Assembly (NCBI RefSeq): GCF_040954645.1
Contig: NC_092808.1
Location: 83,821,389 to 83,885,388, forward strand
Length of the DNA stretch: 64,000 nt
Reading direction: 5' to 3'
Source of the DNA: Diabrotica undecimpunctata
Lineage: Eukaryota > Arthropoda > Insecta > Coleoptera > Chrysomelidae
The position numbers were made by a program, and so were the translations under genes. Shown here piece by piece: positions 1 through 64,000 of the stretch; the stretch's first letter is position 1; the number at the start of each line of letters is the position of its first letter. The notes under the pieces were generated by a model. That model did no database searches. It was not told where the DNA came from and saw only the letters and a program-made list of their open reading frames with translations.

Positions 1-1565
1 TTTGTTCATATTCTTTGTGATGCAAAGTTACAATTCATGTATCCACATTCGCTGCAGGTCTAACTGATGTAATAATGTTGCTTTAAATGGAGTTAATATA
101 ACAATGTATAGACAATAACGCACGTCATTATTACAAACCAAATATTAAATAATTCTTTTAAATAATAAATCAAGTGAATACAAATGAATACTATCAGCAC
201 ACATAAACCATTACTTTAATAATATATCATTTTCTAGTACAAATAATAACCATAAATATTACATAAATATTACAGTAAATATTTAATAGACAAAAATATA
301 AAAATCGAGCAAAAGTTCGAATCTAGGCACCAACAACAGAATAATCCGTAAGGATCCCCCCGGCAAAAATGCCATACTACGATATTATTATTAGTACCAG
401 GCTTACAAGTTGAGCAGCGTCGATTCTCACTGCTCCAAGCTTTTGTCATCCTATCTGATGTCTTCTTCAAGGCTTCCAAGGTCTTAGTCTCCTGAGCTCC
501 CAGACACTACTAATCTCTTGTCTATATTTATTGATATACAAATGTAGACGCGATTCATTTATCAACTTCAAATACGTCAAACCATTTTTTTTTGTTGCAT
601 AAATTTTACAAAGGAATTCTTCCAGAATATTAAATTCTACCATGTAAGATAAGAATATTTTATGTAACATTATTTACACAAAATATTATTTTATTTACTG
701 TTGTGCAAAATCATTGCGCAACATTTTTATACAATATTTTATGCTATTTAATGCGAGAAATTCTAATTATATATTAATAGTTCTTTAAAAAGTATATAAA
801 GTAAAATAGAAATAATATTATAACGGCACACAAAAAACATACCATAGATTAAAATTAAATACTCACTAATCTTTGCAATTGAAATTTTGGATGTCTATAA
901 AAGTTTATTGAATTTTTTCTCTGCCTGCATATAAAGCCTATGGTTTCTTTTTACCAATACTATAAAATTATGGGTTGAAATTATAGCCTGTAAAAGCGTG
1001 TCCCAGGTTATAAAAGCGAATGCAGGAAATACCTTAAAGTACCAGCTGGAAGTACCATAAATTTGTGCTTCCAGCGAATTATATATGCTATTTACCTCGA
1101 TAAAGCGGCTATTGTTTCATAAGCCAAATTGTAGCCATACTTTAATTACATTTTTAAAATGCGCCATATTTCCCAAAATGATTATTAAGTTATTTACATC
1201 AGTACATTGCACTATGACTTTAATGCCACTTTCAATTTGACTTTGGAAAAATTCGATTTTTGTATTACCTTCGTCATGTCTTGCGCTGCAGTATTCGATA
1301 ACAATTTGACAATGGACTACGGTATTGTTAACCGTATATCAGAAAGCATTTTTTTTATAAGAAATAGAGCACTTTATCTTCTAAAAAATTTGGTTAAATG
1401 GTCAGTGAGTAATTTCACCAAAGCATCCTTAAATTTGACATTCCGAAATTCTGCACTGATTTTGCTTAGTACCTATTTTATAAAACTTATTAATATTAAT
1501 TATAGAAGTATTGATAATAATATTTATTATTATTATCATTAGATAGAAAACAGAATAAAGAATAA
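1..1565. other. AT-rich stretch, no gene recognised
   Basis: No reading frame here resembles a family I know. The minus strand at about 300-480 is less AT-rich and has a short open frame, but I cannot assign it. A perfect 8-bp inverted repeat (GCTGGAAG at 1045-1052, CTTCCAGC at 1068-1075) makes a small hairpin. The 111-codon plus-strand frame at 1207-1542 has no recognisable motif and I treat it as chance. Confidence 0.5.
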
Positions 1566-1988
1566 AGATTATCTAAGATAAAAGATAAGACTCCCATAGA
1601 TAGACTTAGTAATATTGTCTACAACATTCCATGTCTCTCTTGCAACAATTCCTACATCGGTCAAACATCTCAATTATTGAAATCACGTATTACACTACAC
1701 AAAAGTGATTCTCGACTTCACCCTGACCGTTGTGCATTAGCCAAACATGTCCATTCCACTGGTCATCTCATGGACTATACTAACACCACAATTCTCCACC
1801 GTGAGAACAATAAATCTAAAAGAGAGTTCATTGAAATGTCTTATATTTTCCTTAACGATTTCTCCATTAATGTTAAGAGTGACATCAAGAATCTAAGCGA
1901 TATATACCACCTGTTACTTAAATCAGATACCAAGAACAATACTATATCACAGATAACTAACTTGACTGATATATCCATTAACAACTAA
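1566..1988 (+). pseudogene. Penelope-like element, C-terminal GIY-YIG endonuclease
   Basis: This frame encodes the C-terminal nuclease of a Penelope-like retroelement, the domain thought to nick target DNA for reverse transcription. Visible are a core of the form NIVYNIPC-x2-C-x3-YIGQTSQ, an arginine seven residues on (LKSRITLHKSD), then CALAKHVHSTGH and a KREFIEMSYI helix, in the order usual for this family. The frame opens after a TAA at 1563 and stops at 1987, with no reverse transcriptase directly upstream, so this is a 5'-truncated copy. An RT piece of the same class lies at 3010-4020 in the same orientation but the wrong order, so it is another copy or a tandem arrangement. The family is clear; activity of this copy is not. 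Confidence 0.85.
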
Positions 1989-2536
1989 CATACCTTTATA
2001 ATTACTTTTCATTAACAAAAAATATATAACATTCCCTTGCTTTTCTTAGATACGTCTCAATAAGATTCAATAATACATGAACAATATAATATAATTAAAT
2101 AAAGAAAATCAAAATAATATTTCCCTTTACTGGGATTTAAATTCATTCGTTTTTTACCAATGAACCTTAACGACATAAAGATTCATACGACCTACTGAAG
2201 TTGTCAGCGCTTGCGTTCTGGCTTAAACAGAACCTCACTTTTAACTATCTAAAAATCAAAAATTTAGTTATTGCCGACAATTCAAAGAATTACCTCCTTT
2301 TAAATGTAGTTGCATTGGGTTTTTCGATTAACCTTGGGTAAGCCTTTGCGTGTCAAGTTCGAAGCTACCATACATTTCAATCCTTATAAAAAACTTTTTT
2401 TGCACATAGTAACAAAAAACACCACTATGTTACTAGCAAAGTTTTTTAATATTCTAACTCTACAATTCTAAGTTACGGTAAGATCAATAATGTTTTAATA
2501 GATAATATATGGTAGCTAATTATAATTTATTCTCTT
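1989..2536 (+). other. Probable 3' untranslated part of the Penelope-like copy
   Basis: Non-coding AT-rich sequence between the GIY-YIG stop codon and the hammerhead motif at 2537. Penelope-like elements usually end in a non-coding pseudo-LTR that carries a hammerhead, so I assign this stretch to the same element by position only. Confidence 0.4.
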
Positions 2537-2590
2537 TCAGCCCTGAAGAAGCCAAATTAATTCTCTTTGGCGAAAACGTTCGGCGAAACA
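2537..2590 (+). ncRNA. Hammerhead ribozyme motif of Penelope-like type
   Basis: The core CTGAAGA (2543-2549) fits the hammerhead consensus CUGANGA. It is followed by stem II (GCCAAA 2551-2556 pairing with TTTGGC 2566-2571), GAAA (2572-2575), and a very short stem III: AACGTT at 2575-2580 is a palindrome, so it pairs best between two molecules. The cleavage position would follow C2581. Stem I is short: GCC 2540-2542 with GGC 2582-2584. Penelope-like elements are known to carry such type I hammerheads with tiny stem III, and the GIY-YIG piece 550 bp upstream supports the link. Only 3 bp of stem I pair perfectly, so activity is uncertain. Confidence 0.65.
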
Positions 2591-2676
2591 ATTGATACAC
2601 ATTAGAGTATTTCTTGCAGATTTCCCCAATATTTAAGAGTTTACTATTTAACTAATCTGCAAAGATTAAATTTCTT

Positions 2677-2678
<2 letters not shown>

Positions 2679-2710
<32 letters not shown>
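2679..2710. repeat. (TA)n microsatellite
   Basis: About 16 uninterrupted TA dinucleotides. It lies about 90 bp after the hammerhead motif and may mark the edge of the Penelope-like copy. Confidence 0.9.
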
Positions 2711-2713
<3 letters not shown>

Positions 2714-3009
2714 AACACGCCCTTTCTAATTGTAGAGGAAAAACAGGTTATGTGACATTTTATCGCAGATAGATAACTCTAAAATCTCTAACTGTTGTAA
2801 TTATTATAAATTTTTTTTAATAAATAAATATTTTTACTAAGTTAAATATGATAGTTACTAGTAACACTTATGCCAAGCTTTATATGGATATAAATACCAT
2901 CTCCTCTGTGACCTTGCTTTCCTTAAATCGCGTCGTGATCATTAAGTCATTTCAAAATCTCTTAAAATTAAACATCACACTAAATATTCATCAATTTACA
3001 TAATTCTTA

Positions 3010-4020
3010 GACCAACGCCGAAATTCTCTGTATTAGTTTTTTAGAAAGACCCGTCCTCAAAGAACGTCATAATAATCCTGACAGTGTCATCCTTCCGGCC
3101 GACAAAGATAAGCCACCGTCTTTCTCAATTCTTCTAATTATTTCGACAAAATGTCCGAAATTCTCAATTTCGCAGAATACAAACGCATCCCAAACGATCC
3201 CACTACCTATCTAGAAAAAACGACTAAATCCATTATAAATAAGTCTACTCTAGCTCCAGACATCAAAAAATCTCTTGTACCTAGAGAAAAAATAATCATC
3301 CAAATTTCCAAAGATATGCAGCCTTTCAAAAATCCATAAGCCCAATATTCCTCTGGGACCCATCGTCAGTACATACAACGCCCCACTCAGAAATTGACAA
3401 AACATCTTGCTTTATCCTTACAACGATTAGCCGAAAACGCTTCGTCCTTTGGGCCAAAACTCTTTTTATTTTATTGATCTTCTGAAAAACATTTCTATTT
3501 CGTCCTCAGATATACTACATATTTCATAGATATTTCGTCGTTAGCACATTCCCATCGATGAAACCATTTCCATCTTGGACTTTAAACATCAAATCCCCCA
3601 AGACACATTATCTCTTATAAAACATGCCTATTATATACTTTTAATTCCAAAATGACTTGTATTGTCAAATCAAAGGTGCCCCAATGGGATCCCTCTCTCT
3701 CCCGTAATAACTGCTATCTACATACAATATTTTGAAACAGCAGCCATGTCCTCATCAAATCTCAAACCCACCTGCTGGTAACGGTACGTTGATGACACCT
3801 TTGTCGTTTGGCCCCATGGTAAAGACACATTAGATCTCTTCCTCTCCCACCTGAATGGAATACATCCCGGTATTCAATTCACGATGAAAGTTGAGTCTGA
3901 AGCGTCCTTGCCATTTTTAGATGTTCTTATTTACAAAAACCTACCTCAAAGTTTTTCCTATCCGTAGAAAAATCAAAATAAATGGTTAAATGTTCGACTC
4001 TGTTGAAACTCAAACCATCA
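3010..4020 (+). pseudogene. Penelope-like reverse transcriptase fragment
   Basis: Translated in several frames, this stretch gives the ordered motifs of a Penelope-like RT: VILPADKDKATVF near 3085, the block MSEILNFAEYKRIPNDPTTY (3151), KIHKPNIPLGPIVSTYN near 3330, then the catalytic YVDDTFVVWPHGKDT near 3790 and LPFLDVLIYK near 3910. YVDD holds the metal-binding aspartates of RT motif C. At least three frameshifts and several stops separate the pieces, and the region between the palm motifs is shortened. The GIY-YIG domain that should follow is absent; an opposite-strand RTE-type LINE piece comes next. The family assignment is firm and the gene is dead. Confidence 0.85.
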
Positions 4021-4194
4021 TTATTCTCTTTGCCTTTATCGCTATGCAGGGTCGGCTTTCCTAATTACATTTTTCCATAAGTTTCTATCTTGGGTCATAT
4101 AAATATTAATTAATACCCTTTACCTGCCTAAGCGTCCCCAACAGGTTTTTTTGTCTTTCTCTCCTAATACTTCCAGGAACCCTTAGGTCAACAA

Positions 4195-4590
4195 TTCTTC
4201 CTTTCACTTCATCCATCCAACCCCAACTCTACTGCATGTGTCTCCATATATTCCCTTAATACTCTGTAACATTGATCCAAGGTACTTAACACTATTACTT
4301 TTCACAATCATTTCATCATCCAAATATATCATTTCATTTGTATTAACTCCATATTTAAATGAACATTCCAAATACTCTTTTTTTGTCCTACAAAGTTTCA
4401 AACATTTTTCCTTAAGAGAACCTCTTACACTTCTTCACCTTTTTCTTCTTCACTTCCTCCACTGTTCCAATTTTTGTTCTAAGTCGCTTTCACTAATTAT
4501 TAACTAACACCATATCATCAGCATACATAAAACACCACAGAATATTACCCTGTAGTTTCGCTTTTATTTGATACAGAATTAATGAGAAGG
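4195..4590 (-). pseudogene. RTE-like LINE reverse transcriptase fragment
   Basis: On the minus strand the frames read a remnant of the polymerase aspartate region and then KKEYLECSFKYGVN, SNSVKYLGSMLQSIKG and RVGVGWMK. This order is typical of the palm and thumb of RTE-type LINEs common in insects. Stops and shifts interrupt it and both ends are missing. The opposite-strand frame at 4238-4507 is its shadow. Confidence 0.65.
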
Positions 4591-5079
4591 ATCCTGACCT
4601 GGAAGTTAACCAGTATAGAAAGAAAATATCGGCTCTTAAGTTAAGTGAATTTTAAGTTAAATATACCCGTTAAAAAATTAAAAGAGTGAGTTGAAGTTCC
4701 TGACTAGAAGTAACATCAGAAACTCTATAAATTAGCTTATATTACATCAATTATTAGTAATAAACAAAAATATCTCTTTTACAACATAAGAAGAACCACC
4801 GAATATTTCAAATACAAACAAGATTTTTTTATCTTTTTTGTTTTTGCACCGGCTTAATTGCCTTGTTATAGCTTTGATATAGGACCGCATTCAGATCTAA
4901 TGACTAGTTTCAAAGTTTATTTAAATGGATAATATTAATTCCGAATTAGCTCAGGAAATGAGCTGTATTTCATCACCAACACTTAAAAAATCGTACTCAT
5001 CAGTAACCAGTACTCTTAATTTTCTATCCAGAAAGCAAGCTTTTGTATTTAGTTATTTATTTAGTTATTATTAAAACAA
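4591..5079. other. No gene recognised
   Basis: AT-rich sequence without a supported coding frame. Its last part may be the decayed 5' region of the LINE that becomes readable at 5080. Confidence 0.4.
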
Positions 5080-6133
5080 ACGTGATTTTAAAAAAGCCAG
5101 TGAAGGAGTTTCTATTTATGTTAATAACTCATTGGAATCTAGACAAATACCTTTAAAGACCAACCTTGAAGCAGTAGCAGCACCAAATACCGATAAAAGC
5201 ATAAAAGAAATAACTCATATTATAGATCAAATTCTATCATCTAAGATTATAATAGGAGCTCTAAATGGACGCAATTTACTTTGGGGATCTAATAGATATA
5301 ACAAAATAGGACACATAATAGAAACTGTAATTAATGACACCAATATTACCCTACTTAACGATGGATCTCCAACAAGATTCAATTGTTTTACTGGAAACAC
5401 TAGTTGTATTGACTTATCTCTTGTAGATCCCTCTTAAGTTCAAAACATAACTTGGAAAGTTAGTACACAATTGTATAAAAGCGATCATTTTCCCATAGTG
5501 ATATATTTCGAAAACAAACAAAAAATTTAACCATACCCTAGATGGAACACAGAAATAGAGGATTGGTCACCGTTTACAAATTTGTGGAGAATCGATTGAA
5601 TTATTTTTTAGATCCATCCCCGCATGACAATATAAACGACTTATATTGTCATGCGGGTTAGTAAATAAATTTTTCTCCGTCATTCTTTCCGCAGCAGATC
5701 ATATTATCGGAAAAAAGAAAATAGTAAGAAATCGTGGTGGAACAATCATTGTCAGGATGCTATAAAGAAGACTCACACAGCATTCAATAAATACAAACAA
5801 CAAAAAACAAAAGAAAATCTTTTAGAATATAAGAAATTAAGGGCTATTAGTAGAAAAGTGGTAAAAGAAGCAAAAAAGGAATCGTGGAAACAATTGTTAT
5901 CAACAATAAACAGTTCTACCCCAGCAGCAATGGTGTGGAAACAAACTAACAATATTTCGGGACGCCACATAAACTCATCAATAAGACTTTTAGAATATAA
6001 AAACAAAATTCATACGTCTAGATCTGGAATAGCCAATGTATTAGCTTCATCCTACGAGTCATATTCAAGAACCGAAAACTTTTCTCAAGAGTTTTTACAA
6101 TTTAAAACCAAGGAAGAATTACAAGAATTTAAT
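5080..6133 (+). pseudogene. LINE ORF2 segment 1: endonuclease and linker
   Basis: The frames encode the second half of an APE-type endonuclease, which nicks target DNA for LINE insertion, and the linker to the RT. Readable blocks are IIIGALNGRNLLWGSN (usual form GDFNAHN, so the catalytic Asp and Asn are altered), LLNDGSPTRFN, TSCIDLSLVDPS, YKSDHFPIVIYF, then KESWKQLLSTINSSTPAAMV. They align by eye with ORF2 of the I-clade copy at 24523-28200. Stops near 5437, 5530 and 5600 break it. It resumes at 7041 and 9358 in the same orientation, so I read the three pieces as one old copy. Confidence 0.75.
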
Positions 6134-7040
6134 TATGATATGTAACATATATTCTTATCAAGACCAGGGCATTAAGCAACACCACACTGCTGGAAGAAAC
6201 GAAGGGAGAAATTCTTCGAATATCCCTAAGGATATTCAAGAGAAAAACGCCCACCGTTCCATCCATCAGAATGGTGCTCGCCCCGACTGCTCAGCCCTGG
6301 GTTCGTTCCCTGTTCATTCTCTCCCCACACCAATCCCAGAAAGGTACAGGAAATAAAAAAAACTTACGAAGTCATAGTAAATATATATATATTTATTAAA
6401 TAATAATAAACAGAATTCATATTATTATAAATATTGTTCTGAAGCTATTTTCTTGTGGCATTTTAAATTAATTACTATTTAACTGGGAATAAGCCACAAT
6501 TAAAGGTTAAAATACGTTTATTATAAATGTGAAACAAAAATAAATTTTTAAACTAAGACTCAAAGATTCTGCCGGTTGCCGGTATAAAATAATTTAAGTA
6601 TAAAAAAGTACTCAGCTTTAGTTCGTTCTGAAGAAGTCGTTCAGTTCTCCAGGAATGGTTCCGATATTTGTGGAAGTTAGCCGTTGTCGGTGCTTGTTGG
6701 TTGGGCTAAGGGGGGTTGTTGGTGTAGATTATAGCAATCATTTTTGTCCCCATCTTGGTAAATGGGTTTCAAATTATATTCTGATGCATCAGTGGATTTA
6801 AGGTAGTATGGGTGGTTGCTGATTGTTTCCCCAAGGTAGTGTGGTTGGCTATTGCTTGCTCCTTACGGTAGTGGTCGTGTATACGGCTAAGGCACCAACC
6901 AATTTGTGTGACTAAAGTTTTATTGTAGAATGATTGTAGTGATATGATTGAAAAGAGAGCGAACAAAAATTTGTATCGGCTTATATAGGATGGAACGGCT
7001 ACTAAAAATATTTATAATTTAATACTAATACTAGTACATA
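6134..7040. mobile_element. Unclassified insertion inside the LINE
   Basis: This block interrupts LINE coding sequence that ends near 6133 and resumes near 7041. It includes a piece at about 6435-6530 shared in reverse with 61935-62030. Near its right end the minus strand reads a TATA-like TATATAAG at about 6982-6989 and then AATAAA near 6920, as an LTR or promoter might, but I found no paired terminal repeats. Class undetermined. Confidence 0.35.
6435..6530 (-). repeat. Dispersed repeat, partial copy
   Basis: Contains GGGAATAAGCCACAATTAAA. The reverse complement matches 61935-62030 and, more weakly, 31780-31890: a short block ending GTGGCTTATTCCC, a gap, then GCCACAAGAAAATAGCTT. Probably part of a non-autonomous element family. 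Confidence 0.6.
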
Positions 7041-7228
7041 ATAAATACACCAATACTAGAAAAAGAGTTAACTGAAGCTATAAATTCTATTAAAAACTCT
7101 GGTCCTTGTCCAGATGGCATTCCTATTATTTTCCTTAAAAATTGGCCTAAAAATGAAACTGCCTATATACTAAAGATATATAACAAAATATGGCTTAAAA
7201 GAGTATTTCCACATATGTACCCTCTTTA
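7041..7228 (+). pseudogene. LINE ORF2 segment 2: start of the RT domain
   Basis: One open stretch reads LEKELTEAINSIKNSGPCPD then GIPIIFLKNWPKNETAYIL. It matches the block LEELMTALDLCKNTASGPDD of the I-clade copy at 24.5-29.9 kb, which opens the RT domain. It continues segment 1 in position and orientation. The RT palm and most of RNase H are missing before segment 3. Confidence 0.7.
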
Positions 7229-8065
7229 ATGACAGAGTAGAGGTTACCTAGGGAACGGTACTAGGCTCGGGCTTTAGTCTGGTAGAGGTCTCTTGGTCGG
7301 GGCTCTTATTGCAGCTTAAATATAAAGAGTTGGTTAGTGGAGTACTGAAGATAAAGAGAAGAGAAGTTAGAAGATAAAAAGAAGGGAAATAATTAGGCAC
7401 CATCCTATTTTTCAAGGAACAGGGAAACCAACTACATATAAAATAAGATATCGAGAAAGGTAAGGTACGGTTAAGATAATCACGCGAGAATAAAATAAAC
7501 CGTGAAAGAGAAAACTTATTATGATTACGCGGTACACACTTAATATTTTGCCACATATACACTGTTTATATGATAAATCAAATCGTAATATAAATCAATA
7601 ATAAAGCCTGAAAGAGATACACCATGCATATGAAATAAATATATATACATAATAAAAAAACAGAAGGCAAATAGTTTATTAACGAGATTATATTGAGGTA
7701 TAGTTAAAGTAAATGCGCTATAACAATTTTACTGAACAGTTAAACAGTACGAGTTAAGTTATTGCACAACTTATTATTAAATACAATAAAAAATATCTTT
7801 TTGAAAAATAATTAGTAGTTTAGTATTCTCAAGAATAAGAAAAAGGCAAGTAATATTATAGTTCTATCTACGTCAATATTAAGTAACTTGAAATAAAGCA
7901 AATGAGTGATTTTTACGCCTAAGTACCTAAACATGAAGTTACTAAAATGTTTGATTGTGATCACCTCAAAAAGTGTATAAAATCTATCATAAATATAACC
8001 TATATATAAAACAAATCTGTTTATAAATCGTATGTATATATAGCGTATATTTATGTTATTAATAG
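7229..8065. other. Possible LTR-like insertion, otherwise unassigned
   Basis: LINE similarity stops at about 7228. The minus strand from about 7561 down to 7232 begins TGTATATG and ends CTCTGTCA (a TG...CA form) and contains TATATTTAAG and AATAAGAG, which would suit an LTR. No duplicated flanks were found, so this is weak. The rest, 7562-8065, is AT-rich with nothing recognisable. Confidence 0.25.
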
Positions 8066-9357
8066 CAAGCAAGCAAGCAATTTAATTAAACCCAGCCTGT
8101 GAGAAATGTTCACCCATCAGAATTACGTTCGGGTGCAACAATTCATTGGAGCGAGGTGTATTTACTCGAGTAAAAACAGGAGTCACTCCACCGCGCTCCA
8201 ATGCTCCAGACCATTCCTTTCCCCACTATAGCATTCTGTTATCCTTAGTGGCTTATCCACGATCTAAAATTGCTTGCTTGGGCCTCAAGTCTTCGCTCTG
8301 AGCTAGACTCAGATTTGGCGACTTGGTACTCAAAGGGTTGGGCCCTACATGTACGGGTTTTAATGGTTTTTGTTAATATTTTTTTCGTGGCTTGCGCCGG
8401 TTTTTGTTAGTAGTTTTTTGATTTTTTTGGTGGCCGAAGGCGTTTTTTGTTGTTTTTTGGATTTTTTTTGTAGGATGCCTGAAACATAAAATCAGAATTA
8501 GTGCCTATTAATATAATAAATCTGTGTGATTGTTGATTTTCTCTCTAGTATTATGATTTTATTCTACTATTTGTTGTTTGGGACTTTTGTGCTTTCATCT
8601 GTGGAAAGCGTCGTACCTCATTATCTCCCGCAATATGAGGCTGGGTGGTTCTCTATATCCGAGAACTTTGTGCTAGCTTTTTTCTTCATTTTGTCAGTCA
8701 CTCTGATTTGTTGTAGTTCTCTAAAGAGGAATCTTTCTGCTAAGTATCTCTGTACGTTGACTGCCTCTCTTAGGCTGTTGTTATGTGCCGCTTGTATTTT
8801 ATTTTTTGATGTATTGCATATGTGTCCCCATGCGAAGGAAGCATATTATTATGTTAGTATAGAAAGAAGTATTATACTATTTATTAATAATATTTTTGTT
8901 TTCAGTCTAAGTTTGCTTCTTCCTGGTAGGTCTCTTATTGATGATCTTGCCATGTTGGCTTTTTGTACTGTAGCTTCTACATGTTTGCTAAACGTTAAGC
9001 CTTTGTCCATGATTATTCCGAGGTATTTTCCACTCAATGGGATTATCTTGCACAGTTACCTGTTCCACTGGTTGTTAATGCCTCTTTTTGAAAAGTACAG
9101 TCTGTGTCTTTTCGAAGTTTCTAGCGATTTTCCATTTTTAAACTCCATTCTTCTATGTCTTCTAGCGCCGTTTGTAAGTTATTTACCGCTATGTTTACAT
9201 TTCTGTGTTTGGCCGCTATCGCTGTGTCGTCGGCATGAAGGCTTAGTAGTGTACCTGGTGTTCTAGGTATGTCTGCTGTGTATATCGTGTACAGTAGAGG
9301 TGACAGTACCACTCCCTGTGGCACTCCAGCCTCCGGTTTACCGAGTTCGATACATAG
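8066..9357 (-). pseudogene. Jockey-type LINE fragment, RT domain
   Basis: The minus strand encodes the second half of a Jockey-clade RT: AGVPQGVVLSPLLYTIYTAD near 9330, then LHADDTAIAAKH where HADD stands for the usual YADD, then KYLGIIMDKGLTFSKHVE near 9030 and the SKLRLKTKILLIN block. Stops follow the HADD region. The 3' end reaches a (GCAA)n tract at 8066-8082, which could be the element's tail. The fragment abuts the plus-strand LINE segment at 9358, so it looks inserted into that older LINE. The 246-codon plus-strand frame over it is an antisense shadow. Confidence 0.8.
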
Positions 9358-10030
9358 TAATGAAAGAGTAGATGCTGCCGCCAAATCTTCAGTTAACAAC
9401 GAAGACTTGACAGAACCTAACTATAAGAAAGATTTTCATCACTGGATTAACTCGATATTAAAAGAACGGTGGCTACAAGAATGAAATCAATCTCAACAAA
9501 AACTACGAGACATAAAAATAACAGTTACAAGATAGAAGAATAAGTGTAGCAACAGGAAAGACCAAACTATAATAAACAGACTGAGATTAGGACATACACG
9601 CTTAACACATGAATATCATATTACTGGAAGTGTTCATCCAATGGGCGGTAAGTTTTTCAACAGTATAAGTGTCCAACCTTGCTTAATCGAATGCCCTGCA
9701 TATTCAGATGAGAGGAAAAAGTGTAACCTATCGACAACGCTACGGGAGTGTCTAGTAGAAAATTGTGTCTATTCGTCAGTTTTAAGTTTTCTAAAATCAA
9801 TAGGAATACACAACCAAATATAAACATCAGTGGATGTACAAATAAGTGTGTAATAGCCAATGCTTCTATTAACCAATATACTTAGTCTAACTTAGATTTG
9901 TCTATGTAAAAATCCTTGTATGTCAAAATCAGTACATATTAAGTATCCAAAAATGTAAAAAAATTGTTATACCGAGCGGCGCTAATAACCACATAAATTG
10001 ATGCGCCTTAATTGTAAATAAAAAAAAAAT
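9358..10030 (+). pseudogene. LINE ORF2 segment 3: RNase H end, C-terminus and 3' tail
   Basis: It starts inside RNase H (SNERVDAAAKSS, usual form GNExAD-x2-AK) and continues through NRLRLGHTRLTHEYHITGS to CLIECPAYSDERKKCNLS and a stop at 9821. These match the C-terminal region of the I-clade copies at 18.6 and 24.7 kb. A 3' untranslated region and an A-rich end at about 10019-10030 follow. It is the 3' end of the LINE begun at 5080. Confidence 0.75.
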
Positions 10031-10034
10031 AGTG

Positions 10035-10330
10035 AGAATAAATAAGGACTAAGTACTGGGCCTTGGTGCAATACTACTTTCATATGCAATTTATCAGTCT
10101 CTTCCACACCTGTCCTAACACTAGTTGTTTCTCCCTCATACATGTCTCTCAAAATCTTAACATATTTACCGGGGACTCCTTTCTTATTGAGTGCTCACTA
10201 CATAATCTCCGAGGAACTCTATCATAAACTTTCCTAAGGTCAATGAATACCATATGAGCGTTTGTTTCTTGATTCCTGTAGTTTTCCATCAACTGCCTTA
10301 TAATGAAAAATCTCAAATAGGTATAATTAA
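10035..10330 (-). pseudogene. RTE-like LINE reverse transcriptase fragment
   Basis: The minus strand reads IIRQLMENYRNQETNAHMVF then IDLRKVYDRVPRRL, then after shifts remnants of a GATTSVRT-like block and a LHQG-like block. IDLEKAYDRVPRE is the usual form of RT motif A in this family. It abuts the poly-A end of the LINE at 10030. Confidence 0.7.
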
Positions 10331-11498
10331 ATGAAAATTTCTTTTGCACATCCTTAAACGGAACGATCACAGATAAAACAAAAGAGTTGTTATATGTAGA
10401 ATACAATGGAATTAAAGACAATAAACAAAAAAACCAAGTCATAGAAAGTTAGATGACAAAAATTCCATACTGGACAAAGATGGATGCATATAGCTATGTA
10501 CAGAGAACAATGGAGGATAAATATTCAAAGATTCTTGCCTAATTAGATAAATACATGAAAAGTTTGTAAAAAAATAAAACTAGCATAACTTTGTACAAAA
10601 TTTACACTTTTCTCATATATTTGTAACACTAAATGCACACTAAATACCGTTATAAACTGTGCATATGTCATCCTTATGGGGAAAATAATAAACTTAAAAT
10701 GGTTCTTCATAATCCAGTTTCGTATCTCGAATCGTACTTGTAATTACCACGATAAAATAATAATGAAAACACACATTGCTTTTACATAAAATATCCCTAT
10801 ACTATATTACTTTTTCGGAGTGTTTTTATATTGACTCTAAAAGCGTGCCCTTTCTCTGCTATCCGCATTCTTGTTCACATAGTTTGGAGAATCAAGAATG
10901 CTGTTTCTCATTTGCCCTTAATTACACTGAGCAGAAAAACGACTTTTCATTGCCAGTTTTTCTAGTTCTCTATCTCACTCTGCTAGTTGGTATAGTATTT
11001 CAACTCCACGTTTCAATAAATGAAATGGATCGTTGTTTAAAACCCGCTTTAGTTTTTAAAGAACTTTTGTCTTATGCAAAATCAAGTTGTATTGTTTTAC
11101 TTTTAATATTTTTCAACACAAAACATTATCACGCAAATTTAAAATTCTTTTTCTCCCCAAGGGATTGTTACATAACACCGATCTTTTTATAATTTAACCA
11201 CAGAAATAATAATTATCTTGAATAACAAATTTAGTAATTACTTTAGTTTTGGAGGTCATTATTTCTTGTTATTCATATTACTCATAACAAAAATGTAGTT
11301 TTAGATCAAATATTCAATTTCAGGTAGACAACTGTAATATCAGAAATCAAAATCGAAATATAAAATGTACAAAAACAAGGAACTAAACTAGTTATTTTTA
11401 ACAGATTATTGAATTATATGTTTTCAAACGGGACCAAAAGAGATCATGTTTCATATCGGCAATACCGCTAGAAAAAGCGTAGGTAATATAATATATAT
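10331..11498. other. No gene recognised
   Basis: AT-rich sequence. A 138-codon plus-strand frame at 10776-11192 is leucine- and phenylalanine-rich with no family motif, and the opposite strand is closed. I do not call it. Confidence 0.4.
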
Positions 11499-11891
11499 TG
11501 TTACGATAGATAATGACGCATCATATGACTCAAAACTGTAAACATATTTATTACTAATATCCTTATTCATTCGAGTATTTTCTAGTAAGAAGATCGACGG
11601 GTTTCCCTAGGCCGAATAAAACCAGTATGGCGTGACCTTCCAGTCTTTTCGCCAAGGGTCAGGTCGACATCCTTTGACGAGATTCTAGTTTAACGGTGTT
11701 TTATAATATATAAACACGAAAGTTTTTGAAGAACAGTTTTTAGTTTGAGTCCGATAATATAATATTACGCGATAAATAAATATTGTGAAATAAATTAGTA
11801 ATAAAGACTTTAATAAATTTGTAAGTGTTATAAATAGAACCTTTGATAATAAACAAAGACGATAAATTGGATTAATAATAAAAACATAACA
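11499..11891 (+). mobile_element. Candidate solo LTR, copy 1
   Basis: The block starts TGTTACG, ends CATAACA, and is flanked by ATAT on both sides (11495-11498 and 11892-11895), compatible with a 4-bp target duplication of Ty3/gypsy type. Much of it matches in reverse a second block at 44940-45311 with the same TGTTAC start and ACA end: shared stretches include ATGACGCAT near the start and TTATTATCAAAGGTTCTA (reverse strand) near the end. No internal retroelement genes lie beside either copy. AT-rich flanks make the 4-bp duplication weak alone; the match between copies is the main support. Confidence 0.6.
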
Positions 11892-12309
11892 ATATACTAA
11901 GGGTCTTAATATTAATTCCACAAAGCGCATTTTCTAGTTTAATGTTTAATACTTTGGGTAAAAATAATTTGTTACCTATTGATCAATGATAGTTTATCGT
12001 AAAAACATATGTATTTAAATTAGAGTGCTCAGTAGTTTTAGTCTTACAGTCTTACAAAAAAGTGTTAAATAATACAACTCGAAAAATGTTGTATGCCTAT
12101 GTCCCTAGACTGGCGCATGTAAGTCAAATAAGCTTGTTATGAGTCTAAGTCATCTTAAGTCATCTTATAACGATGTGCAGATCAAAACCTGACATACGCA
12201 ATATGCAATTTTTTAGTAGCTTTAGTCACTTAAGTCGCGGCCACTGTTATAATCAATTACACTCATTCATTTCGTACTTACAGAAGTTGGTTGTTTTCTG
12301 ATATCTAAC
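11892..12309. other. No gene recognised
   Basis: AT-rich sequence between the candidate LTR and the tandem repeat. It holds the short repeated motif AAGTCATCTTA near 12150-12170. Confidence 0.4.
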
Positions 12310-12515
12310 CTGAGCTGTTCCAGGTTAAGTAATACAGGTTTGCATCAAAGTCAATGATTAGCTGTATTTCATTTATTCTGAAATATCCCTGGAACCCCTT
12401 TCATTATTATCTGTGCTGCCCCAAGTTGGATGGGCAGATGCAGTAGACGTTCGAATCAAAGCCAATGATCAGTTGCATTTCATTTTTTCTTCAATCCTTC
12501 CGTAGCTCTTATATT
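12310..12515 (+). repeat. Two-unit diverged tandem repeat (~101 bp)
   Basis: Unit 1 starts CTGAGCTGTTCCAGGTT at 12310, unit 2 starts CTGTGCTGCCCCAAGTT at 12411. Both continue into an AATCAAAGCCAATGATCAG-like block and a TTTCATTT tract. The units are clearly related but diverged. Function unknown. Confidence 0.65.
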
Positions 12516-12639
12516 ATCTCCCTTTATGTAGGTTTTTGGGAATCTTCTAAAGGAGAACTAACACACAACTTTAATCAAAAATCAAAGGCATTAACAAAAT
12601 CATAAGAAACAATATTAAATAAAATCAAAGAGAATGCTG

Positions 12640-13570
12640 TATATGTCCACAACCAACATCTTTACATAACATAACTCTTCTTCTCATTGAGTCTATAACA
12701 CTATTTAGGACCACGGAGTATTATTTCAGTTTTAAATATGATTCTCCAATCTTTGCCTAAGATCTTCTAAATCCGCTACAGGAGTTTTAAAACTTGAATT
12801 TTTTTAATGTGGCCACAGAAAGAAATCATAGGGAGTAAAATCACAGGATCGAGGGGGAATATAATAGGCGTATTTGAACTTAAGACCCTAGTTTCAAAAA
12901 AGTCCATAATAAAATTCAATTTTGAATCTTTGTATAAATTCGAGCCTCATCTTGCTGAAAGTATCTTTTTATTAATTCATCATCCATCAATTGATTAATA
13001 AATGGGATTAAAATTTCTTGACAGTATCTTTCAGCATTTAGAATCCCTAAGAAAATTAGCAGCTTCAAGTTTCTGTGTATACAAAGACGTCTTAATAAAA
13101 TAATGCGAATTATCTGCACTTCACATCCTAATATTCTGAGAACTTGTGTACCCAGAAAAATGAAACCAACTTTCGTGAGTAAAAAAGGTTTTACCTAATA
13201 CATCATCATTATTATTGATATTGTTCAAAAACCAATTACAGTAGGCTAGCCTTTGGGGATAGTCGTTTAGGGTGATTTCATGTAAGGCTTGTAAACGATA
13301 GGGATAAAAATGTAAATCTTCCTTAAGAATACGCTAACAAGTTCCATATGAAAGATCTATCTGTTGATGTAAACGCCGAATTGATGTATGGGGTTGATCT
13401 ACAATAAGTGTTCTGACCAGTCTAAAGTTTTCTTCAGTTCGCACTTTAGGCCTGACTGTCCCATTTCTGTGGGTAATGCTTTCCGTTTCTTTATAAGCAT
13501 CTACAACATGACAAATATTTTTGCAAAAAAGTCATAATGAATTGCAACATCAAAAATATTATTGGGTTGA
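12640..13570 (-). pseudogene. IS630/mariner-type transposase remnant
   Basis: Read through several shifts, the minus strand gives an ordered transposase: TENFRLVRTLIVDQPHTSIR and RRLHQQIDLSYGTC (helix-turn-helix end), HEITLNDYPQRLAYCNWFL, TFFTHESWFHFSGY (usual FTDEA, so the first acidic residue is changed), RYFQQDEARIYTK (usual FQQDGAPPH), then PPRSCDFTPYDFFLWPH and DLEDLRQRLENHI. This is the D,D-D/E transposase order of IS630-Tc1-mariner elements. Many stops; no terminal repeats identified. Confidence 0.75.
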
Positions 13571-13807
13571 AGTAAACCTATTTTTCAATAATTCTTTGGT
13601 CACTTTTAAAATCAATTTCGAGCAGAGATCGCTTTTATTTGTCCCTGAAAACCTTTTTTAATAATAATTTTGTTTACTAAAACTTGCAAAATCAAAATTG
13701 ACGGAAATTGACAAGTACATCTGAATCAACAAATATATCATGCACTGTATAGCTAAGTTTGTCTTTCCGAGCCCACTATGATGATAATTATTTTGGATCA
13801 GTGGATA

Positions 13808-13996
13808 TTAAAGGTACGCTGGTCCGAGAACTATTCGATTTAGACTAATCGATAAACCTACATTAAACCTTCTAGTATGAATCGTAAGGTCTGGCAAAAC
13901 TGCCCTAATTTGCTGGGGGTTTTCTTGCAGTATTCTTAGTGGAAATCTCAAAATAGTAACGGTGATGACATCACCATGACGTCGTGATTGCGCCAT
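13808..13996 (-). pseudogene. Possible Tc1-like helix-turn-helix fragment
   Basis: A 62-codon open frame has the run NPQQIRAVLPDLTIHTRRFN. The HTRR-like turn followed by a leucine-rich stretch resembles the end of the N-terminal DNA-binding region of insect Tc1-like transposases, but no catalytic motif follows. Weak assignment; could be chance. Confidence 0.25.
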
Positions 13997-14109
13997 CCAT
14001 TTGTTTTTTTAAATAAAAAGCTATATGTGTCAAAATAAAATAGGCAATAAAATTCTAGGGGCAGCAATATGTACCGCTATTCTTCTAAAGTTAAAAGTTT
14101 TTGATATAC

Positions 14110-14505
14110 AATGTCTTAAAAGTCAAATAATTAGTTTAACAATTTCAAGAAACTGTCTTTAAATTTTATCAGCAAAAACAACAGTTTATATAAATAAAAC
14201 ACAGTTTAAATAAGATGACCAAATTAAGATTTCCTTATTTCTTGCTTGGAAATAAGCCAAGCTATGCTTGAATTCTCGAATAAGGCTATAGAATAAACTT
14301 CTATAGCTTATATGTAGATTGTATTGCGTATATAGTAGCGTGGTAAGTTGTAAGGTTGGCTTATTGCTAAGTGAGGGGATTTCAATTCGAGCATACTGTT
14401 TAAACTGTTTTATTTAAATAACCGATACTTTTAATTATGTTGCTAAAAATTAAACATAGTTTCTTGAAGCTGTTCAATTAATTATTTGACTTAAATGTTA
14501 TGTTT
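14110..14505. mobile_element. Foldback/MITE-like element with ~110-bp inverted arms
   Basis: The left arm (about 14115-14215) and right arm (about 14392-14500) are reverse complements with modest divergence: both hold AAGTCAAATAATTA, then a TTCAAGAAACT block, then AAATAAAACA...CAGTTTAAA. The ~175 bp between them has further short inverted stretches (TATAGAATAAACTTCTATA near 14290). No coding capacity. No clean target duplication was found, so the ends are approximate. Confidence 0.65.
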
Positions 14506-14901
14506 TTATAGGATTGAGTCACAATTATTATTTTTGATTGTTATGATAATCATATTTTTAAATATCTAATAACTGTCAAATTGATTCGAACGAGTACATA
14601 CCGCTCTGTGAATCAGCGTAAAAATTCGCCGTTTATCACAATAAATATCAGTTTTTAAACGTATTTTACCATTAAAAAGTGATTAGTAATTGTTGTGTAG
14701 AGTTTTCAACGTTAAGAGCTGCAATATTATTCAGTAAGAAATTGTTGATTAATACTTTTCTAACCAAAACATTCAGCTGTGTTGTCATTTTTTGCCATAT
14801 TTGACATAAGTCAGTCCTATCAAGGACTGGCTTGGTGAAGTTTTAGACAGGCAACCAGAAATACAAATATGTGTTACAATTTCTGCCTATCAGTCGAAAC
14901 G

Positions 14902-16305
14902 TGAATACAATAAAACCAAAAATAGTTACTTTTGACTACATGAGTAACAACTTAAATCAATCTTCTCCTACTGTTAGCAACACCATGTCTGGAATCAACG
15001 TTATCAGTAATAATCCAAATTCATATGCAACTGCTACTATGTCAAAACCCAAACCGAAATATCCCAAAAAAAGATCAAGCCATATTAATACATGTTGAAC
15101 CAAACTTATTACTACTCGACTACGTCAAAGCCATAGGTAATATTGTTAGCCCCAAAAACATATGCTTTACCTCAAGAATTATGCATCTACTTAACAAATT
15201 CTGAACTCGTCGAACATATTTTAACAGAATCTCCTACAATTACAATCAACTCTGTAGAACTACTCGTTAGAAGACTGGTAACCCCAGCCAAAAGACTAAT
15301 AATCTCCAACGTTTGTCCCTCAATACCTCATGAAATTCTAGAAAAACACCTTCAAGATCTAGGTCTTCAACTAGCTTCACCAGTGTCACATCTTAAAGCT
15401 GGAATCCACGGTAATGAATTTACGCATATTATGAGCTTCATAAGACAGGTATACGCTATACCAACTACAGATAGCCTTAAAATTAAAACTTCAATAATAA
15501 TTCCATTCGACAATAATTCTTACAGAATATTTCTCTCTACTGACAAAATGGCATGTTTTCTATGCAAAAAACATGGACATACAGCAAATAACTGTCAAAA
15601 TCCCCCTAGCAATCCTCTCCCAAATGAAGAAACGTCCCCAGCTGAACCCATCCCTGCTACCCCAATATCAAACAATATGGCACCACCAAATAAAACACAA
15701 AATTTGGTTCCCAGCCAACAGATAAAAACTGTCGATATATCCACCACTTTTATTGTCTCAAACAATGAATTTCTTTATCCTACCACTGGTCAGAAACGAA
15801 CTTGTTCTGACCTCAGCGATTCTACCTCCCAAGAAACAAACACATCTACTAACTTACTCATCAAAGACATTAAAATGCCTTCACCCGATGCAAACGTGCC
15901 TAAAAGCATAAAACTAAAAAATCCAAGAAAGTTGCACCTGATTAATCTAAATTAACCGCCTCCTCTGTTCTCACAATCAATAATCTTTATCAAGAAAATC
16001 CAAACTTATTCTCCTTACCGGTTGAAAATTTTCTTGCCTTTCTGGAAAACTCATTCGGCAGTAATAACCCTCTACAAGAAGTACAGCAGTTCACTCAAAA
16101 TGTTCGATTACTACTTGACGACATGTATAGAATATACCCTTCATTGGAAGATAGAACAATGTTTACAAGAGTTTCTAAGAAAATTAAACAGCAACTTAAT
16201 ATAGACAATTCAGAAATTGGAAGCACAACATCGCAGTCTACAAATAATGATGAAGATTATCTAACCGACTCTTATCTAACCATCTCTCAACGTTCCCAAT
16301 GTTAA
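14902..16305 (+). pseudogene. LINE ORF1 (Gag-like, CCHC), copy 2
   Basis: ORF1 of I-clade LINEs makes an RNA-binding protein that coats element RNA. Here the N-terminal part (KPKIVTFDY ... KPKPKYPKKR) is in one frame up to the A-run at 15066-15072, and the homologous continuation (KDQAILIHVEPNLLLLDYVK) is one base forward. Downstream, a frame from 15143 holds KRLIISNVCPSIPHEILEKH and one zinc knuckle, CFLCKKHGHTANNC. Another shift leads to the C-terminal block RLLLDDMYRIYPSLEDRTMF and a stop at 16303. The initiator ATG expected near 14902 is lost. An ATG at 16299 overlaps the ORF1 stop (ATGTTAA), which suggests coupled start of ORF2 in the ancestor. Confidence 0.8.
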
Positions 16306-18871
16306 AATTTTTTTACTTTCACGTTAGTGTAGTTAGTGAAGTGGAACTGCGATGGGTTCTACCCTCCCTTAGAACGCACACAACAATCAATAATACAAAA
16401 GCAGATATCATCTGCCTTCAAGAAACCAATTTCAAGGAAACACATAGACGTGAACTTAAAAATTTTGAAGGTTACCATTTTCTTCGGAGTACGTTTACAA
16501 GAGCAAGTGGAGGTACATCTATCTTTGTGTCTAATGATTTATTTTCTATACAATATATCCTAACTACCAATTTGGAGGCCATAGCAATAACTGTCTGGTG
16601 TCCCGACCAAATAACCATATCCAGTACATATATTCCACCTAATTACAACTTAACAGAAACCGAGTTAGATGACTTAATTCGCCAACTTCCCAGTCCTTTT
16701 ATACTAGTTGGAGACTTTAACGCCCATAATACTATGTGGTGCTCAAAGAAAACATTTAGTAGAGGAAAAACCGTAGAGAATAATTTTCAAACTAGCGCCA
16801 AAGATCATATTTTATTACTTCAACAATCTGAAGATATAGACGAGGCAATAACTCTCTTTAATAACTGCATTATTATGTCCGCAGAAAAACATGTAAAAAA
16901 AATAACAATATGCCCGTCTAAAAAAGCAGTACGATGGTGGAATTCAGAATGTGAACTAACTGTACGTCAATGCAAAACGGCCCTCAACACATATCGAAAA
17001 AGAAGAACTTAAGAAAACCTGATCTATTTCAAAAAGCTAAGAGCCAAAGCGAAATATGTCCTTAAAAAAGGCAAAAAAAAACCTGGCAAAATGTTGTTTC
17101 TACAATTACTACTAATACTCCACCATCTCAAGTTTGGACAAAATAAGACAGATGAAAGGTTATAAAACTCCTCAAAAAATTCCAGCTATATCACTAAATG
17201 GCAAAGTTATAACAGATAACCAAACAATTGCTCAAATCATGGCTGAAAGTTTTGCATGAAAATTCAGGTCTGAAGCTGAACAGATTGAAAGTCCAAATGA
17301 CCAGAATATACAAATTCCTCTTGCTCCACAAATAAGTAGACACGACATTGACGCTATTAACCTTACTTTTACACAAGAAGAATTAGCACTTGCACTATCC
17401 TCTTGTACGAACTATGCCGCTGGACCAGACAATATCCCAATTATATTCATCAAACATTTATATCATTCCAGCCTTGCAATACTGCTGAATCTTTATAACA
17501 AAATATGGCATACTCAGTAATTACCCAAACTGTGTCGTGAATCAATTATCATACCAATAAAAAAATCTGATCTACCCTCAAACCTTACAAAATCATACAG
17601 ACCTATCTCTCTAACCTGTTCGTTATGTAAACTGTTTGAGAAAATGATTAATTCAAGATTAACATGGCTTCTCCAAAAATATGCAATAATTGATGCAGCG
17701 CAATCCGGTTTTAGACGTCACCGTTCAACCCTCGATAATTTAGTGCTATTACAAACACAAATAGCTTTCGCTATTTCAAACAAACAAGATCTGATCGCTA
17801 CTGTCTTTGATATAGAAGGAGCTTTCGATACTATCTCGCGCCAAGCCATTCTTGAAAAGCTTCGTCAATACAAGATAACAGTAAATATTTACTTCTTCTA
17901 AAAAACTTACAACAAAGAACGTTCAAAGTAAAAAAAAATGGGGAAATTTGGGCGACATTCGGGCAAAATAATTAGCTCTATTAGAATGCAGTAAACATGA
18001 AACCTCAAGCCTTCTCATAAAAAACACTTCAAAGAAATCATAAGCAAAAACCATTTCCAAAAAAATTCTGTATACAGATGCCTCCAAAAGAGAAGCAGGC
18101 GTTGGATGTGCCGTTACCACATATGATGAAATAATAAAATAATCTTTTTTACCAAATTTATGCAGCGTATACACTGGAGAACTTTATGCGATACTGGAAG
18201 CATTTAAAATACTAAAAACAAATGATAAAAACCAAGCAATATGCACAGACTCCCTGTCGTCACTATAATCGATAAAAAGTCTATACTCTCAGCATGCCTT
18301 AGTTCAAGAAATCCATAGGACTTACAGTGCACTCGCTTTTCAAGGTGTAAATGTCACGATCATCTGGCTACTATCCCATATCGGCATCCCCGGTAATGAA
18401 AAAGCAGACCAAACAGCCAAGCAAGCTTCTTGTGTAAACAGTCAATCCTTAAAAGCCCAACATATTCAAATACATAATGACCTAAAGCAAATTTTCAAGC
18501 AACAACAGTATCATACCTGGCAAACCGACTGGGATACAATCAAGAGTGCCGGACATGAGATCCGGCAGACTGTTGAAAAATTTGAACTTCCAACTATCTC
18601 TAGAAACGAAAAAGCTGTCATCCGAAGATTAAGAATAGGACATACTCGATTCACACATGAATACTTAATGAAGTCCGAGCCGAAGCCCAATTGCCAAATC
18701 TGCTCAAGTGCATTAACTGTGAAACACATCCTGATTGAGTGTCCCCGTTACGCAAAACACAAAGTGCAACATAAACTTAAGTCTAATTTCAAAGAGGTTT
18801 TAAACTCACGCGATCAAGTCTTTAGCCTAACTGGTTTCTTGAAAGACATTCAGTTGTTCAACAGAATATGA
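16306..18871 (+). pseudogene. LINE ORF2 (endonuclease, RT, RNase H), copy 2
   Basis: The order is endonuclease (KWNCDGFYP, ADIICLQETNFKE, ASGGTSIFVS, LVGDFNAHNTMW), linker (VRWWNSECELTVRQCKTALN), RT start (NYAAGPDNIPIIF, SYRPISLTC, QSGFRRHRSTLDNL, FDIEGAFDT), RNase H (ILYTDASKREAGVGCAV, YTGELYAILEAF, ICTDSLSSL, LSHIGIPGNEKADQTAK) and a C-terminal CQICSSALTVKHILIECPR motif, with a stop after FLKDIQLFNRI. Compared with the copy at 24.5-28.2 kb, about 90 residues are missing near 16790 and the whole RT core with YADD is missing near 17930. Stops and shifts add to this. Confidence 0.85.
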
Positions 18872-19054
18872 CATCTTGTTTTCCGTGTACTTTACTTATA
18901 TTACATATATTATTTAGTCATAGGTTCTAAGCTTATAGATTAACTGTAGCAATTAGTTACATGTGCTTAGTGCATTGTAATTATTGTACACAATATTATT
19001 TGTGTCAATGGTCATTGCAGCCGAGGCACATTAATTAAAAAAATATATCTATTG

Positions 19055-19310
19055 TTTGACATTTCGATTTCCACTTGGGAAATCGTTCTCAAAAAACGTT
19101 TTTATACAAATTCTGGAAAAAGTTTAACCAAAGTTTTTGTTATTGTTTATGTCAATACAAAATGGTCATGCTTGACCTACATCTTGTAGGCACACGGCAC
19201 ATCGTGGCTGCAACAAATTTTGAAAGTGTTGTTTTACACTTGGAATATTAAATTCTTACTGTTTTCGTATTTTCTGTTTTATGTTTGTGTAAAAAAATTG
19301 TATTCTCGTT
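19055..19310 (+). repeat. Dispersed repeat family, copy 1
   Basis: Begins with the near-palindromic block CATTTCGATTTCCACTTGGG and AAATCGTTCTCA, then GTTTTTGTTATTG, GGTCATGCTTGA, TTGTAGGCACACGGCA and TTTTGTGTAAAAAA. The same order recurs at 35205-35470, and the core alone at 31711-31750 and, reversed, at 61895-61930. It sits directly after the 3' end of LINE copy 2. Confidence 0.7.
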
Positions 19311-20089
19311 GTGGTTAAGCAAGGTAAATAAAGTAAAAAATTATTTTGTTATTTTGTGTGTATTTTGTGTTGCATATGTGTTTTGTGTAAAATTGTAGGT
19401 GATGTTTTTTCAACTTCACATGACTGCCATTGTTGGTATATGTTTGTTATTGACTTCTTTTTTTTGTATTGGCAACTAAAGCCGGCTACATTTTTTTGAT
19501 CGTTTTGCTACACATTTTTCTTCGTTGAGTAGGATGATGGCTGCCTCTTTGACTTTGCTTCGTTTTTTTACATGAATATTGATTGTTCATTGATTATAAT
19601 TGTTGATTGATTAGGTAGTTTTAAATATTTATCTTAATAATAGTTAAAATATGCCAATACTTTCAGCCGTAGAAATTACTGAACGATCGAAAAATTACAC
19701 TCTTATCAAAGACGACTGGCGTTATTGATTTCAAAACTACGTTGAGTTTCAGTCTTAGTTCTTCTAAATTTTTGGCTTTTTGATTAACCGTAAATTTTGT
19801 TTTCGATATTACCAACACAAAAATAAATCATTAGATAGTAAGTCGACCTGACTTGGTGATCTCTGCACCGCTATATTTGTTGAAATTATTTGCCGACAAA
19901 AAGAAAAAGATAAGCCGAAACAAGTAAACTCGCTGATATATGTACATGGTATCCAATTTTTTTAAAAAAGGTAAAATTTAATTACAATTTAGTCTCAATT
20001 TTTAAACGGCAAAATTTTTTCTCTTCGCTATTATTTACAATCTACAAAACCTGCAATTCTTGATTTTAATTATAAATGATATATCTTTT
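19311..20089. other. No gene recognised
   Basis: AT-rich intergenic-like sequence without a supported frame or repeat. Confidence 0.4.
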
Positions 20090-20660
20090 AGTGCTTCCTG
20101 AACTCTCTTCTAGGTGCAGGTTAAAAAGCAGCGAAGAAAGTATGCACCTATGTGTCTTATCACTCGTTGTATCCCCATTTCATCTGGCAGTTCATAACGA
20201 ACCTTTACAGAAGCTACTTGTTTAAAAAAACCCGATATTATTCTAATGTTTTTTATATCCAGATTTTATATATCTTTGCGCAAATATATTAAGGGCAAGC
20301 AAGGTATTCGTTGTAAATACTGCTTTTCTGAAGCCAAAATGAGTTTTAACATTACCTTGCTCATTTTTTTTTAAATCATTTAATGTATGTTAAGGATTTT
20401 CCAGAATATCTTTTTAGTGCGGCTTATTCAGCTAATAGTAAGATGATCAATGCATGCTTGGTAAAGTAACGAATGTCAACTTTTTGAGCCACTCTTTTGG
20501 AATGCCGCCTGTGTCATATACGCTGTTTCTTGTACAAGTCGTTTAGTATCTCTATTAGATCTTCTGTAATTAGTTTAATGATTTCCACTTATATCTCACC
20601 ATGGCCTGTAGCTTTATTATTTATTATCAATTTTACTGAATGAATTAACTTTTCTTTTGT
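20090..20660 (-). pseudogene. RTE-like LINE RT fragment
   Basis: On the minus strand, broken frames read INNKATGHGEI, VEIIKLITEDLIEILNDLYK (usual NNKAPGxDGI...EMIK...L), then after loss of the palm, DIKNIRIISGFFKQVASVKV and a GCILSSLLFNLHLEE block (usual GVRQGCVLSPLLFNLY). These are RT motifs of RTE-type LINEs. Motif C is missing. Strongly decayed. Confidence 0.6.
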
Positions 20661-22634
20661 TTTACTTGACAAAATTTTTGTACTGTTAAACAGTTATATG
20701 TCTCTAATTTGGTTTCAATATTTAAATATTTAAATATATTTTATATTTAAAATTTTTTGTGCATGTGTTATTCCTATATTTTTATTTGCTTGTTGTTGTC
20801 AAGAATAATTATTTTACATATTTCATCTAATAGACTAATGTGGTTTGTTTTTCTGATGCCGGTCAGGCTTTTTACCTTTCTTTGTAAATTGAAGTCGATA
20901 TTAGGCACGGCGAAAAGCTTGGGTTCGTTCGGAAAGATATTGCCATGAATTTTTTTTTACATAATCACCTTCAAGAGATAACCCAAAAAACGGTTCAAGA
21001 GCGAAAAGTTTTTAAATATTTTCAACATTCTGAACAAAATAAGTTTCTTAATTTTTCTGTAAACTTTATCGTTTTCGAGTTGTATTCAATATAAAACTGA
21101 AAAAAACTCAAAATTGCGATTTTCAAGACTCAAAAACGTAACTAAATAATATTAATTTTGAATTCAACAAGGAACTAAATTTAAGTTCAAGACTTCTTCT
21201 GTCAGATCACGATAAAACTTCTGGATTTATTTTATTTTAAAACATTGTTTTTAATTGTTAATAAACCGCTTCTGGCAGGGCGGGAACTCATTTGTACAAT
21301 GAGAATTTAAACCAGCAAAAATTTGTGCCGTAGACCTTGTTTCTCTCTCTTATACACGTTTTTACTCTTAATTTTTCGTGTATACTATATTTATATTACT
21401 TATTTCGTAGTTGAATCTTTTCGTCTATCTACAGGTCTATTAGACTCCTATTTTTGTAAGCTTCACCACTTACTTTTACTAATTATATTTGAAACCTCTC
21501 GATAGTACTCTCAAAATCTCTAAAGTACTCTTTAATCGAAAATCCAAGTAAAGACTGATTAGGTTTCCGAAGTATTTTACCACTGGTAATGGAATCACTT
21601 AAGTTTAAATTGTTTAAATTAGAGACGTTTTCAGTATTATGGCCTGACAATATTCTTACCTTATGCTGAAAGACTAAAGGCTTTTTATATTAGCATTAAG
21701 TTCAGTACAGTTATACGTTATACCAGCATTCTGCCAATACAACTACTTGCAATATTTCTCCGCGTCTGCCTTTATTATTCTATGCAACCAGAGGTATTTC
21801 CAGCCACGTGTCTGAGAAACTAGTTTGCTGAATAATAAAAAAAATGTTATAAGGACTACTTACTAAACCATACTAAACTTTTGATTTTTCAGCAATTTCT
21901 GGTAAATATCTTTCTTTTGTTAAATTTCTAACTTAAAACTTAACTGCCCATCTGATATTTCATAAATTGCTTTACTATCCAAGTTACGATTAAAACAAGC
22001 GTTAGTTTGCTTCCACTAGTGACCTATTTCATCCCAACAATCAGTAAATTTCGATTCATTTGATAAATTTTGCGGACGAACCGGTAAAGTTTCACGATGG
22101 AATGGTTGCCAGCATTTAGCGCGCAAACGTGACAAAAATAATGGAATCATTCGGGTCAAGAGTAGAAAATAACACCGAAAACAGATTTAGCAGTCCCGAA
22201 TTAAAAAGTGTTTTGTTTGATGTACAGAAACAACCAGTTTGGATTTAAGCAGACATTATTTACAGTAACAGATTTATCAATATATTTTTTCGGGAATTTT
22301 AAACACGCAAATCTTGTATGACAAAAGTTCACAAAGCATCGAATAAATATTCATGTACAAAATTATTTATGGGTTCACATTATTGAAAACGTAGTAATTT
22401 GAGATATCATTCAATCTGCATGGAATAAATCAATAAAGATACTATAATACTGAATTTTTCTTGTGATCTAAAACTCAAATACAAAATTTACTTACATAAG
22501 AACTTTCCCATTTAATTTGTCCTACTTGGAGTCCTACCAAGTACTCATATTGAGCTCCCTCTGCACAATTTCAGGACGGGCTATTTGCTAGTAGTACGCA
22601 ACAAACTATTGTTTTATGTATATTTTTTGATGTT
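20661..22634. other. No gene recognised
   Basis: AT-rich. The minus strand around 22000-22230 has an open piece (RLRAKCWQPFHRETLPVRPQ) that I cannot assign. No paired repeats seen. Confidence 0.4.
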
Positions 22635-22707
22635 TTTATTTTATTAAAAACGTTATAGATTTCTTCAGCTCTAGAATAAAGTTACATGTACCAAAACGTC
22701 TTATTTA

Positions 22708-22842
22708 TCATTCAAAGTGCATTTGAAAATTGTATTTATTTTTAAAACGTCTTCTTTCCTCTCTGATTTTATTTGCAACACGTTTTAAATCCAACTCACG
22801 TGCCTTACTTTCAATGAGCGCATAGAAGTCACGTGTTAACGT
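22708..22842 (-). CDS. Candidate terminal coding exon of a host gene
   Basis: Reading the minus strand, a pyrimidine-rich stretch ends in TTTCAG at 22848-22843 and opens a 44-codon frame closed by TGA at 22710-22708. It begins TLTRDFYALIESKARELDLK and continues RVANKIREERRRFKNKYNFQ, a charged, helix-like sequence with balanced composition unlike the AT-driven frames around it. An AATAAA lies about 70 nt past the stop (near 22640-22635). That is what a last exon with its poly-A signal looks like. No upstream exon was found; the intron would run into the TE-filled sequence above 22848. I do not recognise the protein, and a TE exon remains possible. Confidence 0.5.
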   Translation of the reverse strand, partial: TLTRDFYALIESKARELDLKRVANKIREERRRFKNKYNFQMHFE

Positions 22843-22848
22843 CTGAAA

Positions 22849-23039
22849 TATGAAAAGGAAGAAGAAGTACGAAAGATTTTAGAAGCTAAACTTTTGGTAT
22901 ATAAAAGGCGTATAAAAAGATTTTATAAAATAATGAATATCCTATTATATTTGATGATACAGCTTGTTTTTGTATATGCTTTGCCTCATACTGGTATATG
23001 TAAAGCATTTTATTCCCGTTAACTATGGCAGTACTATCT
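22849..23039. other. Possible intron sequence
   Basis: Lies upstream (minus strand) of the candidate terminal exon. No coding motif seen. Confidence 0.3.
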
Positions 23040-23446
23040 GGCAGTTTGGCAGTACACCATTATGGTTTACAATCCAAACAGGATACAACTGATGTATCAT
23101 TTTATACATGGGGCGAAAATGATGGTACGAAGTATAGTTAATAGGTTTGAAGTGTTTTGTATCACCACTTAACTACTTTTCTACCTTGAATTTAGCCATA
23201 AAGATAATTAATCTATTTTGTGATGGATGTAGTGTTCAAATCAAAAGCTGCATTATACTCTCAAGGCTAAATGAAGTGGCTTCCATTTGTAACATAACAA
23301 TTAATATTACTTTTCCCGTGCGAAGTCGTAGTTATTTTCCAGTAAATCGTGTTTTTAGAAGGGTAGAAAAAACATTACGGAGAACTGAAAAATCTTTGTT
23401 ACCAACTGATAACCATATTAAATTTAATTGGATATGTGCTTGTTGA
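23040..23446 (+). pseudogene. TE-derived DUF7869-like fragment
   Basis: Frames read HYGLQSKQDTTDVSFYTWGE (usual form: xFGVHNL...FY.W.E), then LFCDGCSVQIKSC (usual LF.DGC.GQNKN), then VRSRSYFPVNRVFRRVEKTL (usual RGHSFLPxDRxFGxIEK). This order is that of the RNase H-like core of TE-associated proteins annotated as DUF7869 in many insects; the acidic residue of the DGC motif is kept. Stops and one shift interrupt it and the C-terminal part is missing. A C-terminal piece of a similar protein is at 36528-37013. Confidence 0.5.
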
Positions 23447-23469
23447 ATAAAGTATTATTATAATTTATT

Positions 23470-23990
23470 GTTAACTTGTTCTTCTTTTGGTGCCACATTA
23501 CGTTCTTCTTACGTTGACAATTAGATTGGCGAGTGGTTTATGATCTTAAGATAATCTAAAGACACTTGTATTTCTGTCCAATCGTTAGTGTTCTTGGCAA
23601 GCCGTGACATAAGCTCTCTTTAAATTCCTTAGTGACCATCATTTTTACCTTTTACGTCTCTAGAAGATTTATCGTATTAGCCTTTGGGTCCAGGTCTTGG
23701 TGCCATGTAACGACACCAGGCGTAGTTTTAGGTTTAAGTGGGGTTGGAGAAGAACAATTTTATTTTTATAAATTTTGCGAGCTGCTTCAATACTGCTCTT
23801 TATATCTTGACTTGGGTCTGGTTGTCTTTTAATGTGCCATCCCAGATATTTAAAGTAAGTAAATCTCTTAATACCAGTTTGTTTTTTTTACCATTGATTT
23901 TTACTGCAAAGTCTTTATATTGCTGTATTATTTTAAATAAATAATATAAATTCTGTTTCTTAATATTGATTTATATTTTTTGCCAAAATA
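23470..23990 (-). pseudogene. RTE-like LINE RT thumb fragment
   Basis: The minus strand encodes TYFKYLGWHIKRQPDPSQDI and KSSIEAARK, which match the FKYLG...DxxxEIKxRIExAR block after the RT palm of RTE-type LINEs. An asparagine-leucine block (LNLKLR) follows out of frame. Both ends are missing. Confidence 0.55.
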
Positions 23991-24353
23991 TTTGGATTAA
24001 CCACTAAATTCGTTGTGTATTAAAAATAAGAACATTTTATTTAATTATTAACCAATTAACATACATTTATTTAAAGTACAAATTACGGTGCAGTAACCCC
24101 GGAGGTCAGCAATCCCAATCAGCAGTTTTTTCAGCATTTAATTTTTATATAAAAGAAATACTATTGTAATTAAATTCAGTTATTTTCAATCAATAAAGCA
24201 GTGCAGTATAGTAAGTTATGTTACAGTTCTACCAAAAAATTATAAACCACAAATAAATTTTGAAATTAAAGTTAATTATCATAAACTTGGGACTAAACTA
24301 CTGCCATCGGTTGAATTAAAATCAATCTCGACTTCAATTTGCTCAAAACAATC
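23991..24353. other. No gene recognised
   Basis: AT-rich sequence that was the target flank of the full-length LINE. Confidence 0.4.
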
Positions 24354-24367
24354 GTTTGTCTAGATTT
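24354..24367. repeat. Target-site duplication of the full-length LINE, left
   Basis: GTTTGTCTAGATTT, identical to 29921-29934. The poly-A tail (T-run on the plus strand) follows directly, so the left end is exact only to within a few T residues. Confidence 0.9.
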
Positions 24368-24522
24368 TTTTTTTTTTTTTTTATTTTAATTAACGTGTCT
24401 CGACTACGAGATCATTGACACGATGACAGTATAATACAATATAAAGTATATACAATTTTACATTTGACAATATACAGTACTTATTTTTTACAAATTTAAC
24501 CGTTACACTTAATTATTAAACT

Positions 24523-27500
24523 TTAGAGTTTACTAAGCACTTCAATGTCTTTTAAATATTTAAACAGGTTTACAAATTGCTGAGTTTCACTTAACATTTC
24601 TTTAATATTATCTCCCAACTGGTGTTGTTTTCTTTTAGCAGAAAGATGCGGACATTCTATAAGAAAATGTCTGACTGTTAAGAGACTGCTGCAATGGCTG
24701 CATGAAGGTGGATCGGTAGATGCCATTAGAAAGCCATGTGTAAGACGAGTATGTCCAAGTCTTAATCTTCTTAGAATAACCTTGTGTCTTCTGGGCATAG
24801 GTGGTAGCTCTAAGGAAGGTATAACTGGTTGTATATCGTGTAAGTGACTCTGAGTTTTATTCCAATTAGCTTGCCATTTGTCATATATACGCTTCTTAAA
24901 CATTTTCTTAATATCATTATGCAACTGGATATTTGATATAGGTATATCCAAAGTAGAAGCTTCTTTTGCGGCTACATCTGCAGCCTCATTTCCTACAACT
25001 CCTACATGTGAAGATACAAAGACAATAGTGACAATTACTCCATGATCCGTAAGTTTATTATATATGTCATGTATTAAATTTACCAGAGGATGATCTGAGA
25101 ATATGTTTTTGATTACTTGTATTGATGATAAGGAGTCAGTGCAAATCGCTACATTGCGGTCAGTTGGTTCCAACATACGAAAAGCCTCGACGATACCATA
25201 TAGTTCTGCAGTATATACACTACAAACGGCAGGAAGTTTGATTAGTTTTGTAGTGCTGAAAGAGGAAACAACAGCACTACCCACCCCTACATCATTTTTA
25301 GAGGCATCTGTATAAAGAACTTTACGAAACTGATTTCGATTAAGTATGTCTAGGAACAATTGTTTAATTATAGCTTTAGGAGTATCATGTTTATTGAAAG
25401 AGCAAAGGGAAGTATTGACATTCGGAAGTTGCTTATGCCACGGAGGAAGTGTAGAGATATGAAAGGGTGAAGTTTCAGAAAGATCAAAACCATCGAGAAT
25501 AGAATTTAGTATGCAAGAGAGGGGTTGTGCAGCTCTAGTGGTCTGAGAATGATGAATGAGATTATTTGGTTGTATAATTAGTTGATAGACTGGATTTTGT
25601 GGATTGGCTGATAAGCTAGCTGCATATGACAAAAGAAGATGTTGTCTCCTTAACCAGAGTGGTGGTTCGTTAGCTTCACAGTGCATACTTTGAGCTGGGC
25701 TAGATCTGAAAGCACCTAAGCAGATCCTAAGACCCGTATTATGTACGGAGTCAAGAGCTTTTAGATGTGACTTGGAGGCAGACATATAGACAAAACTACC
25801 ATAGTCTATTTTTGAGCGAATAATGGATCTGTAAACTGTAAGCAATACCTCTTCGTCGGTTCCCCAATGAAAATGTGCTAAACTTTTTAGGATATTAATA
25901 TTTTTTAAGCAGTTGCCTTTCGTTTCCTTTATGTGTGTATTCCAAGTAAGTCTGGAGTCGAAGGTCAGTCCTAAGACTTTATGATGATCAATAACATCTA
26001 GTACTACTCCGTTGTATGTCAAAATTGGATTATCTTCTGTCGTTTTTCTGCTAAATCTCATGATTTTAGTTTTTTGAGAAGAGAAGGAAAGCCCAATATG
26101 CCTCGACCATCTTTCTATATTATCAATGGCTGTTTGCATTAGTCGACAGGTTGTTTCGGTATTCTTTCCTCTGCAAAAGAGTACAAGGTCATCAGCGTAT
26201 AATGCGTGTTTAACTGGAAGATGAATTCTTTTGCCTACATCATTAAATGCCAAACTAAACAGAGTTGTGCTTATAACAGAACCTTGTGGTACGCCATTAT
26301 GTTGAATACGAGTAGATGACCGCTTTCCGTTTAAAATAACTTTAAAAGTTCTATCATCTAAAAAATTCTGCACAAAGTAGTATATGTTTCCACCAAGTCC
26401 ACATTGTTGAAGTTTTTGGAGTATTATAGATTTTTGAACAGTGTCAAAGGCTCCTTCTACATCAAAAAAGGCTGCTAATAAATCTTGTTTACAGGCCATA
26501 GAGTCGGAAATATGTGACTGTAAAATTACCAAATTATCTGATGTGGAGCGATGAGATCTAAAACCGGATTGTGCCGGTGAAATAATTCTATTTTTTTCCA
26601 AAAACTAGATCAATCTTTTGTTAACCATTTTCTCCATTAATTTGCACATGGTGCACGTCAGTGATATTGGCCTATATAAATTAGATAAGCTTTGTGTTTG
26701 GTTATGAACTTTTTTAATTGGTATAATATATGATTCTCGCCACAGCTTAGGAAAATTATAACTGTTCCAAATACCGTTGTAAAATTTTAATAAAACAATG
26801 ATACACGGAGTCGATAATTTCTTTAAGAATATGAAAGGAATGTCATCTGGACCAGAGGCTGTGTTTTTACACAAATCGAGTGCCGTCATTAGTTCCTCTA
26901 AGGTAAATGGTGTGTTAATAGGATCGATTTCTTGTACAGTTTTTATTGTGGAGGCATTTTCGGTTAATGTGCCTGATGATATGTTAGGTGAGTATTGTCT
27001 TTTGGATTTTTGTTCAAACGTATCAGCTAGTAAATTGGCAATGCGTTGTGTGTCATTGATAACGATGTTTTTATAGCTTATACTTTGAATACCAAAACTT
27101 GTCTTACGGCCCTGCATTTGTCGTATTTTCGTCCATACTTCCGCAGAAGGAGTGTTGGTTTTTAGTGATGAAGTATATTCTCTCCATGAAATTTTCTTGT
27201 TTTCTTTTACCACGTATTTTGCTCTGGCCTTTAGTTTTTTAAATTGCACAAAATCTTCGTTATTTCGAGTTCTTCGATATTTGTTTAATGCTTTTTTGCA
27301 TTGACGAACTGCATATTCACAGTCCTTATTCCACCATGGTACTTTCTTCCGTCTATAGGTTGTAGAAGTTTTGCCAATATGTAAATCAGCTGCAGAGATA
27401 ATGCAGTGGATAAAAAGGTTCAGAGATTCGTCTACGTCATCAGAAAGAGACAGAAGTGAAAGTTTTTTTTCGAGATACGAGCAGAAGCCAATCCAATCTG

Positions 27501-28200
27501 CATTGGCGATTCGCCATTTGGGTACATTATAATTGCTAGATTTATTCTCGCTATTTGAAATCAGAATTGGAAAGTGGTTGCTATTAAAGAGACTGTCGAG
27601 GACATGCCAGTTTAATAGAGATGATGACTTTGGCTCAGAAAAGCTCAAATCAATTGTTGAAAATGTGCCAGAAGATATATTGCAGTATGTGCTTGATCCG
27701 GTATTTGATAGACAAGTGCTAGAACAATTTAATACATTTTCAATGACTTTTCCCCTTCCAAATGTTTTATCAGAGCCCCACATAATATTATGTGCATTAA
27801 AATCACCCACAAGGAGATAAGGAGTGGGGAGTTGATGGATTAAATCATACAGTTCCTCTTCTGAAAGTTTGTAATTAGGTGGTATGTAAATGCTGCATAC
27901 TGTAATTTTGCTGGGGCACCAGATGGAGACTGCGACTGCTTCAATGCCAGTAGTGAGTATGTGATGTGTAGAAAACAGATCTCTGGAAACAAAAATTGAG
28001 GTGCCGCCACTGGCTCTCAGGAAGTCCTTTCGTAGACAATGGTAACCTTCGTAATTTTTAAGTTGTCCAATTTTGGTATCTTTAAAGTTTGTCTCTTGTA
28101 AACATATAAAATCTGCTTCTGTTTCTGCGATCAATTGTTGGATTCTTTCGTATCTCGGATAGAATCCGTCACAATTCCATTGAATTAATTTGAAAAGTAA
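24523..28200 (-). pseudogene. LINE ORF2: endonuclease, reverse transcriptase, RNase H
   Basis: One frame of about 1,225 codons with a single internal stop (TAG, 26605-26607). The N-terminal endonuclease shows IQWNCDGFYP, DFICLQETNFKD (catalytic Glu), LLVGDFNAHNIMWG (Asp/Asn) and FNSNHFPIL (usual SDHFP, here N-H). The linker has VPWWNKDCEYAVRQCKKALN. The RT has NTASGPDDIPFIF, LYRPISLTC, AFFDVEGAFDTV, HNGVPQGSVISTTLF and HALYADDLVLF with both catalytic aspartates. RNase H has KVLYTDASKNDVGVGSAV, YTAELYGIVEAF, ICTDSLSSIQ and VSSHVGVVGNEAADVAAK. The end has CSHCSSLLTVRHFLIECPHL. The TAG replaces the Trp codon kept in copy 2 (TWLLQK at 17.67 kb). No ATG follows the upstream stop in frame before the endonuclease, so ORF2 start is probably by coupling with ORF1. 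Confidence 0.92.
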
Positions 28201-28208
28201 CTAAGTAA

Positions 28209-29550
28209 TTAAAAGGTAGATTTTTGGGACTTTTGTGATGTATCTAAGAGATAATCGTCGTCAGTTGATGATTGTGATACTTAAGCGTTGCTATTATCTG
28301 TGGTTAAATATTTCTTTAATTTTTTCGTTGTTCTGGTAACTCTACCCTTAACAGATCTTTCTGTTAAAGAAGGATATAGCTTATACATATCGTCCAACAG
28401 GACCTGTATATCTGTAGTAATTTGCAGAGCTTCGATTACTGGGTTGCCGTTGCCAAATGAGTTCTCGAGGAATGCAATAATCTGATCAGCTGTTAACGAA
28501 TAGTCATTCGGATTTGTGTTACAGAGATTTTGTATAATTGTCTTTGTGTTGTCTGATAAAATAGCTTCGTTTATGGACTGCATCCTAGGTTTCTTCTTAA
28601 CTAATTTTGGTTTATCAGTGCTGGAGGAGTGCTCAGGAGGGGGCATTACATCAACGTCGGATGTCTGATCTTCAAGAGAATTTGTGTCATTAGTTGATGA
28701 ATGCAGTCGTTTGACACCTGGTGCTGGTAATAATGTAGTTGCTTGAATATTCTCAGAATTTGTATCAATTATTGTAGTTGTTGACAATGTTGATGGTAAA
28801 TTATTTGATTGCGGCACTGAGGTTGTTTGTGTATTTGTGTTAGGACATTTGTTTGCTGTATGTCCAGGTTGTTTACAAAGGAAACATTCCATACGATCTG
28901 TAGACAAGAATATTCTATATGCAATATTCTCATGCTGTATTAAAAGTGACGTTTGAAGCTCGTAGTTCTCAGTAGCTGGAATAACGTAGACTTGACGTCT
29001 GAAACTCATAATATGCGAGTACTCATCTCCTGGGATACCTGCCTTTAATAATGATATAGGCGACACCATTTGAAGTCCGAAATCTTTGAGTGCTTGTTCT
29101 ATGATCTCGTTAGGTATGGATGGACAGACATTTGATATTAATATTCTCTTAGCTGGAGAAATTAGTCTTATACTCAGCTCAACGGAATTTACAGTTACAG
29201 TGGAATGCTCTAATATAAGCTGGTCTACAAGTTCGGTTCTTGATAAGTAGATACACACTCGGTTGTTTGATATTTTCGATGCAAAACAAACATTTTTGGG
29301 ATTAACGATGCTTTCAACTGCTTTAACGTAGTCCAATAACACAAGATTGGGATGAGAATGTATGATAATTGCTTGTTCTTTTTTTTGGAAAAATAGGTTT
29401 AGGTCTTGTTTTGGCTGCAGCAACGTATGAAGTTGTAGGTGTATTGTTTTCTCCGTCATTCGTTAACATTATTGATTTAGTTACGTTTGAAGTAGTTTGT
29501 TCAATTTCGTTGCCCTTGTAGTCAAAAGCAACAGGTTTAGGATTATCCAT
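28209..29550 (-). pseudogene. LINE ORF1 (Gag-like, CCHC) with frame switch
   Basis: The ATG at 29550-29548 starts a frame (DNPKPVAFDYKGNE ... RPKPIFPKKR) that reaches an A-run (plus-strand T-run 29379-29386). The homologous continuation (EQAIIIHSHPNLVLLDYVKA) is one base forward, then runs open to TAA at 28283-28281. It contains KRILISNVCPSIPNEIIEQA, the knuckle CFLCKQPGHTANKC and QVLLDDMYKLYPSLTERS. Past that TAA the same frame continues with QSSTDDDYLLDTSQKSQKS to a second TAA at 28211-28209; copy 2 has the homologous tail, so the first stop truncates the C-terminus by about 24 residues. The switch at the A-run is shared with copy 2. Confidence 0.88.
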
Positions 29551-29920
29551 AGTGGTTGTAATTATTGGCCAGTATCTAGATAACAACAACACACCATTTC
29601 GTATTACTGGTTGTCTATAAAATTGGCGTAAAGCGAAAGGCGATTTGAAATATATTAGTGTTTCACTAATGAGCACAAAAAAGTTTAAAGATAAACAAAA
29701 TAAACAGTTCAATGCAACAATAATTATAGTCAGATATTAAATATTACATTTTCGCTTACTCGTAGGCAAAAGTTAATAGCAGTTTCCAATAAACTACACT
29801 TTTATGTTTATATGTCAAAAATTTAGTAAATTTACAATCCAAATATTCACTTTAAAAACTTGAATAACGATTCTCGACATACAGAACGACCTTCACACGT
29901 TCAGTCACCGGAATCCAATG

Positions 29921-29934
29921 GTTTGTCTAGATTT
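29921..29934. repeat. Target-site duplication of the full-length LINE, right
   Basis: GTTTGTCTAGATTT, an exact copy of 24354-24367, directly before the 5' end of the element (minus strand). Confidence 0.9.
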
Positions 29935-30186
29935 AAATCTTTAGAAGGACCCTTTATGACGAAATTTCTAGCAAAGCATTTTATTGACCCATACTCATTA
30001 TCCTCTAAACCAAAGAGGACCTAAACGGTTTAGTTTGAGGTAAAGGTCTTTTAGATCCGTACCGCATTCATAAAAAACCTCACATTTCCGGTTGGAATAA
30101 TAAAGATTTTGATGATCTGGCAACGAAACTATTTGTTGGAGAATATTTTACTTTATTTTAATAAATATTTTATTCTGTTATCTATG

Positions 30187-30219
<33 letters not shown>

Positions 30220-30224
30220 TTATA

Positions 30225-30282
<58 letters not shown>

Positions 30283-30470
30283 TTCCAAAATTATATTTTT
30301 AAAAATTATTTATTTAACATAAAATAGTAACAATACGTTTTACTATGATACAATCAGAATCTAGACTAACTTACAATAAAATTTTTATACAGAATGAAAT
30401 ATAATAGTAAAAATGCAATGTATAACATTCAGAACGTATGTTGTCTTAATCAGCGTTGTTCAGTTCACTG

Positions 30471-30554
<84 letters not shown>

Positions 30555-31679
30555 ATAGCTTTTGCTATGTTTATTCTTTGTTTAGAGTTCTTCTGTTTTT
30601 TGAGTTATATCTTTATATCTCATAATATGACAAAAATTACGTTTTCTTTTTAACGATTGGTAATCTGATGCACACTCTGCTCTTCTATTTACTCTTACAT
30701 CCATTTTTAGAATTGATGAAGTTTGTTGCATGATTATATAAACAACTATTTATTTTTTAAAAACGATAAATAACAAAAACATATAAATTTTTAATTAGGT
30801 ATGATACAAAATACGAGTATTTTTAAAAGCTCATGCAAAATTTCAAATACGAAATACATAAGATATTCTTTAAGAGTAACCAAATTACCACCTTTGATTA
30901 AATACATTTTCTTTTGATTTCAGTAACTTTAAAAATACTGGCAATATTATTATGTGGCATATTCTTCACAGAAGATGACAGAAATGACAACTTCACCATA
31001 TCTCAATTGGTTTATACTGTGATAAAAAATACTTTTAAGTGCCCAGCCAATTCGCGACCTCAGCTCATTACCTATCTTTTGAGGCGTATTGTGGTTTTCT
31101 TTAGAAGAATGTAGTTAGCGTATTAGCTGTTAAATTACTGTTTGTCCCTGTGTGATTGCCTGTAGTATCGTTTGTTAGTTCTTCTATTTACATTTTCTAT
31201 TTTAATAAAAAGAAGATATATTCAGTTTCATCGTTACTGCATATCGCTCTATGACCATCTATGAAAAAGCTTTTTTTTTTCTTAGATGTAATCGCACATT
31301 TTTTTCTCTAATTTATCATTTATAATATAATATTAATATTAATAAATAACTTCGTTTGAATAATTTTGTATAATGATTTTGTTTTCACATTCACAATTTA
31401 AATTTTTTTAGGGACTTTAAATTTCCAAGAAGAAACTGCAGTTAGTTTACGAACCGTTTTATATTGAATGGTCGTAGTGTGATATTTTTTATTACTGTAT
31501 CACTTTATCCTATCAAAATTAATGTAAAAAGTTGATTAAATAATAGTGTTTTTGTTTATAAACTAAAAAATGCATTTTCTTCTAATTGTTTGGTCAATTT
31601 GTTGCGTTGAGTTTTTAGATATTATTTTACTATTTTACATTTTATTACCTGGGTTTTTTTCTATTTTTGTCCGGAATTA
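29935..31679. other. AT-rich sequence with two TA microsatellites
   Basis: No gene recognised. TA arrays lie at about 30186-30279 and 30474-30552 and generate long Tyr-Ile frames that are not genes. Confidence 0.6.
30474..30552. repeat. (TA)n microsatellite
   Basis: About 39 TA units without interruption. A second, interrupted array lies at 30186-30279. Confidence 0.95.
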
Positions 31680-31890
31680 GCCATAATTTTACTTTAAAAT
31701 TAAGTTTATTTGACGGTTCTATTTCCACTTATGAAATAGTTCTTAATATACAAAACATTAATATTAATGTTCACTAAACGTCAAATTAGTTTAATTTTAA
31801 AGTAAAATCGTGTCTTATTCCTAACACAAAATGAAAATTGCATTAAGATGACACAAGGTAATAGCTTTAGAATTATATCTGGTTTTATAA
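31680..31890. repeat. Dispersed repeat, palindromic copy
   Basis: TAATTTTACTTTAAAATTAA at about 31685 reappears reversed as TTTAATTTTAAAGTAAAAT near 31790, around the core TATTTCCACTTATGAAATAG at 31723-31742. The right side continues into the block shared with 61935-62030 and 6435-6530. It looks like a hairpin-forming non-autonomous element. Confidence 0.6.
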
Positions 31891-32889
31891 ATAATTTACG
31901 TTTTAATATTGAAATCCTATAAACCAGTGGTTATTTTTTGTATGTAAATCACATTTAATTATGAATTTATAGCTTTCATCATTGTATGTATTGATTTTTC
32001 TTTAACGGTAATGTTGTGAACAATTAATTTAATTGATTAAACTTTCATTAATTTATGTTTATAAATTAATGAAAGTAGTAACTAAATTGGCTTAAACGTT
32101 TCCATTATAATAACCTGTTTCGTTATATTGTAATATTTCATAATACAATTTTCGTATTATACGTTATATTTAATTAGGCTTATACCTCCCAACTTCTTGA
32201 AGTTATTAAAGTATTTATTATAGTAGCGAGCGGATTGTCTAAATATCTCTTATGATTCATTAGTAAAGCGAGCCACAGATATAAAGTTTACAAATAGTTA
32301 CTTATATAGTGTACTGTTTCGAATATTTTTTTATGATGGTAAAGGTAACACTAACACCAATAAAAATTAAAAAACAAATAAGTAAAATAATATCAGATAT
32401 AGTTGTTTTTTTTTCTCGTTGTTTAAGAACAAACAACGAGAGCAACAATTACTCTCTGTCTAGAGAATACAATATGGCATAATATAAACACCTGGCATTG
32501 ATACTTAATCGAGAATTTATAAAGTTGTTATTAGGTCTATAATACGCAGGTGCTAGACCAGAAATAATAAAAAGCAAAAGACTGGTTGAAACAACATAAG
32601 TAAAGGTACTTTGTGGCATACCTCGAAACACTCTTCTAGAAAAGAATGTCAGATCTAGAAAAAACATATAGCATATGCAAGAATACATTTATATACTACA
32701 AAATTTTGGAGTTGGTTTAAGTAACTAAATTAGACAAGTAAAAAGAAGCATAAGCATAGATAGGAAGAAGTCATACATCAAGCCTATGGGACGATGAGGA
32801 TAAGTACTTATCGGATCGCTATCGTATGACTTTTACTTAAGTGGCGCAGTTGCTGTATATTTATTAGTTAAAAATTTCATGCAAGAGAC
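31891..32889. other. No gene recognised
   Basis: AT-rich. Small perfect hairpins occur at about 32036-32072 (CTTTCATTAATTTA with its complement) and 32418-32443 (CTCGTTGTTT with its complement). The minus-strand frame at 32449-32688 shows no known motif. Confidence 0.4.
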
Positions 32890-33780
32890 AATTTTTGTGT
32901 ATTCTTGTATTTCTATGTATTTCTTGTAATTTTATTTATTAGTTTTCTTGTAGTCCAAGGTATCTTTAGCATCCTTCTATAAATTAACATTTCCAATGCT
33001 TCAATTCTGTTCATAGTTGATACTCTTAGTGTCTACACTTCTGCTCCATACCAAAATACTGACCAAATATAGCACTTAACGATTCTTATTCTTAGTTCTA
33101 AACTAAGATGATTTGTGCAAATAAATATTTTTATTTTCGTAAAAATAGTTTTAGTCACTGCTAGTTTTTGTTTTATTTCTATGTCTAAATCTAGTTGCTC
33201 TATTAAGACAGTTCCCAAATACGTAATTTTATCAAAATTGTCAACCTGGACTTCATTTAATTAAAGCTCTGCGTGTGGATGTGGGTTAAAACTAAAGACT
33301 AAAAATTTGGTTGTGTTTGAGTTTATTTCCTTTTTTATTTTAGTTGATATAGTTTATTTATTTTTGAGTATCTAATTACAATAAGTAGGCCCCATGTTGA
33401 TTCCATACGACTGTGCCTTAAGTGACTTTTTAAATAGCTGGTCCTTGTAAACAATAAACACGTTGGGGGACAAAATGCAACCTTGTCTGACTCCTAGTTG
33501 CATCAAGATTTCGACGGTGTAACTCTCTCCAATTTTTACGATACCAGTTTAATTTTAATACAGATTTTTAATGCAACGAATATCTTTGTCATATTTTTCT
33601 ATATATTTTAGCATCTGGAATAATTTTACATGCTGTACTTTATCGAATGGCTTGTCGAAGTCAACAACGCATGCAAAGACATCTTTTTTCAATAACGGCA
33701 TTTTTGTAATAGGATATTTAGCGCAAAAATTTAGTTTCCTTTGTATGTTATTATATTTTTGCATCATCTGCAAGAGTGAA
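32890..33780 (-). pseudogene. RTE-like LINE RT fragment
   Basis: The minus strand carries RT motif A and after (FACVVDFDKPFDKVQHVKLF, usual DFEKAFDRVKH), DIRCIKNLYWNQT, VRQGCILSPNVF and then, after loss of motif C, KFLVFSFNPHPHAEL, ITYLGTVLIEQLDLDIEIKQ and LSLELRIRIVKCYIWSVFWY followed by NRIEALEMLIYRRMLKIPW. This is the canonical order for RTE-type LINEs of insects. Stops are few, so it is younger than the other RTE pieces. The endonuclease and 5' part are missing. Confidence 0.8.
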
Positions 33781-35204
33781 ACTGTTATTGTATTTTTTTG
33801 TTTTTTTTTTTTCAGTATGGGTACCTTTTTCTGATTAAAAAAATCTGAGTATATTGCATTGGGCTAAATTGATTTTGGTTGGTTTCATAGAGTGTAAGGT
33901 GTAAAAGGTAAGTGACATATTTTCTTTCAATCTATATATTGATAATCAACTGCTGTAGAAATATTAGTTGTTTCTGGTAGAAAGGAAAACTGCTAACTAC
34001 GATTTCAGAAACAATTTGGCGCAGATCGGACAAAGTTATTTTTCTAGTTCTAAAAACACTTAGATATTATTTCAAGGGTTCTTAGTTTAGAAAAGATATC
34101 TATCGAATATTATCAAAGTAGTAAGTCATAAATTATAAGGAAAAAAAGAAGTTAGGTAAGACTGACTATAAATTTGATAAAAAAATGCAGAAAAAAAATA
34201 AAAAAATTGGATATTTCTGTTCCTAGGCAATTCTGCTCCTCATATCTAACTTTCATTATTTAATGTTAAATTGATAATTTTACTGCCTACCATTTCTACA
34301 TACTAGGCATGTGTGAATAGATTCTAACTCGTTTAATAAACTATTACAGAAAGTTTTTAATGCGAAGGATACTGTCTTTTACAGCACAACCTGTCCCTTT
34401 TAACATTTTTTTGACCTTATCGGTTATACTAGCTGGAAATAGAAATTTTATATCATTTATTTTGTAAGGACGACTGTAAAATGTATTTATACCCATCAAA
34501 TGTTTGATATAGCCCATAAATACCTGAGTAGTAATCTTTTATTAAAAACCACTACCATTGCATTTGAAACTAATTAACTGTTGTTGCTTGACTGTAAATT
34601 ACTGATAAACATAAAAAATTTAAGAATTTAAATAATTAAAACTTTTTGATTATTTAGAATTACTAAAATCGAATCGTGACTTAAAGTCATATTGTAGTAA
34701 TATTTATCAAAATTTGATTTTTAATGAACAAAAAATAGGTAAAAAAAAATAATTTTTTTTTAATTAATTTTATAAAACTTATCTAAAGCTGATAGACGTA
34801 AAAAATTTAACACCGCCTGATATAACTGACAGTGCTAATATAACGGCAAGCGACTTGCGGCCAAAAATTGATTAAAAATTTTATGCCCGACTTACTGCTG
34901 AGGGTAACAGTTTTTTAAAAAACAAAGTGTAAACGGGATGAACAGTATATATTATTCAATGACTATTGGGTATACTTCACTGTTTTATGGACAAAAGAAT
35001 ATATATTTTCCAAATACCATGCAATTATGTGAGCTACGTGGTAAAAATATAGCCAATATCGTATACAAATTTAGATATAACTTTTGTATTTATCGAAATC
35101 AACCTTCACATCGTATTTAATATAGACGGTAATTATATTTTAAATATAATATTTATATGGGATTAAACCACAATTATTGGTTTTAATGAAAATTGTATTG
35201 TTAA
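33781..35204. other. No gene recognised
   Basis: AT-rich sequence; no frame, terminal repeat or array supported. Confidence 0.4.
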
Positions 35205-35470
35205 CTAACCAATGTTCGACGTTGAGATTTCCACTCCGGAAATAGTTTTTAAAAAAGATTATTATACAAATTTTTAAAAATACATAACCAAACTTTTTGT
35301 TATTGATTATGTTATTTTAAAATTGGCATGCTTGAGCTCGGTCTTATAGGTAAGCAGCATGTAATGGCTGAAGAAAATTTGACGGTATTTTTACTCTAGG
35401 AATAACAAATTCTGACTGTTTTTTTGTATTTTGTATTAAACTTTTGTGTAAAAAACTTTATCGTAATGAC
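35205..35470 (+). repeat. Dispersed repeat family, copy 2
   Basis: Same block order as 19055-19310: GATTTCCACTCCGGAAATAG, then CTTTTTGTTATTG, TTGGCATGCTTGAG, CTTATAGGTAAGCAGCATG and TTTTGTGTAAAAAACTTT. The two copies are diverged but collinear over about 250 bp. Confidence 0.7.
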
Positions 35471-35795
35471 AGGGGTCAAACCAGACTGACTCAATGTGGT
35501 TTGACCCTTGAAAGAGCTTAAACTATCATCCAAATGAAGCCAGCGGTCAAAATGAGAAAAAATTACCAACAAATAATATAAATGAACGATAGTGCTTATA
35601 TACAGTTTTTCTTGTGATTTTTTGTCTTTTTTCTCGTTTAGTTAGTTAAGTTATCGTAGAGCTTTTATAACATCTAAAAAATCCTACAAATTTTTGAACT
35701 GTGATGCTTTTAAAAAAAGAATAAAAGCGAAACATATTTAAGTAAATCAATGAAGTAGTTGACGACTTTCATTTTCCAATTATTGGAAATATTAT
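35471..35795. other. No gene recognised
   Basis: Contains a short inverted repeat around 35473-35512 (GGGTCAAACCA, then TGGTTTGACCC). Otherwise unremarkable. Confidence 0.4.
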
Positions 35796-35937
<142 letters not shown>

Positions 35938-36527
35938 GAAGACTACAGGGAAAAAACTAGACATGTCAATTTTTTTCAAATTTCAGATTTCTATTCTATG
36001 GTATAGAACACGCGGAGAAGCACATTTTAGAGCTATCGTACAGGGTAAAAAGTAGTCTTCTCATGAGTAATTACACTTCAAAGTTTCGAGGTACTGGGAA
36101 AAAACCAGCTTTGTCCATGCGTCCAGTGAAAAAACCAGATATGTCACAAGTTTCACGGTAGATAGCGTTGGATTGATTTAAAAATTATTATTAAACAATG
36201 CGTGTTTCAATAATAGAAAGTTTTTTTGTAAGAACAAACATTTGTGAATATCGAATATAATTATTTTTCTGAATGATTAAATGTTCAACAAGACATTTAT
36301 GCATTGATATAACATAACGTAATAGAAAGACTCGTTTTGTTTCTTGTAAAAATATAAACAGGCAGGTATAAAAAGTTCGCATTATTCACACATTAATTTC
36401 ACAATATTCCGATTCATACATTATATCGTAAACAACAAAATCCATGGGCTTCGTGAAATAAAAATTACATATCCCATCCGTGGACATTCATACTTAGAGT
36501 GTGATAAGAATGTTGGACTGTGAAATC

Positions 36528-37013
36528 TAAAAATGCCTTTTGAAGTACCAAAAGAGTTTAGAGACATGATCAAGGGGTCCCGCGTAAAGCCGTCTCCATT
36601 CATCGTCGTGAAAGTAACACAAAAAATATAGTTTTGGACTAGAAATCATTTTTGGACAAAAAGTATGTTCCAAAATGCCCTTTCAAAACTCAGGTTTTGA
36701 AAAAGGTTGTTGCCACATCAGAGCACAGTCGACTTATAAATCATCGATCTTCTTAGAATGGACCATTCTTTTCAATCATCTTGAAAAAACGAATGACCTT
36801 AACAACTACGGAGTTGAAGAATAGAGAATTTGAATTACCATTACCAGCCTACTCAGGTAAGGTATAAGGTATCACAAAAAATTATAATATTATTTCCTGT
36901 ATGTTGTTTCAGGACCCCTCGCAATTTCAAAAGCCAAGCACAGCAATTTAATGAGCCTTATGAGATTCTGTGGTCCTGCAGCTGTGGACTTTTTCTCCGT
37001 CTTACCTTATAAT
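36528..37013 (+). pseudogene. Coding remnant, DUF7869-like C-terminal part
   Basis: Frames give KMPFEVPKEFRDMIKGSRVK with PSPFIVVKV, then VLDWKSFLDKKYVPKCPFKT and REFELPLPAYSG. A 56-bp intron (GT at 36857, AG at 36911-36912) with good splice sites (CAG|GTAAGG and TTGTTTCAG|G) joins this to PLAISKAKHSNLMSLMRFCG and FFSVLPYN. The ending resembles the IS..K...DL..L..F...FY..LP end of DUF7869-type TE proteins. Three shifts or stops interrupt it. Low certainty about the family, better about its having been a spliced gene of the element. Confidence 0.45.
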
Positions 37014-37204
37014 TAGTCGTAACAGGTAAATTATTATTATTATAATTATTACTCTTTTTTTATTTCTTTATTTAACGTCGGCGTCGATCTACTTCTGCGA
37101 TTAAAACTAAACACCGACGCCCGGAGCACGCTTCCACCAACGGAAAATTTTGACGAATGCCCTGGTGTTCCAACCAGAGGTTGGATCTTTAACGAGCCAT
37201 GTTA

Positions 37205-37380
37205 CAGTAAAACCTGTGTTAACGGCCACGTATCAAAACCGGCCACTTGTACTAGCCGGCTAGTTTCAAAGTTCCCCAAACCAAAATTTCTGGACTACAA
37301 AACCTGGTATTAGCGGCCACCTTTTTATATCGGCCAATAGTTCTGTCATTTTTAGTGACCGTTATTGACAGGTTTTGCTG
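37205..37380. mobile_element. Pogo/Tigger-like MITE
   Basis: Terminal repeats CAGTAAAACCTGT (left) and its inverse ACAGGTTTTGCTG (right, one mismatch), each followed inward by an AACGGCCAC/AACGGTCAC block, are flanked by TA on both sides (37203-37204 and 37381-37382). 176 bp with no coding capacity. TA duplication and CAGT ends are typical of pogo/Tigger elements. Confidence 0.75.
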
Positions 37381-37714
37381 TATTTATTACCTATCATTCA
37401 CAATAGAAATACTAATCAAAATGAAACCTATGTTCATTATTGAAAGCATTGACAATTTTCTGTTTCAGATGACTAAGCTGGTTCTTTCAATGGACAAATT
37501 GCGGTTGACAAGAATTTCCTGGATTTTTAAAGAGTGTAACACATTTTTATGAATAAAAACAGTGCAATGCCGTTCATGTGTTTTTATGGAGTAATTTTGA
37601 CTCCCGAGTTTTATTATACGTTTCAATGTAAGACACATTATGGTCTTCAAAGTTAAATATGCGTTTTTCTCGGTTTTATGAAATTTTGACATATCTGGTT
37701 TTTTCCCTGTAGTC

Positions 37715-37717
<3 letters not shown>

Positions 37718-37807
<90 letters not shown>

Positions 37808-37808
37808 A

Positions 37809-37866
<58 letters not shown>
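37718..37866. repeat. (TA)n microsatellite, right of the TIR element
   Basis: TA array with one short interruption near 37801-37820. It begins where the inverted repeat ends. Confidence 0.95.
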
Positions 37867-37869
<3 letters not shown>

Positions 37870-39185
37870 GTATGCACTAAATTTAAAGATGGATAAGGCT
37901 ACCGCTCTGTTATGTTTTCTTACTTGAGTTCATCCAACTTTTATAGCCAGAAAGTGAAAATTGTTGTGTTGATATCCCACCTTTAATAGATAAACGAACT
38001 TTCTAACAACTGAAGAGTTGCTAAAGAAAACTGCGTGTTATGCTGACCTTAATAAGCAACTACCATAAAAAACAGATAAAACTGGACAAATTAGGTCTAA
38101 GTTGTGAAAACGGTAAGTACATGTTTCCATTCGCTTAGTTAGGAATTAATATATTAAAATTATTAATTAAGTACGACTTAATCTTCTGACAAACTGATGC
38201 AATAATGTAACAGTCTAAAAATAATTTTCTTATTGAATAATTTTAAATATAAACTATAAAGCTACAAATAGTCAAATACTTGATTTAAATTTACCTAATG
38301 TGTATTTGTGTCTTGATAATATTAAATTTCGCAAATATAATATTTATGATTATTGTGAACGGTTTAGAAAAAAAATATGTATAATATTCAAATTTGGGGG
38401 CCAATAAATTGTTCCTGTTCTTCGTAATATTTTCCATACTGGAATCATAATGACCGTTATTAAATTACGCTTGGATAATATCCTGTCGTATATTTCTACT
38501 AAATTTGCAGCTTCGCATAACCCTCAGAACCGCTAGAAATTGATTTTTAAAGGTACTAAAAAGCAAACCCATTTTATTTAAACCGGTCTTTATATTGTCA
38601 CTACAAAGCATTACAAGCTTTCTTATTAGATTTAAACTAAATGGTTTAGCCGCTCTTCTCTGAAAAGGTAATGATGTAACAAGGAAAGAAAATTGGACCG
38701 CAACCGTTTATTCATGGTCGGTATCACCTAAGAAAACTGAAATTGACTCTTAAATTGTTCAGACACGCCAGAAGCCTTTATAGCAAGGCAATATTAAATA
38801 AAATAGATGTTCAATGGTGCTTATTTAAAACTGAAAATGAGTTTTATTTAACTATTAATTACATATAGCAAAGAAATACAATATTTAGTTTTAAATTAAG
38901 CGTTGAGAATAGTTAATAATTCTAAATTATATTAATTATTATTCTAAATTATTATAAATTAGATTTAGTTATTAATTCCTTAAATTTAACAAATTCTAAT
39001 TTGTACATTTATCATCCAGTCTCAAAAGTCCACTACTGAACATGGGCCTTTTCATTGCGTTTCCAACTTACACATGCATGACTGTTAAACTTCTTGTATC
39101 CATAAACCTATACATATAATACCTATATACAAAGAACCACGTATTACAGTAACAATTGAAGAATGGATCCATTTTTTTAACACAT
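37867..39185. other. No gene recognised
   Basis: AT-rich. CTGAAGA at about 38008 is not followed by a pairing stem II, so it is not a hammerhead. Confidence 0.4.
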
Positions 39186-42100
39186 TCCTCCGCCATTCAT
39201 GATTGGAGGGGACTTCAACCCTCACAACATGGCATGGGAATGCGAAACTAATGATACTCACGGTAAAGTTTTATTAGATTCAATAGAACAATGTAATCTA
39301 TTATACTTAAATGATGGTTCTCCAAATCTTGCACTAAGTTCCAGTCCATCAGCAATCGACATAACAATTTACACCCAGGACATTATATCTAAATTAACTT
39401 GGTCTGCTATTCAGATTCCACATGGATCTGACCATATACCCTTGACCATAGCCTTGGAAATTCCAAACAAGCAATACCACCTGATAACAATACACATAAA
39501 AGCTGAAATCTAAATAAAGCAAATTCAGCCAACTGTTATATCCAAAGTTCGATAAACTACTGCGAAAGCCTTAACTCCCACAGTCCGATCAGCGACGTCT
39601 GGAAGAAAGTACACCGCCACAAAAACCGAAAGCAGTCCAATAAACTCCCGATAAACTGCGAAGCTGCATGGATAGAAGATTTCCACTTCAAGATTTCACC
39701 TCCTTAGTTACCAAATCAAATAAACAAAGCTATAGTCGCCGTTTCCAGAGAATACTCCAATCTAGAAAAACCATTTGGAATGATTGTGGGAATTAAATCA
39801 CGGACCCAAACAAAATAATTGTTCGTCTCCAGGAATGGACTATATATGATATTCTATGCTATAGTTTTTACCCACAGAATACAAATTGTTTAATCATTAT
39901 TATTACAAATTTTTAACAATATATGGCAAAATGAGAATGAATTTCCACTATACAAGATGCTCTCACTTCACTAGTTTCCTCTGTTAAGGTCAATTTTACA
40001 AATCAAGAATCAACAACTGCAGCATTTATCGATGTAACCTCTACATTTGGTAACATAAATTTATATATTCTATATAAGAAATTGTTATATCTTAGAATGT
40101 CCGTTAAAATTTTAAATTTCATTATATCTCCATACAAGAATAGATGGACTATTACTTAAAAATAAATGAGAAACTTTTAGCGCCAAGGCTAACGAATATA
40201 CCACAGGGTAGTATTTTAAGTACACTTCTCTTTTCATTGTACAATATAGATCTGAAACAGATAGCACCTAAACACTTTAATATATTACAGTTTGCAGGTG
40301 ATGTTGTGTTGTATACCTCCCATGCAACCATAGACATTTGTAAGCGTCAACTCGAAATTACACTATATTGTAAAAAAATTATTACCATCCTCTAGGCCTA
40401 TCAATATCAATTACAAAGACTGAAATTTGTTTTTTTTAGAAAACGCCAAACTCCTCAAGGTAACATCAAATTAGGAAAAATAGAATTTCCAATCAAACAT
40501 TGTGTAAAATATCTGGGCATATATTTGGATCGTAAACTGTTATGGAAGGATCAAATTCATTCTATAAAAGAAATCGGAAAACTTTATGAATATCCTTAGA
40601 GCATTTTGTAAAACCAGTTGGGAAGCTGACCCGAATATTGAATTGCTATTCTATCGCTTAATGGCTTAATGATTGGACCAATTTTTGACTATACTTGTCA
40701 TTTATATTAGTCTGCGTCAACAGGACATCTTAATAAAATTAAAACCCAAAAGAATAAATGTTTGAGGTTAAGATTTGTTTGAGATTTAAATGTCTTGGTT
40801 ACTTAAAATCTACTCCTATTACTATTATAGAAATTGAAGCTAAAGAGCCACTCTTTATACTATGCAGACAGCTTTGTACAGATAAGTTTGTAGCTAGAGC
40901 TATCTCAAAAAACTTCAGCTACTTACAAATTATTCGCAACTTGAATATATTAGACTTAAGCCACAAATATTGGTGTAACAAAAAAACTCCCATATACGTT
41001 AAAATTTATAGGAAATTGACAATATTGAAGAACAATTATTGTATCAAAATAAAATACCACCAATTTATACTCAACCTCCTAAGACTCTCTTCTCCAAGGT
41101 AATAGAAACGTATTATATAGATTCAAACCTTCCAGAAAGTATGATTAACAAAATAATTAAAGATAAGTGGACTGCATTTTAATAATATATTTTTACGGGT
41201 GGCTCTAAAATTCAAAATAAAACGGGTTGTGCTATATATCACTGGAATTCTGATTACAAAAAATCATGTCGATTACCCAATGAAGCTTTAATATATACTG
41301 CCGAACTATCAGCCTTACTACTCACGTTATAATATATAGCCTCTATTGGTATGGATAAGTATATCATTCTGACCGATTGTATAAGCAATGTGGACAAACT
41401 TACTTCTATCAAAACCACAAAAAACCTAAACCATAGTGAAATAGAAACAAAGAGTTTACATTCTGATATTACTTCCGCAGGTAGCTCGATTATTATTTGT
41501 TGGGTAAAAGGATTCTCTGAAATATAAGGAAATGAAGAAGTCGACAAATTAGCTAAATTTTCAGCTTTAACCAAACATAATATAAACAACATACTTCTAT
41601 CAGTAACAGACATAGATATTATCAGTAAAAACAATTATTGCAAACAAAGATGGCAACGTTTATACAACCAAAGTACAACTGGAATAAACTTGCCAACCAC
41701 TAATTCTTAATGAAAGATGGTTTAAATATGAGCCAAACAGGTTATTTATAAAAACAAACAGAATAAGATCAAATAACGCACTCACTTCTGCATACAAAAC
41801 AGCATAGGTATCACTGATAACCCATATTGTTCCTGTGGTAAAGTGGGAGACCTACAGCGCATTATATTGGAGTGTGGACAGTAGGGAAAACGTATCAAAA
41901 TGATGTATGAAAAACTAATTGAGCTAAATTGTCCATTGCCTGTCAATTTGAATACAATTATTTTTTCAAATAATAAGCAAATATTAAAATGTATCTACGA
42001 ATATATAACGTCCTGCAAATTTAAATTATAAGTAGTTTTAGATAATAAAATTAAAAATTGTAAATATGTCAAAAACTGAAAAAATGTGTATACGAACATA

Positions 42101-42215
42101 TTACTCCCTGTAAATTTAGATTATAAATAGGCTTAGGTAATAAAATCAAAAATTGTAACTACCACCAATAGCCTGGCTAATTGACTCGGCCAAAGCCATT
42201 ACACAATAAAAAAAA
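39186..42215 (+). pseudogene. LINE copy 3 with RNase H, decayed ORF2
   Basis: Starts inside the endonuclease (PFMIGGDFNPHNMAWECETN, LLYLNDGSPNLALSS, HGSDHIPLTIAL). A large loss follows, then RT palm remnants (LTNIPQGSILSTLLFSLYNI, LQFAGDVVLYTS where FAGD replaces FADD), KYLGIYLDRKLLWKDQI, RNase H (IFTGGSKIQNKTGCAIY, IYTAELSALL, ILTDCISNVDKL, GNEEVDKLAKFS) and a C-terminal CSCGKVGDLQRIILECGQ motif. The 3'UTR holds a ~115-bp tandem duplication (about 41995-42160) and ends in an A-rich tail at 42207-42215. Related to but diverged from the I-clade copies. Catalytic Asp of RT motif C and first Asp of RNase H are lost. Confidence 0.8.
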
Positions 42216-42479
42216 CTCCGTCTATTCTGCGGTAAATGAGATTTATAATATTTTAAACAATGGCAAGCTCTAACGAATTCTTACATTCTACATTTGCGAC
42301 TATTTTGGATTAGGGATGAAAACTTTGACTTAAATGGTCCGCTGTGTTCATAAAATTAATAGCCAATTCTTCCAATATTTAAAGAACTGTCGGAGACAAG
42401 CAAAATACGGTTTTAATTGATAATGTTTCTAAATTTAAGTGGTAAATTTATATTCATAATTAGTGTCGTCGGTACTTCC
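42216..42479. other. No gene recognised
   Basis: Short AT-rich spacer between the LINE tail and the transposase fragment. Confidence 0.4.
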
Positions 42480-42720
42480 ATGCAATTTTTACGCGTCCCA
42501 CATTATTCATTTAACTTTTCACTTTTGCGCACACTTCTTCTATAATTTTTAGGAGTAGCAGTATTCAATTCTTTATGCTATGTTTTTAAAATTGCTGCGT
42601 CACTGCATTCATTACACCCAATATAGTTATCCTAGTAAGTGTTGCATATCTCCCAAATATGTTTAATGGGATTGAATTCACACATTGTAAGGAATTGTCT
42701 TAACACATTATGTCCAAAAC
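42480..42720 (-). pseudogene. IS630-type transposase C-terminal fragment
   Basis: The minus strand reads GHNVLRQFLTM, CEFNPIKHIWEICNTY (usual LPPYxCxxNPIExIW, so the third catalytic Glu is Lys here), DNYIGCNECSDAA and TPKNYRRSVRKSEKL. This is the DDE_3 C-terminal end seen in insect IS630-like elements. The rest of the gene is not recognisable. Confidence 0.6.
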
Positions 42721-43530
42721 TATGTATAATTTCAACTAGGTACTATACATATCTTTAATGTTTTCGTTCCTTTTGGTTGTAATAAACTGCTTAAAAAGGT
42801 AAAACTGCTGAGCAAACAAACATTCCCGCGTAAAATTTTCAGTGTGCTTAATTATATCACAAGAATTGGCTGTAATAACTTCTTATTATTGATGTAAAAA
42901 AGATTATAAAAAGATTTTTTTAATTCAATTTAGAAATTACCTTTTAATTTTTTCTTAAGTTACTTTCGTACTTCTTATGCTGTACAGTAGAGTGGACCAT
43001 TTGCTGTTGAGTGTCTAGCTATAATATAATACAGTCGCAAATTAATGAAATATACTATAGTTATTACAGTTTTCCTTTTACTTATTTTTTAAAAAATTGT
43101 TATTGAATTTATTAAAAAATATCATTTTAAAAATCATTTTCAATATCATTTTAAAAATATGTTTTTCACAGGGGCATCAGAGAGACATGTCAATTCTGAC
43201 ATGTCTCTCTACACAAGACACATATCGAGACTGACAAAATACAGTCACATATCGAGGATACATCATTTATGTTTTCGAAATAACATACATATTAAATTTG
43301 ATGGTTACATTAAAATTTATAATCTATCCATGTGCCCTTGAACATAATGGTAAACCGTAATTAATTTTTATTTTCCACAGCCCCACATTAGCGTAAATAT
43401 CAGCCTAACATGTATTTTCGAGAACAGTACGTAGCAAAATATATTATCTAGATATCTAGTATTATTTTTTATTTTTCTTCTAGTAGGGTTAGGATAAAGT
43501 GAAGTATCGACACCAAATTATAGACTTATA
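42721..43530. other. No gene recognised apart from one hairpin
   Basis: AT-rich. The perfect hairpin at 43179-43210 is listed separately. Left flank of the pogo element. Confidence 0.4.
43179..43210. repeat. Perfect 14-bp inverted repeat
   Basis: AGAGAGACATGTCA (43179-43192), a 4-nt loop, then its exact complement (43197-43210). Less AT-rich than its surroundings, so unlikely by chance; function unknown. Confidence 0.8.
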
Positions 43531-43849
43531 TACAGTCGAATATCACTAATGTGACACTATTAAAAACCAGAGGTTGCTGGAATATGTTCGGATTACTGGA
43601 TTGCATAAAAAAATTCATAATAAATAAAATAAAGCAATTTCTATAGAAAATAGATACAACGTATGCATTAGGGTTCACGTTATACACGTTTTTTTAAACC
43701 TGTAATGTATTTCACATATAACTAACTACATATATTTAACATAGTTTAATATAATCTCTAATTAATGTTTGTTTTTGTACAACTTTTAGTCCTTATTTAA
43801 AAATATTTTCTCGCGTGTTTTGAAGTAATATATTAATCTTCAGCAAATG

Positions 43850-44790
43850 TGCAATTTTCTTCAGCCATCTGATGCAGATATTGCAACAAATAAATGCTGT
43901 ATCTGGTTTTACTTTTATAGATTTAGTAGTTGGTGACTCCAATAATAATACCAGGCTTTCTTTTCCTTCTTACACTGCCTTACATATTTCTTCATATGTC
44001 ATAGTTTGTTCTGTTTTTCAAACCAAGAATTTAAACCTTCTTTATGATTCTCGAATACTCTTTCTAGTAAATTTTGAAACCAATCGGCATTAGGTGGATT
44101 ATCTTCAGGATCATATTTTTTGGTTTCTTCAGATACTTCATTTAATGTAGGGCGTAGCTTTTTCTATGATAATTGAATTTAGTTAGGTAAGACGTTTATG
44201 TATGACTAAGAGGGAATAAAGAATCGTTAAAATTATATATTTGTGGCTCTGCAATATGTCACCATTCTAAGAAATAATATGGTAGAGTAATTAATTTTTA
44301 TACAAGGACATTACTTTCTGGGTAATATTTTGATCCACGGGCTGCAATAAACGTAGACAGTTTGGTCCTACGAAGATGGTTTGGAGATTTCCTTCACTTG
44401 ATTTAAGTTCTTTTTCATTTGGCTGGCCTGGAGCATTGTGGAGTATGCGTAAAGCTTTTATAAGTAGACTAAATCATTTTGTAAACTTCTTCACCTCTGG
44501 GATAAAGTATTTATCGAACCATTCACGAAATAACTATCTCGAAACTCAATTTTTAAATTGTTTCTTGTAGAAAACTTTTGAAAACAGAAAAATGCTTTTA
44601 AAAGCTCTAGGATTTTTAACTTTTCCAATCGCTAACAAATCCAATTTGTATGTATTCAGTAACATTTAAACAAGACATAAACATTATTCCATTTTTATTT
44701 ACTTTACAACTTGGTGTACTTGCTTCTTTAGAGGATACGAATGTTTTGTTGGACAAGAATCTTTAAAAAGAGTCAATCTCGTCTGCGGTA
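43850..44790 (-). pseudogene. Pogo/Tigger transposase, DDE half
   Basis: Read on the minus strand with several shifts: LKKQVHQVVK and KLKILELLKAF (decayed, usual APGxKxxKDR and IGKSxxPRAFK), then EWFDKYFIPEVKKF near 44510, LIKALRILHNAPGQPNEKEL near 44470 (usual LLLDNAPGHP, so the second Asp is His), TIFVGPNCLRLLQPVDQNIT near 44380 with the third Asp kept, and NPPNADWFQNLLERVFENHK near 44090. This is the DDE_1 domain of Tigger/jerky-type transposases, which cut and paste DNA at TA. Confidence 0.75.
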
Positions 44791-44939
44791 TAGATTTGGC
44801 AAGGAATAAGATTAAGCTTTCTACTTTAAAAAAATGACAAGACTGATGTTTTTGTACACACTTATGACAAATCAAAGAATGAAAAAAAAAACAGCAGTTT
44901 TGAATAATATGTACAATAGTCAATAACTAGCAAGTCAAG

Positions 44940-45311
44940 TGTAATATTTTTATTAATCCAATTTATTGTCTCTATTTATTATCAAAGGTTCTACACTTAT
45001 AACACTTACAAGTTTATTTAAAGTCTTAATTTGTACAATATAACTAACTTATTTATTCCCTCTTTAAATATAAAATGCCGTTATCGAGAATTCCGGCGAT
45101 TCCCTTTGAATAGAATGGAAGGCAGACCGATCTTTCAGCTGAGCGGCGAACTTACTAGAATTCGGTCGGCGATCCTTGCTGAATGATCTCGAACGCCATG
45201 GAACTGGTTTTAGCGTAGGGGTCCCTTGGATATTTCCTACTAGAAAAATAGTTATTAGAAAAACATGTTTACAGTTTTGAGTCATATTATGCGTCATTAT
45301 TTATTGTAACA
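44940..45311 (-). mobile_element. Candidate solo LTR, copy 2
   Basis: On the minus strand it starts TGTTACAATAAATAATGACG at 45311 and ends ATATTACA at 44940. It matches the candidate LTR at 11499-11891 along most of its length. Flanks are CAAG (44936-44939) and AAAG (45312-45315), a 4-bp duplication with one mismatch. It interrupts the left arm of the inverted repeat 45312-46100: arm similarity continues on both sides, which independently supports insertion at these points. Confidence 0.65.
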
Positions 45312-46100
45312 AAAGTAAGTTTACAATCATTCACTTAAGTTTTTAAAAAATATCACTTCTAAGATAAAATCTGATTTTGGTAGAAAAATACAAAATTTTT
45401 CTTTAAGCTATTTCTTTATTAAAAATATCTCTTTACAAAAAATACAAAAAAGACTGAACACTGGACTCCACAAAAAACACATTAAAAATTTGGTTGTGTT
45501 ACGTTTGTCAGAACCCGATCATTTGTGGGAGTTGACAAAGAAGGTGACAAATGACATATTGACAATTGAAATTATTAAAAAACTAATGAGTTGAAATTCA
45601 TAATCAAATTAAAACATTTATGGAAGACTTTCTGAAATAAGTTTTATGGTATTTATGATGATGCTATGTAAAACTAAGATTTATAAAACATAATTTTAGA
45701 CATTCTTCGAAAAATTTCTTATTTTATTATGAATTTCCATTTAACTTTTTGATAATTTCAATAAAATCAATTTTCTACGTGCGACATTATGTCAACTGTC
45801 ACCTTCTTTGAGAAATTATTTAGAAGGCTGGCATTTAAATCCTCTCAATCTATCTGCTGCTTCTACTCCAACAAATTGTTAGTTTCTGACACCCGTCAAA
45901 TAACCAAATTTTTTGTTGTATTTTTTGTGGAGTCTACTGTACAGTCTTTTTTGTGTTTTTCCAAAGAAATACTTTTACATAAAAATAGTTTAAATGAAAA
46001 TTCTGTATTTTTCTACCAAAATGAGATCTCTCCTTAGTAGTGATACTTTTTAAAACTTCACATCACTAAACCATTGTAAACTGTAAATTAGTTATTTATA
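45312..46100. repeat. Large inverted repeat (arms ~340-420 bp)
   Basis: The left arm (45312 to about 45655) is the reverse complement of the right arm (about 45670-46100), with a very short centre near 45660. Matching blocks are TTTGGTAGAAAAATACA, GACTCCACAAAAAACACA, AGAAGGTGACA and GACAATTGAAATTATTAAAA. The left arm continues beyond the LTR for a few tens of bases. The right arm leads into the hammerhead motif at 46118. It lies within the pogo element and so is a later insertion. Confidence 0.75.
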
Positions 46101-46117
46101 TTGTGTTCAATTGTAAC

Positions 46118-46160
46118 ATAGCTCTGAAGATGGCTTTGTAAGCCGAAAGCGCTCAACTAA
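46118..46160 (+). ncRNA. Hammerhead ribozyme motif
   Basis: CTGAAGA (46124-46130), stem II GGCTT/AAGCC (46132-46136 with 46140-46144), GAAA (46145-46148), then the palindrome AGCGCT (46148-46153) as a stem III that pairs only between two molecules, and a cleavage position after C46154. Stem I pairs 46119-46123 with 46155-46159 with one mismatch. Same architecture as the motif at 2537, with different sequence, so probably another Penelope-like element end. Confidence 0.6.
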
Positions 46161-46229
46161 GAGATACATTTTTACACACTTCAAAAATGCTTTCGATTTA
46201 TAATCTTTCATTTATTTTACTTTGTCTTT

Positions 46230-46600
46230 AAAACGCTAGATAATTATTTTATAAAATTCGATTGTTGTTGCTTTCAGAATTTGTTGAGATACAGGTAACT
46301 GTGTAGAACTTTCTTATGTGAACCACATGTATAAAGCGTTTGTCATCTTTGAGCATTCGTAAACTCTAAATTTTTTAGTTTTCCCAGTCCAGAATTTTTA
46401 TCATCTTCACGTATTTCACTATTTTTTTTTAAGATTGTGTTTAGTAGCACGCCCAACTCCATATTATTTTGTCAATTTGCACAAGTTTCTTCACTATCTA
46501 AGTTTTTTAAAATGTAGATTTTCTCTTTTAAAGCTGGGGACTTATATTTCCGTTTCCTTGATATTTTTAGGTACATTATTCTCACTTACAACAACATGTG
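46230..46600 (-). pseudogene. Pogo/Tigger transposase, N-terminal DNA-binding half
   Basis: The minus strand reads KRENLHFKKLR then NLCKLTKQYGVGRATKHNLK (usual xxxTxFGVGxxTVxxIxK), GKLKNLEF, TLYTWFT and STQLPVSQQILKAT (usual ALYLWFxQxRxxGxPVSGPxLxEKA). This is the paired helix-turn-helix/CENP-B-type DNA-binding region. It is cut off from the catalytic half by the nested insertion. Confidence 0.65.
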
Positions 46601-46772
46601 GTAAGTATGAAGGCAAGTGCATTAAATAAGTTTTGACGTTAGATTTCTTCACGAGACGGGGCGAATACACGGTGTGTGTTATATGAAGGGATGATGAAGG
46701 CGCAGGCGTAGGGTTTTGCATTATTGAACGTGACAGTTTACTGAAGTGCCGGATTATTGAGATTTAACTATA

Positions 46773-47037
46773 TTTATTATATTGGTAAATTAAATCATTT
46801 GCTGAATTATTCCAAGAAGCTGATAGAGAAGATCTCTTTAACATTAGAATATTGGCCCTCTCGATCAGAAAAAAATGAATAAAACAAAAGTGTTTAAATT
46901 CGTGATAGTTTTCAGGAAAATTGTATAAAGTTAAAAAGCCAAGTGAAATTATTACGTCGCAGAAAAAAATGTACCTTGGTGATCAAAAAAATAAAAAAGT
47001 ATGTAGGTATAGGGAGATTTTTAGTTTTAATTCTTAC
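46773..47037. other. No gene recognised
   Basis: Short AT-rich spacer between the pogo element and the palindrome. Confidence 0.4.
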
Positions 47038-48446
47038 TCCAGTCGTCAGAGACGAAAATGTCACTAAACCTCTAAAAATCATACGAACAAGCTGAATTTT
47101 GCCGAGAATATTAATTTTAAGACCCCAAAAAAGATGCAAAAAAGTTTACCGCTTTTACCCCCAGGCTTCTCCCTAAAACCCCCTCAGAGGTGGGTAAAAA
47201 CGCAAAAAAAATCGATTTACTAAGAATATGTACACAGTAGAAAAAACTGCTTTAATTAAAAAATATAGCTGAGATAATTTTAAACAGAAATGTTTACAGA
47301 GATTTTTTATGTAGAACGAATTGTTCTCTTATAAAAAACGCTTGAAGCGACCGTCGGTTTTGCATGTCAGTTACGCACGCGAAATCAATGTTCAATAAAA
47401 TTTAAGTGATCTATTGACAAAAATCAAGATGCATTTTAAAGGTAAATAGTTCAGCTTTCGTTTGCAGTTTTTGTATTTTGCCGGAAATAAACTTAGATTT
47501 TATACAGGTGTTAAATAAATAAACGTAAAGATTTTTTACTATTCTCACGAGATTAATACAATATATCGCTTTCATTAACTGGTTACTATAAAGTTTTGAT
47601 AACTAGAGCCTTACATTTAAAACCTATAGCATGAAATTTTAGTTTTGAGTTTTGGCAACAAATGTGAGGCATTTGAATATGCTTAAAAAAACGCTGGGTT
47701 TAAACATTCATACAAACGATCTAAAACATTTAAAACTTTTTGTTTAATTACTCAAGTACGTTTTTTAAAAGAACAAAACTTCTGCAATAAAATACACCTA
47801 AAAAAGAATTTCTTAATGCATTTCCCGTGACGTGTGATCGTTTGTAATGTAAAACATTAAATTCTGCGTTTTTACTCATATTTCAAATGCCTCATATATG
47901 TTACAACAACTTAAAATTGAAATTTTATGTCATAGATTTTAAAGATTGATCTCTAAAAATGAAAACTTTTGTTTCGTTCGAAAAAAAAAATGGCAAAAAT
48001 CGCACCTCGTTAATTTTTTTACACCTTTATAAAAACTAAGTTTATTCTCGGCAAAATACAAAAGCTGCGCATTTAAAACGCATCTTGATTATTGTCGATA
48101 GGACATTTGGATCAAAAGATATCGAATTATTACCGTCCCGCTGATACAAATTTTATTGAACATTGATTTCGCGCGCATAACTGACATGCAAAATCGATGG
48201 TTATAAACATTTTTGTTTAAAATTATCTCAGCTACATTTTTTATTTGAAATATTTTTTTACGGTGTACAAATTCTTGGTAAGTCGATTTTTTGCGTTTTT
48301 ATCCTGCTGCGAGGGGAGTTTTAGGTAAGCCCAGGGGTAAAACTGGTAAACTTTTTTGCATCTTTTTTGGGGTCCCAATATTAATATTTTCTGCAAAATT
48401 CAGCTTGTTTGTATGATTTTTAGGGGTCAACTCTCTGGCGACTGGA
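47038..48446. mobile_element. 1.4-kb palindromic foldback element
   Basis: The left half (47038 to about 47735) is the reverse complement of the right half (about 47820-48446), with a short unmatched centre. The outermost match is TCCAGTCGTCAGA against TCTGGCGACTGGA. Further in are GATGCAAAAAAGTTTACC, TAGCTGAGATAATTTTAAAC, GCGCGAAATCAATGTTCAAT (right arm) and ATGAAATTTTAGTTTTGAG. Arms are diverged, so it is old. No coding frame recognised. It ends 10 bp before the TIR of the next element. Confidence 0.8.
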
Positions 48447-49085
48447 CCACAGAAGAAGAAACAATCAGAATGCCCACTCTCCATAGAAAATTAAGTACGC
48501 GCATCTCGTTCGCGCAGACGTTCCGCATATTTTAGTCAGAACCACGGAACGAGTGCTGTTCAGTAAATAAGTAAAAATTATTCTGGCGTTCAAATGAATC
48601 TGCTTTACATGTATTTCTCCCATAAGAAGTTGGAAATGTTGATTTTTTAAATATTTTAGAGAATAAATAAAGACTTTTTCTTCTGAATATCCATTCTGTG
48701 CGATTCGTTTTATTTGTTGTTCATGAATTTGTGAGGTAAGAGTATCAAAGTATGTATTAAGATATTTACTGTTAAAGTTTAAATTTTGAGGTTCTATAGT
48801 GTTAGATTAAAACTTTAATTATTTTTTCCTTATTTCAATGTATTTTGTTGTTGTTTTTATATCAGGATATTTCAATATTAATCAATACATTATTTAATTT
48901 ATTTACAAAGTTAAAAAATATTATATAATTAATATGTTATAATATATAATAATATATTATAATAATATGTCATTAATGTTTTATTCTTTTTTAGGTGCCA
49001 GTAATTTTATCCCATGAAAGTACTAAAGATATTCGTTTTATAAGGACTGTTATTTTATTATTACATCCATTCTATTATTAATAAA

Positions 49086-49202
49086 ATGGTTATGTGCTTT
49101 GCTCCAAATTGTAAACTTACAGTGAGCAAAAAACATGCAAGTTTTTTTGTGTTCAAAAATTTCAGAGGAGCAGAAGTGGATTTATAAATCTCATGAGGTA
49201 AA
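49086..49202 (+). pseudogene. THAP domain exon
   Basis: MVMCFAPNCKLTVSKKHASF then FVFKN; after a one-base shift the frame continues ISEEQKWIYKSHE. C-x4-C and the basic stretch fit the start of a THAP DNA-binding domain, which in transposases recognises the element ends. A possible donor GAGGTAAAAG follows at about 49196. The rest of the domain is not readable. Confidence 0.65.
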
Positions 49203-49974
49203 AGTAGTTATTAGTTTGTTTTAATATTGCTTATATTTTAGATATTTTGTGATTGTCTTTTCAGATTTATACTATGTATCTGGCATGATTTTTAAAGATA
49301 ATTTAAAATGTAATTGTTCCCTTTGTATGTTAGGCTAAAATTAATAACTTTATTTTATTCTGTTTTCAGGAGGCAAGATAGAGAACCACCTAAGTACTCG
49401 TAAGTTTTTATTGGTTATTTTGTGGACCAAAATAGGAAAAATGGACCTACAATTTTTGAGCATAACAAAGAGAAAGTTTCTGTTTTCCACTCCAGAAAAA
49501 TGGTCAACTTAAAATCGGATTTAAATGAATATATTAATCTAATAGGAATACTTTTTTGGCAAACGACAGGCTCAGCAAATGAATTCCTCCTTAGATGAAG
49601 GGGCAACTTCATTCATCTTTAGTTGATATTGTGGAAGAAACAGCTGGACCATCAACAAATAGCCCTGAACCAGGTCCATCCACATCAATGCATACAAAAA
49701 GTGGCTGTATATCTACCAGAAAGAAGTAATGCATCTGTTATATAAATATCAATATTGATAATATCTGAACACCATAAAGTTGTTTGCACAGTTGAACCTC
49801 ATCTTCATATTAAAAAATTCTTAATGTGTTAAAGTAATTATATTAGTGTTTGTATTATATACTTTTTTTAATTTGACCCACATAGTTTTCGCTCAGGGTC
49901 TGTAATTCTATATTTAGCATTTTTTTATAAGTGACGTTTGTACTTTCATGTAATAAATAAATAAAAAATGTGTT

Positions 49975-50560
49975 GGATGAAATTTTATTACAACTGATGG
50001 AAAAGATACCCGCAAGAAAAAAAATCAAGCATGCCTTCCAACTGCATTTTCATCATATAGAAATTGTAGAATCATTTTAGATTTTACAGAAGTGTACTCA
50101 GTTACTCCTACCAGTATGGAAAAACAAAAAATAACATACAGTTCTTATAAGCACCATAACAACTGAAAGGTTCTTGTAGAAGTATCACCAAATGGTGTCA
50201 TCACATATGTCAGCAGTGCCTATCCTGGATCCATTTCTGATTAAAAAACTGTGGCATTCTAGACCAAATGAGCTATGGTGATGTTATTCTAGCGGATAAA
50301 GGTTTCTTATTTAAAGATTTATTGCCTGAGGGGTACATAAATATTACTCCTTTCCTAAGTGCTCCTCAGTTTACAGAGCCAAACAAAACAGACTTCCATA
50401 GCAAAAGCTAAGATATATGTTAGAGGGCGATCCGAAGAATAAAGTGTTACAATATATTGCAGCAAATTCCAAATTTTTACATATCTCAAATAACAGTAAT
50501 ATTTCAGTTATGTGCTGCTTTAACAAATTTTCAATACTCTCTTATTAAAGAAGTTGTGCA
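49975..50560 (+). pseudogene. DDE_4 transposase remnant
   Basis: Reads ITTDGKDTRKKKNQACLPTA, then NCRIILDFTEVYSVTPTSME (first catalytic Asp), KQKITYSSYKHHN, EVSPNGVITYVSSAYPGSIS, then across a shift YGDVILADKGFLFKDLLPEG (second Asp) and NITPFLSAPQFTEPNKTDFH. A CAALTNFQYSLIKEV-like end follows near 50530. Motifs and order match DDE_Tnp_4 of Harbinger-type elements. Several stops. Confidence 0.75.
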
Positions 50561-52014
50561 GTATTACTCATAAAGTACTTTATTGGTGTTAGTAAAAGGG
50601 TGTTATTCTTGTGAAAATAAAATAATGAATAAAGATGGTGAAAGATAAATTTGGATCTGTGACATCAATCAAATTTTGTACTTGAGGCAGTTGAAGTGTA
50701 AACCTTTAAAGAAAGATTTGTTGATTTATTAACTCCAAGCAACATATGTTTATAGAGAAGTATAAAAAATACAATAATAATGTTCATATAACATACAATT
50801 CTCAAACAAATAAAAATTATTAAACTGTGTCATTTTAAAAATTGCTTTATATTTAACAACAGATATATTTTTTTAATTTGGTTTTAAATCTTCAATCTTG
50901 CTTACAGCTTTTACTCTTGAAGGTATAAATATATCTTTACAAATTAACTGTTAAACAAATTAATGATGTGCTAGCTTTGTAGTAATAACAAAAATTGTTT
51001 GATGATCAATTCCTAATATTTTGTATTAAATTTTACCATTTGATCTCTTTTAACATAAAATATGATTGTCACTTATTCCAAATTGTCTTCAACAGGCATA
51101 ATTTTAAAATCTGCCTCTAAAGTTAATTGTGACAAGTTCATTTTTCAATCAGGAATTTATTGTTGTAAATCTTGTAATAAGTATCCTTTATAAAATGTAT
51201 AACACTCTAAATCAATATTTAACGGAGCTCATTTCTAAGGCTACTGCAATTGGTTCTTGTGCTAGAGAAAATAATTACATGGTTTACAACAATAATGGAT
51301 TATTTAAATTTTTGGTATATTAAATTGATTTTTTAAATTCATCCTGGTTTTTTCACAATATAAACCCTTGTAAATACTTAATGAAACACTACTTACTTTT
51401 TGAAAAGTTTATTAATGTTATAAAATTTATGTATAAAAATAAAGTTATTTTCTGACAACTTATCAATAGAAATCAAAAAAAGCAACAAAAGAAATAATGT
51501 TCGCAGCAGTAATTTATTTTTAATAAAAAAAAATGTGAAATACAATGGACCAGCCAGTTGATTCTGTCGATCAAAATTTACATTTAATAACATAGAAAAA
51601 ATAATAAAGGTTTACACATAATGTTATATTACAACTAAAAGTCCTTACTCACTGCTTAAACTAGGAGAAAACGAATATCTTTAGTCTTGTACAGGATAAA
51701 ATCAGGGACACCTAAAAAGAATAAAATATTAATTTAAATATTTTTCAACTTCATAACTAATTTCAATGATTTATTGATTTACATTAAAATAACTCTGATA
51801 AAAACAACAACAAAACTCTTTGAAATAAAGAAAAAATAATTAAAGTTTTAATCTAACACAATATAACCTCAAAATATGAACTTTGACAGTAAAATTACAC
51901 CAACTGTGATTCTCAATCCGAGTCTGTGTTCTGTGTTTCCGTCTAAAACACGGCGATCGCGTGCTGAAAAACTTCAAAGGCAGCATCTGAGAGTGGGCAT
52001 TCTGATTGTTTCTT

Positions 52015-52683
52015 ATTCCGTGACTGCACTATCTAAGGAGATATTTAACCTGAATTTTCTTATACATTTTAATAATAAACAAGTTTTGAAGATTAGGTCA
52101 CAAAAAAATATGTGTTACAAAATATTTTGATTTGTAGTTTACTAAGTAATAAAATTTTATTTAATTTAATCGTAAAAATAAATTTACTTATATATATAAT
52201 GATATTTTCTTTTGTTATAGGTAAGTTGGCAGATACAACTACGTTATTCGTGAATAATGTGAGTATATTTATGAATACTAAAATACTGCAATAAATTATA
52301 TATAAAAGTTTCAGTAAAAAACATCGTCACAACTGGTAATAAAAGGCTTTTATAGGAAGAGATAGTAAACTTTTGAGTTTTAACTTTTTACTTCGTCACT
52401 TTGAATTATTTGAATCAATACATTTTACAGGCGGAGTAACTTACTAGTAGAGATTTAAATTTTATTATTATATTTATATATTTATATATTATGTTATATA
52501 CTACAGTATTTTATTAAAGTATTTTACATATTTATTAACGTTTAATAGTAAAGTAAAGATTAAGTAGTGAGCAAAGATAAAATTCTAAGATTCGCAGATA
52601 AATACAAGGAGAATTAAATCGTAACTGTACGTGGTAATAAGAAATAAAAGGGGGAAATATGATTTATTTAATTTTTATAAAAG
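52015..52683. other. No gene recognised
   Basis: AT-rich spacer between the Harbinger-type element and the retrozyme-like insertion. Confidence 0.4.
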
Positions 52684-52695
52684 AAAGAATATAAA
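52684..52695. repeat. Target-site duplication of the retrozyme-like insertion, left
   Basis: AAAGAATATAAA, identical to 53394-53405. AT-rich, but 12 of 12 bases match and the copies sit exactly at the element's edges. Confidence 0.75.
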
Positions 52696-52829
52696 AATCG
52701 GTAAGATAGTATCGAAACAAATTCAGATTTCTGCTTTAATCTGGAGCCTTCTAAAAATTGCAAGGCATAGCCAGACGTTGATAAAGATGTTAATAGAGAC
52801 ATGGGGAATCTAAAATTTGCATTCCAGAT

Positions 52830-52992
52830 CGAAGCCATTTTATTGTTGCTTCCTAATAAGACAGAGAAGATTATTTTTCACGTTAAGAACGGCTATGAAT
52901 AACTGTTCTGATGAGACTTATTAAGTCGAAATACGTATCAACAGATACATAGACGCTTTGTACGTGAAATCAAATCTTTTCTGTCTTTTTCA
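52830..52992 (+). repeat. 163-bp direct repeat, unit 1
   Basis: Starts CGAAGCCATTTTATTGTTGC and ends TTTCTGTCTTTTTCA. It is identical along its whole length to 53232-53394. Contains hammerhead 1. Confidence 0.95.
52890..52955 (+). ncRNA. Type I hammerhead ribozyme, copy 1
   Basis: Canonical core: CTGATGA (52908-52914), stem II GACTT/AAGTC (52914-52918 overlapping the G, pairing with 52922-52927), GAAA (52928-52931), palindromic stem III ATACGTAT (52931-52938) and cleavage after C52939. Stem I pairs CTGTT (52903-52907) with AACAG (52940-52944), then after a small internal loop CTATG (52893-52897) with CATAG (52948-52952), and CG with CG outside. The zero-loop stem III means it would act best as a dimer or double hammerhead, as known for several animal type I hammerheads. 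Confidence 0.88.
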
Positions 52993-53231
52993 TTTTATTC
53001 GGATCTACTCTGTATGAGTACAGGAAACAAATTCGTTAAGGATTTCTGCTTAGTTGAGGAGACATGTCGTGGAATGAAAATTTCAGATTTTTCATGTCTC
53101 TATTAACATCTTTATCAACGTCTGGCTATGCCTAGCAATTTTTAGAAGGCTCCAGATTAAAGCAGAAATCTGAATTTGTTTCGAAACTATCTTACCGATT
53201 TTTCTATCAGATGTCGCTATTGCGTCCATAA

Positions 53232-53394
53232 CGAAGCCATTTTATTGTTGCTTCCTAATAAGACAGAGAAGATTATTTTTCACGTTAAGAACGGCTATGA
53301 ATAACTGTTCTGATGAGACTTATTAAGTCGAAATACGTATCAACAGATACATAGACGCTTTGTACGTGAAATCAAATCTTTTCTGTCTTTTTCA
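53232..53394 (+). repeat. 163-bp direct repeat, unit 2
   Basis: Identical to 52830-52992, offset 402 bp. Its last base overlaps the first base of the right target duplication. Confidence 0.95.
53292..53357 (+). ncRNA. Type I hammerhead ribozyme, copy 2
   Basis: Same sequence as copy 1, with CTGATGAG at 53310-53317, GAAA at 53330-53333 and cleavage after C53341. Every stem described for copy 1 is kept. Confidence 0.88.
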
Positions 53395-53405
53395 AAGAAT
53401 ATAAA
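53394..53405. repeat. Target-site duplication of the retrozyme-like insertion, right
   Basis: AAAGAATATAAA, exact match to 52684-52695. Confidence 0.75.
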
Positions 53406-54085
53406 CTTTAAAGAATATTTTGTAGACTTCCACCACGACACCCGTACATATAAAACTCGCTTGGAGTTTTACGGCTATAGCCAGAGTAAAAATCCCATTG
53501 AGCTACTAAATATATTTTAATAAATAACAGTTGAACAAGGAGTAGTACCGTTGCAAAAATTTATTCAAGTGTAGACATCCAGTCTTGCCAATAGATGTCA
53601 AAATGTATATTGGACGAATATTTGATAATAGGGCTCCTCCGTACTATACACAATAACCTAAATCAGCCGTTATGTAAAAACAGTTTGCATCTAATCACTT
53701 TGACTATAAGCATAATAGAATGTAACAAGAATATTCTGTCTAATTTGCAAGTTCTATAAGATGATACTAATATGTTAAAGTACGTAAATTACGATGGCAA
53801 ATAGATGTGAGGATGAACATTAATGTTTGTGTATTTTTTTCACAATATTTTAACTTTTTTATACTTTAATGGACAACATTTTTAACAGATTTTCCACTTC
53901 AATGCAAAATTATAATATAATTTTGACATTAAAAAAATTAGGTATTTCGTGGAGATTATAGTATTTGTAATAGTAAATATGTAGAAGTAGTAAATATGGC
54001 GTACCTATAACATAATAATTATTGTTTTTAATCAAAATCTAACACATGTACATTTAAATTTAACTTTAGTTAAGTTTTTTATATG
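53406..54085. other. No gene recognised
   Basis: AT-rich. A plus-strand piece reading DFHHDTRTYKTRLEFYGYSQ near 53428 is open for about 30 codons but I cannot assign it. Confidence 0.4.
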
Positions 54086-54089
54086 TTTT

Positions 54090-54860
54090 GATCTTCTTTG
54101 TTTTCTTCAGCTTGTTTGCATCCACCCCTGGACAACGGCCTTTAAATAAGTTCTCCACTCTTCTCTGTTTTGTACTATGCGGTGCCAGTTTTTACCCACT
54201 TTTGCTTTGATGTTGTCTAGCCACTGATTTTGTGGTCTTCCTCTAATACGACTGTACTCGCGCGTGCTTCAATGTACAACGTGTCTCGTACATCTTTCGT
54301 TGATTTGTTGTGCCACGTGTCCTACCCAGCTCCATTTAACTTTGTTCTATTTCGCACGTCCTCATTTCATATAATGTTCTCTAAGAAAAACTCGAGACAT
54401 AACTCGTTCGATGACCCTCTGTGTTGTTCTTAATCTATTGGTTAATAACTCTCCAGTGTTACGGTCTCTATTCCATAGGTCATTACTGTTCATAACAACT
54501 GTTGAATACTCTTTTCTTTTAATTGGTTATCTTTTTGTTTTTCGACACTTCTACTGCAACGAGTCTTCCTACTGCTGCTCAAGTCATTTGGATTCTTCTA
54601 GTTATATTTGCTTAAATTCCTTTTTAAACCGATCTTCGCAGATTCCTGTTTAAATTTCTGTGGCATGTAAAGTTGTTCCTCTGTATTATTACTTATGAGT
54701 ACTATATCATCGGCAAATCGTAGATTACACATATTATACTATAAGAGTTAATAATTTTGCAGAGATAGTATCTTACTGTCTAACTCCTCTTTTTGTTCTT
54801 ATTTGGCTTGCTGTTAGACCTTCTGCTACATAATAATTATTCTAATACGGACCAAAGTTC
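54090..54860 (-). pseudogene. LINE RT C-terminal fragment (RTE/L2-like)
   Basis: On the minus strand, LRFADDIVLISNNTEEQLYM near 54720 carries RT motif C with both aspartates. After decayed sequence come TKLNGAGYVAQQINERCTRH, then RIRGRPQNQWLDNIKAKVGK and NREEWRTYLKAVVQGW near 54130. GRPxxRWxDxI...WR is the usual C-terminal signature of this LINE group. Shifts and stops throughout; 5' half missing. Confidence 0.7.
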
Positions 54861-55144
54861 TCTGAAATCAAATGCCTAATTGTAATATACAAATGCCTAA
54901 TGAAGAGGTTCATTGTATTCGTTACCCTTTCCAATGAGTGTCCGTATTATCGGTAGTTATTTTATGGTCTTTTATGATTTTTTTTCTAATTGGCTTATAA
55001 GTTCCTTATATTCCAACGAATTTGAATCGATGCAGTTTTTGTCCCTAACTATTTCTTGTTTCTGTCTTAAATTTATTATTTTTCGGTCTCAGTTACGTAT
55101 GGGCTTTTTTGCTCGCAATGAGTACTCCAATTTTGACCATCATA
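54861..55144. other. No gene recognised
   Basis: Decayed flank, possibly more of the same LINE. The 116-codon plus-strand frame at 54913-55263 runs through the hairpin element and is not a gene. Confidence 0.35.
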
Positions 55145-55285
55145 GTTATTTATGTACCAAGGGGGTAAGTAGATGTTTATGCCCAGAGGGCGACGATATT
55201 ACAAACCCGAGAGCCTCTGTACTGAGGGTTTGTAAGTCGCCCGAGGGCATATACATCTATTAATACCCGCGGTGCATACAAACTT
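55145..55285. mobile_element. Hairpin MITE
   Basis: A near-perfect inverted repeat: GTAGATGTTTATGCCC, AGGGCGAC and TTACAAACCC on the left face GGGTTTGTAA, GTCGCCC and GAGGGCATATACATC on the right, around a short centre near 55213. Outer blocks ATGTACCAAGGGGGTA and TACCCGCGGTGCAT pair more weakly. GC-richer than its surroundings, non-coding. Confidence 0.75.
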
Positions 55286-56203
55286 TTATGTCGTACTAGT
55301 TCGTTATTGCATCTACAAATAAATATTTTGTAAAAAATCCGAAAATTCGATTTCATTTTGACAATATATTTACTAATAGACATTCTATCGTCCGTGTTGT
55401 TGCTACGCAACGGAAATGCTGTCAAACGTGTTAAACTAAAACCGTGAAACTGCAAGATATTTTTGAGATCCCTAATAATCTAAATATCACCGGATCCTTT
55501 TAGAATTGCCAGTTTTATTTGAATTCTAAATAATGTTTTGAAATGTTGTTAAATAAAGATGTTTCTAATAAGTTGTCTTTTTGGTGGTATCTTTACGCCC
55601 GTTCGGGCCATAACGTAGTTGGTACAGTGAGGGACAAGATCTACGCAAAATTTTAAAAGCCGATCTACTGGTAATCCGATATTGATACCTATTGTAACAC
55701 AGACCCCCAGAGAGACATTCTGTATCCAACATTCAAATAAAATTTTCGGGAAAAATTGTTGAATTTCGAATTAATAATTTGTGTAAAATGTTTTTACTAA
55801 TGATCGAAACATTGATTATTTTTAAAGTACCTCATAATATAGTATTTAGAAAAATTTACGTAAACGTTTTTTCAAAATTAAGATATTTTTTCAATTACGA
55901 AAATAAAAGTTTTTATTAACAAGTTTTTTTTAATAATTTCGTCTATGAACACTTAATATTAATAAGAGTGAGGTCCTAAAGCAACGGATAAATGTAATTT
56001 CTACGTAATTATAAAGTAGATGAAAGCTACTGAACCAGGTCGATTTTTACACATAAAAATATACATATACAATTATACAAATCATCAGTAAATATCTATC
56101 ACAATCCTAACATAATCGAATTAACAAAAACACCAATTTTCCACGCTTTATTTGCATTAATACCTATAGCCCAGTCTGCGCTATAGCCTGGGCTGTAGCT
56201 TTT
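55286..56203. other. No gene recognised
   Basis: AT-rich. A short hairpin (AGCCCAG...CTGGGCT at about 56168-56194) sits just outside the left TIR of the next element, and CTGTAGCTT faces the TIR end head-to-head. Confidence 0.4.
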
Positions 56204-56645
56204 AAGCTACAGACTTGTACGTACAACCATTGGATAGCTGTTAAAAAAAGTCACATTTAAAAAAAATAAACCTTCTATGACCAACGAAGGGACGAAGTTA
56301 GCGACTATTTTTTTTAAATCATATCTCCATTGTTTATAAACATTAAGAAGAGTAAAATTTGCACAAATTTTGAATAAAAATCTAAACTTATATTGAAGCT
56401 TATACCTATAAAATTCATCCAGTTTTTCGAAACTTACAGCCTTTCGAAATGAAGTTACTTTCGAAAGATCGACATGAGGAAAGTGAAGAGGAAACTGTTT
56501 TAGCTCCTCGCTCCAAAATTTCGTCAGTTTTAGTGTAGTGGCTTTAGAAAGCAATATACTTATACTTCTTTAAGTAAAATATTTTGTGTTTTTTGAACAA
56601 AAAAGTTATAATTAAACGTATTTAATTGCTTTTTGATTGAAAATT
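56204..56645 (+). repeat. Left long terminal inverted repeat
   Basis: Reverse complement of 57924-58356 with scattered differences. Its minus strand holds a 115-codon open frame (56554-56207) whose homologue in the right TIR is broken by stops. Confidence 0.85.
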
Positions 56646-56726
56646 GTAAGTAATATTTAAAACTATTGAAGGAATAATTAATTATTTTCAACTTGTATAA
56701 TCAGTGAAAAATATTATTTATTATAG

Positions 56727-57943
56727 ATTATTTCAAAATAAACAGCAGACTGTGGCAATAACTTGTTCAAGCAATAGTAGTTTCAAAGTAAGTATTTTCC
56801 TTTCTAATTTTTGTTTTATAAATGGCTAAATTATTGTTATGCAAGTTAAACCTTTGTTTTGAACTATTTTTATTGCTTTTACTTTATTGTTTATATTCAT
56901 AATTAAATTTCAACTTAATAAAATAAAAAGTCTTTACAGATTTTATAGACATTATGCTAAGAAAAGTATTATCGTTTTCGATGGATACGACACCCCTGGA
57001 ATAAAAAGTTGTGAACGACTACGTAGAAAAATGGAGGGTGTATCTGCACCGGAAATTAAATTAGACTTAAATACAACGATAAATATAAAGCAAAAAGTTT
57101 TTTTAACAGTTTCCAAAAATAAAGAGCGGCTAATACAATTATGATGTATAGAATTAAACAAAGCTGGGTATCGGACTAAAGTCGCAGAGGAAGATGCTGA
57201 CTTGCTCATCGTACAAACAGCTCTACAGCAGTACAGAAATGAACCAGAAATGAGTACAGTAATAATAGGTAATGACACTGACTTACTCGTGATTATGACT
57301 CAACTTTCTTCTCCAGACATGAATCTATTTTTTGAGAAAAAAGGTGAAAACGATAAATCCATACTTTATGGCTCTAACAGTTTTCAACACCCTCATTTAA
57401 GAAAGTACGTCGGCTTTTTGTACATTTTCACTGGATGTGATACCACTTCATGCTTTTATAATCAGGGGAAATTTAAATTAATCAACGCAAACGAAGAAAC
57501 TTAGTTTCATGGATATTTTCTACGATTCCAACGCAAGTGAAGAAAATATAATAAGAATTGTTTGTGAGGTGATTGTGGTTCTATACTCTACTGCAGTTGA
57601 TATGAATTATAAAAAAAACACAATTTCTTTAAATGATTTAAGATACTTACAATTCAACAGAAATATCGGTAAATCATCTTTTAATCTAGAAAATCTGCCA
57701 CCAACTGAAGGTGCAGCCAAACAGCATATACTTTGGGTTTACTATCAATTACAAATGTGGTTAGGTAATAAGTTAGATGCTTGTGCCTATGGTTGGAGAC
57801 AAAGTGCCACTGGTTTTGAACCATATTATACTTTAGATAATTTAATTCTCGAAGAGACATTAAAGCACATTACATGCAAATGCACCACAGGTTGCAAAAC
57901 TATTAGATGTGGGTGCAGAAAAGAATTTTCAATCAAAAAGTAA
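56727..57943 (+). pseudogene. PIN/FEN-like nuclease with Cys-rich end
   Basis: A probable first exon (NKQQTVAITCSSNSSFK) ends at GTAAGT 56787, and the intron ends at an AG near 56939. The next exon reads FYRHYAKKSIIVFDGYD, then KKVFL-like, KAGYRTKVAEEDADLLIVQT, TVIIGNDTDLLVIMTQLSSP, YVGFLYIFTGCDTTSCFYNQ, then after a shift near 57500 IISLNDLRYLQF-like, NLENLPPTEGAAKQHILWVY, LDACAYGWRQ and HITCKCTTGCKTIRCGCRK. The acidic D-G-Y-D, E-x-DADLLIV, N-D-T-D and GCDTT sites fit metal ligands of PIN/FEN-type nucleases. The Cys-rich tail is cut short by the stop at 57941. A TGA at 57142-57144 and the frameshift disable this copy. Related proteins recur in many insects as uncharacterised genes. Confidence 0.7.
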
Positions 57944-58356
57944 TTAAATACGTTTAGTTAAAACTTTTTTGTTCAAAAAACACAAAATATTTTACTTAAA
58001 GAAGTATATTGCTTCCTAAAGCCACTACACTAAGACTGACGAAATTTTGGACCGAGGAGCTAAAACAGTTTCCTCTCCACTTTCCTATGTCGATCTTTCG
58101 AAAGTACCTTCGTTTAGAAGGGCTGTAAGTTTTGAAAAATTAAATAAATTTTATAGCTATAAGTTTCAATATAAAGTTTAGATTTTCATTCAAAATTTGT
58201 GCAAATTTTACTTCTTAATGTTTATAAACAATGGAGATATGATTAAAAGAAAAATAGTCGCTAACTTCGTCCCTATTGGTCATAGAAGGTTTTTTATTTT
58301 TTAATGAGAGTTTTTTTACCAGCTATCCAATGGTTGTACGTACAAGTCTGTAGCTT
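57924..58356 (-). repeat. Right long terminal inverted repeat
   Basis: Inverse of 56204-56645, 433 bp. Matches start at AATTTTCAATCAAAAAGTAA and end GTACAAGTCTGTAGCTT. Confidence 0.85.
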
Positions 58357-59045
58357 CAAAAATATAGAAGTTATTATAATTGTTTATAAATAAAAAACAT
58401 ACCCCTTTTTCAAACGTTTATTTTATAAATAGTTTCGATGAAAACGCAATATGCATTTAACTTCTGAGATAGTCTAAGTCTTAAAGAATCCTATGAAATT
58501 TGCTAAATGTGTCTAGCATCATGCATAGGGCAAGCTCAATAGTTTAAATAATTAGCCTCAGGGATAAACAAATTAAATAACTTTTAAACTATTTGACCGA
58601 TCGGGGGGAAATTTCGCACAAATTTAAAGGACAGCAATTCCTCGATGGTTAAATGTATTAATAACATTTTTTTTGTTAATAAAAAAGTTAATTAAATTTA
58701 TAAATTAGTGCAAAAAAACTGCTTTTTTTGCAAATATCTCATTGTGACCATAAATTATTGTTTAAAAAAATCGCAAGGTATAAATAGTAGTATCTTTTTA
58801 TCTATTCGTCATCTAGTAACCCCCACCTATGTCTTAAAAGCTTCAGATATCTGCGAAACATTTTTCGACCTTTTTTTTAACCAGACTTGGCTACTAACTT
58901 AAAAGATTTAGATGTAGCAACTAACTTCATGCTGTGAATATGCGCGTACTTCATACTGTGAATTATATAAAAATTCACTCTCATCATTTTTTCCTAATCG
59001 CGCCTAAAGAAGTATAATTTTAAAAATAGTTTTTATTTACTTACA
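58357..59045. other. No gene recognised
   Basis: AT-rich spacer. Nothing supported. Confidence 0.4.
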
Positions 59046-59049
59046 TGTT

Positions 59050-60360
59050 ACATGCGATGCCGCAAAAAGTTACTCATTGGTGTTTTTACTATTATAAATT
59101 AAATGGTATACTAGCCACTTCGGAAATTCACATTCATTTGGGATCTTCCAGTTAGAGTTAACAGTTATTCCAACATCGTCATTATCGTTCTCTTCATCAC
59201 TCTCAGCCAAATTAATAATAATTTTCTTCAAGACTGGGACATTTTTCATGTAATTTTTTTCAATCTTCTTTACATATTCTATTGCATTTTGCCAGTTTTG
59301 AGCACTTATATTCTTGAACTCTGTTTTTGTTAGTTCGACAACACTTTGAGCACCTTTGGAGATGTGTTGTTCCTCCGGATATGTTTTTTTAACTGAGCCC
59401 ATAGCAATAATTTTATGGGATTCAACACACAGTATTATGGAGGTAATCTTAAAATCATATGTCCGTTGTTATGGCTGATTTATATACAATATGTTCTTTA
59501 GTTACGACTTTTGTATAAAAACCTGGATTACGTGATCTTTGGTGAATTCCTCCTTCCTACTCTGTTTCGTTGTAATTTTTTTAATGCATCTGGAGTGATA
59601 TGATGCATTGTTAATAACAATCATGCTATTTTCTTTTAAATTAGGGAGTAATGTATTCTCAAACCATGATTCAAAAAGCGTCCCTTCGATGTCTTGGTGG
59701 TAATCTAGAGAACTGTCTTTAATACTTTTGGAACTCAACAATAACGCATCATTCACCCATCCATGTTGTCCTCCGCAATGTAATATGCAAATTCGCTTGC
59801 CTCTAGAATAGGGTACATCTATTTGGTATTTTCTTGTACCGTTTGTCCGGTCTTATCTATTGTTTCGTGAGAATCAAACCTCGTCTCGTCCCGATAATAA
59901 ATTTCTCGACACTCACTGCGGTATTGTGAAATTTTTTCGATATATTCATTCCTTCATTTTATTAAGCGCCTACTTTTCATTATGGTTTGTCTCTTATTGT
60001 CAGTTGTTTATTTAAAACCATTTTTGGTCAAAAATGTTCCCAAAGTCTTTGTGGAACAATCATCAACAATATGTTTTTCTTTTAATTTTGCCATGATATT
60101 GTTTAGGTTAGGCATAATTTTAGCTGCATTCATATTATATATTGTCTCACTAATAGGTTCCAAGAGGTGAGGTCAAATTTTTTAAAACTTCCCAAATCCT
60201 TTCTTGTTGTTCTACTTTTCGAACCTGTCTTTATTAAAGGGTACACTGTTGCACAAGAAATTTTTGTTAAAACCGCCGTTTGCTTAACAGCTTCATATTT
60301 GGTAATTTTTTTAGACATCCATTCCAAGTCCATCAAATACATCTTAAATATTTAGCTCAG
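59050..60360 (-). pseudogene. IS630-type transposase remnant
   Basis: In order on the minus strand: a start with KYEAVKQTAVLTKISCATVY (helix-turn-helix), TTRKDLGSFKKFDL, NAAKIMPNLNNIMAKLKEKH, IYYRDETRFDSHETID (first Asp present), WVNDALLLSSKSIKDSSLDY and DIEGTLFESWFENTLLPNL, MIVINNASYHSR (usual DNAxYHS, second Asp is Asn), LRLPPYYCVLNPIKLLLWAQ (third acidic residue Lys) and QNWQNAIEYVKKIEKNYMK. The family is the DDE_3 transposases of insect IS630-like elements. Two of three catalytic residues are changed, plus frameshifts. Terminal repeats not identified. Confidence 0.8.
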
Positions 60361-61095
60361 ATACACACAAATTCTTCCTTTGCTGAGTACTTGGCCCCGC
60401 ACTTTCATCTTCATCTTCTAAATTATCCGTAGGTTTATTTTCGTTAGGTAAACACACATCACTTTCCCATGGCCACCACATATTTTTCTTTGATAAATAC
60501 TAAATATGTCACAACACTTTTTTTCGACAAACTCTGGCTGAAATAACCACAAAATATACTGCTTACGAATGACTAATTCCGTTATTTAAATATTGTGACA
60601 ATGATCCCGCCCCATTTAATTATTCTACGAAAATGTACTTATTAAGTACTTAACCATTACCGGAAATATAAAATTGTTTTTAAATTTGTATTTAGACCAA
60701 TCGCAGGAATTTCTCTTAATTATTTTTAAATGTTATAAATAAAGACATTATATTTTAGATAACATTTCACAAGAATATTTAACGACGATGATTTAAAGTA
60801 TTTTTTTAATAGTATATTGTGAGATTGTTTACTGCTAAAAACCATTCTCCGATCAAGTTGTAAAAACATTTAAACAAACTAATAATTCAAAATTCAACAC
60901 TGCTCCGGTAATTTTATTTGAATGTTGGATAAAGGTTAGTACAACTCTGTAATGTCTCTCTAGGGGTGTGTGTTACAATAACTAAGTAATAAAAACACTA
61001 TAATAAACTAATATGACATAAAATCATTTATTTCCTGTACTTTTAATTGTTCTATTGGTTTTAGGTTAGATTCAAGAGGTCTCCGGTATTAGTAC
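60361..61095. other. No gene recognised
   Basis: Plausibly includes the 5' part of the IS630-like element; no frame supported. Confidence 0.4.
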
Positions 61096-61099
61096 TGTT

Positions 61100-61555
61100 T
61101 TGTTTGTGCCCTTTAGTAGTTAGGCTTCTTTTTTGCAAAATTAGTTTGTTCTTTTTTAAATTTTGTATTAATTACTATTTTTGCTCTTATTAATCTGTAG
61201 TCACTTCCCAGACTAAATCTATTGAGTACCAATACATCTGTTACTATAGGTTTTTGGTTGGCTAATATGTAATCAATTTTGTTTTTTGGTAATTCCATCT
61301 GATCTTATTTAGATCCACCTTCTATTATGTGGTATACTGAAAAAATGTGTTTATACAAAATAGGTTTTGCTTCAGTGTGTATGATACTAACCGTTTTCCT
61401 TTTTAGTTCGTAATTCATAGACCATATATATAATACTCCTTTATTTGGTATGTTGCCTGAATTATGCTTGTGTACTTTGTCATTAATACCTCCCATAAAT
61501 ATTTTATATTGAGCTCTGTCTTGACCCACGAATAGTTTACCGTGAGAAATATTTG
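61100..61555 (-). pseudogene. RTE-like LINE endonuclease fragment
   Basis: The minus strand reads YKIFMGGINDKVHKHNSGNI (usual GDFNAKVG, so the catalytic Asp and Asn are changed), GVLYIWSMNYELKRKTVSII, then MELPKNKIDYILANQKPIVT and LNRFSLGSDYRLIRAKIVIN. IDYIL and GSDHRLVRA are the endonuclease signature of RTE-type LINEs; here the catalytic His is Tyr. One frameshift. No RT follows. Confidence 0.8.
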
Positions 61556-61849
61556 CTATAAAATATTATTTTATTAATTTAAAATAATATATGACGACAA
61601 TTTTCATAGAACTATTTATTGCTTACTACACATGTTTACAGAACTGAGTGTCATTCGATAATACTAAAAATACATTACAAACGCCTAACAGAAACCCCCT
61701 AGTAGAGGGAAGGGTGTTGCTAAGAACCATATAATTTTACCTTAGGGAAAAATCGTAAATTACAAAATCATTCATATTGTTCTTCTCAGAACCATAATTG
61801 TTAATATAAATGATTCAGATACAATTAAAATATTAAAAAAATTTATTCA
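61556..61849. other. No gene recognised
   Basis: AT-rich spacer between the RTE fragment and the dispersed repeat. Confidence 0.4.
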
Positions 61850-62035
61850 CCAAGTAACAAAAAAACAAAATTTGTTTAATTTACTAATGTTTGTATTTTG
61901 AGAACGATTTCCGAAGTGGAAATTGAAACGTCAATAAATTTACTTTAACCTTTAGTCGTGGCTTATTCCCATTTAAATAGTAATTACTTTAAAATGCCAC
62001 AAGAAAATAGCTTTAGAACCATATATAGATCCAGT
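61850..62035 (-). repeat. Dispersed repeat family, reverse copy
   Basis: Holds TTTTGAGAACGATTTCCGAA and GTGGAAATTGAAACGTCAA (reverse of the core at 19057 and 35216), then GTGGCTTATTCCCATTTAAA and GCCACAAGAAAATAGCTTTA, shared with 6435-6530 and 31780-31890. This copy links the two halves, showing they form one family. Confidence 0.65.
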
Positions 62036-62606
62036 AGATGCGACAACAATAACCGACAAATTTGCCGGGTACATACTTTCTAGAGGGGGGGATTATAATA
62101 GGCAAATTTTCCCCAGAAATATGTAAAACTAATAAATATTTTAATCTATTACTAGATTTCTGAAAACTAAAATTTACCCAAAACTTTAAAAATTACAACT
62201 ATGAATCTAAAGAAATTAAAATCGAAAAATAATATGAACTAAATTATAATGAGACGGAACAAGCTCTTTTTGTCATTTCTTTAAAAATATCTTTATTAAA
62301 TTTTTTCATTTCTTCATCTGTTGATTGGCACTTAAATTATTTGGTTGGTTTACCTTTCTGATAGTTTAAGAACGATGTATTAGAACCTCTTCGAGATTGC
62401 AGTAGTTTTTGTGACCAGATATTTGATTCTTTTGTAGATCAATATTGCTACATCGCATACATGTGCATTGTACTCTTTATGGAACTGGTAGAACATATTT
62501 TCAAAATATTATGCATTATTCTCCTGGTAGTCTCATTTAAGCTAGACCAAGGATATCTCATTTGATCCTAGTTAGTCATTTTAGTTCATTTATTCGTTCA
62601 GGTTAT
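62036..62606. other. No gene recognised
   Basis: AT-rich flank outside the piggyBac end. Confidence 0.4.
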
Positions 62607-62610
62607 TTAA

Positions 62611-64000
62611 CCCTAGAATACTAACGTTTCTTTAACATACGTAAATGCTAACTATACGTAAATTTTACGTACTCACTGATTTAGGTCTAGTATTTTCTTT
62701 TTATTCTTTATTTTATTAAAAAAAATATTTTAATTTTATGAGAAGTTTATTTAGGAACGATACAAATAAAAAACATTGAAATATTAATAATCCAAACATA
62801 AACAACATAAAATATATACTTTTGACACAGAACAGATACTTGTAATAATGTACACGATAAACCAGTGCATATAATAAACATTACAAATTATAGAAACGAT
62901 AACCTTCTATTGATGTACACATTCCATGCACATTTTTATTTGATGCTCTCCACACAAGGTACTCCTACACTTGTAACATTTAGTAGTTGTCATTCGTTTC
63001 TTTGCTGTAGAGCATAAACTACAGTAAGTCCGTTTTCCTTTCCCTTGGGGCTCTCGGCGTTCTTCAGCAACATGCGTTATATTTAAAAGCATGGAAAGAC
63101 TCTCTTTGAGATAGTTGGTACTGTTTGGAGTCTTATTTGTTGTCACGGCTTCATTAATTGTTCATGAAGTTTTAGCATAAAATTTAATCTTGTCTTCCTC
63201 TTACAGCAAATGTTTTGAGACATTTGGTCAAACGTATCTACAGCCCCTTTAGTTGAATTATATGTATGGATTATTTCGGGTTTTGTTATTTCATGATTAA
63301 TGTTTCCAGAAAAATGCATAGTTAAAAGTAGAAGAACTGTCTTATTTTGCTTAGTTTTATAAGATAATAAAGTCATGTTTTCATCGTACACAAACATACT
63401 TGAATCGCACTTCCAAGTTTTATTATCGAACAATTCAGGGTGTATTTCTCCTTTATTTTTCGGGACTGTTCCGACCATTGTCAAATTGTAAGAGGATGCT
63501 AGAAATAAAACCAGTTGTTCATTGCTACAGTACGTCTACTTCCATGTAAAGGTCTCATCAGGCTTGTGACAAAATGTTCTGCTAAAGGAATGCCGTTAGT
63601 TACAGTAGATTTATCCAGATACTGTGTTGCATTTATTACATATTTCGTAGCCACATTGCAAACCAAAGTATTTTTATGCCGTATTTACTAGGTTTGTTTG
63701 GCATATACATGCAAAATGGACACCTGCCACGAAATCCTAGGAGTTGTTCGTCAATTTTCACATATGAACTAGCTTTATAATTTTTGGCACAGTTTTCAAT
63801 CAACAAGTTTCCAATTTTAGATATTGGAGAATAACTACTTTCTTTTTTACGTTCTTCTCTTGTCAAGAAGTTATCATATCGTAAAGATACGAAAATGGTT
63901 GCGTTTCGATTTAATTTGAGCTTCTTACCACTCCCTGACACGTGTTTCTGGGTCTTCCCGTCATCAGAGAGAGCTTGTAAGAAAACTCAAACTAAACCAA
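62611..64000 (-). mobile_element. PiggyBac element, 3' part
   Basis: TTAA at 62607-62610 is followed by CCCTAGAATACTAACGTTTC, which resembles the CCCTAGAAAGATA end of classic piggyBac, and by subterminal repeats around TACGTAAAT (62638-62675). The minus-strand transposase lies inside, and the other end is beyond the window. Confidence 0.8.
62907..64000 (-). pseudogene. PiggyBac transposase (partial, decayed)
   Basis: From the window edge down: ATIFVSLRYDNFLTREERKK near 63890, NYKASSYVKIDEQLLGFRGR near 63760 (first catalytic Asp present), PFCMYMPNKPSKYGIKI, a shift, LDKSTVTNGIPLAEHFVTSL with TVAMNNWFYF near 63520 (usual DNWFTS, second Asp is Asn), VGTVPKNKGEIHPELFDNKT, YNSTKGAVDTFDQM (third Asp present) and the C-terminal zinc-binding end CSLCSTAKKRMTTTKCYKCR with CGEHQIKMCMEC. 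PiggyBac enzymes cut and paste at TTAA. Frameshifts near 63636, 63484 and 63143 disable it; the N-terminus is outside the window. Confidence 0.88.

Follow-up and report, generated by a model that had tools for sequence, protein, structure and literature searches.

The 698-bp insertion at positions 52696–53393 of the window (the whole 64,000-nt stretch of Diabrotica undecimpunctata DNA analysed here) is probably a noncoding, non-autonomous retrozyme of the animal type, and its most likely mobiliser is a Penelope-like enzyme priming at two fixed sites on the retrozyme RNA. We favour a Penelope-type mobilisation because the insertions have two fixed ends (A and B), their arms stand head-to-head, and the Penelope-like elements (PLEs) resident in the same genome follow a like grammar.

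Organisation of the insertion

Self-comparison of the window brackets the insertion with two copies of a 12-bp target-site duplication (TSD), in agreement with the original prediction, which had described a coding-free retrozyme-like element with two hammerheads. The features discussed below are as follows, with unit coordinates counted from the first base after the expected cleavage site (unit 1 = 52940).

1566–2710, plus strand: C-terminal piece of a PLE (PLE1), a separate insertion, with a GIY-YIG frame at 1566–1988
52684–52695, unstranded: left TSD, AAAGAATATAAA
52696–52826, minus strand: B arm, an inverted partial unit running from unit ~263–268 (outside) to 131 (inside)
52823–53393, plus strand: A arm, 1.42 direct 402-bp units (unit 286–402, 1–402, 1–52/53)
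52858–52986, plus strand: first hammerhead hairpin, with CTGATGA at 52908–52914, GAAA at 52928–52931 and the palindrome ATACGTAT
52940–53341, plus strand: 402-nt unit whose release is predicted from double cleavage
53027–53179, plus strand: predicted long hairpin ('rod'), unit 88–240, between the A and B sites
53192–53207, plus strand: B site in the unit (unit 253–268), CGATTTTTC, where B arms stop
53260–53388, plus strand: second hammerhead hairpin
53394–53405, unstranded: right TSD, AAAGAATATAAA

Elsewhere the window carries LINEs with endonuclease, RT and RNase H frames (24523–29462 and 15137–18871), a fragment matching DDE_Tnp_1_7, a piggyBac-type transposase (63143–63535), and an isolated 95-bp unit in 1.8 repeats with 83% matches (41986–42158).

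Within the element, a direct repeat with a spacing of 402 (52823–52992 and 53225–53394) contains the two identical 163-bp units that had been predicted: identity is complete over 52830–52992, and the nearest differences lie at unit 290 and 292 (52827 and 52829). From the same self-comparison, 52689–52826 is an inverted copy of 53070–53207 (94% complementary), so the insertion is two-armed and head-to-head; its left ~130 bp are an inverted piece of its own 402-bp unit, a part of the anatomy absent from the original prediction. The left arm reaches outward to unit ~268 and stops at the B end, not sharply defined because of A-rich microhomology to the TSD, and the right arm reaches outward to unit 53 and stops at the A end, TCTGTCTTTTTC. 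Six private differences separate the arms, all of them in the A arm, which means that the arms either derive from non-identical units or mutated after copying. No open reading frame above 60 aa lies inside the element, as had been claimed; the single overlapping one begins outside it.

Both hammerheads are complete in sequence, with stable predicted hairpins

Each copy reads CTGATGA-GACTT-ATT-AAGTC-GAAA-TACGTATC, followed by AACAG. Judged by sequence, both are complete type I hammerheads, as first described, with a 5-bp stem II and a stem III formed by the loop-less palindrome ATACGTAT; cleavage would be expected after C52939 in the first copy and after C53341 in the second. Stem I is lengthened by a long hairpin (52858–52986 in the first copy). 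The predicted folding energy of each hairpin is −43.7 kcal/mol (z −5.6 for the first and −6.4 for the second, against 200 shuffles); the folding program leaves stem III undrawn, which is not surprising for a 4-bp stem that has no loop. Folded as a circle, the 402-nt unit reaches −111.8 kcal/mol (z −5.9; none of 200 shuffles as low), and its complement also beats the shuffles (z −5.5). In the predicted circle the A site is more unpaired (0.76) than the average (0.38), and the B site less clearly so (0.56).

The covariance-model check proposed earlier counts against the hammerheads: no Rfam family matched the window element at the gathering threshold, and a RAGATH-1-hammerhead was recovered only below it (E ≤ 10), at 21.4 of 56.3 bits (E 0.64). 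Minus-strand miRNA matches at E ≤ 10 were likewise below threshold and looked like chance, and were discarded.

The core CTGATGA ... CGAAATACGTATC is intact in both window copies and in 94 of the 117 hammerhead regions found at 40 dissected loci. The mean non-major fraction, compared without a significance test, is 0.010 at 12 core positions and 0.0154 outside the hammerhead hairpin. The copies are ~97% alike, and the family is too young to tell whether the core is under selection.

A new retrozyme family in the beetle genome

The expectation of further copies was borne out. Searching the whole genome with the 37-nt hammerhead core (up to 3 mismatches) gave 2,341 matches, against none for a reversed-pattern control. 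A whole-genome similarity search returned 212 matches from the best 40 of 2,045 candidate places. The 40 loci dissected below (the window and L009–L047) are the best-scoring of these 2,045 first-look candidates, and the query contained the inverted arm, which inflates the share of two-armed copies among them; the A/B rule described below and the neighbour list for contig C1 are independent of this bias. That list covers exact hammerheads only, namely the first 100 matches listed, all on C1, which group into 73 clusters. Among these matches, nearly all close pairs on one strand are 397 or 402 bp apart, agreeing with the tandem units anticipated and showing that a 397-bp variant of the unit exists. 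Neighbours within 2.5 kb of each other in the same list are head-to-head in 13 cases, direct in 14 and tail-to-tail in none.

By anatomy, the element is supported as a new family of the metazoan non-LTR retrozymes of Cervera and de la Pena 2020 (PMC7229834), its unit being 402 bp long or, in a variant, 397 bp, and both the class and the novelty proposed in the original prediction stand. As characterised in the accessible text of that paper, such retrozymes carry a type I hammerhead in every unit, consist of AT-rich tandem units of 150–450 bp (here 402/397 bp, with a GC content of 34%), are flanked, where a TSD is present, by more than 4 bp of it (here at least 10 bp at 29 of 40 loci) and occur in thousands of genome copies; no LTR, PBS or PPT is described for them, and the beetle element is noncoding. 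The beetle family differs in its new sequence and unit size, in a longer palindromic, loop-less stem III, and in insertions that are often head-to-head with two fixed ends; neither 'inverted' nor 'head-to-head' occurs in the accessible PMC7229834 text. The satellite retrozymes of newt and axolotl (330–350 bp), as covered there, share a weak, partly palindromic stem III, for which dimeric cleavage is expected, but differ in sequence, unit size and host. Plant LTR retrozymes are also non-autonomous, with hammerheads flanking the unit (PMC4918200), but they are of LTR type with type III hammerheads (per PMC7229834).

Since 402/397-bp tandem arrays are present, the family could be pictured as a satellite DNA whose tandem units happen to contain a hammerhead and which spreads by recombination or through circles of extrachromosomal DNA. 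We regard this as very improbable, because TSDs flank 29 of the 40 loci, the retrozymes are single insertions dispersed over many chromosomes, and their fixed ends are unrelated to the array phase.

Insertions end at two fixed sites on opposite arms

The A end is TCTGTCTTTTTC followed by 0–8 bases or by a short CATTT-type tail, at unit 53–60; the B end is TTACCGATTTTT, at unit ~253–268, so that the two are ~205 nt apart. End classes were assigned by hand, and a rule-based recount gave identical numbers. One A and one B end are found on opposite strands at 23 of the 40 loci; 16 have an A end only (14 one-armed copies, and L016 and L033, in which a second arm ends elsewhere); one, L011, is B/B without an A arm; and none is A/A. 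The 26 two-armed loci are thus 23 A/B, one B/B, two A/other and no A/A. The 23 mixed pairs out of 24 depart from a 1:1 expectation (p 1.5e-6), and every one-armed locus carries A (14/14, p 6e-5). Inner ends of A arms fall at unit 111–290 in 31 of the 35 arms typed, a count that excludes L013, L030, L041 and L046 (complex) and L011.

TSDs of at least 10 bp, mostly 11–14 bp long, flank 29 of the 40 loci, as against 0.64% of mismatched flank pairs; the right ends of L017, L021 and L046 were placed by hand ahead of this count. They are found at 22 of the 23 A/B loci and at 7 of the 14 one-armed loci. The TSDs are 85% AT and the distant flanks 68%, indicating an AT-rich target, and (TA)5 lies within 60 bp of just one of the 40 loci.

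Inverted arms and TSDs would also suit a foldback or MITE-like DNA transposon, the arms serving as terminal inverted repeats. This reading is hardly credible, even less so than a satellite origin: the outer ends A and B are different sequences, the arms are unequal, their inner junctions vary, and 14 of the 40 copies are one-armed, 7 of these with a TSD of at least 10 bp.

Mobilisation by a LINE, through target-primed reverse transcription with inversions by ordinary twin priming, deserves more weight but is still unlikely. Twin priming produces 5′ inversions, the window contains LINEs with intact frames, and the TSD length suits LINEs too. However, twin priming would scatter the second end, whereas B is fixed in 23 of the 26 two-armed loci and at both ends of one more, and poly(A) is absent from the retrozyme ends. 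In addition, one resident LINE family, a modest control since many of its rows are diverged, gave no head-to-head and one same-strand close pair (143 of 150 rows, on large contigs).

Penelope-like elements in the same genome follow a like grammar

PLEs have been put forward as candidate retrozyme mobilisers from co-occurrence and shared hammerheads (PMC7229834 and PMC7761336). Purified Penelope protein, whose targets are AT-rich, cuts the two strands of the target and extends both; its reverse transcription starts at two internal RNA sites, which accounts for the alternative genomic 'tail' ends of Penelope (PMC11167929). The typical Penelope copy has an inverted pLTR, a TSD and, optionally, a 31-bp tail on one inverted pLTR (PMC3846280). 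The beetle insertions resemble these Penelope/Poseidon-type elements in their head-to-head arms, TSD, AT-rich target and tandem copies, in two alternative 3′ ends of which the longer is on one arm, and in a hammerhead lying a short distance upstream of where reverse transcription begins. The retrozyme lacks an RT/GIY-YIG frame, and is therefore not a PLE but only inserted like one.

At least three PLE families besides PLE1 (at least four in total) are present in the genome. PLE1, with an 857-aa frame and a tandem spacing of 3,272 bp, has 26,607 first-look candidates, of which the best 150 scored at ~99–100% identity; among these 150, close neighbours are head-to-head in 27 cases, direct in 12 and tail-to-tail in none. 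The 17 loci with readable ends (24 arms) stop at two fixed ends 35 nt apart. Its seven two-armed loci comprise four END1/END2 and three END1/END1, the latter with near-symmetric arms, so that the mixed-end rule is broken in 3 of 7, which counts against our reading.

Of 40 PLE2 rows, 27 break off at a sharp end and 13 continue past it; its 13 head-to-head loci carry the sharp END2 on exactly one arm in 10 cases, on both in none and on neither in 3, although arms outside the END2 list may merely be unscored. PLE3 rows stop in two zones, at 139 (2 rows) and at 169–180 (9 rows), and the rest read through or start late. A hammerhead-like motif whose stem III is palindromic lies in the pLTR of all three families, shortly upstream of the ends. 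Measured from the inferred cleavage site, these ends lie at ~+63 and +98 (PLE1), ~+101 (PLE2 END2), and ~+95 and +125 to +136 (PLE3); those of the retrozyme lie at +53 to +60 (A) and +253 to +268 (B).

The ~205 nt between A and B exceed the 30–40-nt Penelope tail (PMC11167929 and PMC3846280), a point against a Penelope-type mobilisation. B would be at ~+100 once the predicted 153-nt hairpin is discounted, a post hoc adjustment on which the fit depends.

The PLE1 piece in the window has its hammerhead-like motif from 2543 (near 2543–2582) and ends in (TA)n at 2680–2710; the GIY-YIG match (E 0.00065) is under Pfam's cut-off. We take it as a copy of one candidate mobiliser class. PLE1 itself is not supported as the direct partner: all 24 arm ends enter (TA)n, an unusual target choice, whereas 1 of 40 retrozyme loci has (TA)5 in its vicinity, a difference that also weighs against the PLE analogy. 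No retrozyme sequence shared with a Penelope family of this genome was found in the stretches compared, and the similarity of the A end to the PLE2 pLTR (TTTCATTTT) was dismissed as too short and AT-rich.

Among side observations, PLE1 forms multimer arrays on C3 and C4 with exact 3,272-bp spacing (for example L068), and head-to-head PLE1 array loci have long intact frames on both arms; PLE1 looks recently active. On the minus-strand arm of L065, END2 carries a long, slipped tail of T/CTTTTC, which suggests that reverse transcription stuttered at its start; the short CATTT tails of retrozyme A ends are comparable.

Origin of the two arms

At 16 of the 40 loci, variants private to the locus are repeated in at least two units. 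This could reflect copying of monomer or dimer circles, and transcripts of uneven arrays fit too. L024 and L035 have private variants in alternate units (period two), as if a dimeric circle had been copied.

The head-to-head arms might also stem from a single cDNA or antisense template that snaps back or primes itself, and not from two priming events, an idea discussed for rotifer Penelope and favoured there owing to palindromic junctions (PMC3846280). We consider this improbable, slightly more so than mobilisation by a LINE. The private variants 100C, 344A and 230C of L042 are present in both arms, and the three near-symmetric END1/END1 loci of PLE1 are what such a process might leave; yet it does not explain why the outer B end is fixed and differs from A, 315T of L012 is in both A-arm units but absent from the B arm, the window arms differ as well, and purified Penelope protein is able to extend the two strands of its target (PMC11167929). 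Because the arms share private variants in L042 but not in L012 or the window, an origin of both arms from one RNA is no more than possible.

Proposed mechanism and significance

Taken together, these features suggest the following Penelope-type route. Tandem units would be transcribed, and their type I hammerheads, whose palindromic stem III lacks a loop, would cut, probably as dimers, to yield 402-nt (or 397-nt, or multimeric) RNAs that would then be circularised. A Penelope-like RT/GIY-YIG enzyme, acting in trans, would nick both strands of an AT-rich target ~12–14 bp apart, and both target DNA ends would be extended on the retrozyme RNA: one always at site A (unit 53–60), just 3′ of the hammerhead hairpin, and the second, when used, at site B (unit 253–268), beyond the long hairpin. 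Copying for more than one round, or along a multimer, would give tandem units, and joining of the two cDNAs would produce a head-to-head insertion with a TSD. Also counting against this route are the 11 of 40 loci without a TSD of at least 10 bp and the six sites at which the window arms differ.

Our literature search found no paper joining retrozymes with inverted arms and target priming, and none, by title or listing, on hammerhead ribozymes of this kind in Diabrotica. As a trace of mechanism, the fixed, alternating ends of head-to-head arms allow the Penelope hypothesis to be tested in any retrozyme genome and in the existing purified-Penelope assay. We see an even chance that animal retrozymes are SINE-like parasites of Penelope, with a two-fold RT complex seating each target end on its own RNA site and a single circular RNA templating both arms; if true, the A/B grammar would be a genome-readable signature of the retrozyme mobiliser in other animals. 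With a retrozyme family and at least four PLE families side by side, the beetle is a good system for such a test.
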